Origin: Candidatus Eremiobacterota bacterium | Lineage (GTDB): Bacteria > Vulcanimicrobiota > Vulcanimicrobiia > Vulcanimicrobiales > Vulcanimicrobiaceae | Reading direction: 5' to 3' | DNA: 43,805 nt | Assembly: GCA_019235885.1 (NCBI GenBank) | Contig: JAFAKB010000069.1 | Coordinates: forward strand, 1-43,805 | Part shown: piece after piece, positions 1-43,805 of the stretch | How the letters are laid out: every line of letters begins with the position of its first letter | How positions within the stretch are numbered: the first letter of the stretch is position 1 | The notes under the pieces: model-generated | Database searches by the model: none | Seen by the model: the letters and a program-made list of their open reading frames with translations, nothing else | What the model was told of the DNA's origin: nothing | Translations under genes and position numbers: made by a program

Positions 1-1
1 G

Positions 2-1225
2 CGCGAGGTCGTGATCGTCGGCGAGAGCGCGCCGCTCGCCGGCGAGATCTCGTGGGACGAGTACGCCGAGCGCGGCGGGCGCTGCACCGACGAGACGCTC
101 GCCGAGCGCAAAGCGCGCTGTCAGTTCGACGAACCGATCAACATCCAATACACCTCGGGGACGACCGGCTTTCCGAAAGGCGCGACGCTCTCGCACCACA
201 ACATCCTCAACAACGGCTTCTTCATCGGCGAAGGCTGCCGTTACACCGAGCGCGACCGCGTCTGCATCCCGGTTCCGTTCTACCACTGCTTCGGAATGGT
301 GCTCGGCAACCTGGCCTGCACGACGCACGGCGCGGCGATCGTGATCCCGAACTGGACGTTCGACCCGCAGCTCACGCTGGAAGCGGTCGCGAAAGAAAAA
401 TGCACCTCGCTGTACGGGGTGCCGACGATGTTCATCGCCGAGCTGGCGCTGCCGAGCTTCAAGGAGTTCGACCTCTCGACGCTGCGCACGGGGATCATGG
501 CCGGCTCACCGTGCCCGGTCGAAGTCATGAAGCGCGTGCAGAGCGAGATGCACATGCCCGAAGTGACGATCTGCTACGGCATGACCGAGACCTCGCCGGT
601 CTCGACGCAGACGATGACCGACGACCCGCTCGAGAAGCGCACGGCGACGGTCGGCCGCGTCCACCCGCACATCGAGGTGAAGATCGTCGACGCCGAAGGA
701 CGCATCCTCGAGCGCAACGTCCCCGGCGAGCTGTGCACGCGCGGCTACAGCGTGATGCTCGGCTACTGGGAGAACCCCGAGGCGACCGCCGGCGCGATCG
801 ATTCCGCACGCTACATGCACACCGGCGACATTGCGACGATGGACGACGACGGCTACGTCAACATCAGCGGCCGGATCAAGGACATGGTGATCCGCGGCGG
901 CGAGAACGTCTACCCGCGCGAGATCGAAGAGTTCTTGTACACGCACCCCGCGATCAAGGACGTGCAGGTGATCGGCGTCCCCGACGAGCGCTACGGCGAG
1001 GAACTGTGCGCCTGGGTCGTGCTGAACGACGGCGCACGGCTCACCGCCGACGACGTGCGCGAGTTCTGCAAGGGCCAGATCGCCCACTACAAGATCCCGC
1101 GCTACGTCATGTTCGTCGACGGCTGGCCGATGACGGTCAGCGGCAAGGTTCAGAAGTACAAGATGCGCGAGGAGTCAATCGCGAAGCTCGGCCTCGAGAA
1201 CGCGGCCAACATCGTCACCGCGTAG
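2..1225 (+). CDS. AMP-dependent acyl-CoA ligase, 5'-truncated
   Basis: This is the C-terminal 407 residues of an acyl-CoA synthetase of the ANL superfamily. It activates a carboxylic acid, probably a fatty acid, to its CoA thioester through an acyl-adenylate in the cytoplasm. The reading frame is open from base 2, so the N-terminus (about 130-150 residues of a usual ~550) lies outside the window. Visible motifs are the phosphate loop [18 protein letters not shown], the YGMTETSP adenine-binding motif, [13 protein letters not shown], the hinge [16 protein letters not shown], and the C-terminal [10 protein letters not shown] with the catalytic lysine. The [15 protein letters not shown] pattern fits the fatty-acyl-CoA synthase subgroup rather than acetyl-CoA synthetase; substrate length cannot be read. 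The beta-oxidation genes at the other end of the window fit a fatty-acid role. Confidence 0.93.
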
Positions 1226-1237
1226 CGCCGGCCGGCG

Positions 1238-1762
1238 TCAGCCGTTTCCGGCCTCGCTTCCGCCGCCGCCGCTGGCGCTCGCTTTGCGCCGGCCGCGGCG
1301 CGGCTTGGCGACCTTCGCCGTCACCGACTCGACGACGGCCGCGCCGCTCTCGAGCAGCTGTCCGGCTTGTTCGAGGACCGTCCCGGCTTTGCGCGCCCCG
1401 CGCGTCGCCGTCTTCACGGTCTGCGCGGCAGTTTTCGCGATCCCGCCCGCGGCTTTGCGCGCTCGGCCGGCGGCCTTCGTCGTCGCGCCGGCGGCCTTTT
1501 CCACGCCCTCGGTCGCGTACGAGACGGGGCTCTTCTTCCGCGAGGTGCTCTTGCGCGCGGTACTCTTCTTCGCGCCGCCCCGCTTCGCGCCGCCCTTCTT
1601 TGCACGGCCCTTCTTCTCGCCGCCCCGCTTTGCGCCGCCCTTCTTCGCGCCGCCCTTCTTCGATGAGCCCTTTTTCGCGCCGCCTCGCGTTGCGCCGCCC
1701 TTTTTCGCCGCACCCTTGCGCGACCCCGCGGCCTTCTTGCGGCCGCCTTTTGCTGCTGCCAT
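1238..1762 (-). CDS. histone H1-like Lys/Gly/Ala-rich basic protein
   Basis: A 174-residue, extremely basic protein. The N-terminal half is a run of KKGGAKRGG-type repeats (about residues 5-80). The C-terminal half is Ala/Lys-rich and probably helical (KAAGRARKAAGGIAKTAAQ), ending in a basic RRGRRKASASGGGG tail. The composition matches bacterial H1-like (HctB/AlgP-type) proteins that bind and compact DNA; that role is inferred from composition only. I start it at the ATG at 1762 because GGAAGGG lies about 10 bases upstream. A longer open frame reaches 1828 but its first ATGs lack a site. It follows the terminator of the lipoprotein operon, so it should have its own promoter, and it converges on the acyl-CoA ligase with only 12 bases between them. 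Confidence 0.78.
   Translation of the reverse strand: MAAAKGGRKKAAGSRKGAAKKGGATRGGAKKGSSKKGGAKKGGAKRGGEKKGRAKKGGAKRGGAKKSTARKSTSRKKSPVSYATEGVEKAAGATTKAAGRARKAAGGIAKTAAQTVKTATRGARKAGTVLEQAGQLLESGAAVVESVTAKVAKPRRGRRKASASGGGGSEAGNG
1564..1712 (-). repeat. in-frame imperfect tandem repeat coding KKGGA/KRGGA
   Basis: Degenerate units of about 12-18 bases (on the plus strand variants of cgcgccgcccttctt) repeat roughly ten times inside the H1-like gene and encode KKGGA, KRGGA and KKGSS. Units are multiples of three, so copy-number change would alter protein length without breaking the frame. Confidence 0.65.
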
Positions 1763-1830
1763 AACGACGAATCCCTTCCGCTCGAAGCGATGGAACGTTG
1801 GTCGTACACTTCCCATCGTGCGGCGCAAGC

Positions 1831-1867
1831 AAACGAAAAGCCCGCCGCAACCTGGGTCGCGGCGGGC
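1831..1867 (-). terminator. intrinsic terminator of the lipoprotein operon
   Basis: GCCCGCCGC (1840-1848) pairs perfectly with GCGGCGGGC (1859-1867) around a 10-base loop. Read on the minus strand the stem is followed by TTTTCGTTTG, a good U-tract, so it should terminate the operon that ends at 1922. In the plus direction the tail is only CTTCCT. Confidence 0.8.
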
Positions 1868-1880
1868 CTTCCTATGGCGC

Positions 1881-1916
1881 CACGCGTTCGACGCGTGAGC
1901 CTCGGCGTTACGCCGA
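1881..1916. other. two small hairpins in the 3' untranslated region
   Basis: CACGCGT/ACGCGTG with a 3-base loop (1881-1897) is followed by TCGGCG/CGCCGA with a TTA loop (1902-1916). They sit between the lipoprotein stop codon and the terminator and may stabilise the 3' end of that mRNA. No protein-binding role is evident. Confidence 0.5.
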
Positions 1917-1921
1917 AGCCT

Positions 1922-2476
1922 TTAGTGCGGCTTTCTCCGCACCCCGCTGATCGTTCCGGACGTGGTGGTCACGGTGACGTTCACGCCGACCGAGCCGCCG
2001 TGGTTGTCGCTTACGACGATGGTGCACGACCCCGCGGCGACCGCGGTGACCGTGAACGTCGCGCTGGGTCCGGTCCCGGATGCGGGAGAGAACGTCGCGA
2101 TCCCGCCGCAGTTGCCGCTGCTGGCGTTGAGCGGACCGGTGTAGTTGTTCTCGGTGACCGTGAACTGCGCCGACGAGCCCGCGACCGTCAGCGAGATCGA
2201 GACCGCGCTCCCGCCGATGGGGGCCGGAACCGGCGTCGGCGTCGGAGTCGGCGTCGGCGTCGGCGTCGGTGTCGGCGTGGGAGTCGGTGTCGGGGTGGGC
2301 GTCGGCGTCGGGGCGGCCGGAGTCGGCGTCGGCGTCGGCACTGCCGTGCCGGTGTTGAACGGCGGCGGGTTCGTGCTGCTCCCGCCGCAGCCGACGACGA
2401 GCGCGGCCGCTGCGACCATCAGCGCCGTCGCGAGCACGCTGCGATCGCGCACGTGTCTATCTCTGTTCGCGCGCAT
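1922..2476 (-). CDS. lipoprotein with Pro-Thr repeat stalk and Ig-like domain
   Basis: A 184-residue exported lipoprotein. The N-terminus is basic, then a hydrophobic stretch ends in the lipobox LVVGC, so the mature protein should be anchored by its cysteine. An extended PTPTPT tract (about residues 46-82) forms a stalk. The remaining ~100 residues are rich in Thr/Ser/Val/Gly with two cysteines (GNCGG and GSCTI), like a small bacterial Ig-like or BIG fold (inference). The start is one base after the stop of the upstream propeller gene, so the two are an operon and probably translationally coupled. The function is unknown; a surface or cell-wall structural role is plausible. Confidence 0.75.
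   Translation of the reverse strand: MRANRDRHVRDRSVLATALMVAAAALVVGCGGSSTNPPPFNTGTAVPTPTPTPAAPTPTPTPTPTPTPTPTPTPTPTPTPTPVPAPIGGSAVSISLTVAGSSAQFTVTENNYTGPLNASSGNCGGIATFSPASGTGPSATFTVTAVAAGSCTIVVSDNHGGSVGVNVTVTTTSGTISGVRRKPH
2230..2339 (-). repeat. hexanucleotide tandem repeat coding Pro-Thr
   Basis: Units of gtcggc/gtcggt/gtcggg (plus strand) repeat about 18 times with one interruption and encode the PT stalk of the lipoprotein. The 6-base unit keeps the frame whatever the copy number. Confidence 0.8.
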
Positions 2477-2477
2477 C

Positions 2478-4214
2478 TCAGTACACCAGCTTTCCGATGC
2501 GGCCCGGCGTCGCCGGGGCCGAGCCCGGCTCGCAGAACCAGATGGAGCCGTCCGGAGCGGTGGCGATCCCCTGGAGCGCGAGGCCGCTCACCGGTGACGG
2601 GAAGTCGATCACCGTCCCGGTGGTGGTGATGCGGCCGATCTTGTCGACGATTGAAAGCGGCTGACCCTGCTCGGTGAACCACAGCGCCCCGTCCTGCCCG
2701 ACCGTGATCGACCAGGGCGCGCCTTGCTGCGTCGGCACCTGGAACTCGCCGGTGACCGAGAACGAGTTCGGAGAGAGCCGGCCGATGTTGCCGCGGCCGT
2801 TCTCGGTGAACCAGAGGTTGCCGTCGGGCCCGCGGACGATGTCAAACGGGGCGCTGGTGGCGGTCAGCGAGATCTCGCTCTGCGATGTGAACAGGTCGTG
2901 GACGCGGCCGATCTTGTCCACGTTCTGCTCGGTGTAGTACAGGTTGCCGTCCGGCGCCGTCGCGATGCCGAACGGCCCGGCGCTCGCGGTCGGGACGCTC
3001 GTCTCACCGGCTTGCGAGCCGTTGTAGCTGACGAACCCGACGCGGGAGCTGCCGTGGGCGACGTACCAGATGTTGCCGTCGCCGCGGTCGACGAGCCCAA
3101 ACGGCTGATCTGCCGGCGGCGGCGCGAAGAGCGTACTGAACTCGGTAATCGTCCCGGTCGTCGTGATTTTCGCAATTTTATTTGCGGTTGCACCCGACTC
3201 CGTGAACCACAGGTTGCCGTCGCTCGCGCCGATGATGTGCGGGCCTTGACCCTGCGTATCGAAAGCGTTCGGGGTCGGCACCGGGAACTCGGTGACCACG
3301 CCGGCCGGCGTGATCCGCGCGACCGCGTTGCCGGGCTGCTCGGTGAACCACATGTTCCCGTCGCTGCCGGCCGCGATGTAGCGCGGCTTGTTCGCCGCCG
3401 TCGGGATCGAGAACTGGTAGATCGTCGGTTTCGGCGTGAACGCCGCCGAGACGGCGGCGATGCCCGTGCCGCTCGCGACGACCGTTGCCGTCGGGCCGGC
3501 GGGCAGACCGCTGTTCAGCGTCCCGCCGTTGTAGGTCAACGTCGCGGTGGTCGCCGAGTTGGGCAGGTTGTTCGTGGACAGCGACAGCGTTCCGCTGTTC
3601 GTCGAGTCGCTGACCGCGAGATGGATCGGAACGCTGTAGTCGCCCGGTCCGACGATCGTGTTGCCGTCGGCGTCGCGCGCCGCGACGTTGACGTTGACGG
3701 TCGCCGGCACGCCGGCGTTCGGCGCGGCGTTGCTGAGCGAGATCGTCACCGACGCGACGACGCCGTTCAGCACGGCGTTGACAGTATTCGCGGCGCCGCT
3801 GACGATCGGTTGCGTCACCGAGGCGCGGCTCAGGACGTTGCCCTGTCCGTTCTGGTCGTCGTAGGTCTGGAAGACGAACGTGTCGGTCCCGATCGGCGCG
3901 TCGATCGTGATCGTCGTGGCGGGAGCGTTCAAGTACTGCGGCGTGCCGCCGTTCACGGAGACGGAGACGCTGCGCGCGGTCGGGGGAACGTATCTGGGAC
4001 TCCGCACCGACGAGGTCACGGTACCGGTGTTCCAGTGCATCGTAAACGTCACGCTCGCCATCGTGCTGTGCGACGGAGCGACGTTGGCCGGAGGCGTTGC
4101 CGAGGAGCCGCTGCCGCCGGAGCAGCCGGCGGCGAGAACGGCGATCGCGCATGCGCCGAGCAGGCGCGTTCGGAAACGCGAAACGCGAAGATGACTCAAG
4201 GCCGCAAGGCCCAT
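2478..4214 (-). CDS. lipoprotein with streptogramin-lyase-like beta-propeller
   Basis: A 578-residue secreted lipoprotein. The signal peptide ends in the lipobox LAAGC. It is followed by a ~230-residue region with Ig-like character (GVPATVNVNVAARDADGNT) and a C-terminal propeller of at least six blades carrying the repeated signature DGNLWFTE...GRIT...I.EF seen in virginiamycin B lyase (Vgb)/NHL-type propellers. Such lipoproteins are often annotated as streptogramin lyases, but antibiotic cleavage cannot be inferred from the fold; ligand binding or cell-surface work is as likely. I chose the ATG at 4214 because AGGAG at 4223-4227 is 8 bases away; the ATG at 4220 is too close. The open frame continues to 4475 without a signal peptide there. 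It forms an operon with the Pro-Thr lipoprotein. Confidence 0.8.
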   Translation of the reverse strand: MGLAALSHLRVSRFRTRLLGACAIAVLAAGCSGGSGSSATPPANVAPSHSTMASVTFTMHWNTGTVTSSVRSPRYVPPTARSVSVSVNGGTPQYLNAPATTITIDAPIGTDTFVFQTYDDQNGQGNVLSRASVTQPIVSGAANTVNAVLNGVVASVTISLSNAAPNAGVPATVNVNVAARDADGNTIVGPGDYSVPIHLAVSDSTNSGTLSLSTNNLPNSATTATLTYNGGTLNSGLPAGPTATVVASGTGIAAVSAAFTPKPTIYQFSIPTAANKPRYIAAGSDGNMWFTEQPGNAVARITPAGVVTEFPVPTPNAFDTQGQGPHIIGASDGNLWFTESGATANKIAKITTTGTITEFSTLFAPPPADQPFGLVDRGDGNIWYVAHGSSRVGFVSYNGSQAGETSVPTASAGPFGIATAPDGNLYYTEQNVDKIGRVHDLFTSQSEISLTATSAPFDIVRGPDGNLWFTENGRGNIGRLSPNSFSVTGEFQVPTQQGAPWSITVGQDGALWFTEQGQPLSIVDKIGRITTTGTVIDFPSPVSGLALQGIATAPDGSIWFCEPGSAPATPGRIGKLVY

Positions 4215-4501
4215 ACGCATATCTCCTCTGTCGGAGGGCTCGGGAACCGTAAGGATCGTGCGCTGCACCCGGTTCGCGCGGCGAGCGGCCTCGTCTGTGG
4301 GGACGACCGTGTCGTCCGCTCGGACGTGAGAGGTTGGGAACGGACGCGCCGTTTCCTTGCTCGGTAGGGGCGCGAACGGGCACTTTGTAGATTGGCGAAC
4401 GGCCGCTTTACCTACCGACCCGACCAAAACCGCAGGAGTCGCCGGTTCCGGCGCGCGAGTATCCGCGGTTCTCACTTCTTCCGGGCCAGGGGACCGACTC
4501 G
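4215..4501. other. divergent intergenic region
   Basis: This stretch of 287 bases separates the minus-strand propeller gene from the plus-strand dehydrogenase operon, so it must carry promoters for both. I see no convincing -35/-10 pair or operator. Upstream of the plus gene, AGGGG at about 4489 is a ribosome-binding site for the ATG at 4502. Confidence 0.5.
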
Positions 4502-5545
4502 ATGGCGAAAACGACGGCCGCGCGGGGGCGCGAGCTCGACCGCGCCGGTCTGAGCGACGAGCAGCTCGTCGCGATGCTTCGCAACATGCTGCTGCAGCGC
4601 CAGCTCGACAACCGCGGCTTTCAATTGAACCGGCAGGGGAAGATCCCGTTCGCGCTCGGCTCCGAGGGCCACGAGGGGGTTCAGGCCGGCGCCGCGATGG
4701 CGTTCAAGCGCGGCGCCGACGTGCTGGTGCCGTACTACCGCGACCTCGGGCTCGCGCTCGGAGTGGGGATGACGCCGTTCGAGATCCTCTCCTCGCTCTT
4801 CGCGCGCGAGACCGACCGCTCGATGGGCCGCCAGTTTCCGAACCACTACACGAACCACGATCTCGGCGTGCTCTCCATCTCCTCGATCATCGCGGGCCAC
4901 TGCACGCACGCGGTCGGTGTCGCCGCTGCCTTCAAGTACCGCGGCGAGAGCGGGCGCGCGGTGCTGTGCTCGAACGGTGAAGGCGCGACCTCGCAGGGCG
5001 AGTGGCATGAGTCGGTCAACTTCGCCGCCGTCCACGCGCTGCCGATCGTGTTCCTGGTGCAGAACAACGAGTGGGCGATCTCGACGCCGCAAGAGATGCA
5101 GATGAAGGTCGCCAACGTCGCCGACAAGGCGCCGGGCTACGGTTTGCCGGGCGTCGTGTGCGACGGCTTCAGCCCGGTCGCGACGTTCCAGGCGATGCAC
5201 GACGCGCTCGAGCGCGCGCGCGGCGGCGGCGGGCCCACGATCGTCGAGGCGAAGTGCTACCGTTTCCTCTCGCACTCGACCGACGACGACGACCGGACCT
5301 ACCGCTCGCGCGAAGTCATCGAAGAGCGCCGCAAGATGGACCCCGTCCCGCGCTACGAGCAGCTGCTGATCGAGGCCGGCGTGATCGACGAACCGCGCGC
5401 GAAGCAGCTCAAAGCCGACGTGCTGCGCGAGACGAACGAGGCCACCGACTCGGCCGAAGCGCAGCGGTACCCGACCGCCGAGAGCCTCTACACCAACGTC
5501 GTCGCGGGGGACTACCGCCCGTGGCAGGAGTTCGAAGCACGATGA
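4502..5545 (+). CDS. bkdA1: 2-oxoacid dehydrogenase E1 alpha (branched-chain type)
   Basis: A 347-residue thiamine-diphosphate-dependent decarboxylase subunit of a 2-oxoacid dehydrogenase complex, cytoplasmic. The ThDP motif GEGATSQGEWHE...VQNNEWAIS (GDG-x~25-NN type) is clear. PYYRDLGLALGVGMTP and the GRQFPNHY/LSISSIIAGH segments resemble branched-chain 2-oxoacid E1 alpha more than pyruvate E1 alpha; the substrate is therefore inferred. Length is typical. It is the first gene of an operon with E1 beta and E2, and its TGA overlaps the E1 beta start as ATGA. It could equally serve pyruvate; the gene symbol is tentative. Confidence 0.88.
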   Translation: MAKTTAARGRELDRAGLSDEQLVAMLRNMLLQRQLDNRGFQLNRQGKIPFALGSEGHEGVQAGAAMAFKRGADVLVPYYRDLGLALGVGMTPFEILSSLFARETDRSMGRQFPNHYTNHDLGVLSISSIIAGHCTHAVGVAAAFKYRGESGRAVLCSNGEGATSQGEWHESVNFAAVHALPIVFLVQNNEWAISTPQEMQMKVANVADKAPGYGLPGVVCDGFSPVATFQAMHDALERARGGGGPTIVEAKCYRFLSHSTDDDDRTYRSREVIEERRKMDPVPRYEQLLIEAGVIDEPRAKQLKADVLRETNEATDSAEAQRYPTAESLYTNVVAGDYRPWQEFEAR

Positions 5546-6549
5546 CCGCGACGGCGCAGCAGACCGGCGTGACGATGACCAACGTGGAAGCGGTGCGCAC
5601 GACGCTGCACGACGCGCTGGCGCGCGACGAGCGCGTGCTGATCATGGGCGAGGACGTCGGCGCGCGCGGCAACGTCTTCCTCATCACCAAAGGCTTCCTC
5701 GAAGAGTTCGGGGCGGAGCGGGTCGTCGACACCCCGCTGGCCGAGGCGTCGATCGTCGGGGTCGCGATCGGGATGGCGATGGAAGGTCTGCGGCCGATCG
5801 CGGAGATCCAGTTCGCCGACTTCATCTATCCGGCGTTCAACCAGATCGTCGGCGAGGCGGCGAAGACGCGCTATCGCAGCAACGGCGACTACACCTGTCC
5901 GCTGGTGATCCGCACGCCGTACGGCGGCGGCGTGCGCGGCGCGCTCTCGCACTCGGTCTCGATCGAAGCGCTGTTCTACCACGTTCCGGGGCTCACGATC
6001 CTCGCGCCGTCGACGCCCGCCGACATCAAAGGCTTGCTCAACGCGGCGATCGAGTGCCCCGACCCGGTGCTCTTCCTCGAGCACAAGAAGACGTACCGCA
6101 GCGTGAAGGGCGAAGTCCCGAGCGGCTACTACACGATCCCGATCGGCAAAGCCGACGTGAAGAAAGCCGGCACGCAGCTCACCGTCGTCTCGTACGGCTA
6201 TAACCTGCACCAGGCGCTCGAGGCGGCGAACCGGCTCGAAGGCGAAGGCGTCTCGGTGGAAGTGATCGACCTGCGCTCGATTCGGCCGATGGACAAAGGT
6301 GCGATCCTGGCGTCCGTGCGCAAGACGCGCAAGCTGCTCATCATCCACGAAGACAACAAGTTCGGCGGGATCGGCGCGGAGATCAGCGCGATGGTCGCCG
6401 AAGAGGCGCTCTTCGAATTGGACGCGCCGATCCGCCGGCTGGCCGGGCCCGACGTTCCCGCGATGGGCTATGCGCAGCCTCTCGAAGAAGAGTTCATGAC
6501 CTCGACCGACGAGATGGTCGAGGCGATGCGCGAGCTGGCGAAATTCTAG
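5542..6549 (+). CDS. bkdA2: 2-oxoacid dehydrogenase E1 beta
   Basis: A 335-residue transketolase-like partner subunit that completes the E1 heterotetramer and passes the acyl group to lipoyl-E2. Conserved stretches include MGEDVG near the N-terminus, VDTPLAEASIVGVAIGMAM, EIQFADFIYPAFNQI and RTPYGGGVRGALSHS, and the C-terminal transketolase domain with VEVIDLRSIRPMD and the IHEDNKFGGIGAEI segment. I use the ATG at 5542, which overlaps the previous stop (ATGA). A second ATG 33 bases on (MTNVEAV) is also possible. The E2 gene follows after 2 bases. Confidence 0.9.
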   Translation: MTATAQQTGVTMTNVEAVRTTLHDALARDERVLIMGEDVGARGNVFLITKGFLEEFGAERVVDTPLAEASIVGVAIGMAMEGLRPIAEIQFADFIYPAFNQIVGEAAKTRYRSNGDYTCPLVIRTPYGGGVRGALSHSVSIEALFYHVPGLTILAPSTPADIKGLLNAAIECPDPVLFLEHKKTYRSVKGEVPSGYYTIPIGKADVKKAGTQLTVVSYGYNLHQALEAANRLEGEGVSVEVIDLRSIRPMDKGAILASVRKTRKLLIIHEDNKFGGIGAEISAMVAEEALFELDAPIRRLAGPDVPAMGYAQPLEEEFMTSTDEMVEAMRELAKF

Positions 6550-6551
6550 CA

Positions 6552-8015
6552 ATGCCCACGACGATTACGATGCCGCAGCTGGGCGAGACGGTCACCGAAG
6601 GGACCGTCGCGCAGTGGCTCAAGAAACCCGGCGACGCGGTCGAGAAGTACGAAGCGTTCGTCGAGGTCTCGACCGACAAGGTGAACGCCGAAGTTCCCTC
6701 GCCGGTCACCGGCGTGATTCGCGAGTTGATCGTCAAGGAAGGCGAGACGGTTCCGACCGGCGCGCCGATCGCGATCATCGACGACGTGGCAGCCGGCGCG
6801 GCGACGCCCGAACCGACCGGAAGCGGCTCACCGTCCGAGCAAGTCGCGGCCGCCGCCGGCGACCGCAACGCCGAGGCGAACCATCAGGCCAGCGACGAGC
6901 CCGTGCCGGGCGGCAACGTCGGCTTGAGCGGCCCCACGTACAGCGCGCCGGCGCCGTCGAACGCCGCCTCGGGGAACGGCGCGTCGAGCGGCGTCGCACC
7001 GGGCGGCGTGCGCGTCTCGCCGGCGGTCCGCCGGCTTGCGCGCGAGCACCGCATCGATCTCGCGCGCGTGCGCGGCACCGGCGCGAACGGCCGCATCACC
7101 GCGAACGACGTCCTCGAAGCGGCGAAAGCCGGCCCGAGCGCTGCCGTCGCCGCAATGATCACGACCGCCAAGGAAGAGCCGCATCCGATACCGGCTCCGC
7201 CGCCGCCGACACCGCCGCCGACGACGTCCGCCCCGCCGACGCCGACGACGACGCCCCCACCGCCGCCGCCAACGCCGACGCCGCAGGAGCGCGCGAAGCC
7301 GTCGTACGCCGGCGCGCGGCCGGGCGAGCTGATCCCGCTCACGCAGGCGCGCAAGATCATCGCGCAGCGCATGGTCGACTCGAAGCACACCGCGCCGCAC
7401 GCGTGGACGATGACCGAAGTCGACGTCACCAACGTGTGGAAGTGGCGCGTGCGCGAGAAGGATGCGTTCGAGAAAGCGTACGGCGTGAAGCTGACGCTGC
7501 TGCCGTTCTTCATCCGCGCCGCGGTCGAGTCGCTCGCTGCGTTCCCGCTGATGAACGCGTCGTTTACCGACGAAGGGATTCGCGTCCACCGCGACGTCAA
7601 CGTCGGGCTGGCGATCGCGGCGGGCGGCAACCTGATCGTGCCGGTGATCCGCCACGCCGACCAGCTTTCGGTCAAAGGGCTGGCGCTCGCCGCAGGCGAG
7701 CTGATCGACAAGGCGCGGCGCGGCAAGCTCGGCGCCGACGATCTGGCCGGCGGAACGTTCACCGTCAACAACACCGGCGCCAACGGCTCGATCCTGAGCG
7801 CGCCGATCCTGGTGCCGGGTCAGACGGGGATCGTCACCACCGAAGCGGTGGTGAAGCGCCCGGTCGTGCGCGACGACGACTCGATCGCGATCCGCTCGAT
7901 GATGAACGTCTGCCTGTCGCTCGACCACCGCGTCGTCGACGGCGCGGTCGCCAGCGGCTTCCTGAGCGATCTCAAGAAGCGGCTCGAGGCGATGGGACCC
8001 ACGGGATCGCTATGA
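6552..8015 (+). CDS. bkdB: 2-oxoacid dehydrogenase E2 acyltransferase
   Basis: A 487-residue core enzyme that carries the acyl group on lipoyl-lysine and transfers it to CoA. Domain order: one lipoyl domain (residues 1-78; lipoylated Lys43 in EVSTDKVNAEV), an Ala/Ser/Gly linker, a peripheral-subunit-binding domain (about 150-188; SPAVRRLAREHRIDLARVRG...GRITANDV), a proline-threonine-rich linker (about 205-245), and the catalytic domain with the active-site DHRVVDG (His459, Asp463). All expected parts are present. An E3 (lipoamide dehydrogenase) gene is not in this window. The stop overlaps the next start as ATGA, so the downstream secreted protease-like gene is in the same transcript. Confidence 0.92.
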   Translation: MPTTITMPQLGETVTEGTVAQWLKKPGDAVEKYEAFVEVSTDKVNAEVPSPVTGVIRELIVKEGETVPTGAPIAIIDDVAAGAATPEPTGSGSPSEQVAAAAGDRNAEANHQASDEPVPGGNVGLSGPTYSAPAPSNAASGNGASSGVAPGGVRVSPAVRRLAREHRIDLARVRGTGANGRITANDVLEAAKAGPSAAVAAMITTAKEEPHPIPAPPPPTPPPTTSAPPTPTTTPPPPPPTPTPQERAKPSYAGARPGELIPLTQARKIIAQRMVDSKHTAPHAWTMTEVDVTNVWKWRVREKDAFEKAYGVKLTLLPFFIRAAVESLAAFPLMNASFTDEGIRVHRDVNVGLAIAAGGNLIVPVIRHADQLSVKGLALAAGELIDKARRGKLGADDLAGGTFTVNNTGANGSILSAPILVPGQTGIVTTEAVVKRPVVRDDDSIAIRSMMNVCLSLDHRVVDGAVASGFLSDLKKRLEAMGPTGSL

Positions 8016-9580
8016 CGGGTTCGGCCTCCGGCCGAACCCGGCAGGCCCGGTGTGTAGGACTCGTTCTCACGGCGCTGCTGGCCGGCGCCGTTCCCGCGCT
8101 CGCGGCGGCCGACGAGGAGCCGGGCGGGCTCGTCTCCTCGAGCTTCTCGCTGGCGCGGGTGCGCGCGCTGTACGAGCGCGCGCACGCGCGGGAGCACACG
8201 CGCGCGGTGACGGTGCAAGAGGACTGGCGCCTGTTCCAAGACGGCACGGTCGGCTCGTACAAGGTGAACCGGCTCGGCCGGGACGTGCGCGAGACGACGC
8301 AGCTCGGCCCGCTCGCGTACGAGCGCGGCGTTCTGCGCGGCGTGCACTGGGAGCAGAACCGCAACGGCATCACCTTCACCTATCCGGGCGTGCACGAGCA
8401 GCACGACGCCTTGAGCGAGCACGCCTTTCGCGATCCGAACGACGAGCGCTACGTGCGCCTGATCGGCGACTCGCCGGCGCTGAACGCAGCCGTCGTCGAG
8501 GTGAACCCGCCGAACGGCCGGCACGAGTGGCTCTTCGTCGACAAGCGCAGCGGCAACCTGATTCGGCGCGAGTACGTCGAGCGGCGGCGCCGCTACACGA
8601 CGACGTACGACGACTACCGGCTGGTGGAGGGCGTCCCCGAGCCCTCGCGCGTGCGGACCGTCGACTCGCTCGGAAACGAGCGCGAGCAGATCCTGGTCTC
8701 GCGCCAGCTCGACACGACCCCGGACCTCAAGGACGTCGAGATCCCGCCCTCGCGGCGCGTCGTCGAGTTTCCCGAAAAGCAGACGGCGGTGCGGCTTCCG
8801 GTGCGGTTCGTCAACGGGCTGCCGGTCGTGCGCGTGATCGTCGGGCGCGGCGCGTACGACTTCTTGCTCGATTCCGGCGCCGCCGGGATCGTGGTCGACC
8901 CGTCGGTCGTGCAGCAGCAGAATTTGGAAACCTACGGCCGCCGCGTCGGCGCGACGCTGGGGAGCTTCCCCGAGACGACGGCGATCGTCCCGCAGATGAC
9001 GATCGGCGGACTGCGCATGCGCAACCTCGTCACGCGCGTGGTGACGATTCCGTTTCACCTCGACAGCCGCACGCACGTCGCCGGCCTGCTCGGCTTCGAC
9101 TTCTTCGCCGACGCGGTGGTGCACCTCAACATCGGCAAGAACCTCGCCGAAGCGATCGCCCCCGAACGTTTCCGCCAGCCGCCCGACGCGAGCACCGTCG
9201 GCGTGGCGCTCGACGACAAGACGCCGGCGGTCTACGCGCGCGCCGGGACCGCGAACGGCCGCGTCGTGCTCGACACCGGCGCGAACCGGACCGTCTTCGA
9301 GACCGCGTTCGCCGACCGGGGCGACTTCAGCCCGGAGCGCGTCGCGAGCAGCACGCTGCACGTGCGCGGGATGGGCGGCTTCGCAAGTGCCGAGCCGACC
9401 CGCGTGCCGGCGTTCGAGCTGGGCGGGATCTGGACGCGCGAAGCGATGGCCGACGTCTCGAACGCCGACCTCGGCACCGAGGACCTCGACGGCATCGTCG
9501 GCACCGACCTTCTGCGCACGTACGAGATGTGGTTCGACTACCGCACCACCGCCGTCTACATCCGCAAAGCGAAGCGCTGA
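8012..9580 (+). CDS. secreted protein with two retropepsin-like aspartic protease modules
   Basis: A 522-residue exported protein. A signal peptide is visible (hydrophobic VGLVLTALLAGAVPALAAA). Residues ~35-255 form a region resembling outer-membrane-lipoprotein-type beta sheet (repeated R/Y/W pairs), not assigned. Two retropepsin-like modules follow. Module one has FLLDSGAAG (Asp287) and its partner LLGFDFF. Module two has VVLDTGANR (Asp421) and its partner IVGTDLLRTYEMWFDY. Each has the D-S/T-G-A active-site triplet and the later hydrophobic-G-x-D strand, so one chain could make a pseudodimer. Gag-asp-like proteases of this kind are known in bacteria, usually with one or two copies; the periplasmic substrate is unknown. 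Its ATG overlaps the E2 stop. Confidence 0.8.
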   Translation: MTGSASGRTRQARCVGLVLTALLAGAVPALAAADEEPGGLVSSSFSLARVRALYERAHAREHTRAVTVQEDWRLFQDGTVGSYKVNRLGRDVRETTQLGPLAYERGVLRGVHWEQNRNGITFTYPGVHEQHDALSEHAFRDPNDERYVRLIGDSPALNAAVVEVNPPNGRHEWLFVDKRSGNLIRREYVERRRRYTTTYDDYRLVEGVPEPSRVRTVDSLGNEREQILVSRQLDTTPDLKDVEIPPSRRVVEFPEKQTAVRLPVRFVNGLPVVRVIVGRGAYDFLLDSGAAGIVVDPSVVQQQNLETYGRRVGATLGSFPETTAIVPQMTIGGLRMRNLVTRVVTIPFHLDSRTHVAGLLGFDFFADAVVHLNIGKNLAEAIAPERFRQPPDASTVGVALDDKTPAVYARAGTANGRVVLDTGANRTVFETAFADRGDFSPERVASSTLHVRGMGGFASAEPTRVPAFELGGIWTREAMADVSNADLGTEDLDGIVGTDLLRTYEMWFDYRTTAVYIRKAKR

Positions 9581-9602
9581 ACCGTGTCAGCGCGCGGTTG
9601 CG

Positions 9603-10172
9603 TCAGTGGCGCGGGCCGCGGCGGCGGTCTTCGCGCGCGTCGAGCAGGACCGAGGTGATGAACGCCGTCTTCCCTTCGGTGTAGGAGTCGCGGTCGTCGC
9701 GGTAGTGCTGCGCGAGCTCGCGTTTGAGCGCGCCGTACTCTGCGGCGAGGTTTGGATCGGCGCGCAATGCGTCGCGCAGGATCAAGTGCGCTTGCAGCGG
9801 CGCGGCGCCGGCGGCGCAGACGTAGAGATGGTGTCGCGGCAGATCGGACGGCGGCATGCGAAACGCTTCCCGGCCGACGATCCCGAGGTCGCCGAGGTGC
9901 GCGTAGCCGAGCGCGCCAAGTTGTCGCACGACATCGGGCAGCTCGTCGGCGTGGCGGATCACCACGTCGATGTCCACGATCGGTTTGGCATCGCAGCCGG
10001 GGACGGCGGTGCTGCCGACGTGCTCGATCCCGACCGCGAGATCGCCGAGCGCCGCGGCGAGCCTCTCGCGCAGCAGCTCGAACGCCGCCGGCCAGGCGGG
10101 ATCGTACGGCACGACGACGACCGGTTCGGCGCGCTGCTCCGGCGAGATCGGGTCGACGCGCAGGTCCTTCAT
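9603..10172 (-). CDS. GrpB family protein
   Basis: A 189-residue cytoplasmic protein of the GrpB/UPF0157 family, which has a nucleotidyltransferase-like fold. The signature is VVPYDPAWPAAFELLRERL at the start, then EHVGSTAVPG (GS motif), KPIVDIDVV with the paired aspartates, and RHHLYVC. The molecular function of the family is poorly defined. I start it at the ATG at 10172, which overlaps the stop of the DUF4438 gene as ATGA, so the two are translationally coupled. The C-terminal tail (REDRRRGPRH) is basic. Confidence 0.86.
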   Translation of the reverse strand: MKDLRVDPISPEQRAEPVVVVPYDPAWPAAFELLRERLAAALGDLAVGIEHVGSTAVPGCDAKPIVDIDVVIRHADELPDVVRQLGALGYAHLGDLGIVGREAFRMPPSDLPRHHLYVCAAGAAPLQAHLILRDALRADPNLAAEYGALKRELAQHYRDDRDSYTEGKTAFITSVLLDAREDRRRGPRH

Positions 10173-11029
10173 CGCAGTCCCAAGATGGTGGCGAGGTTCG
10201 CGCGCGCGTCGAGTGCCGGCTCGAGCGCGCCGCTCGCGGAGGTGAGCAACGTCGTCACGCCGGGGCCGTGGCCGGCCATGTGCGAGGCGCCGTGCGAGAC
10301 GACCGCGACCGTCACGGCGCCTTGGCGGTAGATGCGGCCGAACGAGTTGTCCGCGTCTTCGATCGCGACCAGATCGCCGAGCCGCAGCTCGTTCAAGCCG
10401 TACTCGCGCACGGTCGCTTCGTCGAAGCACTGAATGTCGTAGTCGCCGCGCACGACCGTTTGCCGCCCGAGCCCCGAGCCCATCACGCGCGCGGGGACGC
10501 GCCGCGCGACCGGGACGCGCAGCCGCGCGCCGGCGCGCTCGACGCCGAGCTTCTCGAACAGGTCGGGATCGCAGTTGAACGCCTTCACGTCGCCGGTGTC
10601 TTCGATCTCCAAGCCGACGCCGACCGCGCACACGCTGATCGAATCGCCGATCGCCATGCGCTCCATCACGTCCGGCGCAAAGTCGATCATCACGTGCTCG
10701 ATTCCGCCGTGCTTGCCGGTCACCACGCCGCGCTCGCCCTTCGCCTCGCCGCCGGCGACGGTCGCCACGTTGCCCACGCACGCCAGCGCGCAGAACGCCG
10801 TGTTGACCTTGTCGTCGGGGTGGCGCACGCTGACGGCCGGCTCGACGTGGTCGCCCTCGAACGCGAACGCCGAGTCGCCGACGCGCGCGTTCAGCGTGAT
10901 GCCGCCGACGCTGGGAAGAATCCGCGGGACGCCGTCGGCGCCGACGTCGTAGAGACCCGGTGCGAGGAGCGGCGGTGCGACCTGCGCGCTCAGGACTTGG
11001 ACGACGAGTCGGGAGCGGTTCGTCCTCAC
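10169..11029 (-). CDS. DUF4438 family protein
   Basis: A 286-residue protein matching the DUF4438 family, with the typical segments PSVGGITLNARVGD, EGDHVEPAVSVRHPDD, TGKHGGIEHVMIDF, MGSGLGRQTVVRGDYDIQ and SHGASHMAGHGPGV. Conserved histidines and aspartates suggest an enzyme, but no reaction is established to my knowledge. It starts with GTG only 17 bases from the divergent queD start, so the two promoters must overlap the coding ends. It forms a coupled pair with the GrpB gene. Confidence 0.82.
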   Translation of the reverse strand: MRTNRSRLVVQVLSAQVAPPLLAPGLYDVGADGVPRILPSVGGITLNARVGDSAFAFEGDHVEPAVSVRHPDDKVNTAFCALACVGNVATVAGGEAKGERGVVTGKHGGIEHVMIDFAPDVMERMAIGDSISVCAVGVGLEIEDTGDVKAFNCDPDLFEKLGVERAGARLRVPVARRVPARVMGSGLGRQTVVRGDYDIQCFDEATVREYGLNELRLGDLVAIEDADNSFGRIYRQGAVTVAVVSHGASHMAGHGPGVTTLLTSASGALEPALDARANLATILGLR

Positions 11030-11046
11030 GGCGAACCCCGTGGGCC

Positions 11047-11430
11047 GTGCAAATCCGCAAGTCCTTCACGTTCGAGGCAGCGCACGTGCTTCCGCACCAC
11101 CCCGGCAAGTGCTCGCGGCTGCACGGGCACTCGTACCGGCTCGACGTCGCACTTGAGGGACCGCTTCAGGACAGCGGTCCGGCGACCGGCATGGTCGAGG
11201 ACTTCGACGTGATCTCGCGGGTCGTCAAGAAGGCGGTCGTCAGCCGGCTCGACCACTGCTCGCTCAACGAGCTGATCGACAACCCCACGGCCGAGCGAAT
11301 CCTCGCCTGGGTGTGGGGGCGGCTCGCGGACGAGCTCCCCGGCCTTGCCGAGCTGACCTTGTGGGAGACTTCGACGGCCTGCGCCGTTCTCAGGAAGGGT
11401 GACCCTCTCAGCCAGGCGCGAATCGGGTAA
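11047..11430 (+). CDS. queD: 6-carboxytetrahydropterin synthase QueD
   Basis: A 127-residue enzyme of the 7-deazaguanine (preQ0/queuosine) pathway that converts dihydroneopterin triphosphate to 6-carboxytetrahydropterin. Zinc-binding histidines are visible in EAAHVL and HGHSY, the catalytic Cys in GKCSRLHGH, and the conserved LDHCSLNE and LWETSTACA segments. Length is normal. I start it at the GTG at 11047 (MQIRKSFTFEAAH), where family homology begins; a longer frame upstream to 10960 lies inside the divergent gene. QueE follows two genes on, but QueC and QueF are not in the window. Confidence 0.93.
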   Translation: MQIRKSFTFEAAHVLPHHPGKCSRLHGHSYRLDVALEGPLQDSGPATGMVEDFDVISRVVKKAVVSRLDHCSLNELIDNPTAERILAWVWGRLADELPGLAELTLWETSTACAVLRKGDPLSQARIG

Positions 11431-11474
11431 GCGTGGGGAGGGCCCCAGAAACCACCGACAGGAGCACTCATTCC

Positions 11475-12032
11475 ATGATTCGCAGCCTTCCGACCCTGCT
11501 CGCCGCCGCCGCGCTGGCCCTCGTGCCGCTCGCGGCCTCGGCCGACGTCTCCCCCGGCACCAACCTCGTCGGGACGATGTCGACGAGCATTGACTCGAAG
11601 AGCGCCGTCGTCGGCCAGCAGGTCGTCATCACGAACGTGCACTCGCTCGACAACAACATCACCGGCGCCACCATGTACGGCCACGTCTGCGACGTGCAGT
11701 CGGCCGGTCAAGGGCGGCCGGGCCGGCTTCAGGTCTGCCTCGACAAGCTGAACACGCGCTCGGGGAACACCTACGCGCTGGACGGGCGCGTCGTCGGCGC
11801 GCAGGTCAACACCAAGACCAACGCCGTGAACGAAGCCGGCGGCGCGGTCGCCGGGATGATCGTCGGTAACATCATCGGCAAGAAGCTCGGCACGAACATG
11901 GGCGGGCTGCTCGGCGCGGCTGGCGGCTATCTCTACGCCAAGAACGCGAAGCAGAACGTGACGATCCCGGCGAACTCGACCGTCACCGTGCAGGTTCTTA
12001 CGGCGCGCCGTCAGGCCACCTACAAGCGCTAG
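11475..12032 (+). CDS. exported glycine-zipper protein of unknown function
   Basis: A 185-residue protein with a signal peptide (MIRSLPTLLAAAALALVPLAASA). The middle is a mixed polar domain with two cysteines (HVCDV and QVCLD). Then comes a glycine-zipper segment GGAVAGMIVGNIIGKKLGTN continuing to GGYLYA, which suggests membrane insertion or oligomerisation, as in small outer-membrane glycine-zipper proteins. It ends in a short beta-rich stretch (NVTIPANSTVTVQVL). AGGAG at 11460-11464 supports the ATG at 11475 over the longer frame from 11433. It lies between the two queuosine genes without obvious pathway link. Confidence 0.7.
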   Translation: MIRSLPTLLAAAALALVPLAASADVSPGTNLVGTMSTSIDSKSAVVGQQVVITNVHSLDNNITGATMYGHVCDVQSAGQGRPGRLQVCLDKLNTRSGNTYALDGRVVGAQVNTKTNAVNEAGGAVAGMIVGNIIGKKLGTNMGGLLGAAGGYLYAKNAKQNVTIPANSTVTVQVLTARRQATYKR

Positions 12033-12057
12033 TGGGTCACCTGCGGTAACGAGAGCG

Positions 12058-12633
12058 TTGCTTCAGCTGGCTGAGATCTTCTACAGCGTCCAAGGCGAGG
12101 GGACGTGGACCGGGACACCCGCGGTCTTCGTCCGCCTCGCCGGCTGCAATCTCAGCTGCTCGTTCTGCGACACCGACTACTCGCTGAAGTTCTTCGCGTC
12201 GGTCGAGGACGTCGTCGCGCGCGTGCGCGCCGAAGGCGGCGCGTGCCCGACGGTCATCCTCACCGGTGGCGAGCCGCTCGCGCAGCGTGAGTCGCGCGCG
12301 CTGATCGAGGCGCTGCGCGGCGACGGCCGGCGCGTTCATATCGAGTCGAACGGGACGCTGCCGACCGAGCTGGCCGACGACGTCTGGCTGACCGTCTCGC
12401 CGAAGGAGCGGCTCGCGCCGGCGATGGCGCGGCGGGCGAACGAGGCGAAGCTCATCGTCGACGGGCGCGTCCCCGAGGAGTGGATCGGCGCGTTCCCGGC
12501 GAGCACGCCGATGTTTCTGCAGCCGGAAGGCAACAAGCCCGCCAACGTCGCACTCGCGGTCGAAGCGGCGAAGCGCGATCCGCAGCGGCTGCGGCTCTCG
12601 CTGCAGACGCACAAGCTCATCGGCGTGAGGTAA
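12058..12633 (+). CDS. queE: 7-carboxy-7-deazaguanine synthase QueE
   Basis: A 191-residue radical-SAM enzyme that turns 6-carboxytetrahydropterin, the QueD product, into 7-carboxy-7-deazaguanine. The N-terminal substrate motif YSVQGEG and the radical-SAM cluster CNLSCSFC (CxxxCxxC) are intact; LTGGEPL and HIESNGT match the SAM-binding strands. The start is a TTG at 12058 (MLQLAEIFYSVQGEG), 25 bases after the previous gene. No better start is available in frame. Size fits the short QueE class. Confidence 0.92.
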   Translation: MLQLAEIFYSVQGEGTWTGTPAVFVRLAGCNLSCSFCDTDYSLKFFASVEDVVARVRAEGGACPTVILTGGEPLAQRESRALIEALRGDGRRVHIESNGTLPTELADDVWLTVSPKERLAPAMARRANEAKLIVDGRVPEEWIGAFPASTPMFLQPEGNKPANVALAVEAAKRDPQRLRLSLQTHKLIGVR

Positions 12634-12635
12634 GC

Positions 12636-13124
12636 ATGACGTCCGGCGCACGGTTGTTCCAAGAGTACGGGGCGTATCACCGCGACCGCCGGAATCTGAT
12701 CTGCCACGAGATCGGCATCCCGTTGATCGTCCTCGCGATCATCGCCCTGCTCCGTTTGATCCCGGGCCGCATTCCGTTCATCGACGCCGGCGTCGCCGGC
12801 GTGCTTGTTTTTGCCCTGATTCTCTACTACATCATCGCTTTTCAATCGCTCGGTGGGCGTCTGTCGCCGACGCGCGCCGCGCCGTTTTGGCCAAGCTACA
12901 TTGCATCGATCGGCCTGCTCGCGCTGTACTGGATCGCCGGATTCGTGTCGTGGCCTTTGGCGGTCGGCCTTTTCATCGTCGGCTGGGTCTTTCAGTTCGT
13001 CGGCCACTACTACGAAGGGAAGTCGCCGGCGTTTCTGACGAACCTGCTGCATCTGCTCGTCGGCCCACTGTGGGTCGCGAGCCATCTGGTACCGCGATCG
13101 GCATCCTCGTCGTCTGCGCCGTAG
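12636..13124 (+). CDS. Mpo1-like (DUF962) membrane protein
   Basis: A 162-residue membrane protein resembling the yeast Mpo1/YGL010w family. It has YGAYHRDRRNLICHEIGIP near the N-terminus, four hydrophobic segments, and the C-terminal GHYYEGKSPA motif; the conserved histidines are the iron ligands of the yeast dioxygenase that performs fatty-acid alpha-oxidation. Whether the bacterial version has that activity is not established here. The ATG is 2 bases after the queE stop. Its last 55 bases overlap the start of mqnB in another frame. Confidence 0.85.
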   Translation: MTSGARLFQEYGAYHRDRRNLICHEIGIPLIVLAIIALLRLIPGRIPFIDAGVAGVLVFALILYYIIAFQSLGGRLSPTRAAPFWPSYIASIGLLALYWIAGFVSWPLAVGLFIVGWVFQFVGHYYEGKSPAFLTNLLHLLVGPLWVASHLVPRSASSSSAP

Positions 13125-13714
13125 CGCAGGAGTTGACCGGACTCGCCCCGCGTGACGACGTCGACGTGATCGCCGCCGGCGTCGGCCCGGTCGAAGCGGC
13201 GCTCGGCACCGCGCGCGCGCTGGCGACGAAGCGGTACGACGCCGTGATCAACGCCGGGATCGCGGGCGGCTTTCGCGAGCGCTGCACGGTCGGCGACGCG
13301 GTCGTCTGTGCGCGCGACGACTACGCCGAGCTCGGGCTGGAAGACGGCACGGCGTTTCCGCTCCCCGGCGGGATCGCGCTGCAGCGCAGCGCCGAAGCGC
13401 ACGCTTCGCTGCTCGAGCCGTTTCTCGCGGGACTGATCCCGGTGATCGTCGGGCGCGGGGTGACGTCGGCGATCGTGACCAGCACGACGGCGCGTGCGCT
13501 GGTGCTGGCGCACCGCTTCCGCGCCGACGTCGAGTCGATGGAGGGCTTCGCGGTGCTGCGCGCGGCGGCGCTGGCCGGCGTCCCGGCGGTGGAGATTCGC
13601 GGCGTCTCGAACCTGGTCGGCGACCGCGCGTCGAACGAGTGGAACTTTCGCGCCGGCGCCGAGGCGGCGGTCGCGACGACCGACGCCTTGTTGAACGTTC
13701 TGCTGACGGTATGA
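13070..13714 (+). CDS. mqnB: futalosine hydrolase MqnB
   Basis: A 214-residue nucleoside-phosphorylase-fold enzyme that cleaves futalosine in the alternative menaquinone pathway. Evidence is ILVVCAVAQEL at the start, NAGIAGGF, VESMEGFAVLRAA (purine and ribose binding) and the GVSNLVGDR segment, all in family order, plus the adjacent mqnD. The start is inferred: the GTG at 13070 is the closest in-frame start before the conserved N-terminus, which forces a 55-base overlap with the upstream gene. No ATG/GTG/TTG lies between. Confidence 0.88.
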   Translation: MGREPSGTAIGILVVCAVAQELTGLAPRDDVDVIAAGVGPVEAALGTARALATKRYDAVINAGIAGGFRERCTVGDAVVCARDDYAELGLEDGTAFPLPGGIALQRSAEAHASLLEPFLAGLIPVIVGRGVTSAIVTSTTARALVLAHRFRADVESMEGFAVLRAAALAGVPAVEIRGVSNLVGDRASNEWNFRAGAEAAVATTDALLNVLLTV

Positions 13715-14562
13715 CGCACACGACGTACTCGCTCGCGTACTCGCCCTGTCCGAACGACACGTACATCTTCGCCGCGCTGGCGAACGGCTTGCTCGACGGC
13801 GCGCCGGCGGTGAACGTCGTGCTCGACGACGTCGAGGCGCTCAACCGCGCTGCGCGCGAAGGGCGCTTCGAGCTGACGAAAGCGAGCTACGGCGCGATCC
13901 CGTATCTGCTCGACCGGTACCGCATCCTGCGCGCCGGTGGCGCGCTGGGGCGCGGCTGCGGCCCGCTCGTCGTCGCGCGCCCGACGACCGACGCGAAGGC
14001 GCCGCTGCTGACCGACTTCGCCGCGGACGCGACCTTCGCGATCCCCGGCCGCATGACGACGGCGTACGTGCTGCTGCGCTTGGCACTCGGGCGTGAGCCG
14101 CACGTGCGCGAGATGCGTTTCGACCAAATCGTCGAGGCGGTCGCGAACGAAGAGGTCGCGGCCGGGCTGATCATCCACGAGTCGCGCTTCACCTACGAAA
14201 TGGCGGGGCTCGTCGAGGTGATCGATTTGGGCGACTGGTGGGAACACGAGACCGGCAAGGCGATCCCGCTCGGTGCGATCATGGTCCGGCGTGACGTCTC
14301 CGACGCGGACGCGCGCGCGCTCGGCGAGGCGATTCGGCGCAGCTTGGCGTTCGCGCGCGAGCGCGAGCCGGAGATCATCGGCTACGTGCGCGAGCACGCC
14401 TTCGAGATGGACGACGAGGTGATGCGCAAGCACATCGGGCTGTACGTGAACGAGTTCAGCGACGACGTCGGCGACGAAGGAATCGCCGCAGTCGAGGAGC
14501 TGTTCACGCGCGCCGCGCAAGCCGGCCTCATCCCGCCGACGACGCGCCCGGAGTTCGTCTGA
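13711..14562 (+). CDS. mqnD: 1,4-dihydroxy-6-naphthoate synthase MqnD
   Basis: A 283-residue periplasmic-binding-protein-fold enzyme that makes 1,4-dihydroxy-6-naphthoate from cyclic dehypoxanthinyl futalosine in menaquinone synthesis. Clear family marks are YSPCPNDTYIFAAL, the DDVEALNRAAREGRFELTK segment, GRGCGPLVV and LIIHESRFTY. Length is typical. Its ATG overlaps the mqnB stop (ATGA). MqnA, MqnC and MqnE are not in the window. Confidence 0.93.
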   Translation: MTHTTYSLAYSPCPNDTYIFAALANGLLDGAPAVNVVLDDVEALNRAAREGRFELTKASYGAIPYLLDRYRILRAGGALGRGCGPLVVARPTTDAKAPLLTDFAADATFAIPGRMTTAYVLLRLALGREPHVREMRFDQIVEAVANEEVAAGLIIHESRFTYEMAGLVEVIDLGDWWEHETGKAIPLGAIMVRRDVSDADARALGEAIRRSLAFAREREPEIIGYVREHAFEMDDEVMRKHIGLYVNEFSDDVGDEGIAAVEELFTRAAQAGLIPPTTRPEFV

Positions 14563-14564
14563 TC

Positions 14565-15809
14565 GTGAACCGCAAGGTTTTTGTTGCGGCCGGCGCCGCC
14601 GCGCTGGCCTTCCCGCGCGCCGCGCGCGCGACCGAACCGGCGATCCGCCCGCCCGCGCCGCTGCGCGAAGCGCCCGTGGTGACGCTCGGCGACGACGTCT
14701 TCGTGCGCGACGCGTGGCGCGATTTGCGTGGGCGCACGATTGGGATCGTGACCAATCCCAGCGGCGTGCTCTCGACCGGCGAGTCGGTGGTCGACGCGGT
14801 GCACCGCAACGGCCAGATCGCAGTGAAAGCGCTGTTCGGGCCCGAGCACGGCATTCGCGGCGTGGTGGGAGCGGGCGAGACCGTCGGCTCGTCGACCGAC
14901 GAGAAGACCGGCTTGCCGGTCTACAGCCTGTACGGCGCGACGCGCCACCCGACGGCGGCGATGCTCGATGGGATCGACGTGCTCGTGTTCGACATTCAGG
15001 ACGTCGGCGCGCGGCCGTACACCTACGTCTCGACGATGGCGTACGTGATGGAGTCGGCCGCGCATTACGGCAAGGAAGTGTGGGTCCTCGACCGGCCCAA
15101 CCCGGTCGGCGGCATGCTGCTCGACGGCCCGGTGCTGAATCCGAAGTTCAAGTCGTTCATCGGGCTCTATCCGATCCCGGAACGGCACGGCATGACGGTC
15201 GGCGAGCTGGCGCGGCTGTTCAACGAGCAATTCGGAATCGGCTGCAAGCTGCGCGTGATCCCGATGCAAGGCTGGAAGCGCGAGATGGTCTGGGCCGACA
15301 CGGGGCTGAAGTGGGTCCCGACCTCGCCGAACATGCCGTACGCGCGCACGACGCTGGTCTATCTCGCCACCGGCTTGGTCGACGAAGCCGGCGTGAACAA
15401 CGGCGTCGGCACCGACAAGCCGTTCGAGTACGCCGGCGGCTACGGCTACGATCCCGCCGCCTTCCGCGACGCCCTTACCGCGCGCAAAATCCCCGGCGTG
15501 GAGTTCGAGCCCGCCGACTGGGTCCCGGCACGCGGCTTCTGGAAAGACAAAACGCTGCGCGGCGTCTCGATCAATGTCACCGATCCGCGCGTGTTTCCCA
15601 GCGTACGAACCGCCGTAGAATTCCTCGCCGCCGCTCGAGCGCAAGGCAAATACCACGTCGCCCACGAGCAAATCATGGACCGCGACTGGGGCACCGACAC
15701 CGTCCGCCTCGCCCTGAACGACGGCACGTCACCCGACACCATCGTCGCATCCTGGCAGCCCGGCCTGCGCGCGTTCAGAACGCTGCGCGCGAAGTACCTG
15801 CTGTATTGA
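14565..15809 (+). CDS. namZ: NamZ-like DUF1343 exo-muramidase
   Basis: A 414-residue exported protein of the DUF1343 family, whose characterised member NamZ removes N-acetylmuramic acid from the non-reducing end of peptidoglycan fragments. An N-terminal hydrophobic signal (VFVAAGAAALAFPRAARA) precedes the domain. Family motifs are GIVTNPSGV, FGPEHGIRGV, VYSLYGATRHPT, VFDIQDVGARPYTY, LDRPNPVGG and WVPTSPNMP. It starts with GTG 2 bases after mqnD. Its last 57 bases recur in diverged form 1 kb downstream, beyond the abi gene. Confidence 0.88.
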   Translation: MNRKVFVAAGAAALAFPRAARATEPAIRPPAPLREAPVVTLGDDVFVRDAWRDLRGRTIGIVTNPSGVLSTGESVVDAVHRNGQIAVKALFGPEHGIRGVVGAGETVGSSTDEKTGLPVYSLYGATRHPTAAMLDGIDVLVFDIQDVGARPYTYVSTMAYVMESAAHYGKEVWVLDRPNPVGGMLLDGPVLNPKFKSFIGLYPIPERHGMTVGELARLFNEQFGIGCKLRVIPMQGWKREMVWADTGLKWVPTSPNMPYARTTLVYLATGLVDEAGVNNGVGTDKPFEYAGGYGYDPAAFRDALTARKIPGVEFEPADWVPARGFWKDKTLRGVSINVTDPRVFPSVRTAVEFLAAARAQGKYHVAHEQIMDRDWGTDTVRLALNDGTSPDTIVASWQPGLRAFRTLRAKYLLY

Positions 15810-15810
15810 G
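15754..15810. repeat. direct repeat A (namZ 3' end)
   Basis: This 57-base segment at the end of namZ matches 16767-16823 at 46 of 57 positions in an ungapped hand alignment. The first 15 bases are identical. It marks the left border of the abi-containing segment. Confidence 0.75.
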
Positions 15811-15895
15811 CCGCAGAGCGTCGGCGAGCGTACTGAGCTGGGGGCACGAATCTAACTTGCAGCAGAGTAGATTTCTACAATCCCTGACGCTCGCG

Positions 15896-16570
15896 TCACC
15901 AACGCACCTTTGGAGAAAACGGTCCGTTCGCAATACACTCGTTCACGCGGGAATGGTGATCAAGCCACGGGACAATGGTAGGCGCTACCTGACGGACGAC
16001 CCATAGTATCGAGGCATATTGCTCGCGAAGATCGTAAGAAAAGATCGGCTCGTGGTGCGCTACCCGATTGCGAAATTTGAGCAGCTGATCTATTCGCCCC
16101 GCCACAGCGCTTCGCTTGACGTGCGGCCGAAAAGCCCGCGACAGCGCCGGCCTCCATAACGTGTGAACGTAGCTTCCACCTGGCCCAGGCCTTAAGAGGT
16201 TCGCCCAGAAGCCGAATGACAACTCTGCGATCACTCTTGGCCGAATAATGGCCTTGCTACGTGTTGCGATCTTGTTCTTTTTATCCTGAACGCGCGAAGC
16301 AAAAGCCGGGTCGATTGCTAAGAACGCCGGGTCGTCATACCACGGAGCTGTGAACGCACGGGCTAGCTCGTGATCGAGACCATTTCGCAGCACGACTTCC
16401 ATGACGCCGATCGGCCCGAAAAACGACGCCGCCGTTGCAGCGTTCCAACAATACAAATCGATTGCGCGCTCCAGATCGCCACCGACAGCCTGACGATATA
16501 CCGCCAGACGGTCGACGCTTATCGTCGCCTCAATGTCCGCTCGCAATTGATTAGAGGAAACGAAGAACAC
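15896..16570 (-). CDS. Abi-family (AbiF-like) HEPN protein
   Basis: A 224-residue cytoplasmic protein of the Abi_2/Abi-like family, whose members act in phage abortive infection as HEPN ribonucleases. The hallmark is LLKFRNRVAHHEPIF, which contains the HEPN R-x4-6-H motif (Arg167, His172). A second RNxxxH pattern, RNGLDH (Arg62-His67), lies in the N-terminal half, reminiscent of paired HEPN motifs. No signal peptide or membrane segment is seen. The GTG at 16570 lacks a Shine-Dalgarno sequence; a TTG eight codons in is an alternative. Base composition is visibly less GC-rich than its neighbours, and repeats flank it, so it was probably acquired. A strong promoter and small RNA start 13 bases upstream on the opposite strand. 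Exact subfamily is inferred. Confidence 0.8.
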   Translation of the reverse strand: MFFVSSNQLRADIEATISVDRLAVYRQAVGGDLERAIDLYCWNAATAASFFGPIGVMEVVLRNGLDHELARAFTAPWYDDPAFLAIDPAFASRVQDKKNKIATRSKAIIRPRVIAELSFGFWANLLRPGPGGSYVHTLWRPALSRAFRPHVKRSAVAGRIDQLLKFRNRVAHHEPIFSYDLREQYASILWVVRQVAPTIVPWLDHHSRVNECIANGPFSPKVRW

Positions 16571-16582
16571 GACACCAACTAC

Positions 16583-16611
16583 TTGACAAGACGAAGGCTC
16601 GTCCGTAAAAT
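16583..16611 (+). promoter_or_regulatory. near-consensus sigma-70 type promoter for a small RNA
   Basis: TTGACA (16583-16588), a 17-base spacer and TAAAAT (16606-16611) make an almost perfect housekeeping promoter, unusual in this GC-rich window. Transcription should start near 16618, away from the abi gene. No protein-coding gene lies downstream on this strand before the convergent membrane gene. Confidence 0.8.
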
Positions 16612-16617
16612 CCCTAT

Positions 16618-16672
16618 GTGTGCCCCTGGAGCCACTGCCGAAAGGTACGCGTCAGGGGCCTATATTTTTATA
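16618..16672 (+). ncRNA. candidate structured small RNA beside the abi gene
   Basis: From the predicted start site the transcript would be about 55 bases. GCCCCTG (16622-16628) pairs with CAGGGGC (16653-16659). Inside it, TGCC-GAAA-GGTA (16636-16647) makes a short hairpin with a GNRA tetraloop, separated from the outer stem by an asymmetric internal loop. The outer stem is followed by CTATATTTTTAT, a terminator-like U-tract. I know from memory that AbiF-family proteins have been reported next to structured RNAs that control them; whether this RNA belongs to that class is inference. It could also act as antisense to the abi leader, since the genes diverge across it. On the minus strand only a weak promoter (TTTCGA, 17 bases, TATAGG at 16659-16664) is visible for abi. 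Confidence 0.6.
16653..16672 (+). terminator. U-tract end of the small RNA
   Basis: The 3' arm of the 7-base-pair GC stem runs straight into CTATATTTTTAT, as in intrinsic terminators. The downstream 100 bases to 16766 carry no gene on either strand that I can recognise. Confidence 0.55.
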
Positions 16673-16766
16673 GACGCCTACTCGAAAGCTCGCCGGCGTT
16701 CCTCATGCGACGGCCCAAGTGCGTCGTAACTTGGACGTTTTGGCATAGTTCACGCCAGCTATTCGC

Positions 16767-16823
16767 GGCAGCCCGGCCTGCACGCGTTCAGGGCGCTGCG
16801 TTCGAGATGCCTTCTGTACCGAG
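16767..16823. repeat. direct repeat B (diverged namZ 3' end)
   Basis: This is the partner of the repeat at 15754-15810. In the namZ frame it still reads RQPGLHAFRALRSRCLLYR against WQPGLRAFRTLRAKYLLY with the stop, and the stop codon has become CGA. Part of it now encodes, on the opposite strand, the C-terminus (ISNAAP) of the membrane gene ending at 16788. Confidence 0.75.
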
Positions 16824-17315
16824 CGCGGGCGCCGCCGGCCGCTTCCGCAGCACGATGATCGTGGTCAGCACGACGTCGATGAGGAGTACGATCGCGCCGA
16901 GCGGCATTGATGTGTCGCGCAAGTCTCCAGCCGAGCGGGACGGCGGATACTCGTTGAACTCACCGGTTCTGACGAGCTGCGCGTTGTGCGGGGACAGCGC
17001 GGCTGGAGCAAACGTAGCGAAGGCAAATGCCGCCGTAGCGGAGATCAGGAGCGCCGTCGTTCGGGTCGCCTGACGAATCCGCTCGCGGCCTGCACCGAGC
17101 GCCGCCAGCGCGCTGGTCAGCACGAACGCCCCGATCACCGCGGCCGCATAGAGCGCGCCGCCCCCGAATCCCTCGAGCGGCGCGCGCCCCCCCATTCCGC
17201 TCTCCGCGAAGCTCAGCGCCGTCGGCATCAAATAGTCGAGCGCCTCGTACGCGACGACGAACTTCAGCCCGACGCCGAGCGCGAGCGCGAGCACGAGTGC
17301 GACGAGCCGCATCAT
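16788..17315 (-). CDS. four-helix membrane protein of unknown function
   Basis: A 175-residue integral membrane protein with four hydrophobic segments: residues ~3-25, 55-77, 88-110 and 143-162, the last followed by LRKRPA. I do not recognise a family. The ATG at 17315 overlaps the stop of the upstream PilZ gene (ATGA), and GGGGGG lies just before it; the adjacent second ATG is equally possible. The 3' end runs into the diverged namZ repeat, so its last residues may have been rewritten by that rearrangement. Confidence 0.65.
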   Translation of the reverse strand: MMRLVALVLALALGVGLKFVVAYEALDYLMPTALSFAESGMGGRAPLEGFGGGALYAAAVIGAFVLTSALAALGAGRERIRQATRTTALLISATAAFAFATFAPAALSPHNAQLVRTGEFNEYPPSRSAGDLRDTSMPLGAIVLLIDVVLTTIIVLRKRPAAPALGTEGISNAAP

Positions 17316-17839
17316 TCCCCCCGCATGTGGGCGCGTTCGCGGAGCTGGCGGATTTGCCAGACGTGGATGAAGCGCTGGATCTCCTCTTGAGTGCGCTCGT
17401 CGATGTCGACGAACTGCAGGCCGTGGGCGAGCTTGCGGCGGTGGAGGTTGAGGAACGCGATCACCGACTTGGCGTGCACGGACATCGGGCGGAACGGGTC
17501 GGGCGGGACCATCACCTTGCGCTTCGTTTTTCCGCGCGGCGTGTTGGTGAAGATTTCCTTTTCGACGTGGACGCTTTGGATCAGATCGTTCGGGAGCGTG
17601 AAGCGCAGCTCGACGACCGTCTCGTTCGGCAAATCCTCGTCGCCGATCAGGCGCAGGCCCCCGGCCGAAAGGTCGTTGGCGACGGCGGTGCGGCTGCCGG
17701 TGCGGCCCTCGACCGCGTAGACGACCGGGAACTCGACCGAGGCGCGATAGCTCTGCCGCTGGGTCTCCGTGATCGTCGCGCGGACCGGCGCCCGGCGCTT
17801 GACCGGTTTGCGCTTCGTCCACTTCTGCCAGAAGAACAC
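17312..17839 (-). CDS. PilZ domain protein (c-di-GMP receptor)
   Basis: A protein of about 175 residues with a PilZ domain. The c-di-GMP binding pattern is intact: RQSYR (RxxxR) followed about 30 residues later by NDLSAGGLRL (D/NxSxxG). The C-terminal part (FLNLHRRKLAHGLQFVDIDERTQEEIQRFIHVWQ, shown only as its key motif GLQFVDID) is typical of such receptors. The start is uncertain: the GTG at 17839 is the last in-frame start before the domain, and earlier ones lie in the divergent glcD gene. It is coupled to the membrane gene, which may be its effector partner (inference). Confidence 0.8.
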   Translation of the reverse strand: MFFWQKWTKRKPVKRRAPVRATITETQRQSYRASVEFPVVYAVEGRTGSRTAVANDLSAGGLRLIGDEDLPNETVVELRFTLPNDLIQSVHVEKEIFTNTPRGKTKRKVMVPPDPFRPMSVHAKSVIAFLNLHRRKLAHGLQFVDIDERTQEEIQRFIHVWQIRQLRERAHMRGE

Positions 17840-17894
17840 CGAGCAGCCGGATTCCAGGAACTGCCCGGCCGCCCTCCGTACGGCAGGTGAAGAT

Positions 17895-19289
17895 ATGGCT
17901 CCGTCCGGCTTCGCGTCGCGCCTCGCCGACGCGCTCGGCCCCGAGGTGGTCCGCACCGAGCCCGAGGACCTCGCCGTGTACGCGTTCGACGCGTACTCGG
18001 AAGACCGGCTGCCGTCGGCCGCGATCGTCCCGCGCGACGCGCGCGAGGTTGGAATCGCGGTGCGCATCGCGCGCGAGTGCGACGAGCCGGTCGTCCCGCG
18101 CGGCGCCGGCACCGGCTTGTGCGGCGGGGCCGTTCCCTCGCGCGGCGGGCTCGTCGTCTCGTTCGCGCGCATGAACCGGCTGCTCGAGCTCGACGCGCGC
18201 AACCGCCGTGCGCGCGTGCAGCCGGGACTGATCAACCTCGAGCTCTCCACCATGACCGCGAGCCACGGCGTCTTCTACGCGCCCGATCCGTCGAGCCAAA
18301 AGATCTCGACGCTCGGCGGCAACGTCGGCACGAACGCCGGCGGCCCGCACTGCCTGAGCTACGGCACGACGACGAACCACGTGCTCGGCCTGGAGTACGT
18401 CGACACCGCCGGCGAGATTCACCGCACCTCCATCGACGATCCGGGCTACGACCTGACCGGCGTGTTGGTCGGCTCAGAGGGGACGCTCGGAATCGTCACC
18501 GAGATCGAGGTGAAGCTCTTGAAGCTGCCCGACGCCGTGCGCGTCTGCGTTGCGGCGTTCAACGACGTCGAGACGGCTTCCGAGGCGGTCTCAGCCATCA
18601 TCGGCACGGGGATCGTTCCGACCGCGCTCGAGATCATGGACGCGCTGATCACGCGCGCCGTCGAGGCGCACTACCACGCCGGCTATCCGGAGAACGCGGG
18701 CGCGGTGCTGCTGGTCGAGATCGCCGGCGCGCAGGACGACGTCGCAGCCGGCGAGGCGGTGATCGCGAAGATCGCGCGCGAGCACGGCGCGCTCTCCTGG
18801 CGCGCGGCGCGTGACCGCGCCGAGCGCGACGCGCTGTGGGCGGCGCGCAAAGGTGCCGCCGGTGCGATCGGCCGAATTGCGCCGAACTACTACATCCAAG
18901 ACGCGTGCGTGCCGCGCACCAAGCTGCCGGCGGTGATGCACCGCGTCGACGCCATCGCGCGCGAGTACGCGCTTCTGGTCGGCAACGTCTTCCACGCCGG
19001 CGACGGCAATTTGCACCCGCTGCTGATCTTCGACCGGCGCGACAAACGCCAAGTGCGCGCGGTCGTCGACGCCGGCACGGAGATCCTGCGCACTTGCATC
19101 GAGATGGGCGGGACGATCAGCGGCGAGCATGGGATCGGCTACGAGAAGCGCGAGACGCTCTCGCTCGTCTTCACGCCCGACGACCTCGCCGCGATGGGCA
19201 ACGTGCGCGAGGTCTTCGATCCGCTGCGCACGTTCAATCCGGACAAGATCTTCCCCAGCGGCGCGATCTGCGGAGAAGTCGGCCGATGA
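17895..19289 (+). CDS. glcD: glycolate oxidase FAD subunit GlcD
   Basis: A 464-residue flavoprotein of the FAD-linked oxidase (VAO) family that oxidises glycolate or a related 2-hydroxyacid to the 2-oxoacid. FAD-binding motifs are VPRGAGTGLCGGAVPSRGG and GGNVGTNAGGPHCLSYG, with LVGSEGTLGIVTE. The C-terminal catalytic domain has NVFHAGDGNLHPL and SGEHGIGYEKR, all characteristic of GlcD. The ATG at 17895 follows AGGTGAAG. Its stop overlaps the glcE start. Because no iron-sulfur GlcF gene follows, a D-lactate or other 2-hydroxyacid substrate is possible. Confidence 0.9.
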   Translation: MAPSGFASRLADALGPEVVRTEPEDLAVYAFDAYSEDRLPSAAIVPRDAREVGIAVRIARECDEPVVPRGAGTGLCGGAVPSRGGLVVSFARMNRLLELDARNRRARVQPGLINLELSTMTASHGVFYAPDPSSQKISTLGGNVGTNAGGPHCLSYGTTTNHVLGLEYVDTAGEIHRTSIDDPGYDLTGVLVGSEGTLGIVTEIEVKLLKLPDAVRVCVAAFNDVETASEAVSAIIGTGIVPTALEIMDALITRAVEAHYHAGYPENAGAVLLVEIAGAQDDVAAGEAVIAKIAREHGALSWRAARDRAERDALWAARKGAAGAIGRIAPNYYIQDACVPRTKLPAVMHRVDAIAREYALLVGNVFHAGDGNLHPLLIFDRRDKRQVRAVVDAGTEILRTCIEMGGTISGEHGIGYEKRETLSLVFTPDDLAAMGNVREVFDPLRTFNPDKIFPSGAICGEVGR

Positions 19290-20554
19290 TCGCGAAAGGA
19301 ACGCGCACGCCGCGCGCGCGCAAGAAGGTTTCGCTCAATGCGTACGCGCTCGGCGAACTCATGCCGGCGCGGCTCGTGGAGCCGGTCGACGCGGCGGAAG
19401 CGGCCGCGGCGCTGCGCGCGGCAAACGACGCGGGCGAGGCAGTCGTCGTGTTCGGCGGCGGGACGCTGCAGCGCGCGGCGAACGCGCCGTCGCGGTACGA
19501 CGTCGCGCTGTCGACGAAGCGGCTCACCGCGCTGCACGACTACGATCCGCGCGATCTGACCGCCGGTGTCGGCGCCGGAATGACCGTCGCGGAGCTGCAG
19601 CGCGCGCTCGCGCAGCACCGCCAGTTTCTCCCGCTCGACGCGCCGCTCGCCCAGCAGGCGACGGTCGGCGGAACGCTTGCCGCCGGCTGGGCGGGACCAC
19701 GCCGCGCCGCGTACGGCCGCCCGCGCGATCTGCTGATCGGCACGACGGTCGCGCTGGCGAACGGCACGCTCGCGAGCAGCGGTGGGATGGTCGTGAAAAA
19801 CGTGACCGGCTACGACATGGGCAAGCTCTACGTCGGCTCGCACGGCACGCTCGGCGCGATCGTGCGGGCGAACTTCAAAGTGCTGCCGGCGCCGGCGGTG
19901 CGGCGGCTCGCGATCGCGCCGTTCGACGAAGAGCTGCGCGAGCGCGCGCTCGCGCACGCGATCGACGTGGCGCACGAACCGGTCGCGCTGCTGGCGATCG
20001 ATGGGTTTCGCGAAGCAGGCCCGCCGGGCGGCCCACGGCTCGTCGCGCTGCTCGAAGGCTCCGAAGCGGTCGTCGACCGCGCGACGCGCGAGCTGCGCTC
20101 GGCGCTCGGCGCGGCCGGGATCGCGGAGACGCGGCTGCTCGACGGCGACGACGCGGCGCGCGCGTTTCAGAGCGTGCTCGACGCATACGTCGCGCGCGAC
20201 GGCGAGACGTCGCTGACGCTGCTCGCGCGCGGTTTGCCCTCCGAAGCGGCGGCGCGCGCGCAGCGCGTTCGGACCGCGATCCGGCGCGCCGAGACGATCG
20301 CCGACCTGCGCACCGGCGACGTCGTCGTGCGCGTCCGCGAGAACGCCGCACCGAGCGCGGACGACGACGCGGCGGCGCTCGACCGCGCGGTGCGCGATGT
20401 GCTGGGCCACGCGAGCGTGCTCAGCAGCGGCGCGGCGACGCGCGCCGACGCCTGGGGCGAAGCGCCGGCGACGGTGACCACGATCCGCGCGATCAAAGCG
20501 CAGTTCGACCCGCAGGGCGTGCTCGCGCCGGGACGGTTCGTCGGTGGAATCTGA
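19286..20554 (+). CDS. glcE: glycolate oxidase FAD-binding subunit GlcE
   Basis: A 422-residue second flavin-binding subunit of glycolate oxidase. It has VVFGGGT in the FAD loop, the ATVGGTLAAGWAGPRRAAYG segment and SSGGMVVKNVTGYDMGKLY, which is a GlcE signature. The C-terminal region ends IKAQFDPQGVLAPGRFVGGI, as in the family. The ATG at 19286 overlaps glcD's stop, and its own end overlaps the next gene by 11 bases. The usual third subunit, GlcF, is missing at this locus. Confidence 0.88.
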   Translation: MIAKGTRTPRARKKVSLNAYALGELMPARLVEPVDAAEAAAALRAANDAGEAVVVFGGGTLQRAANAPSRYDVALSTKRLTALHDYDPRDLTAGVGAGMTVAELQRALAQHRQFLPLDAPLAQQATVGGTLAAGWAGPRRAAYGRPRDLLIGTTVALANGTLASSGGMVVKNVTGYDMGKLYVGSHGTLGAIVRANFKVLPAPAVRRLAIAPFDEELRERALAHAIDVAHEPVALLAIDGFREAGPPGGPRLVALLEGSEAVVDRATRELRSALGAAGIAETRLLDGDDAARAFQSVLDAYVARDGETSLTLLARGLPSEAAARAQRVRTAIRRAETIADLRTGDVVVRVRENAAPSADDDAAALDRAVRDVLGHASVLSSGAATRADAWGEAPATVTTIRAIKAQFDPQGVLAPGRFVGGI

Positions 20555-21626
20555 GTTGTGGCGGGACGTGCCGCGCACGCTGCGGCGCGTCTTCAGCCGG
20601 CCGAGCCGGATCCGCCGCCTGATCGCGCTCGGACCGCGCGGCTGGCTCGCCACCGTGCGCTTCGTCACCGTCATCATCCCGCGTGCGGGGCGCGAGCTAG
20701 CCGCGATCCGGGCACGCGCGGAGCGAATTCCCGATCGCGCGCTGCGCGAACAGGCCCTGGCCTCGATCGACGGCAAGGCGTACCACGTGCAAGGCGGCTG
20801 CATCCTGGCGACCTTCATGCGCGGCGAGGCGATGCAGCGCTACATCGCGATCGTCGCTGCGGTCGAGACGATCTACGACTACCTCGACAACCTCTGCGAC
20901 CGCCTCCCCGGCGTGCCGCAAGCCGCCTACGCCACGCTGCACGAGTCGCTGATCGATGCGCTCGACGACGGCCGCACGCCGACCGGCTACTACCGCGACG
21001 GCCCGGACGGCGACGACGGCGGCTACCTGCGCTCGCTCGTCGACGCGGCGCGCGCGGGCTTGCGGGCGCTGCCGAACTACACGGCGGTACGCGACCGCTT
21101 GGTGGAGGTCGCGCGCTACTACGCCGAACTGCAAGTGCTCAAGCACGGCCCGGCCGGCGCGCGCGAAGGCGCGTGCGACGCGTGGTACGCGCGCAACCGC
21201 GAGCGCTTTCCGGGGCTGTCGTGGTGGGAGTTCGCCGCCGCGTGCGGCTCCTCGCTTCCGGTGTTCGCGCTGATCGAGCTCGCCTCGCGCGAACGGCTCG
21301 ACGCGCGCGACGTCGACGCCACGCTCGGTGCGTACTTCCCCGGCGTCTCCGCGGTGCACATCTTGCTCGACTACTTCATCGACCAGGCCGAAGACCGCGA
21401 GCACGGCGAGCTGAACTTCGTCGCCTGCTACGCCTCGCGCGCCGACGCCGTGCGCGGCCTACGGCGTCTCGTGACCTCGACGCTCGCGCGGGTGCACACC
21501 CTGGCGCGCGCCGCGCACCACCGCTTCGTGGTCGAAGCGATGTGCGTGTTCTACCTCACGCATCCGAAAGTGTTCGAGCAGCGGCTCGACGCCGAAAGCG
21601 CCGCGCTGCTGCGCGCGTTGCGTTAA
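20544..21626 (+). CDS. DUF2600 / YtpB-like terpene cyclase
   Basis: A 360-residue protein of the DUF2600 family, whose Bacillus member YtpB is tetraprenyl-beta-curcumene synthase. The aspartate-rich TIYDYLDNLCDRL and the second metal motif LLDYFIDQAEDREHGELN are both present, as expected for an all-alpha prenyl-diphosphate cyclase that uses magnesium. Substrate and product cannot be inferred. It starts with GTG at 20544, 11 bases inside glcE, so it is translated from the glycolate oxidase mRNA. It ends in a shared TTAA with the convergent membrane gene. Confidence 0.85.
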   Translation: MESELWRDVPRTLRRVFSRPSRIRRLIALGPRGWLATVRFVTVIIPRAGRELAAIRARAERIPDRALREQALASIDGKAYHVQGGCILATFMRGEAMQRYIAIVAAVETIYDYLDNLCDRLPGVPQAAYATLHESLIDALDDGRTPTGYYRDGPDGDDGGYLRSLVDAARAGLRALPNYTAVRDRLVEVARYYAELQVLKHGPAGAREGACDAWYARNRERFPGLSWWEFAAACGSSLPVFALIELASRERLDARDVDATLGAYFPGVSAVHILLDYFIDQAEDREHGELNFVACYASRADAVRGLRRLVTSTLARVHTLARAAHHRFVVEAMCVFYLTHPKVFEQRLDAESAALLRALR

Positions 21627-21892
21627 CCCTGCTCTTCGGCGCGCTTCTTCTGCCAGTCGAGAAAGTCGATCGCCGCGAAGGCGACGAACAGCGCGTTCGC
21701 GATCAGCGTCGCGACGCCGAGGTAGGCGCGGTACCACTGATCGACGGCGAGCGCGTAGCCGAGCGCAAGGCCGAGCAGGACGGCGAGCAGCGCCCGCGTC
21801 GAGAGGGTCAGCATCGGGCGCTTCTGGGCCAGCAAGAACGCCGCCGCGAACGCGAATAGAAACACGTACATATCGACCGCGCTACCGCTCAT
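21623..21892 (-). CDS. small membrane protein
   Basis: An 89-residue hydrophobic protein with three likely membrane helices (VFLFAFAAAFLLA, LLAVLLGLALGYALAV, LGVATLIANALFVAFAAIDFL) and a charged C-terminus QKKRAEEQG. I recognise no family. The stop codon overlaps that of the convergent terpene cyclase in a single TTAA. An internal ATG (MYVFLFAF) is an alternative start. Confidence 0.6.
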   Translation of the reverse strand: MSGSAVDMYVFLFAFAAAFLLAQKRPMLTLSTRALLAVLLGLALGYALAVDQWYRAYLGVATLIANALFVAFAAIDFLDWQKKRAEEQG

Positions 21893-21997
21893 GGTAGTCC
21901 GGTGTTCGGCGTCACAGCCGCCGTTCCTTAGCCGCCCGCGTCAACGGACGGCAAAGCCGCGGAGGACGTCCGCGCTCGAGCGTTCAACGGCGCGAGC

Positions 21998-23884
21998 GTG
22001 CACGCGCCGCTGCGGGTCCTCGGAGCACTGCTGGCCGCCTCGGCGCTCGCCGCGGTCGCGCCGCCCGCACCGCTGCTCGGCTTCGGCGCCGCATCGAGCG
22101 CGCGCGAGCGCGCCGACGAGGCGCGCTTCCTCGACCTGCCGAGCGCGCAAGGTGCTCTCGACCACGCGGCCGTCATCGCGGCGCACCCGCACTACGCCGG
22201 CACACCGGACGACCGCGCGCTCGCCGAGTACGCGCGCGACCGGTTCGCGGAATACGGGCTCGACGCACGGCTCGAAACGTTCACCGCCCGCGTCGACACG
22301 CCGCGCCGGCTCGTCCTCGAGCTCTACCCCGACGGACGTATCTACGTCCCGCGCAACGGGGCGCACCGCGCGCGCGGGGTGCCGCCGGTCGGCTTGGATC
22401 TGCGCGAAGCCGGCGACCCGAGCGATCCGCCGACGCTCGATCCCGCGGTCGGACTTCCGTTCAACACGGGCTCGGGCGACGGCGACGTCGTCGCGCGCCT
22501 CGTCGACGCGCGCCGCGGCACGCCTGGGGATTTCGCCGCGGTGAACGCGCGCGGCGCGGTCGCGCTGATTCGCTACGGCGCGGCGTTTCGCGGGCAGCTC
22601 GCGCACAACGCGCAAGACGCCGGCGCGGTCGGCGCGATCTTCTACGACGATCCGGCCGACGACGGCGCGCTCAAGGGTCCGGTCTATCCGCACGGTCCTT
22701 GGCGCCCGAGCGCGTCGGTGCAGCGCGGCTCGCTCGGCGAGGGAATTCGCATTCCGGTGCTGCCGGTCAGCGCCGACAACGCGGGCATCCTGAAGAGCGC
22801 GCTCGAGCGCGGTCATCGTCCGCTGGTCCATCTCGCCGTCGAGCTGAACCGCACGACGGCGACGCTGTGGAACACGGTCGGCGTCGTGCGCGGAACGAGC
22901 GCGGAGAGCGTCGTCCTCGGCGCGCACCGCGACGCGTGGGTGTACGGCGTCACCGACAACGGCGCCGGAACGATCGCGCTGCTCGAAGCGGCACGCGGGC
23001 TGGGCTACCTCGCGAAGAGCGGCTGGCGGCCGAAGCACAGCATCGTCGTCGCGCTGTGGGACGGCGAGGAGATCGGGCTGCGCGGTTCGACGGCCTACGC
23101 GAACGCGCACGCGGCGGAGCTGCGCGCCGGCTGCATCGCGTACCTGAACGCCGACGAGAACGTCACCGGCCCGACGTTCCGGGCCGAAGCGGTCGGCGCG
23201 CTCGGCCCGGCGCTGATCGACGCGACCCGCGCGGTCGCCGATCCGGCGCGCTACCACACGACGGTACACGACCGCTGGAGCGCGCAGAAGAACGGGATCG
23301 AGCTACGCACGGTCGGCGGCGGGAGCGATCACGAGCCGTTCTTGTTCGGCTTCGGCACACCGGTCGCGGAGCTGGGATTCCACGGTCCGTTCGGCCCGTA
23401 CCATTCGAGCTACGACACGCTTCGCTACGCGACGACGTTCAGCGATCCCGGATTCGCGCTGCACCGTACGGTGGCGCAGCTCTACGGGATCCTCGCTATG
23501 CGTCTGGCCGATTCCGACGTGCCGCCGTACGCGTTCGCCTCGTACGTCCCGGTGCTGAACGCCGGGATCGTGCAGCTCGAAACGCGCGCCAAGCGTGACG
23601 GTCGCGCGCTCGAGCTGAGCGCGCTGCGCGGCGCCGTCGATGCGTTCGCGGCGGCCGCGCGGCGCGCCGACGAGGCGATCGCGCGCGGCGGCGGTCCGGG
23701 AACGGAACGCACGCTCGCCGCCGCGCAGGCGATCGACGCGACGGCCTACGGCGCGATCGGCTACGCCGACGTCGCCTTTCCGGAGATCGCGAAAGCCTAC
23801 GCGAGCGGCGATTCCGCGGCGACCGTTGCCGCGGTCGACCACGCGCGCGCCGCGATCGATCGCGCCGCAGCGCTGCTGCGATAA
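21998..23884 (+). CDS. M28 family carboxypeptidase (glutamate carboxypeptidase II-like)
   Basis: A 628-residue exported zinc peptidase. Signal peptide, then an N-terminal peptidase portion, a protease-associated (PA) insert (~105-290) and the M28 catalytic core. Zinc ligands line up with human GCPII: GAHRDAWVYGVTDNGAG (His310, Asp320), LWDGEEIGL (Glu357/358), NADENVTG (Asp386) and the late YHSSYDT histidine. The C-terminal ~120 residues match the dimerisation domain. It probably trims glutamate or amino-acid residues from peptides outside the cytoplasm. Start is a GTG. Confidence 0.9.
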   Translation: MHAPLRVLGALLAASALAAVAPPAPLLGFGAASSARERADEARFLDLPSAQGALDHAAVIAAHPHYAGTPDDRALAEYARDRFAEYGLDARLETFTARVDTPRRLVLELYPDGRIYVPRNGAHRARGVPPVGLDLREAGDPSDPPTLDPAVGLPFNTGSGDGDVVARLVDARRGTPGDFAAVNARGAVALIRYGAAFRGQLAHNAQDAGAVGAIFYDDPADDGALKGPVYPHGPWRPSASVQRGSLGEGIRIPVLPVSADNAGILKSALERGHRPLVHLAVELNRTTATLWNTVGVVRGTSAESVVLGAHRDAWVYGVTDNGAGTIALLEAARGLGYLAKSGWRPKHSIVVALWDGEEIGLRGSTAYANAHAAELRAGCIAYLNADENVTGPTFRAEAVGALGPALIDATRAVADPARYHTTVHDRWSAQKNGIELRTVGGGSDHEPFLFGFGTPVAELGFHGPFGPYHSSYDTLRYATTFSDPGFALHRTVAQLYGILAMRLADSDVPPYAFASYVPVLNAGIVQLETRAKRDGRALELSALRGAVDAFAAAARRADEAIARGGGPGTERTLAAAQAIDATAYGAIGYADVAFPEIAKAYASGDSAATVAAVDHARAAIDRAAALLR

Positions 23885-23938
23885 CGAAGCAGGCGGTCCC
23901 TACGCATAGCAAACGCCTCGGCGCGGAATCGAGAACCG

Positions 23939-24400
23939 ATGCGTACAACACTGAGCGGGTTCGCCGCGATCGCGCTTGCAGCGTCGTGCGCGACGCTGTT
24001 CTCCGCCGCCGCGGCGCAGGACGTGGTCGGCGCTTCGTCGGCCGCGAGCAGCGCCGCGTCCGCCGCAAAGTACAGCGCGGCCACGAAGGCGTGCAAAGCA
24101 GCCGCCGACGCGGTCGTGTGGCTGGTCCCCGGCTCGAAGCTGTTCTTCCGCAAGGGCGCGGCGAAGTTCGGCAAAGGCGCCGGCTCGTACGTCTGCCGCC
24201 GCGCCGCGCTGGCGAAGCACGCGCACGACGCGACGAACGGCTCCGCCGCGACGCCGGCCCCCAAGCCGCCGGCGGCACCGACGGACGCGCCCGAGAGCTC
24301 GCCGCCGCCGAGCAGCTCAGCCGAACCGGCGTCCTCGGCGGAACCCGCTGCGAGCGCCGCCCCGACGGCGAGCGCGTCACCAACGGCGAAACGGCAGTAG
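23939..24400 (+). CDS. small exported Ala/Pro/Ser-rich protein
   Basis: A 153-residue protein with a signal peptide (FAAIALAASCATLFSAAAA). The centre holds a conserved-looking segment KACKAAADAVVWLVPGSKLFF with two cysteines (KACKA, SYVCRR), and a low-complexity tail of Ala, Pro, Ser and Glu (about 95-150). I recognise no family. It lies between two peptidase genes in the same orientation; spacing of 54 and 40 bases suggests a shared transcript. Confidence 0.6.
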   Translation: MRTTLSGFAAIALAASCATLFSAAAAQDVVGASSAASSAASAAKYSAATKACKAAADAVVWLVPGSKLFFRKGAAKFGKGAGSYVCRRAALAKHAHDATNGSAATPAPKPPAAPTDAPESSPPPSSSAEPASSAEPAASAAPTASASPTAKRQ

Positions 24401-24440
24401 CCGAACAGGCACGAGCGCGCGCTCTCCGAATCGTTTGCGC

Positions 24441-25763
24441 ATGAGCGCGTTCGCCGAGAGGCGCGCGGCGGTGCTCGAGCGGCTCGGGGACGGCGTGATG
24501 ATCGTCCCGGCCGCGACGCACGCGCTGCGCAATCACGATACCGAGTACGAGTACCGCCAAAATTCGGACTTCTACTACCTGACCGGCTTCACCGAGCCCG
24601 AAGCGGTGCTCGTGCTCGCGCCGCACCGCGAGAACGAGCGCGCGACGCTGTTCCTGCGGCAGCGCAACCGCGATCTGGAGATCTGGAACGGCAAGCGGCT
24701 CGGCGTCGAAGCGGCGCCGGGCGCGCTCGGCGTCGACGCGGCATATCCGATCGAAGAGCTCGCGCAGCGGCTTCCCGACGCGCTCGCCGGCGCCCACGTC
24801 GCATACGTCCATCTCGGCGAGGACGCTGCGTTCGGCCGCACCTTCTTCGCCGCGCTGGCGGCCGCGCGCACGAAGACGCGGCGCACCGGCTTCGCGCCCG
24901 ACACCTTCGTCGAGCCGGCGGCGATCCTGCACGAGATGCGGCTGATCAAAGACGCCGGCGAGCTCGACGCGATGCGCCGCGCGGCGGCGATCACCCGGCT
25001 CGGACACGTCGCGGGGATGCGCGCGACGCGGCCCGGGCTGAACGAGTACGAGCTCGAGGCGATCATCGAGCACGCCTACCGCGTGAACGGTGCGCAGGCC
25101 ACCGCCTATTCTTCGATCGTGGCCGGCGGCGACAACGCGACGATCCTGCACTACAACACCAATCGCGAGGTGCTCCGCGCAGGCGAGCTGGTGCTGGTCG
25201 ACTCCGCCGCCGAGCTCGACCTGTACGCCTCGGACGTGACGCGCACGTGGCCGGTCGACGGCCGGTTCACCGCCGAGCAGCGCGCGGTCTACGAGATCGT
25301 TCTCGCCGCCCAGAAAGCGGCGATCGGCGACGTGCGGCCCGGCGCGCACGTGCGCACCGCGCACGAAACCGCGCTGCGCGTCCTCACCGCCGGGCTGATC
25401 GAGCTCGGCGTGCTGAGCGGCTCGGTCGACGAAGCGATCGAGAAGGAAAGCTACAAACCGTACTACATGCACGGCACCGGGCACTGGATCGGCCTCGACG
25501 TGCACGACGTCGGTTCGTACGTGCTGCGCGACGGCGAGACGAAACGGCCGCTCGAGCCCGGCATGGTCGTCACCGTCGAGCCGGGGTTGTACTTCCACCG
25601 CGACGGCGAGGCGCCGGAGCGTTTCAAAGGGATCGGCGTGCGCATCGAAGACGACGTGCTGTGCGGCGCGGACGGTCCGGTCGTGCTCAGCGAGGGGATT
25701 CCGAAAGAGATCGACGAGCTCGAAGCGGTCGTCGGCGCCGACGCGCTGGCGCCCGCGCACTAG
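24441..25763 (+). CDS. pepP: Xaa-Pro aminopeptidase PepP
   Basis: A 440-residue aminopeptidase P of the M24 family, the length of E. coli PepP (441). It removes N-terminal residues that precede proline. The N-terminal domain holds RQNSDFYYLTGFTEPEAV. The catalytic pita-bread domain has the dinuclear metal ligands in VLVDSAAELDLYASDVTRTW, HGTGHWIGLDVHD, VTVEPGLY and GVRIEDDVL. The ATG at 24441 fits homologous starts. The SGNH hydrolase start overlaps its stop by one base. Confidence 0.94.
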   Translation: MSAFAERRAAVLERLGDGVMIVPAATHALRNHDTEYEYRQNSDFYYLTGFTEPEAVLVLAPHRENERATLFLRQRNRDLEIWNGKRLGVEAAPGALGVDAAYPIEELAQRLPDALAGAHVAYVHLGEDAAFGRTFFAALAAARTKTRRTGFAPDTFVEPAAILHEMRLIKDAGELDAMRRAAAITRLGHVAGMRATRPGLNEYELEAIIEHAYRVNGAQATAYSSIVAGGDNATILHYNTNREVLRAGELVLVDSAAELDLYASDVTRTWPVDGRFTAEQRAVYEIVLAAQKAAIGDVRPGAHVRTAHETALRVLTAGLIELGVLSGSVDEAIEKESYKPYYMHGTGHWIGLDVHDVGSYVLRDGETKRPLEPGMVVTVEPGLYFHRDGEAPERFKGIGVRIEDDVLCGADGPVVLSEGIPKEIDELEAVVGADALAPAH

Positions 25764-26476
25764 TGCAAGCTGTTCCGCCGACACCGCCCGCGATCGTCTC
25801 ACCGTCACCGGCGCCTGTGCCCAGCGGGCCGTGGATCGCCGCGCAGCGGCCGTGGTCGACCGCGAAGTGGCTCGCGCAGCACGACGCGTTCGTCACGCGC
25901 GCGCGGCAGGGAAACGTCGACGTCGTTTTCCTCGGCGACTCGATCGCGGCGTTCTTTCAGCAGCGCGCGCCCGAGGTGTGGAACAGCGAGATCGCGCCGT
26001 TCGGCAACGTCGTCGACTTCGGGATCGAGGGCGACCGCACGCAGTTCGTGCTGTGGCGGGTGCAGAACGGCGAGCTCGACGGAACGAACGCGCGCGCCGT
26101 CGTGCTGATGATCGGAACGAACAACTTGGCGACCGCGACGCCGGAGAACGTCGCGCGCGGCGTCGCGTCGATCGTCGACGCGGTCCGCGCGAAGCTGCCG
26201 AACGCGGTGATCGTGCTGAACGGCCTCTTCCCGCGCGGCGATCCGAACGATCCGCTGCGTGCAAAGGCCGCCGACGTCAACGCACGTCTCGCGCAGCTCG
26301 CCGACGGCGCGCACGTGCGCTGGCTCGACGCCGGCCCCGGATTTCTCACCGCCGACGGCACGATCAACGCGATGCTGATGCCCGACAAGCTGCACCCCTC
26401 ACCCGAAGGTTACGGAGTCTGGGCCGCCGCGCTGCGCCCGCTGCTCGGCGAGGTGCTCGCGCAGCCGCGTGCGTAG
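25763..26476 (+). CDS. SGNH/GDSL hydrolase (PAF-acetylhydrolase-like)
   Basis: A 237-residue serine esterase. The four blocks are LGDSIAAFF (Ser60), the glycine block FGIEGDRTQ, MIGTNNLA, and DKLHPSPEGY with the catalytic Asp-x-x-His. This matches the PAF-acetylhydrolase Ib gamma subgroup. The start is GTG at 25763, overlapping the TAG of pepP; no signal peptide is obvious before residue 25 (a Pro-rich leader). The substrate, perhaps a lipid or polysaccharide ester, is not readable. Confidence 0.86.
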   Translation: MQAVPPTPPAIVSPSPAPVPSGPWIAAQRPWSTAKWLAQHDAFVTRARQGNVDVVFLGDSIAAFFQQRAPEVWNSEIAPFGNVVDFGIEGDRTQFVLWRVQNGELDGTNARAVVLMIGTNNLATATPENVARGVASIVDAVRAKLPNAVIVLNGLFPRGDPNDPLRAKAADVNARLAQLADGAHVRWLDAGPGFLTADGTINAMLMPDKLHPSPEGYGVWAAALRPLLGEVLAQPRA

Positions 26477-26489
26477 CCGAGCGGGCAGC

Positions 26490-27566
26490 TCAGCCGCTCG
26501 GCGCGACGGCTTTCCGGTTGATCTGCGTTGCGTCCCGCTCCAGATACTTGCGCGCGAGCCGCAGCAGCGGCCGCTCGATCCAGCGGTACGCGGCGAACGA
26601 GAACGCGATCGCCAGCGCGTAACCGCCGAACACGATCGCGATGCGCGCCGGCGTTCCGTGCAGGTGAATGCGGTGCAGCGCCACCCCAAGCGCGCCGAGC
26701 ACGAGCACGTGCCAAAGGTAGAGCGCATAGCTCGCGTCGCCTTGCGCGCGCAGCCAGCGCGGCACAACGGCTCCCGCGTTCTCGAGCCCGAGCGAAGCGT
26801 ACACGAGCAGCGCCATCGGCAGCCCGACGGCCCACGGCCGCCACCACTCCACGGTGAAATACTCGCGCCCGGAGTACGCCGTCACCACACACACCACGAC
26901 AATCAGTCCGAGCGCCACGGCGAACAGCGCGCGCGGCGCGGCGAACGCGCGCTTCAGCACGAGCGCGCCGATCGCCATCCCGAACACGAACTCCAGGTTG
27001 AACCAGCTCCCGAGAACGCGCACCCACGGATTCTCGTGCGATCCGAGCGCGCCGATCAGCACGATCGAGAGCAGCCACACCGCGGTCACGAGGGGCAGGA
27101 ACCGCCGCCGGAACCGCAGCGCGAGCGCGAACACCGCGTAGAAGACGAGCTCGTAGCTCAGCGTCCAGCCGACGACGAGCAGCGGCTCACCCTGCTGCGG
27201 CAGCGCGAGGAACGAGGCGAGAATCTCCGGCCGCGCGCTGCGGTGCGCGCCGGTGACGCTCGGCGCGATGACGTAGACAACGAGAACCAGCGCGGTTACG
27301 ATCCAGTACGGCGGGTAGATGCGCGTCGCGCGCCGCGTGAGGAACCGGCGCGGGGCGGCGCTTTCGCCGAACCAGTCCGCGGTCGAGACCAGCATCACCA
27401 GGCCGCTGATGACGAAGAACAGGTCGACGCCGTAGGTGCCGAGGATGTGGAAGGGCGTCGTCCAAGGGCGGCCGGGGAGGTACGTCGACTCGACCGCGTA
27501 GGCGTGGACGACGACCACCATCAGGGCGGCGATCGCGCGCAGCGCCTGGACGTTCCCGAGCACCAC
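26490..27566 (-). CDS. acyltransferase-3 family membrane protein (OafA-like)
   Basis: A 358-residue integral membrane protein of the acyltransferase-3 family, with about ten hydrophobic segments. The N-terminal NVQALRAIAALMVVVVHAY holds the catalytic histidine, and YGVDLFFVISG and RRATRIYPPYW are family signatures. Such proteins O-acetylate surface polysaccharides or lipids. It starts with GTG; its start and the divergent epimerase ATG are only 17 bases apart. Confidence 0.9.
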   Translation of the reverse strand: MVLGNVQALRAIAALMVVVVHAYAVESTYLPGRPWTTPFHILGTYGVDLFFVISGLVMLVSTADWFGESAAPRRFLTRRATRIYPPYWIVTALVLVVYVIAPSVTGAHRSARPEILASFLALPQQGEPLLVVGWTLSYELVFYAVFALALRFRRRFLPLVTAVWLLSIVLIGALGSHENPWVRVLGSWFNLEFVFGMAIGALVLKRAFAAPRALFAVALGLIVVVCVVTAYSGREYFTVEWWRPWAVGLPMALLVYASLGLENAGAVVPRWLRAQGDASYALYLWHVLVLGALGVALHRIHLHGTPARIAIVFGGYALAIAFSFAAYRWIERPLLRLARKYLERDATQINRKAVAPSG

Positions 27567-27583
27567 CGGAGGTTCGACGCGAC

Positions 27584-28426
27584 ATGCGCGTGACCGTTTT
27601 GGGCGCCAGCGGGTTCATCGGTAGCCATCTCTCGGCGGCGTTGCGCGCACGAGGCGACGAGGTGGTGGAGGCTAGCGTGCGCGATCCGGCGCGCGCCGCT
27701 GCCGCAAGCGCCGGCAGCGACGTCGTGGTGAACCTCGCCGGCGCGCCGGTCGCGGTGCGCTGGACCGAACAGGCGAAGCGCGAGATGCGGCAATCGCGCG
27801 TCGACGCGACGCGGGCCTATCTCGACGCGCTGGAGCGCTCGACCGGGCGGCCGAGCGCGTACGTCGGCGGCTCCGCGATCGGCTACTACGGGACCAGCCC
27901 GACGGCGGTCTTCACCGAATCGAGCCCGCCCGGCGCCGATCTTCTCGCGCAGCTCTGCGTCGACTGGGAAGCGCAGACCGACCGCGCGGCCGCGCTGGGA
28001 ATGCGCATCGCGAAGATCCGCACCGGGCTGGTGCTCGGCACGCACGGCGGCATCCTCGGGAAGCTGCTGCCGGTGTTCCGGCTCGGGCTCGGCGGCGTCG
28101 TCGCGAGCGGCGAGCAGTGGTTTTCCTGGATCCACGTCGACGACGAAGTGGGGATCCTCGTGCATGCGATCGACGGAGCCGCCGGCATCCTCAACGCGAC
28201 CGCGCCGAACCCGGTGACGAACCGCCAGTTCACGCGCGCGCTGGGCCGCGCCGTCCGGCGGCCGACGATCTTGCCGGTCCCGGCGTTCGCCGGCCGGGTG
28301 ATGTTCGGCCAGGGCGCGTTCATGCTGAATGAGGGCCAGCGCGTCGTCCCGCAGCGCACCCAGGCCAGCGGCTACGTCTTCCGGCACCCCGACCTCGACG
28401 AGGCCCTGCGCTCGCTGCTGGGCTGA
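27584..28426 (+). CDS. TIGR01777 family NAD-dependent epimerase
   Basis: A 280-residue Rossmann-fold protein of the SDR superfamily, TIGR01777 (YfcH) subgroup. VTVLGASGFIGSHL binds NAD(P); GGSAIGYYGTSP, RTGLVLGTHGG, WFSWIHVDDEVG and the C-terminal FRHPDLDEALRSLLG are characteristic. The biochemical function of the group is unknown. Confidence 0.9.
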   Translation: MRVTVLGASGFIGSHLSAALRARGDEVVEASVRDPARAAAASAGSDVVVNLAGAPVAVRWTEQAKREMRQSRVDATRAYLDALERSTGRPSAYVGGSAIGYYGTSPTAVFTESSPPGADLLAQLCVDWEAQTDRAAALGMRIAKIRTGLVLGTHGGILGKLLPVFRLGLGGVVASGEQWFSWIHVDDEVGILVHAIDGAAGILNATAPNPVTNRQFTRALGRAVRRPTILPVPAFAGRVMFGQGAFMLNEGQRVVPQRTQASGYVFRHPDLDEALRSLLG

Positions 28427-28515
28427 ATTCTGAGGGCGCTCTAGGACAAATCTCGCCATCGGGGCGGCTCGCCCGTAGGGCGAACGCGAAGGCTTCGGCG
28501 AACGCGGAAGCCACC

Positions 28516-30192
28516 ATGGCGACGCTTTTCTCGACCGAGGCCGGCGGGGCGCTCCCGTCGACCATGTCCGACCAGCCGCTCTCGATCCGCGCGATCTTCG
28601 AGCACGCGATGAAGACGCACCCGCGCAAGCAGATCGTCTCGCGCGACGGCGCCGAGGTGCGGCGGTTCACGTACGCCGAGTTCGGCAAGCGCGTCGCGAA
28701 GCTGGCGAACGCGCTGCGCGCGCTCGGCGTGCAGCCGGGCGATCGTGTCGCGTCGTTCGCCTGGAACGGCTACCGCCACTTGGAGCTGTACTACGCCGTC
28801 CCGATGATCGGCGCGGTGCTGCACACGGTGAACATTCGGCTCTTCCCGGATCAAATCGCGTTCGTGCTCACGCACGCCGGCGATCGCATCGTCTTCTACG
28901 ACGGTTCGCTGGTGAAGGCGGTCAAAGCCGCTGCGGCGCTCGATCCCGAGAGCGGCAGAACGTTCGTTCAAATGGGATCCTCGCCGGAGCCGTTCGAGGG
29001 CGCGCTCGACTACGAGACGCTGGTCGCCGGCGAGCCCGAGACGTACGACTGGCCGGAGATCGACGAGCGCGCCGCCGCGCTGCTGTGCTACACCTCGGCG
29101 ACGACCGGCGATCCGAAGGGCGTGCTGTTCTCGCACCGCTCGACGTTCATTCACGCGCTCGCCGCCGGGCTCGCCGACGCGCTCGGGATCACCGAGCGCG
29201 ACCGCGTGCTGCCGATCGTGCCGATGTTCCACGTCAACGCGTGGGGGACGCCGTTCATGTGCCTGATGGTCGGCGCGGACTTCATCATGCCGATGGAGCG
29301 GCTCGACCCGGCCGGCGTGATCGAGCTGATCGAGAACGAGCGGGTGACGTTCTCCGCCGGCGTCCCGACAGTGTGGATGGGCGTGCGCGACATGCTGCGC
29401 GCGCAAGGCAAGACGCTCCCGACGCTCAAGCGCCTGGTGTGCGGCGGCTCTGCGATGCCGCACGCGCTGGTCGACGATTTGAACGCGCTCGGGATCGAGG
29501 CGATCCACGCCTGGGGGATGACCGAGATGTCGCCGATCGGCACGGTGAGCCGCGACATCGCCGAGCTGGCGGACAATCCCGAGCTGCAGAAGGGTGAGCG
29601 CTACAAACAGGGCCGGTTCTCGCCGATCGTGCAGTGGCGGATCGTTGACGAGCACGGCAAGGACGTCGCGCAGGACGGCGTCGCGCGCGGTGAGCTATGG
29701 GTGCGCGGCTACGCCGTCGCCAAGGAGTACTACAACAACCCGAGCGCGACCGCGGCGGGATTCGAGCCCGACGGCTGGTTCCACACCGGCGACGTCGTGA
29801 CGATCGACAAGTACGGCTACATCGAGATCGTCGACCGGGTGAAAGACTTCATCAAGTCCGGCGGCGAGTGGATATCCTCGGTGGAGGTGGAGAACTTGAT
29901 GATGAGCCATCCGGGCCTCAAGGAAGCCTGCGTTTTCGGCGTCCCCCACCCGAAGTGGCAAGAGCGCCCCGTCGCCGCGGTCGTCCCCCGCGAAGGTGAA
30001 GAAGTCGACGAAGCCGCCGTGCTGGCCTGGCTTTCGGACAAGCTCGCCAAATGGCAAACCCCGGACCGCGTGCTCTTCGTCGAAGCCATCCCGCGCACGG
30101 GAGTCGGCAAGTTCCTCAAGCGCGACCTGCGCGAGCGGTACAAGGGTCTGTTTACGGACACGAGACCTAGCGACCGGAACGCATCACGATGA
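28516..30192 (+). CDS. long-chain fatty acyl-CoA ligase (ttLC-FACS-like)
   Basis: A 558-residue ANL-superfamily enzyme, complete. It has CYTSATTGDPKGVLFSHRS as phosphate loop, HAWGMTEMSP, WFHTGDVVTIDKYGYIEI, the hinge DRVKDFIKSGGEWISSVEVE and the catalytic lysine in GVGKFLKRDLR. KSGGEWISS is typical of the Thermus-type long-chain fatty acyl-CoA synthetase group. It feeds fatty acids into beta-oxidation. The ATG at 28516 is given; MSDQPLS 16 codons later is an alternative. The stop overlaps the ATG of a decayed Uma2 gene. Confidence 0.9.
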   Translation: MATLFSTEAGGALPSTMSDQPLSIRAIFEHAMKTHPRKQIVSRDGAEVRRFTYAEFGKRVAKLANALRALGVQPGDRVASFAWNGYRHLELYYAVPMIGAVLHTVNIRLFPDQIAFVLTHAGDRIVFYDGSLVKAVKAAAALDPESGRTFVQMGSSPEPFEGALDYETLVAGEPETYDWPEIDERAAALLCYTSATTGDPKGVLFSHRSTFIHALAAGLADALGITERDRVLPIVPMFHVNAWGTPFMCLMVGADFIMPMERLDPAGVIELIENERVTFSAGVPTVWMGVRDMLRAQGKTLPTLKRLVCGGSAMPHALVDDLNALGIEAIHAWGMTEMSPIGTVSRDIAELADNPELQKGERYKQGRFSPIVQWRIVDEHGKDVAQDGVARGELWVRGYAVAKEYYNNPSATAAGFEPDGWFHTGDVVTIDKYGYIEIVDRVKDFIKSGGEWISSVEVENLMMSHPGLKEACVFGVPHPKWQERPVAAVVPREGEEVDEAAVLAWLSDKLAKWQTPDRVLFVEAIPRTGVGKFLKRDLRERYKGLFTDTRPSDRNASR

Positions 30193-30447
30193 CCCTCAGG
30201 GAGTTCTTGACCTGGGAGCCGACGCAGCCCCTCAGGTATGAGTTCGCCCGCGGACATGTCTTTGCGATGGCCAGTACCTCTCGCGCGCATGTGACGATCA
30301 CCACTAACTTCGTCGCGCTTGCGCGTTCCGGTGATCCGCGGTAAAGCTTGCGGGATTTACGTCGCCGACATGAAGGTCGTCGTACCGGAAACTTCTGCCG
30401 TGAGGTATCCGGACGTCATCACTGCGATCCGCGCGACCGTCGAGTAG
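30189..30447 (+). pseudogene. decayed Uma2-family gene (frameshifted and truncated)
   Basis: The frame from ATG 30189 reads MTLREFLTWEPTQPLRYEF and then ARGHVFAMASTSRAH, the N-terminus of Uma2 (DUF820) restriction-endonuclease-like proteins, and stops at 30342. One frame over (+1), 30349-30447 reads CGIYVADMKVVVP and VRYPDVITAIRATVE then stop, which matches the YVADMKVRV...YYPDV core of Uma2. The middle and the C-terminal ~80 residues of the family are gone. The ATG overlaps the acyl-CoA ligase stop. Confidence 0.8.
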
Positions 30448-30496
30448 GCTAAGCCTCACGCTTCCGCCGCACCAGAAGAGACCTAAAACGGAAACG

Positions 30497-30521
30497 TCAC
30501 GCTTAGGCTATCGAAGCGTGA
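30497..30521. other. inverted repeat in the pre-IS intergenic region
   Basis: TCACGCTT (30497-30504) and AAGCGTGA (30514-30521) form an 8-base stem with a 9-base loop. No U-tract follows, so a terminator is unlikely. I see no gene between 30448 and the IS element. Confidence 0.5.
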
Positions 30522-30573
30522 TGGCGAGCAACCGTGAACCATGAACGTGTCCACGGATCCGGATCAACTCCAG

Positions 30574-30577
30574 AACG
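30574..30577. repeat. target site duplication AACG, left
   Basis: AACG directly before the left inverted repeat; the same four bases follow the right end at 31777-31780. Confidence 0.85.
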
Positions 30578-30591
30578 TGACGCCGCCCCGG
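30578..30591 (+). repeat. IS left inverted repeat
   Basis: TGACGCCGCCCCGG, matching the reverse complement of 31763-31776 except at the fourth base. Confidence 0.9.
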
Positions 30592-30650
30592 TAATCCGGG
30601 CCGCCTGACACCGTGGGTTCTCCGGCCGACAAGGCCGAAAGGACCCCCTC

Positions 30651-30944
30651 ATGCGGAAGACCCGCTTCACCGAATCGCAGATCGTCGCGATCCTGCGCGA
30701 GCACGATGCCGGCAGCTCGTTCGTCGAGCTCGGCCGCCGCCACGGCGTGCACCCGAACACGATCTCGGCCTGGAAGGCCAAGTACGGCGGCATGAACAGC
30801 AGCGAGATCGCCCGTGGTCGCGCGCTCGAGGACGAGAACGCGCGCATGAAACGCATCATCGCGAACCTCTCGCTCGAAAACGACGCGATGAAGGAACTGA
30901 TCGCAAAAAACTCCTGGGGCCCTCGCAGCGAAAAGCCGCGGTGA
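30651..30944 (+). CDS. IS3-family transposase OrfA
   Basis: A 97-residue protein with an N-terminal helix-turn-helix ([17 protein letters not shown] and [16 protein letters not shown]) that binds the inverted repeats, then a leucine-zipper-like helix ([17 protein letters not shown]). The slippery sequence near its 3' end lets ribosomes shift into orfB to make the OrfAB transposase. The stop overlaps the orfB GTG. Confidence 0.92.
30905..30911 (+). other. programmed -1 frameshift site A-AAA-AAC
   Basis: The heptamer A AAA AAC is in the correct phase with the orfA frame. A -1 slip here continues as [15 protein letters not shown] into the orfB frame, giving the OrfAB fusion (30651-31759) used by IS3-family elements. 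Confidence 0.85.
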
Positions 30945-31759
30945 GGGCCCTCCAAGAGCTCGGTCTGAGCGAGCGGGCCGCGTGCCGGCTGGCTCGATGC
31001 CCCCGATCGGTTGCTCAGTACCGCGTCCGTCGTGTCGACGATCCGCGTCTGCTTGAGCGGCTGAACGCGCTCGCGCACGAGCGGCGACGGTTCGGCTACC
31101 GGCGGCTCACGTTGATGTTGCGTCGTGAAGGGTTTGCCGTCAACCACAAGCGCGTGCATCGGATCTACCGTGCGCACGGGCTGCAGCTACGCGCGCGTCG
31201 CAAGCGCGGCGTGCGCTACGTCCGCGGAAACGCTGTTCTGGCAGTTTCACGTCCGAACGAGCGCTGGTCGCTCGACTTCGTGCACGACGTCTTGGCGAGC
31301 GGACGGAAGTTCCGCACGCTTACGATCGTCGACGACTTCACACGGGAAGCGATCGGGACTGAAGTGGACTTCTCGCTCACAGGCGAGCGCGTCGTACGCG
31401 TGCTTTCAAAACTGGCCGCCGAGCGCGGACTTCCACCGACGCTCAAGTTCGACAACGGATCGGAGTTCACGAGCAATGCGATGCTGAGCTGGGCCGCCCA
31501 AGCCAACGTCGAGCTGCACTTCATAGACCCTGGCAGACCGATGCAAAACGGCAGCGTCGAAAGCTTCAACGGGCGCTTTCGCGACGAGCTGCTCAACGAG
31601 CACGTCTTTCCGACGATCTTCCATGCGCGCGCCGCGATCGAGGCCTGGCGGATCGATTACAACCGCCATCGGCCGCATACTTCGCTCGCCGGCTTGACGC
31701 GGGCCGAGTTCATCGAGCAACATTTTGACATCTCAAACTCACGGTCACTCGTGGCCTGA
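30941..31759 (+). CDS. IS3-family transposase OrfB (DDE catalytic part)
   Basis: A 272-residue frame carrying the integrase-like catalytic core. The DDE residues lie in [19 protein letters not shown] and [26 protein letters not shown] and [10 protein letters not shown] precede the core, and [14 protein letters not shown] follows it, all as in the IS407/IS51 group. It is normally made as an OrfAB fusion by -1 frameshifting; the GTG at 30941 is a possible separate start. No disruption is seen. Confidence 0.93.
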
Positions 31760-31762
31760 CAT

Positions 31763-31776
31763 CCGGGGCGGCCTCA
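31763..31776 (-). repeat. IS right inverted repeat
   Basis: Reads TGAGGCCGCCCCGG on the minus strand. It begins three bases after the orfB stop and is followed by the AACG duplication. Confidence 0.9.
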
Positions 31777-31780
31777 AACG
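31777..31780. repeat. target site duplication AACG, right
   Basis: AACG directly after the right inverted repeat, matching 30574-30577. Confidence 0.85.
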
Positions 31781-31808
31781 CTACACTCTTCGATTTATCA
31801 GCGGTCGT

Positions 31809-32225
31809 CTACACTCCGGTCTGCGAAGTTGTGACTCGCCACAACTTGACATGGTCGTTGTCATCGAAGTAGATTGTGACGCGATCGTAGGGCCACAAGA
31901 AGAGCCCCTCAAGGTAATGATCGAAGAACAGATCGACCGAAGGATGGAGCTTCTCCCGCTTTGGGTCTGCCGCCGCGCCGTCTACAGAGTCGATTCCTGT
32001 GTTGTGCCCAATTAGCGGAGACGTGTGGACGAGCCTAGCCAACTCATAAACTTGCGCACGACTCATTCCGACTTGTAATCCTGACAACACCTTAGTCTCC
32101 GCGGTGAGCTCCCGTGCGGCGTCCTCCGCACGGTATGTGCGCCACGCAAAGAACAAACAGCCAATGACAGCTACGACCGCTACTGACGCAATAGGCTTAC
32201 CGCTTGTCTTCGCCACGTCTAGCAA
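31809..32225 (-). CDS. membrane-anchored protein, possibly BamE/SmpA-like fold
   Basis: A 138-residue protein with one N-terminal membrane helix (ASVAVVAVIGCLFFAW) and a soluble domain. LQVGMSRAQVYELAR resembles the first helix of SmpA/OmlA (BamE) domains, and VTIYFDDNDHVKLWRV resembles their closing strands; this is a weak inference. It starts with TTG, 42 bases behind the four-helix gene and in the same direction as the RHS gene, so it may be a second accessory or immunity gene. Composition is less GC-rich than the core genome. The IS inserted just beyond its 3' end. Confidence 0.6.
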   Translation of the reverse strand: MLDVAKTSGKPIASVAVVAVIGCLFFAWRTYRAEDAARELTAETKVLSGLQVGMSRAQVYELARLVHTSPLIGHNTGIDSVDGAAADPKREKLHPSVDLFFDHYLEGLFLWPYDRVTIYFDDNDHVKLWRVTTSQTGV

Positions 32226-32267
32226 CCACGTGCAGATGTTATCGGCTGAGGAGGCGATTTCGAGCCA

Positions 32268-32639
32268 TCACCACCGGCGAGTCAGGAATCCATAAAGTGC
32301 CGCAGCCGGAAGCAGTATGCCCACGGCATTGATCAGCCCCGGACCGACGAACATGAATAGGAAGACATTACCGCAGTCCAGTAATGACGCGCAGCCGTTG
32401 CGAACTGTCATGCCGATCGTTGCTCCGAGTTCGCAGACGATGAGTACCTGGGCTGCGCTAATAAATGTCCGACGCGCAAGCACGAGCATCGGCAAGCAAA
32501 GCACGCCCAGAATGAACGGGTACAGAGCGAACGGGAAGTGTCCGCCGGAATTCGCCAAGATGTCGAGGATCGACTTGTGGGCCAGGCCGATTGCTAATCC
32601 ATAGCACAGGCCGATCAGTACGCGGGAGATAAGGAGCAT
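32268..32639 (-). CDS. four-helix membrane protein, candidate RHS immunity protein
   Basis: A 123-residue hydrophobic protein with four likely membrane segments (about residues 3-22, 37-55, 60-83 and 93-118). I recognise no family. Its ATG overlaps the TGA of the RHS gene as ATGA, so it is translated with the toxin. Position directly after a polymorphic-toxin C-terminus, small size and lack of homology are the usual marks of an immunity protein; a membrane immunity protein would fit a toxin that acts in the envelope. The assignment rests on context only. Confidence 0.65.
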   Translation of the reverse strand: MLLISRVLIGLCYGLAIGLAHKSILDILANSGGHFPFALYPFILGVLCLPMLVLARRTFISAAQVLIVCELGATIGMTVRNGCASLLDCGNVFLFMFVGPGLINAVGILLPAAALYGFLTRRW

Positions 32640-35600
32640 CAGAACAGCGCTGATTTCATTTGGCTCGAATCATCATTCTCCGGGGTCATGTAGGGCGACG
32701 TCGGATCGGAGTAACGGTTTCGGGGCTTCAGGGTGGCTGGATTAATCCATACTGCGCTTGAAAAATTGGGTACGCCTGCAATGCCCGTCGTATCCTCGTT
32801 TGCGGATCGCATCGCGCTGCAGACGACTTCGGCACAATTGTGCGTAAGTGCATTGTATCTAAGTCTCCCCGAGTCTGCGAGCGCTTTTTCGTTCTCTAGG
32901 TATTTCGTTACAGCCGCATCCTGTGCCGCCGATGCTTTCACAAGCATGAAGCCGTTCGTCGGGAAGTCCTTTGCTAGCGTTCGCACATCAGCGATGACTT
33001 TTTTTGTTACGTGAAGCCGGTCCGAGAAGTGCCCATCGTGTTCCGGAACAGCGGAATACAGCACTCCGCGCATAGTACTCGGGTTGAATACGACGATCTT
33101 CGTATGGCCTAGCCCCGATGCCCCTGTAGGATCGATCATAATCAAAGAATCATAGCCACTCGCATCGCTGTAGGTGTAAGGATTGTTGCGGTTCCACATG
33201 AACGGCTTCTGAGTCATGGGATCGTGGACTTCGCCCGCATTGGCGTCGGGGGTGTTCCATTGACCAACCCACGCGTCGTACGTGCGCACGCCTTGCCAGG
33301 TGTTGTTGTCGAAGGTCCATCCGTCCGGCGCGATCTTCGAGCCGGTCATCGTCACGGCCGGCGCTGGCAACGAGCCGATCTCTTCCGGCGCAACACTCCC
33401 CGGCGCTGGAGTCGCGTTGATGCCATCGATGAAGTAGTTGCGGGAGTTGCGGCCGACGGGAGCCATCCCGGTGAAGCTCATCGCATCGTGGCTTGCGACG
33501 ATCTGCCCGGATAAACCGCGATCGTTCACCGAGATATAGCCGTTGGATGGGGTGTACGTGCCGAGACCCTCCACGGGAAACCCGTACGTGCCACACTGCG
33601 AGCGCGTGTTGTCGTATCCGCATTGCGCGACCACGTCATCACCCGCCCACAGCCAGATCGTCATCCCCGGCGTGCTTGGCGGCATGGCTGCTGTCGCGGC
33701 AAACCGGGCGGGATGGCTATCCGAACCGTAGTCCACCGCTTGGATCTGCCAGGCGCCTTGACCGGTATCGTTCCAGTAGCCGCCCGGATTATTTTCACCC
33801 CATAAGGGATATGTCGCGCCGGTCGGCACCGAGATTTGCTGGGTGCGCAGGCGGTTCTCCGCGTCGTAGCTCTTCGTTCGCCAGCCCGTCGAGTACACGC
33901 GATTGCCGGCCATGCTGCCATCGCTGGGACGCCAGGCGCGATCAAGCTGCTCTGAATCCCCCACGAGGCGGCCCGAAGTATCGTACGTATTTTGGCTGCC
34001 GCTCGTGTTGCCGCTGGTCTGCGTTACACCGTGCCAACTCAGAAGCATCCCGGCGCGCGCGTCCAGCGTCCAAGGGATAACTCCCACACCGCTATCGCTC
34101 GATACGACGCTCCCGTGAAGCGCGAAGATCACGCCATTGTAAACGCGACCACCGCAACCCCCATTGTACGTGGACAGCTTCTCGTTGCGAATGTTCGAGG
34201 TTGCACACGTCGCGTTCGTGACGCTGGCTGGCGCCTGCACGCTGAGCGCACTGAAACCCGTTAGGCCGTCCTCGAGATCGAAGCCCGACACGCTCTGCGA
34301 GAACACCCCGGCGGGCAGTTTCACGCCGATCACCCGCCCATAGTTATCGAACGAATACGTCTGTGGCACGAATGTTACAGACGCCGGGTAGTAGGGATAG
34401 TGTGCCTGTGACTGTCCGACCGTGTAGTAATTGTCCGGTACGATCGTCTTACCGGTCAGTGGATCCGATTGGCTCTGGAGCCTCCCTGCGGCGGTGTAGC
34501 TCCACGTGAATGCCGAGCCGTTGTTCAGCTTCAGCATCGAGCGGCGACCGTCGGCACGGTACGAGTATTGGAACAGCGGATTTGCCGAGTAAACGGTCGA
34601 GGCAAAATTGAGGTCGCGCCGTGTGCCGTCGGGGTAGTAGTCGTACGAGATCGTTGCGCCGCCGAGCGCGGCGGGCTTCGTCACGCTGATCACGTTGCCG
34701 GTCGCATCGTAGGCGAGAGCATCGCTTCCAAGAACGGACGTGCCGCGGCTCGTGAGGTGACCGGCCAGGTCATAGCCTTCGTGGATCGCTGGCGTTACCG
34801 CCCCGTTCGGATCGTTCGGATACGTGACGTCAGTGCGGCGGCCGGCGTTGTCGTAGACGAAATACTTTGCTTCGCCCGTTGCTAGGTTCACGGCCGCTAA
34901 CTGCCCGTACGTGGTCGCGCTGTCGTAGAGGTTCGTCATTTTCGGCTGATCGCCGAACGCGGCTTCGTACGACGAAATCGGACGGTCGAGCGCGTCGAAG
35001 CTCGTCGCGCGCACGTCGTACCAGGTTCCCGTCGAGATTGGATACGTTTGCGACAAATTCGGCGTCCAGATCGTGCCGCTGAGCAGCTCCTGCGTCGATA
35101 CCAGATTGCCGTAGCCGCGCAAGCCCATCCCGCGGTACCCGCTCACGCCGCCTTGACTGAGATCGTAGATGTAGCGTGTGGACCAGGGGTATCCTTGGAC
35201 GTCGTTCGCGTCGTAGGGTAGCTGCACTTCGACGAGCCTGTCCGCTCCATCGTACCACTTGGTCGTCACGCCGGCGGTACACGATGACGTGCTGACACAG
35301 CCGTAGTGGTGCGTCTCGGTCGACACGTTGCCGTCGAGGTCGTAGGTGAAGGTGGTCGCGACGCCGCTCGCGACTTGAGAGGCTGTTTGCTTTGAGGAGA
35401 CGGAGCTGTCCGGGAAGTACGCCGTGCGGAAGGTCGTGTTCCAGCCAGCCTGCGCTCCGGATTTCACGCAGCCGGTGCTCGCGGTGGCCGAGTCGTCGGG
35501 ATCGGATGAGCTCAGCAGCCGCCCGAGCGCGTCGTACCTGAGCACCCACTGGCCGCTCGCGGTCCCGTAGCAGATCAAGTTTCCGTTCGCATCGTACCAG

Positions 35601-37762
35601 AACGTCTGCTGCGGGGTGCGCGTCGGCGTGTTTGGATCGATGCTTTGCGTGATCGGCGCGCCCGTGACCCGCGTCGGAAGCCCATAGTCGGTGCCGCCTT
35701 GGGGGCCGGGGTCATACGCGAACGTGCGCGTGTAGCCTTGGGGCGCCGCCGCCGTCGCCGGCGTCGTCGCCGATGCCAGCTCGCCGCGCGGCTCCGCGGT
35801 CGACGCGTTCCATTGGTACTGCGTCGCAAGGGTTGTCGTCGGGCACAACCCGCCCTGGCCAGGCACGGGCGCGCTCGGCGCCGCGCTCCAGTCGAGGCCG
35901 AGCGCGTGGGTCGCGTTGGGGTCACAGTACGCGATCACGTTGTCATTGGCGTCGTAGCTGAACAGCCGCGTCGGACGCGCGCCGCCGGAGGTCGGCGCCG
36001 GCGCTGCCGCGGCAACCGTGTTTCCGTCGATGTCGTACGCGTAGTCGCTCTCGAAGTCTCCTAGCGAAGCACCGGGCGCGTAACCGCGCGGCTCAACCTC
36101 GGCGACCAAGTTGTTGTTGGCGTCCCACGCTTCGCCGCTGGTCAGCCACACCCCTGTGCACTGCGTTCCTTGGTTCGTGCTCGCGGTACATTCTTGCGTC
36201 TGCGTCGGTCGGCCGAGTCCGTCGACCACCCAGTTCGTCATGTGGCCGTCGGTGTCACGATAGGTCGGGCTCGCCACGCCGGTCGTGTAAAACTCCCACA
36301 GGCTGTCGAACACCGTCATCGGATAGCCCGGCTGCAATCCGCTAGAAGTCGTCCCGTCCGGAATCGGCGGGTTCGCTAACGTGCGGTGGTCTATCGCGTT
36401 GAGCGTGGCCGTCGAAACGCTGCTGCCGCTGTAATAAAAGACGAGCACCGCGCCGTCCACGTTGCAGCCGACGGTGGCGCAAGCCCTGTTCCAACGCGGG
36501 CTCGCCGTGAACAACAAGACATATCCACTTCCCAGCGCCTGGTAGCCGTAGCCCTGAACGGGCTGGACCGGCGGACTGGAACTGTTGTTCGGCGGCCGGG
36601 TCACGTTAATCAGGTTGCCGTTGCCGTCGTATGCGTACGAGACCGATGTCGCGCCATCGGGATAGGTCAGCTGCTGCAACAGCCGGTGGCCGTTGAAATC
36701 GGCGAACGACAGCGTCGCCGTCATCCCGGACTCCGTGGTCGCGGTGATCGCGCTGATCTTCCCGCTCGCCGAGGCGTCCCCGTTGTCCCAGGAGTAGTTG
36801 AACGTCATCGAAGTGTTGCGGTTGCGGCCGATGATCTGGTGGATTCGGCCGGCATAGCCGCCCACCGTGCCGGTGGTGGTCGGGCACGGCTGGTCTGCGC
36901 TCACGTTGTAAAAGTAGTACAATGTCCCGGACTTCTTCTGCCACAGCAGCCCGCACGCGCCGTCCCACACCAGCGTCGTCGGCTGCCCCGGCGGGCCGAT
37001 TGCGACGCCCGGCGTTCCCGACGGGACGAAGTCGTACCGCGCGCCGTCGATGTCGTATACGCTGAAATGGCCGGGCGACGTGCGGATCACGTGCGCGTCG
37101 AACGTGTTCGTCCAGCCGTTGCCATACAGTCCCGTCCAGGTCTGCAAATCGCCGCTCACCGTGGTCGAGCTCTGCGAATTGTACGTCCGCCGGAACGCCA
37201 TCGCGATGCCTTTGTGCGGCACCGCCATGTCGTCGTCTTGCAGCAGCAGGTTGCCGGTGCCGACGTTCACCATGAGACGCCCCTCGCCGGGAACGTTCTG
37301 CTCCTGATAGCGCCACCAGTGGTTGATCCCGGTGCCCGAGGCGCTCGGGTCCGCGGGTAACGATAATTTGCGGCGTTCCGCGCCGGGCGCATTCGTCGCT
37401 GCGTGCGCGGCGGTCTCACGTTGCAGCGCTGCGGCATGACGTTGCAGCGCCGCTGCGCGCCGTGCTTGAGTGAGCGCCGAGTCGACTTGGTCGGGCCGCA
37501 GCATCGCTGGACCGGTGACGTGGATGCCTTGGGGCGGCCGAACGGCCGCGACGACCGACGGCCGCAACACGCTTACCGGTGGGGGTGAAAACTTCGGCCG
37601 CGGCGGCTCCGTAACCGGCACACGCGCCTGCGGAATCCCCGGATTCGCGACCGCGATCCCGGTGCCGGAGCGCCCGCTTCTCGGTTTGGACCCTACTGGA
37701 ACCGGCGTGACGAGCGACACGGAAACCAACACAGTCAATGCTGCCCGAAGGAGACTGCGCAC
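32639..37762 (-). CDS. RHS/YD-repeat secreted protein with C-terminal toxin domain
   Basis: A 1707-residue protein. A signal-like N-terminus (RSLLRAALTVLVSVSLVTPVPVG) is followed by a Pro/Ala-rich linker, a DUF6531-like start of the RHS barrel (GEGRLMVNVGTGNLLLQ), and many YD repeats (YAYDGNGNLINVTRP, YDANGNLICYG, YDALGRLLSSSDPD). The usual RHS core end is present in altered form (GQWNTPDANAGEVHDPMTQKP then NNPYTYSDASGYDS). The last ~170 residues form a separate tip with GLGHTKIVVFN (His1553) and THNCAEVVCSAM (Cys1643), the His-before-Cys order of permuted papain-like (NlpC/P60, LRAT-type) enzymes. The GTG at 37762 is preferred over ATG 37825 because GGGAGG is 5 bases upstream and the signal sequence follows. 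The tip is less GC-rich than the barrel. Confidence 0.85.
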   Translation of the reverse strand: MRSLLRAALTVLVSVSLVTPVPVGSKPRSGRSGTGIAVANPGIPQARVPVTEPPRPKFSPPPVSVLRPSVVAAVRPPQGIHVTGPAMLRPDQVDSALTQARRAAALQRHAAALQRETAAHAATNAPGAERRKLSLPADPSASGTGINHWWRYQEQNVPGEGRLMVNVGTGNLLLQDDDMAVPHKGIAMAFRRTYNSQSSTTVSGDLQTWTGLYGNGWTNTFDAHVIRTSPGHFSVYDIDGARYDFVPSGTPGVAIGPPGQPTTLVWDGACGLLWQKKSGTLYYFYNVSADQPCPTTTGTVGGYAGRIHQIIGRNRNTSMTFNYSWDNGDASASGKISAITATTESGMTATLSFADFNGHRLLQQLTYPDGATSVSYAYDGNGNLINVTRPPNNSSSPPVQPVQGYGYQALGSGYVLLFTASPRWNRACATVGCNVDGAVLVFYYSGSSVSTATLNAIDHRTLANPPIPDGTTSSGLQPGYPMTVFDSLWEFYTTGVASPTYRDTDGHMTNWVVDGLGRPTQTQECTASTNQGTQCTGVWLTSGEAWDANNNLVAEVEPRGYAPGASLGDFESDYAYDIDGNTVAAAAPAPTSGGARPTRLFSYDANDNVIAYCDPNATHALGLDWSAAPSAPVPGQGGLCPTTTLATQYQWNASTAEPRGELASATTPATAAAPQGYTRTFAYDPGPQGGTDYGLPTRVTGAPITQSIDPNTPTRTPQQTFWYDANGNLICYGTASGQWVLRYDALGRLLSSSDPDDSATASTGCVKSGAQAGWNTTFRTAYFPDSSVSSKQTASQVASGVATTFTYDLDGNVSTETHHYGCVSTSSCTAGVTTKWYDGADRLVEVQLPYDANDVQGYPWSTRYIYDLSQGGVSGYRGMGLRGYGNLVSTQELLSGTIWTPNLSQTYPISTGTWYDVRATSFDALDRPISSYEAAFGDQPKMTNLYDSATTYGQLAAVNLATGEAKYFVYDNAGRRTDVTYPNDPNGAVTPAIHEGYDLAGHLTSRGTSVLGSDALAYDATGNVISVTKPAALGGATISYDYYPDGTRRDLNFASTVYSANPLFQYSYRADGRRSMLKLNNGSAFTWSYTAAGRLQSQSDPLTGKTIVPDNYYTVGQSQAHYPYYPASVTFVPQTYSFDNYGRVIGVKLPAGVFSQSVSGFDLEDGLTGFSALSVQAPASVTNATCATSNIRNEKLSTYNGGCGGRVYNGVIFALHGSVVSSDSGVGVIPWTLDARAGMLLSWHGVTQTSGNTSGSQNTYDTSGRLVGDSEQLDRAWRPSDGSMAGNRVYSTGWRTKSYDAENRLRTQQISVPTGATYPLWGENNPGGYWNDTGQGAWQIQAVDYGSDSHPARFAATAAMPPSTPGMTIWLWAGDDVVAQCGYDNTRSQCGTYGFPVEGLGTYTPSNGYISVNDRGLSGQIVASHDAMSFTGMAPVGRNSRNYFIDGINATPAPGSVAPEEIGSLPAPAVTMTGSKIAPDGWTFDNNTWQGVRTYDAWVGQWNTPDANAGEVHDPMTQKPFMWNRNNPYTYSDASGYDSLIMIDPTGASGLGHTKIVVFNPSTMRGVLYSAVPEHDGHFSDRLHVTKKVIADVRTLAKDFPTNGFMLVKASAAQDAAVTKYLENEKALADSGRLRYNALTHNCAEVVCSAMRSANEDTTGIAGVPNFSSAVWINPATLKPRNRYSDPTSPYMTPENDDSSQMKSALF

Positions 37763-37767
37763 CGCGA

Positions 37768-37773
37768 CCTCCC
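37768..37773 (-). promoter_or_regulatory. ribosome-binding site of the RHS gene
   Basis: GGGAGG on the minus strand, 5 bases before the GTG at 37762. It decides the start over an ATG 21 codons upstream that lacks such a site. Confidence 0.7.
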
Positions 37774-37878
37774 GAAAGGCCTTAAGCCGAGACCCCGGCA
37801 CCTCTAGAAGCGCATGGTTGCACAATGGCCAGGCTTTGTCAATTTGGCCAAGTCAACCGCATGAGCGGCCACGCGGCC

Positions 37879-38122
37879 GGTTCGGTATTCCGACGTGGTG
37901 CTCACTTGCGATCCTCGCGACCGGAAGACGAGCGGGGCCCTTCGACGAATACCGAGCCGGTGATGAAATTGGTACGGCGTGTCTACGGTGCCGACACGAA
38001 AGTAGCCGTTCCGGACGCGCCGTCGGTGCGGTATCCCGACATCCGTGACCTGCGATCCTCGTGACCTCGAAGACGAGCAGATCACGCGCTTCCCTTCGTT
38101 CATCGCAGGGATCTTCGCCTGA
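37879..38122 (+). pseudogene. Uma2-family remnants, two overlapping partial copies
   Basis: Around 37880-37960 the sequence reads VRYSDVVLTCDPRDRKTSG. Around 37978-38043 it reads RVYGADTKVAVPDAPSVRYPDI and, one frame over from 38045, VTCDPRDLEDEQITRF...FA then stop at 38122. Both correspond to the YPDVVVTCDPRD region of Uma2 proteins, so the segment contains that region twice. The N-terminus is missing. A one-base insertion near 38044 breaks the second copy. Confidence 0.72.
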
Positions 38123-38324
38123 GTCACGTCGAGCGAATCGTCGTCAAACAGCGTAGGCCCGAGATATCTCCCATTAAAGACGCGGAAATTCCGCGACCTT
38201 AATCGTTATCGTCAGCCAGAGTACTAGTCAGATTTTCCTCGGAACAAAACGGCAGACCGGGCCGGTTCCCATCTCGCCGGGAAAGAGCCGTGCACGACCC
38301 GGGTGACGATTTTCCGCGCGCCTC

Positions 38325-38354
38325 TTGCCAAGGTAGGCAATACAAGCGTATAAT
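38325..38354 (+). promoter_or_regulatory. sigma-70 type promoter of the secreted-protein gene
   Basis: TTGCCA (38325-38330), an 18-base spacer and a perfect TATAAT (38349-38354). Transcription should start near 38361, giving a leader of about 26 bases with GGGGAGG (38374-38380) before the ATG at 38387. Confidence 0.8.
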
Positions 38355-38386
38355 TACCTTGCCGGGGAAGCCCGGGGAGGTAGGCC

Positions 38387-39841
38387 ATGCTGGGAATTCA
38401 TCTGTTCCGTGCCGGCGATGCGCGGCGCGCCGTGACGCTCTGCGTCGCCGCCGCAGTTCTCTGCCAGGCGCCGGCAACCGCAGCGGCGCAATCGTCGCCG
38501 CCGCGTGCACATTCCAAAGCCCACCCGCAAGCCGCGGCCCAATCGGCCGGGGCGAAGCAGACGGCCGCGAAGCAGACCGCGGTAGCCGCGCAGCAGCGGC
38601 GCGACGTTCGCCTTCAGGTAGCCTTCACGACCCGTGCACTGGCCTCGGATCAGCAAACGCCGGTCCGAACCGCGTTGGAATCGTTTGCGCGGGATACGAT
38701 CAACGGCGGAACGGGATACGTCAACTCGTTCACCGCTTGCGTCGTCGGAAGCACCGCGCTGCCGTGTCCTTCGGATCTCGGAAAGATCGACGTCCTCGTG
38801 ACGACGACGGTCGGGGCGCTCGGCACGTCTAAGCAGCAGCCCGTAACGATGGCCGCGGTGTCGCTCATCGACAACCGGCAGATCGGCCAGCTCGTCGTCA
38901 CGTCGGGGGACGTGGCGAAAGGCAAGCTGAGCGACGTGCTTTCGGCCTTGAGCACGGAGCAGCTTCGCGAGCTGCTCGGCACGCCGATCCTCGCCGACGG
39001 TGCGCTGACGCTCGCGGCGTTCAGCCCGTACGTGCAGCTCGTCCCCGAAACGGCGACCGACCGCAAGTATATCGACATCCTCGCGCACTACTTGGCGCAA
39101 CGCCGCATCGAGACCGTTCCGTCGGCGTTCACCGGCCTGGACGCCTCCGGGACCGGGACGCCGGTCGCGACGACCATCTGCCAGAATAATCCGCGATATC
39201 TGCACTACACGGTGTCGACGCGTCAACAGCAGCGCCCGCTGCAGTTCCGCACGATCACCTACGCGCAGGCCACCGGCCAGATCATCGACTGCGGCGACCC
39301 GGCGGCGCCGATCGCGTTCAATTCGTTCACTCCGACGAGCGTGACGAATACGAAAGGCCCGATAGGCTCGATCGTGACCATCCTCACCCAGGCGTTCGTC
39401 TCGAAGTCGAACTCGTGGGCAAACGTCGGCGCGGTGGGGAACAGCCTCGGCTCGTTCATCGACGTCGATCCGACGTCGGCGAGCGTGGAGCAATCGGTCT
39501 ACAACGCAAGCCTTCGGACGCTGGTCGACGACATGTGCCTCGCGCTCGCCCGGTATGCGACTGCCCGGCGGCAAGCGGAAGCGCCGGGACAGAGCGAATC
39601 GCGCCTGAATCGCCAGGACTTGTTGACGACTCAAAATCTGATCGCGCCGGAAATGAAGAGAGTGTCCACCACCGGCGGATCGACCGCGAGCGTCGGCGGC
39701 TCGTCGGCCGGTCAAGCGGCGACCGGGGCAGCGGCTTCCAGCGCCGGCACACAAAACCCGCTCGGCGGGGGAGGGATCTCCGTCGCATCGCAACCGCCGC
39801 TCGAATGCGCACCGCTTCCGCCGGCAGCTTCGAATCAGTGA
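38387..39841 (+). CDS. exported protein of unknown function
   Basis: A 484-residue protein with a signal peptide (AVTLCVAAAVLCQAPATAAAQ). A low-complexity Ala/Gln/Lys stretch (35-72) precedes a ~330-residue domain with several cysteines (FTACVVG, LPCPSD, TICQNN, IIDCGDP, DDMCLA), perhaps disulfide-bonded. The C-terminus is Gly/Ser/Ala-rich. I do not recognise a family. It stands alone behind a near-consensus promoter, which suggests strong constitutive expression, and is followed by a hairpin shared with the convergent operon. Confidence 0.7.
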   Translation: MLGIHLFRAGDARRAVTLCVAAAVLCQAPATAAAQSSPPRAHSKAHPQAAAQSAGAKQTAAKQTAVAAQQRRDVRLQVAFTTRALASDQQTPVRTALESFARDTINGGTGYVNSFTACVVGSTALPCPSDLGKIDVLVTTTVGALGTSKQQPVTMAAVSLIDNRQIGQLVVTSGDVAKGKLSDVLSALSTEQLRELLGTPILADGALTLAAFSPYVQLVPETATDRKYIDILAHYLAQRRIETVPSAFTGLDASGTGTPVATTICQNNPRYLHYTVSTRQQQRPLQFRTITYAQATGQIIDCGDPAAPIAFNSFTPTSVTNTKGPIGSIVTILTQAFVSKSNSWANVGAVGNSLGSFIDVDPTSASVEQSVYNASLRTLVDDMCLALARYATARRQAEAPGQSESRLNRQDLLTTQNLIAPEMKRVSTTGGSTASVGGSSAGQAATGAAASSAGTQNPLGGGGISVASQPPLECAPLPPAASNQ

Positions 39842-39854
39842 TGGCCTAACGAGA

Positions 39855-39883
39855 AGGGGACGACCGCTGCGCGGCGTCCCCCT
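39855..39883. terminator. stem-loop between convergent genes
   Basis: AGGGGACG (39855-39862) pairs with CGTCCCCCT (39875-39883), and inside it CCGC-TGC-GCGG extends the stem past one unpaired A. It sits 13 bases after one stop codon and 29 before the other. No long U-tract follows on either side, so a bidirectional terminator is likely but not certain. Confidence 0.6.
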
Positions 39884-39911
39884 CATCACATCGCCGACAG
39901 CGTGCCGCCAG

Positions 39912-41099
39912 CTAGTTCAGGTTCACCTCGAACAGACCCGCCGCGCCCATGCCGCCGCCGATGCACATCGTTACGACGACGTACTTCGCGCCGCGGCGTT
40001 TGCCTTCGATCAGGGCGTGCATCGTCATGCGGGCGCCGCTGACGCCGTACGGGTGGCCGATCGAGATCGCGCCGCCGTCGACGTTGAGCTTCTCGTTCGG
40101 GATGCCGAGGGTGTCGCGGCAGTAAACGGTCTGCACGGCGAACGCTTCGTTCAGTTCCCATAGGCCGACGTCGTCGACCGTGAGCCCGTGGCGCTTGAGC
40201 AGATCGGGCACGGCGAAGACCGGCCCGATCCCCATCTCGCCGGGATCGCAGCCGCGCACCACCATCCCGCGGTAGAAGCCCAGCGGGTTCAAGCCACGAG
40301 TGCGCGCTTCGTCCGAATCCATGATGACGACCGCGGCCGCGCCGTCGCTGAGCTGCGATGAGTTGCCGGCGGTGATCGAGGAGTCTTTCGAAAGCACGCC
40401 TTTCAGCGAGAGCAGCCCTTCGAGCGTCGTGTCGGGGCGGTTACCTTCGTCCATCACGAGCGTGACATGCTGTTCGCGGAACGCCTTCGTCTCTTTGTCC
40501 TGCTCGTACTTCCAGGCCGGGAGCGGGACGATCTCCTGGTCGAACTTGCCGGCTTCTTGCGCCGCAGCCGTGCGCTGCTGCGACTGCAGCGAGTACTCGT
40601 CCTGTGCTTCGCGGGAAACGTTATACTTCTTTGCGACGAAGTCGGCGGTCTGCAGCATCGGCATGTAGAGGTTGGGCTCGTGGCGGAGCGCCCACTCCTC
40701 GGTGAACTCGTGCATGTTCATGTCGTTCTGCACGAGCGAGATCGACTCGACGCCGCCCGCTACCATCACCTTCGCGCCGTCGACGATCACGCGGTGCGAC
40801 GCCGTCGAGATCGCCTGCAGTCCCGAGGCACAGTAGCGGTTGATCGTCGTCCCCGCGACACCGCGCGGAAGCCCCGCGCGAAGCGCCGCGACACGGCCGA
40901 CGTTGTGGCCGGTCGCGCCTTCGGGAAGCCCGCAGCCGAGGACGACGTCCTCGACCTCGCTGGGCTCGACCCCGGCGCGCTCGATCGCATGCTTGATGAC
41001 GTGACCCGCCATCGTCGCGCCGTGGGTCTGATTGAACGCGCCGCGGAACGCCTTGCCGATCGGCGTGCGCGCGGCCGAGACGATCGCCGCCTCAGGCAT
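39912..41099 (-). CDS. fadA: acetyl-CoA acyltransferase (thiolase)
   Basis: A 395-residue thiolase that releases acetyl-CoA from 3-ketoacyl-CoA in the last step of beta-oxidation. Active-site Cys90 is in [28 protein letters not shown] holds the histidine, and [14 protein letters not shown] the second cysteine. Length is normal. It overlaps the upstream FadB/J-like gene by 8 bases, so it is the third gene of a beta-oxidation operon. The gene symbol reflects role by context. Confidence 0.92.
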
Positions 41100-43179
41100 G
41101 GGTCAACTCCTTGGTGTCCGATTGCGTGGCGATCGCGCCACCCTTGGGTGCGTTGTCATCCTGAGCCTGTCGAAGGACAGCCTCGTTCTCGGCGTACCAC
41201 ATCGGGCCGCCGTGATGCGGCGGGAAGCCATAACCGTAGATCCAGACGATGTCGACGTCGCCCGGCCGCAGCGCGATCCCGCTGCGCACCAGCTCCGCGC
41301 CGCTCTCGGCGAGCGCGCGCGTGCAGCGCGCGATGATCTCTTCATCCGACACCTGCGGGTTCTGCGGGATCCCCGCTTCCGTCGCAAGCTGCGCGATGAG
41401 CTGCTCGACCTCGGGGTCCGGGATCGGCTGGCGGCCCTTGCCGACCGCTTTGTCGTACTTGAAGAAACCCTTGCCGCTCTTTTGGCCCAGACGGCCTTGC
41501 TCGACGAGCTTCGCGATGATCGGAATGCGTCCCAGCGCCTGCCCCTGCTGTGACTGCGAGATGAAGTGGTAGACGTCCAGCCCCGACAGATCGGCGACCG
41601 CGAACGGTCCCATCGCGAAACCGAACTTGTTTTTGATGACGTCGTCGATGCGCGCCGGGCTGACGCCCTCTTCCGCGAGCTGCACCGCTTGCGCTTCGTA
41701 CTCGAAGAGCATCCGGTTGCCGATGAAGCCGAACGCGTTCCCCGAGACGACCGCGACCTTGCGCAGCTTCTTGCCGAGCGCGATCCCGGTGGTCAGCGTC
41801 TGCGGCGAAGTCTCCTTGCCGCGCACGATCTCCAGCAGCTTCATGATGTTCGCCGGGGCGAAGAAGTGCAGGCCTAGCACTTTGTCCGGGCGCTTCGTCG
41901 CCGAGGCGATCTCGTCGATGTCGAGCGTCGAGGTGTTCGAAGCGAGGATGCATTCGGGCTTCGTCGCCGCGTCGAGCTTGGCGAAGACCTCCTTCTTCAC
42001 CGGCATCGACTCGAAGACGGCTTCGACGACCAGGTCGACGTCGCTCAGCTCTTCGTAGTCCGTCTCCCACGAGATCGAGTTGGCCTTCGCCCACGCGTCC
42101 TCTTGCGTGAAGCGGCCTTTGCCGACGTTGTAGGTGAACGTCCCGAAGACCGTCTCGCGCGACTTCTCGACCGCGGCGTCGTTGGTCTCGATGATCGTCA
42201 CCGGAATCCCGGCCTCGGCGAAGACGATCGCGATCCCGGTCCCCATCGTCCCGGCGCCGATCACGGCGGCCTGCTTGATGTCGAGCGGCTCGGTCTTCGG
42301 CAGCCCGGGGACTTTCGAAAGCTCGCGCTCGGCGAAGAAGACGTGGCGCAGCGCCGCCGACGGCTTCGACTGCACCAGCTCCAGGAACAGGCGCAGCTCG
42401 CGCGCCCAGCCGCGCTCGAACGGCAGCTCGATCGCGGCCTGCACCGCGTCGATCAGCTTGTGCGCGGCGTAGCCGCCGTTCTCTTCGGGCGGCACCATCA
42501 TGTGCGCTTGCGCGACGACGAACGGCGTCGCGAACAGGCCCAGGTTCGCCACGCCGAGCTCCGCCTTCATCTGCGAGATGCGGCGCTTCGGCTTGCCGGC
42601 GTACTTCTTCGCCGCCGCGAGCACATCGCCGTCGACGACCTCGTCGAGAATTTTCTTGGCCACCGCGTCGGGCGCTTTGACCATCTCGCCCTTGAGCATC
42701 ATCTGCAGCGCGTCGTTCGCGCCGATCAGGCGCGGCAGCCGCTGCGTCCCGCCGGCGCCCGGCAGCAACCCCAGCTTGATTTCGGGCAATCCCACGCGCG
42801 ACTTGGCGCTCGCGACGCGGTAGTCGCACGCGAGCGACAGCTCGAAGCCGCCGCCGAGCGCGTTCCCGTCGATCGCCGCGACGAACGTCTTGTCGCTGCG
42901 CTCGATCGTCTCGATGACGTCGCGGACGGTCTTCTGCCCGTCCGGCGGGGTCGAGAAGTCGTTCACGTCGGCGCCGCCGCTGAACATGCCGTTCGCGCCG
43001 GTGAAGATCACCGTGGTCACGGCCGGGTCGTTCACCGCCGCGTCGAGCAGCGGGACCAGCTCGCCGCACAGCGCGTAGCCGAGCGCGTTGACGGGCGGGT
43101 TGTCGAGCGTGACGAGGCGGATGCCGTCGCCGGCGTCCGCGATTCGCACGCGGTGCGTGTCGTTGGTTGTGGTCGTCAT
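41092..43179 (-). CDS. fadJ: 3-hydroxyacyl-CoA dehydrogenase / enoyl-CoA hydratase fusion (FadB/FadJ-like)
   Basis: A 695-residue bifunctional beta-oxidation enzyme. The N-terminal crotonase domain (~1-190) has [16 protein letters not shown] for the oxyanion hole and [15 protein letters not shown] with the catalytic glutamate. The dehydrogenase part (~305-600) has [21 protein letters not shown] for NAD and [14 protein letters not shown] with the catalytic histidine; the second C-terminal domain contains [16 protein letters not shown]. The last ~30 residues ([15 protein letters not shown] onward) are not family sequence and coincide with an inserted repeat. FadB or FadJ cannot be separated. 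Confidence 0.92.
41155..41178. repeat. dispersed genomic repeat inserted in the fadJ 3' end
   Basis: The sequence CCTGAGCCTGTCGAAGGA, with GTCAT before it, is, from memory, the core of a short repeat scattered through many bacterial genomes. It is recognisable by its translations LSLSKD, FDRLRM and LRQAQDD. Here it is read through in frame as LRQAQDD. Only one copy is present in this window. Confidence 0.6.
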
Positions 43180-43210
43180 GGTCTTTCTTTTTGAATCGTG
43201 CTGATGCGAG

Positions 43211-43805
43211 CTACGCGGTGGCGAGCGCCCGGCGCTCGACCTCGAACATCTCGTCGGCGCCCGCCATCACGTCGCCGGAGCCTTCGGTGATCTGCTTCTT
43301 CAGCCAGGCGGCCTGCGAGAGAACGTTGTGGGCGTAGAACGTCGCGGTTCGAATCTTCGCGGCGTAGAACGGGTCGTTGTCGCCCGCCGCGAGCTTCTCG
43401 GCGGCGATCTTCGCGCCACGGAAGAGCTGCCAGCCGCCCGCGACGACCCCGAAGAAGTTCAGGAACGGCACGGAGTTCGCGAACGCCTTGTGCAGGTCGC
43501 CCATCGCGCTCATGCCGATCCACTGCGCCGTGTCGCCGAGCGCCTTGGTCGCCTCGGCGAGCGGCTGCGCGAGCGCCTTGACCTCGGGGTTCTCCGACTC
43601 GCCCAGCTCCTTGGCGAACGCGCCGATCTGCTTGAGCACCTTCGTGGCCGAGGCGCCCATGTCGCGAATCAGCTTGCGGCCGATGAGGTCGAGCGCCTGA
43701 ATCCCGGTCGTGCCTTCGTAAATCGTGATGATGCGGACGTCGCGATACTGCTGGGCGATCCCGGTCTCTTCGATGTACCCCATGCCGCCGAAGACTTGAA
43801 GCGCG
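43211..43805 (-). CDS. acyl-CoA dehydrogenase, C-terminal part (truncated by window edge)
   Basis: The last ~198 residues of an acyl-CoA dehydrogenase, which introduces the first double bond in beta-oxidation. The frame continues beyond 43805 (ALQVFGGMGYIEETG at the edge). GGMGYIEETGIAQQYRDVRI and IYEGTTGIQALDLIGRKL are family signatures (FAD/flavin-binding C-terminal helix bundle). The ~150 residues after that form the C-terminal extension typical of the AcdA/FadE5-type enzymes. It is the first visible gene of the operon with fadJ and the thiolase, 31 bases before fadJ. Confidence 0.9.
   Translation of the reverse strand, partial: ALQVFGGMGYIEETGIAQQYRDVRIITIYEGTTGIQALDLIGRKLIRDMGASATKVLKQIGAFAKELGESENPEVKALAQPLAEATKALGDTAQWIGMSAMGDLHKAFANSVPFLNFFGVVAGGWQLFRGAKIAAEKLAAGDNDPFYAAKIRTATFYAHNVLSQAAWLKKQITEGSGDVMAGADEMFEVERRALATA

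Follow-up and report, generated by a model that had tools for sequence, protein, structure and literature searches.

A tandem retropepsin-like protein encoded directly behind a dihydrolipoyl acyltransferase gene in Candidatus Eremiobacterota is probably an exported, two-lobed aspartic protease

The window, by which we mean the whole 43,805-nucleotide stretch analysed (contig C69 of the draft assembly, 4.5 Mb in size, of a Candidatus Eremiobacterota bacterium), contains at positions 8012–9580 of the forward strand an open reading frame for a 522-residue tandem retropepsin-like protein. This gene lies behind those of a 2-oxoacid dehydrogenase, in a block with the following features.

4502–5545, forward strand: 2-oxoacid dehydrogenase E1 alpha (PF00676, E = 1.7e-73)
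5575–6549, forward strand: 2-oxoacid dehydrogenase E1 beta, start approximate (Pfam; NF006667 above cut-off)
6552–8015, forward strand: dihydrolipoyl acyltransferase E2 (PF00198, PF00364, PF02817)
8012–8107, forward strand: signal-peptide-like segment (residues 1–32), read by eye; its start ATG overlaps the E2 stop
8016–8040, forward strand: palindrome with a perfect 11-bp stem and a 3-nt loop, directly after the E2 stop and in the first protease codons
8111–8776, forward strand: N-terminal domain (residues about 34–255), without a confident family
8795–9166, forward strand: retropepsin-like module 1 (residues 262–385), with D287-S-G and G-L-L-G at 358–361 (Pfam, alignment)
8870–8872, forward strand: codon of Asp287, putatively catalytic, kept in 61 of 62 distinct homologues
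9185–9571, forward strand: retropepsin-like module 2 (residues 392–520), with D421-T-G, a flap-like Gly-rich G-M-G-G at 453–456 and D-G-I-V-G at 493–497
9272–9274, forward strand: codon of Asp421, putatively catalytic, kept in 60 of 62 distinct homologues
9603–10163, reverse strand: GrpB-like gene, convergent, between the protease gene and QueD (open reading frame)
10169–11029, reverse strand: DUF4438 gene, convergent (PF14505/PF20999)
10960–11430, forward strand: QueD-like gene, downstream in the block (position after E2 in relatives)
12058–12633, forward strand: QueE-like gene (position after QueD in relatives)

The names QueD, QueE and GrpB, at this locus and in relatives, are those that we take these genes to bear. 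The E1 beta subunit scores above the NCBIfam threshold for the E1 beta subfamily of pyruvate dehydrogenase (330.1 versus 321), and as E1 alpha and E2 passed no NCBIfam cut-off, the dehydrogenase is likely, rather than proven, to be pyruvate-type. Many members of the taxonomic family, and of its sister family f2, have the order E1 alpha–E1 beta–E2 followed further downstream by QueD: QueD follows E2 in 19 of the 20 loci of one set (L082–L101) and in 36 of the 55 of a second, whose remaining stretches (most of them at most 2.9 kb) end before any QueD. The GrpB-like gene is found in seven other genomes of the genus and is absent from two (G003 and G006).

The first-pass annotation of this DNA had read two complete D-S/T-G-A modules in one chain, and this holds. 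The D-[ST]-G active-site motif is present twice, as D-S-G-A at residue 287 and D-T-G-A at residue 421, and each module has a psi-loop hydrophobic-hydrophobic-Gly motif (LLG at 359–361, IVG at 495–497). Pfam matches two stretches of the protein both with PF13650 (Asp_protease_2; whole-protein score 58.6 bits, cut-off 24.3) and with PF13975 (gag-asp_proteas; 52.8 bits, cut-off 28.2), so that the two modules are more than chance motifs. A profile comparison of the two modules by hhalign shows that they are homologous (98.9%, E = 2.8e-17, 121 columns).

The protein belongs to a family that is numerous within the phylum. The own genome holds about a dozen paralogues (14 sites match the family profile, a number that counts the window protein and some partial matches), 44 of the 60 genomes searched, again including the own, have a match at 1e-20, and in one genome of class f3 (G047) six copies stand in two rows of three. 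The window protein and its orthologues form a group of 12 rows on a long stem (support 100/100), to which the split copy of G009 and the copy of G148 are added. All five named loci matched by the window protein are Candidatus Eremiobacterota/WPS-2 metagenome assemblies; no further usable relatives were found in the viral contigs scanned or, by tblastn, in plasmids, and open-licence PMC text gave, among the matches listed, no description of the protease family or of its link to E2.

To follow the two aspartates through this family we aligned homologues from retrieved loci whose match spans at least 350 query residues, shorter and unretrieved matches being excluded; two of the resulting 64 rows duplicate a gene already in the alignment, leaving 62 distinct homologues. 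Asp287 is present in 63 rows (61 distinct homologues) and Asp421 in 62 (60 distinct), so that replacement of either residue in most homologues, the finding that the first-pass annotation had named as fatal to its reading, is the reverse of what the alignment contains. Of the motif glycines, G358 and G361 are retained in all 64 rows, G289 in 62, G423 in 63, G494 in 58 and G497 in 60, with two rows truncated at the last site. The three proteins that have lost a catalytic Asp (L036, L058 and L035) form a single clade (100/100), and an intact copy adjoins each of them. Both aspartates are thus under the same strong constraint. A hand-picked alignment of 38 members, from which the three Asp-lost copies were left out, has as its only invariant columns N118, D287, G289, G358, G361, F364, D421, G423, G456 and G494; among these are the Asp and Gly of each module's Asp-x-Gly, together with glycines from the further motifs of the modules.

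The Asp-lost copies indicate that the fold can persist without the dyad. They would fit a protein that carries out no proteolysis in vivo and keeps the fold for binding or as a chaperone, as would the PE_PGRS16 domain, for which the excerpts available of PMC6819658 report that no activity was observed. Against such a role, both aspartates persist in 61 and 60 of the 62 distinct homologues while most other positions vary, and we consider it unlikely.

Support for a site formed within one chain comes from the structure database. The family profile (A2) matches PDB chain 9iy9_A, a 420-residue 'Exported protein', with E = 9.1e-16, and the match is collinear across both modules (profile positions 270–531, chain positions 146–407); the two modules thus come in order in one chain with Asp motif on Asp motif, FDTGA being aligned to the first and FDTGN to the second. 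This is a comparison by profile match in which the first part of the A2 profile is unmatched, and a text search of open-licence PMC for the code 9iy9 found no paper. Further PDB matches of the A2 profile are far weaker and short: a tethered-dimer HIV protease at 0.53 per copy (2e-5 in sum), penicillopepsin at 7.7e-5 over module 1 only, and ApRick at 1.4e-4 over part of module 1. As a single query against the PDB the window protein found no solved relative, and a 6-row profile (A1) gave weak matches only (EIAV protease at 0.034). AlphaFold, given six sequences, returned a mean pLDDT of 35.6 for the full length and 30.7 for the two modules; models with such low values are unusable, and we therefore infer the pairing of D287 with D421. 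The self-contained active site first proposed for this chain gains from the conservation of both aspartates and from the collinear 9iy9_A match, its geometry staying at the level of prediction.

The two halves are also unequal in a consistent way. Module 1 mostly carries D-S-G (Ser in 48 of 64 rows) and module 2 D-T-G (Thr in 60 of 64). The flap-like stretch of module 2, whose G-x-G-G we take to resemble the HIV flap, has Gly at 453, 455 and 456 in 51, 58 and 59 of the 64 rows, and the corresponding stretch of module 1 keeps a single one (317, in 50 of 64 rows), so that three glycines stand against one. This bears on the alternative that the active form is a dimer with two sites, each built from equivalent modules of two chains, so that the tandem array is no more than a fusion. 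Such pairing would account for full motifs being retained in both modules, and it has a precedent in single-module bacterial retropepsins, the secreted RloA being a homodimer in the excerpts available of PMC12239564. However, the inequality of the halves runs the same way family-wide and the 9iy9_A match passes through both modules of one chain, and we regard cross-chain pairing as quite unlikely. The best reading of the protease is a single-chain, two-lobed aspartic peptidase.

The N-terminal region may point to a location outside the cytoplasm. By eye, residues 1–32 comprise a basic n-region, a hydrophobic stretch and A-x-A, and the boundary A-A-x-D-[ED]-[ED]-P is kept in six aligned orthologues, which suggests a putative signal peptide and a protease that is predicted to be exported. 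In the domain that follows, N118 is invariant and G99, G106, W113 and R185 are present in at least 90% of the 38 members. A Pfam search with this domain of the window protein gave no match, the domains of the other members, in a set of 33 isolated ones, gave single weak Pfam matches only, and comparison with the PDB yielded no convincing relative (best E 0.83). A LolA-like identity was considered and is not claimed, since PF17131, which matched one of the 38 members at 0.0014, is absent among the families matched by the 33 isolated domains.

Taken together, our main reading, to which we give a probability of about 0.7, is that the gene encodes an exported two-lobed aspartic endopeptidase with a D287–D421 dyad, carried behind E2 since an ancestor. 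On this reading the product belongs to the retropepsin-like clan, and its tandem modules would face one another within a single chain; D287 and D421 would then make up a single catalytic dyad for the activation of water, in the manner of pepsin with its two lobes or retropepsin with its two subunits. The role of the N-terminal domain is probably to position either the enzyme or the substrate within the envelope.

HIV protease uses the retropepsin module once. RimB and APRc, which we take to be single-module bacterial retropepsins, resemble the window protease in having a retropepsin-like module with DTG, as does RloA, which is in addition secreted; RloA, as its excerpted description has it, differs in being a homodimer with one module per chain, compared with the two modules of the window protease. 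Surface-located aspartic proteases of a single chain are already known in bacteria, the mycobacterial PecA / PE_PGRS16 C-terminal domain (PDB 4EHC) being an example. PecA bears DTG at 293 and DSG at 470, and its Asp293 is required for self-processing (excerpts of PMC6819658). The window protease is like PecA in carrying both Asp motifs in one chain of a bacterial protein with a (here predicted) aspartic protease fold; it differs in its score on the PecA model (NF038019; 19.3 versus 150 bits) and in the match of 4ehc to the A2 profile (0.073), the two proteins have N-terminal parts of their own, and PecA acts on type VII substrates. By Pfam the window protease is a retropepsin-like tandem. In NCBIfam it has sub-threshold matches only, to PecA and to two clan AA proteases that share its clan and motif, TIGR02281 (25.4 versus 57.95 bits) and TIGR03698 (14.7 versus 57.35 bits), and with all three scores below the curated cut-offs we assign it to none of these families.

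Pepsin is thought to have arisen when a half-size ancestor was duplicated and fused. Members of pepsin family A1 share with the window protease, in its predicted form, two lobes with one Asp each. Membership in A1 is rejected: no A1 family in Pfam matched the window protease at E up to 1, none is among the nine Pfam families matched by the 38 members, and the penicillopepsin match covers one lobe. According to the excerpts available of PMC2761423, the lobes of pepsin have no sequence similarity beyond the motifs, and bacterial pepsins are bilobed and predicted to be intracellular. Whereas the pepsin lobes thus no longer reveal their duplication in sequence, the modules of the window family are still detectably homologous, and as the family has expanded within one genome to about a dozen members and includes Asp-lost proteins beside intact ones, it is a workable living model of the pepsin-type step.

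The ATGA junction with the E2 gene that the first-pass annotation had seen is real, the ATG at 8012 overlapping the E2 stop (TGA, 8013–8015). Among 13 orthologue junctions read in a start-codon survey, the protease start overlaps the E2 stop in seven (ATGA in the window, GTGA in L046, TAATG in L042, and TAGTG in L009, L039, L041 and L043); it lies later than the stop in L040, L050, L051 and L052, and L049 and L102, where the start is ambiguous, are counted among the 13 and not among the seven. The survey of gene order in relatives that had been suggested with the first reading places the orthologue directly 3' of E2, on the same strand, in all 14 genomes found to have one (11 of 11 in the genus together with G028, G148 and G109); in G009 a contig end splits the orthologue and its N-terminal part alone is visible after E2. 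In most other genera the protease is absent from the block and, partly on the basis of the matches listed, QueD follows E2 immediately or other ORFs stand there. We suggest that one of the many tandem retropepsins of Eremiobacterota arrived behind E2, in a block that otherwise runs on to QueD–QueE, in an ancestor that the genus shares with two related ones, and that the protease may be read together with the dehydrogenase genes by reinitiation at the overlapping start.

The slot behind E2 was screened with our own module profiles in 88 genomes that represent 36 genera, family f2 contributing a single genus with two genomes. Its limit was QueD or 2.6 kb, or the end of the retrieved stretch if earlier. 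This flags 17 genomes in seven genera: three (g1, g19 and g48) have the window-type protease, and g5, g53, g26 and g18 (one of seven genomes in the last) have another, TPR-type tandem retropepsin. G009 (contig end) and G128 (genus g51, beyond the limit) were added outside the uniform screen. The TPR-type architecture, read for G014, consists of a signal-like start, TPR and two modules, and across 28 such proteins its two Asp are retained in 27 and 28 cases. In G014, G145, G035 and G096 the TPR-type gene follows E2 on the same strand and the products are 40–46% identical; the start codon comes directly after the E2 stop in G014, about 0.3 kb and a small ORF intervene in G035, and no QueD was found within the 2.5 kb retrieved for G145. 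In G128 the gene, again on the strand of E2, lies 2.2–3.3 kb behind it and is closely followed by a QueD fragment with which the contig ends. The count leaves out G138, where a TPR-type reading frame that is related but interrupted lies some 7 kb behind E2.

Within 2.6 kb of E2, TPR-type genes are thus found in 4 of 33 other genera versus 0.144 expected from density, the latter being the number of retropepsins expected on either strand in the largest slot per other genus; as this density (591 PF13650 matches in 219.4 Mb, from rounded sizes, across the 85 genomes outside g1, g19 and g48) comes from Pfam and the slot count from our own profiles, the two quantities are not measured alike. The Poisson probability of at least four is 1.6e-5 if the cases are independent, and shared ancestry could inflate the count: for three events the value is 4.5e-4, for two 0.009 and for one 0.13. 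With G128 as a fifth case P(≥5) becomes 5e-7, which is too kind since that case was found only by a wider reach there than elsewhere. As a local control, the whole loci L082–L101 (4.5 to 11 kb each) contained no retropepsin besides the slot one in L095. The TPR-type tree, whose backbone is weak, does not unite the slot members, placing G096 with non-slot proteins (100/99), G014 with G145 (98/87) and G128 elsewhere; it would be consistent either with several separate arrivals or with an ancient slot copy followed by relocations.

We know of no functional tie of QueD or QueE to the block. That they share it nonetheless favours pure hitch-hiking, a functionless link in which the block is conserved but has one variable slot that the protease fills, and so do QueD or other ORFs after E2 in most genera, the start overlap in seven of 13 junctions, and a P of only 0.13 if the TPR-type cases are one inherited event. 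We hold this account, with the chances slightly on its side, against the occupancy of the slot by tandem retropepsins of a second architecture, which lies above the gene-density expectation and suggests that the place behind E2 may be more than hitch-hiking. The hitch-hiking proposed in the first-pass annotation therefore stands in that the gene sits in an older, partly conserved block and is missing in most other genera, and may be incomplete in view of other tandem retropepsins behind E2 in four, on a wider look five, of 33 genera. A bolder proposal, that exported retropepsins of two architectures repeatedly settled or were kept behind E2 in this bacterial family owing to a useful tie between their dose and central carbon flux, seems to us rather doubtful. 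If true it would link acetyl-CoA supply to envelope proteolysis, a link that we did not find in open-licence PMC literature among the matches listed; the repeated tandem retropepsin genes behind one E2 gene are in themselves a testable oddity.

The junction also carries the palindrome, in frame within the first protease codons and kept in 8 of 12 junctions. In these eight sequences, chosen for having it, 95.5% of 88 cells are paired, a percentage reached in 1 of 500 shuffles (the covariation score in 5 of 500), and 2 of 11 pairs are altered on both sides, which was equalled in 123 of 500 shuffles. Its local folding is ordinary compared with shuffles (z -0.43, in GC-rich sequence), and with the mixed pairing control we do not claim it as a terminator. 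A dispersed repeat was considered and set aside: TTCGGCCNNNGGCCGAA has 4 sites in the own genome versus 1 in a reversed control and a looser pattern 36 versus 8, but in ten other genomes the looser pattern is mixed (10–26 versus 2–11, with G007 not above its control). The palindrome may damp translation of the protease.

Tandem retropepsins that lack one catalytic Asp form one clade, and each directly adjoins an intact copy, in three genera.

Neighbouring genes in fetched loci L036, L058 and L035 (Asp-lost copy with intact copy):
L036:3051-4505 with 1453-3081
L058:6330-8012 with 7828-9594
L035:3032-4393 with 1450-3162

The neighbours in all three loci are predicted to be a kept pseudoprotease-protease pair.

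One class f3 genome (G047) carries two arrays, each of three tandem retropepsin genes.

Three-gene tandem retropepsin arrays:
L055:5139-10258
G047:C39:63204-68851

Genome G034 (C4:332004-334441; loci L067 and L169) has two tandem retropepsins in head-to-tail arrangement, one of the TPR type and one of the N-domain type, with a gap of ~24 bp between the two matches; both architectures can therefore adjoin on one strand. A diverged TPR-type retropepsin lies ~7 kb 3' of E2 in G138 (C115; L191:8854-9804) and has a stop codon inside its profile match; it is perhaps a decaying copy.

Directly 3' of the E2 stop, within the first protease codons, lies an 11-bp palindrome (window 8016-8040). This E2/protease junction palindrome, at 8 of 12 junctions, shows some compensating changes (2 of 11 pairs changed on both sides, a number reached in 123 of 500 shuffles), and at the L040 junction another hairpin, of 15 bp, takes its place.

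Upstream of E1a lies a divergent gene:
Window 2478-4475 (-), large exported-looking protein

Among the loci compared for gene order, it is also found in four other genomes of the genus, one of which (locus L046) has two copies.

What the first reader, a model, noticed from the sequence alone, without database searches (positions are those of the whole stretch)
15896..16672. AbiF-like HEPN protein paired with a strong-promoter structured small RNA
Seen: an Abi-family protein with an HEPN motif, and divergent from it TTGACA-17-TAAAAT followed at the right distance by a ~55-base RNA with an outer GC stem, a GAAA tetraloop hairpin and a U-tract. There is no open reading frame to explain the promoter. 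Known, from memory: AbiF-family HEPN proteins are reported with structured RNAs that restrain them, and are discussed as relatives of Cas13. Inferred: this is a compact RNA-controlled toxin or defence unit. The divergent layout and the very small RNA may differ from described examples.
Basis: partly seen in the sequence, partly recalled or inferred. Interest (0 to 1): 0.85.

Follow-up and report, generated by a model that had tools for sequence, protein, structure and literature searches.

The report
RNA-controlled AbiF-like HEPN toxin module
This is a small bacterial self-poisoning defence module: a predicted RNA-cutting protein related to the AbiF toxins (the proposed ancestors of Cas13) sits next to its own tiny structured RNA, which is made from the opposite strand by a separate strong promoter, and this pairing is conserved across several bacterial phyla but the RNA is in no RNA family catalogue searched here.

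Summary
The protein (15896-16570, -) has the R-N-x3-H HEPN motif; its predicted fold (pLDDT 93.9) matches one solved structure with confidence, PbAbiF bound to its RNA (8VZ6). The small RNA (16618-16669, +) is real and conserved. A covariance model built only from other organisms finds it in the window (E 0.01), and 63 of 79 relatives from Pseudomonadota, Actinomycetota, Acidobacteriota, Cyanobacteriota and Binatota carry it, always divergent from the gene, behind a sigma-70-like promoter. Pairing is 98-99% with compensatory changes in 8-9 of 13 pairs. Relatives without it usually have another small RNA in the same place, and RNA type follows the protein tree. The RNA is not Rfam abiF (RF03085), though it shares an outer stem, a short inner stem and a CUCU element. 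The unit is a 1.5 kb insertion between namZ and a pilZ gene; a congener carries a SIR2 defence gene there. Best reading: an AbiF-type RNase neutralised by a separately transcribed RNA, a new, widespread variant of a known kind. Toxicity, binding, transcription and phage defence are inferred from characterised relatives, not shown here. Whether Zilberzwige-Tal et al. 2025 already listed these RNAs could not be checked.

The parts
15896..16570 (-). Abi_2/AbiF-like HEPN RNase, 224 aa, predicted toxin (start GTG 16570; TTG 16546 possible)
   Evidence: PADLOC PD-T4-5 E 7.5e-14, AbiD 3.8e-4; Pfam Abi_2 E 0.0018, below cut-off; AF2 model pLDDT 93.9; Foldseek 8vz6 PbAbiF prob 1.00, TM 0.62
16052..16072 (-). 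HEPN catalytic motif RNRVAHH (R167, N168, H172)
   Evidence: alignments A2 and A8; R and H of the same motif are required for toxicity in AbiFCd (PMC12373285)
16583..16611 (+). divergent sigma-70 type promoter of the RNA: TTGACA-17-TAAAAT
   Evidence: same position in relatives: 29 of 59 loci score >=9/12 against 2.4 expected, with the -10 ending 6-7 nt before the RNA in most
16618..16669 (+). small structured RNA, predicted antitoxin: outer stem 16622-16629/16652-16659, inner stem 16631-16632/16649-16650, unpaired CAC 16633-16635 (CUC in most relatives), apical hairpin 16636-16639/16644-16647 with GAAA loop, U tract 16665-16669
   Evidence: fold z -3.7; R1 16.8 bits out of sample; R2 18.8 bits; covariation in the family and in the order
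15806..17311 (.). 1.5 kb insertion that carries the module, absent between namZ and pilZ in congeners
   Evidence: G098, G100, G093 have namZ and pilZ 5 to about 120 bp apart
15754..15811 (+). 58-nt direct repeat, copy 1 (3' end of namZ)
16767..16824 (+). 58-nt direct repeat, copy 2 (81% identical), beyond the RNA: second end of namZ flanking the module

Best explanation
The locus is a two-part toxin-antitoxin-like abortive-infection module. The toxin is a compact AbiF-fold HEPN protein, expected to dimerise and cut single-stranded RNA. The antitoxin is a ~50-nt RNA made in excess from its own strong divergent promoter; it folds into a stem, internal bulge and hairpin, binds the toxin and blocks the HEPN site. 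Shown: both parts exist, the RNA is a conserved structured RNA of that strand, it is tied to this gene across phyla, its type co-diversifies with the protein, and the protein has the AbiF fold and HEPN motif. Inferred: transcription, binding, inhibition, toxicity, and release by phage infection (for example through halted host transcription and decay of a short-lived RNA). Because the RNA promoter abuts or overlaps the start of the toxin gene, RNA synthesis probably also restrains toxin transcription.
For: RNA association: R1 and R2 detect the RNA at 63 of 79 relatives (80 loci, L082 duplicating L005), always on the strand opposite the gene and upstream of it. In 40 whole genomes R2 gives 52 hits at E<=0.001: most are at the query loci and nearly all the others lie beside further abi paralogues. 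Structure: 99.2% and 98.0% of cells paired, double-sided changes in 8 and 9 of 13 pairs, 0 of 500 shuffles as high, slid controls far lower. Strand: 40 G-U pairs against 7 A-C on the divergent strand, plus promoter and U tract on that strand. Promoter geometry. RNA type needs 5 changes on the protein tree, the minimum; shuffled mean 14.8. Protein: only confident PDB match is PbAbiF:ncRNA; co-linear profile alignment to AbiFCd, E 0.0012. Literature: AbiFCd is toxic and neutralised by RCd22 through direct binding (PMC12373285); a review describes AbiFr as the RNA antitoxin of AbiF and 8VZ6 as their complex (PMC12737573); PD-T4-5, the nearest PADLOC model, gives abortive defence (PMC9519451).
Against: No expression, toxicity or binding data for this clade. 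Sequence similarity to canonical AbiF is weak (hhalign probability 19%; Pfam at or below cut-off for most). The window RNA is a divergent member (16.8-18.8 bits). The RNA architecture is not that of RF03085, so the binding mode may differ. About 16 of 79 relatives lack this RNA type, though 12 of them have a divergent TTGAC promoter box. The HEPN motif in the 80-locus set is partly a consequence of the search pattern. RNA type and protein clade would also correlate through linkage alone.
Confidence: 0.77

Rival explanations
1. Type I-like control: the divergent RNA acts as a cis antisense or transcriptional-interference regulator of the toxin mRNA, whose 5' end would run through the RNA gene, and does not bind the protein.
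For: The RNA promoter abuts or overlaps the toxin start, so a toxin mRNA begun further upstream would be complementary to the RNA (sequence; positions).
Against: Antisense pairing needs no particular fold, yet stems covary and G-U pairs favour one strand. Conserved bases sit in the bulge and hairpin. RNAs of known AbiF systems act in trans by binding the protein (PMC12373285).
Confidence: 0.1
2. The RNA is a required cofactor or guide-like activator of the HEPN protein (Cas13-like), not an inhibitor.
For: AbiF is the proposed ancestor of Cas13, and Cas13e crRNA both inhibits and guides (PMC12737573).
Against: The RNA is ~47-52 nt with no variable spacer-like part; the stretch between stem and U tract is short. 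No CRISPR-like repeat array was seen beside the RNA.
Confidence: 0.07
3. The element is only a transcription terminator or attenuator (bidirectional) and not a functional RNA.
For: It is a GC-rich hairpin followed by a T run.
Against: Conserved internal bases (CUC-UGC...GCA), an internal bulge, a promoter at fixed distance, and separate extra terminator hairpins after the RNA in several relatives. A terminator needs none of these.
Confidence: 0.05

Closest known systems
AbiF / AbiFr RNA toxin-antitoxin (PbAbiF:ncRNA, PDB 8VZ6; AbiFCd-RCd22 of C. difficile)
   Same: AbiF fold with HEPN motif; small structured RNA upstream of the gene; outer stem, short inner stem and CUCU in the RNA as in the RF03085 consensus
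   Different: RNA divergent with its own promoter (RCd22 is co-oriented and co-transcribed with the gene; its motifs and the gene are both on the + strand of phiC2); protein 224 against ~290-300 aa; extra apical hairpin in the RNA; RF03085 does not detect it and R2 does not detect abiF RNA (1.2 bits)
PD-T4-5 (E. coli plasmid Abi system, Vassallo et al. 2022)
   Same: best PADLOC model for the whole clade (47-60 bits); reported as an AbiF/D relative giving abortive defence
   Different: only a partial match to a 309-position profile; none of the search terms used found an RNA component in that paper's main text; identity of the clade with PD-T4-5 not shown
Type III TA (ToxIN, TenpIN, CptIN)
   Same: RNA antitoxin that binds an RNase toxin (proposed here)
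   Different: toxin fold unrelated; type III antitoxins are tandem repeats in the same operon as the toxin (PMC12373285); here a single non-repeated RNA on the other strand
Cas13 (type VI CRISPR)
   Same: HEPN RNase with RNA partner; AbiF proposed as ancestor
   Different: no guide part, no array, single HEPN domain

Membership tests
AbiF/Abi_2 HEPN proteins | R-N/H/D-x3-H HEPN motif | tested here: met
   RNRVAH at residues 167-172; also in relatives found without pattern selection (L017, L019, L022)
AbiF/Abi_2 HEPN proteins | AbiF fold | tested here: met
   8vz6 prob 1.00, TM 0.62/0.49, the only confident PDB match
AbiF/Abi_2 HEPN proteins | Pfam Abi_2 above the curated cut-off | tested here: inconclusive
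   window 19.1 bits against 25.6; relatives 20-33 bits; AbiFCd 166
AbiF/Abi_2 HEPN proteins | toxicity and ssRNA cleavage | not testable with these tools
   needs experiment
abiF RNA (Rfam RF03085) | match to the covariance model | tested here: not met
   no match at E<=10 in the window region or six relatives; none in 149 genomes of the phylum, although there the control genomes were also silent
abiF RNA (Rfam RF03085) | same strand as, and upstream of, the abi gene | tested here: not met
   divergent in all 63 relatives
Type III toxin-antitoxin | RNA antitoxin binds and inhibits the toxin protein | not testable with these tools
   shown for AbiFCd and PbAbiF in the literature, not here
Type III toxin-antitoxin | tandem-repeat RNA in the same operon as the toxin | tested here: not met
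   single RNA, opposite strand
PD-T4-5 | full-length match to the PADLOC model | tested here: inconclusive
   49.7 bits over profile 13-205 of 309

The most novel reading that the evidence does not exclude
A large second lineage of AbiF-type RNases, spread over at least five phyla and on many plasmids (including Agrobacterium pTi and an E. coli ColRNAI-type plasmid), is controlled by separately transcribed divergent RNAs of several distinct folds, each tied to its own protein clade. If so, AbiF-like toxins have repeatedly re-made their RNA partner, and the leader-type abiF RNA is only one branch.
Probability: 0.5. Interest if true: 0.82.

Novelty: new variant of a known kind. Interest (0 to 1): 0.72.

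Why it matters
AbiF and its RNA are the proposed starting point of Cas13. A widespread sister lineage with a minimal (~220 aa) protein, a minimal (~50 nt) RNA on its own promoter and several RNA folds gives natural variation for asking how an RNA antitoxin binds a HEPN toxin and how such an RNA could become a guide. It also adds an RNA family not found in Rfam, and a hidden RNA part for loci annotated only as Abi family or hypothetical proteins, including relatives of a proven phage-defence gene that may be cloned without their RNA.

Tried and rejected
Rfam at gathering and permissive thresholds: no abiF or other relevant family (the chance hits PyrR201, sR32, PAGEV and DUF805b were dismissed). 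PDB sequence search returned only designed ankyrin proteins through spurious repeat similarity. The coding reading of the + strand frame 16618-17073 was rejected on length variation and stops in relatives. First guesses of RNA coordinates in L003, L004 and L008 were misplaced and corrected. The Zymomonas TSS paper was searched for the pZM36 RNA; its main text names none. The viral structure library gave nothing confident.

Full report
What is there. On the - strand at 15896-16570 lies a 224-aa protein with an RNRVAHHEP motif. Thirteen bases before its GTG start, on the + strand, a TTGACA-17-TAAAAT promoter (16583-16611) faces away from it. Seven bases after the -10 element starts a ~50-nt sequence that folds into an outer GC stem, a short inner stem with an asymmetric bulge and a GAAA-capped hairpin, then a T run (z -3.7 to -4.3).

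Is the RNA real. The first eight homologous loci of the same order, found by protein, showed by eye a divergent stem-loop RNA, most behind a clear TTGACA-type promoter. A scan of GTDB genomes with the protein alignment gave 80 relatives from Pseudomonadota, Actinomycetota, Cyanobacteriota, Acidobacteriota, Binatota and Armatimonadota. Many had the same RNA in the same place. Model R1 was built from 28 of these RNAs and contained nothing from the window's order. In that alignment 99.2% of cells pair, 8 of 13 pairs have changes on both sides, and no shuffle reaches the observed values. R1 then found the window RNA at 16618-16663 with E 0.0095 in 78 kb, as the only match in the window. With R1 and R2 together 63 of 79 distinct relatives have this RNA, all divergent; a few of these are weak matches (E about 0.03-0.04, for example L037, L049, L091). 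R2's own alignment has 61 sequences, 98.0% pairing and 9 of 13 pairs with double changes. Within the window's own order seven RNAs give 95.3% pairing and a covariation score above all shuffles.

Which strand. G-U pairs outnumber A-C mismatches 40 to 7 when read divergently; on the other strand these would be broken pairs. A sigma-70-like promoter sits at a fixed distance: 29 of 59 loci score at least 9 of 12, against 2.4 expected, and the -10 element mostly ends 6-7 nt before the RNA. Lengths of 44-68 nt with single-base indels, and stops, exclude a conserved reading frame.

Specificity. R2 on 40 whole genomes gave 52 matches at E<=0.001. Of the secondary loci fetched, ten have another abi homologue beside the RNA; L157 has none, L162 has a fragment, and the window's own genome has two identical RNAs on another contig, one of them beside what looks like a truncated abi start. 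So the RNA is almost never found without the gene.

Relatives without this RNA type. Of 16, 12 carry a TTGAC on the divergent strand near the start, against about 2.6 expected, and several show other compact hairpin RNAs. Plasmid relatives from E. coli, Pantoea, P. aeruginosa, Zymomonas, Shewanella, Vibrio, Pseudomonas cannabina, Xanthomonas and Agrobacterium have the same layout with further RNA types, while Bosea, Rhizobium leguminosarum and another Agrobacterium plasmid have the window type. RNA type maps on the protein tree with 5 changes, the minimum possible, against 14.8 when shuffled. I assigned the minor types by eye; type R is by covariance model.

The protein. The AF2 model (pLDDT 93.9) has one confident PDB match, 8VZ6, PbAbiF bound to its ncRNA (prob 1.00, TM 0.62 and 0.49, 12% identity). 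The profile aligns co-linearly with AbiFCd, including the HEPN motif (E 0.0012). PADLOC puts the clade nearest PD-T4-5 (47-60 bits) and AbiD weakly, whereas AbiFCd scores 316 bits with AbiD. It is therefore a separate compact branch of the AbiF/Abi_2 family.

Comparison with known RNA. The RF03085 consensus seen on phage phiC2 is CCCGCC-A-AGC-CUCU...GCU-CAAAUC-GGCGGG. The consensus here is CCCCGG-nnC-CGC-CUC-UGC...GCA-U-GCG-C-CCGGGG. Both have an outer stem, a 3-bp stem and CUCU; the RNA here adds an apical hairpin and has its large internal loop on the 5' side. Neither model recognises the other's RNA. In C. difficile the RNA precedes and is co-transcribed with abiF (PMC12373285); here it is divergent.

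How it likely works. In the characterised systems the AbiF HEPN dimer is toxic and a bound RNA neutralises it (PMC12373285); a review attributes inhibition to bulge nucleotides of AbiFr (PMC12737573). By analogy the conserved CUC bulge (CAC in the window) is the candidate inhibitory element, and a strong separate promoter keeps the RNA in excess. This part is inference.

Setting. In congeners namZ and the pilZ gene are adjacent. In the window 1.5 kb is inserted there, and the abi-RNA part is flanked by 58-nt imperfect repeats of the namZ 3' end. A congener (G096) has a SIR2-like gene at the same site, which suggests a small defence hot spot.

Limits. There are no expression or functional data. 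The 80-locus set was chosen with a pattern through the HEPN motif. The primary paper on AbiF and its RNA models (Zilberzwige-Tal et al. 2025) is not held, so priority for these RNAs cannot be judged; another paper (PMC12804078) shows that it contains a 'diverse RNA' covariance model.

Noticed in passing
L109 2743-3942 (congener G096), same site as window 15806-17311: A SIR2-like defence gene (PADLOC SIR2 E 9.7e-17) is inserted between namZ and pilZ in a congener, so this junction looks like a defence hot spot.
   Followed up: partly
L153 2087-2139 and 2862-2914 (own genome, contig C85): Two identical copies of the RNA 775 bp apart without an intact abi gene; the second lies beside what looks like a truncated abi N-terminus (weak match), so the RNA may be retained after toxin loss.
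   Followed up: partly
L116, L118, L120, L122, L071 (upstream of the abi gene, divergent): A second RNA type, roughly CCnCGGGaCTTGTTGGC-loop-GCCTCCCCCnGAGGACA plus a terminator, on plasmids of E. coli, P. aeruginosa, Pantoea and Zymomonas and in P. congelans; no Rfam match in the plasmid loci scanned.
   Followed up: partly
L070, L080, L085, L100; L057, L094, L099; L119, L169; L167, L168: Further divergent RNA types, each confined to one protein clade.
   Followed up: partly
L078 1408-1453 (-) and 2231-2276 (+): An abi gene interrupted by a stop, with an RNA of this family on each side.
   Followed up: no
window 16788-17316 (-): A possible small membrane protein downstream of pilZ, inside the inserted stretch; no Pfam match, and no DNA match to this stretch at the site in congeners.
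   Followed up: partly
L166 1462-2538 (Agrobacterium pTiLMG305): The Abi family protein on this Ti plasmid is annotated longer (358 aa) than its relatives and is followed by a phospholipase D-like gene.
   Followed up: no
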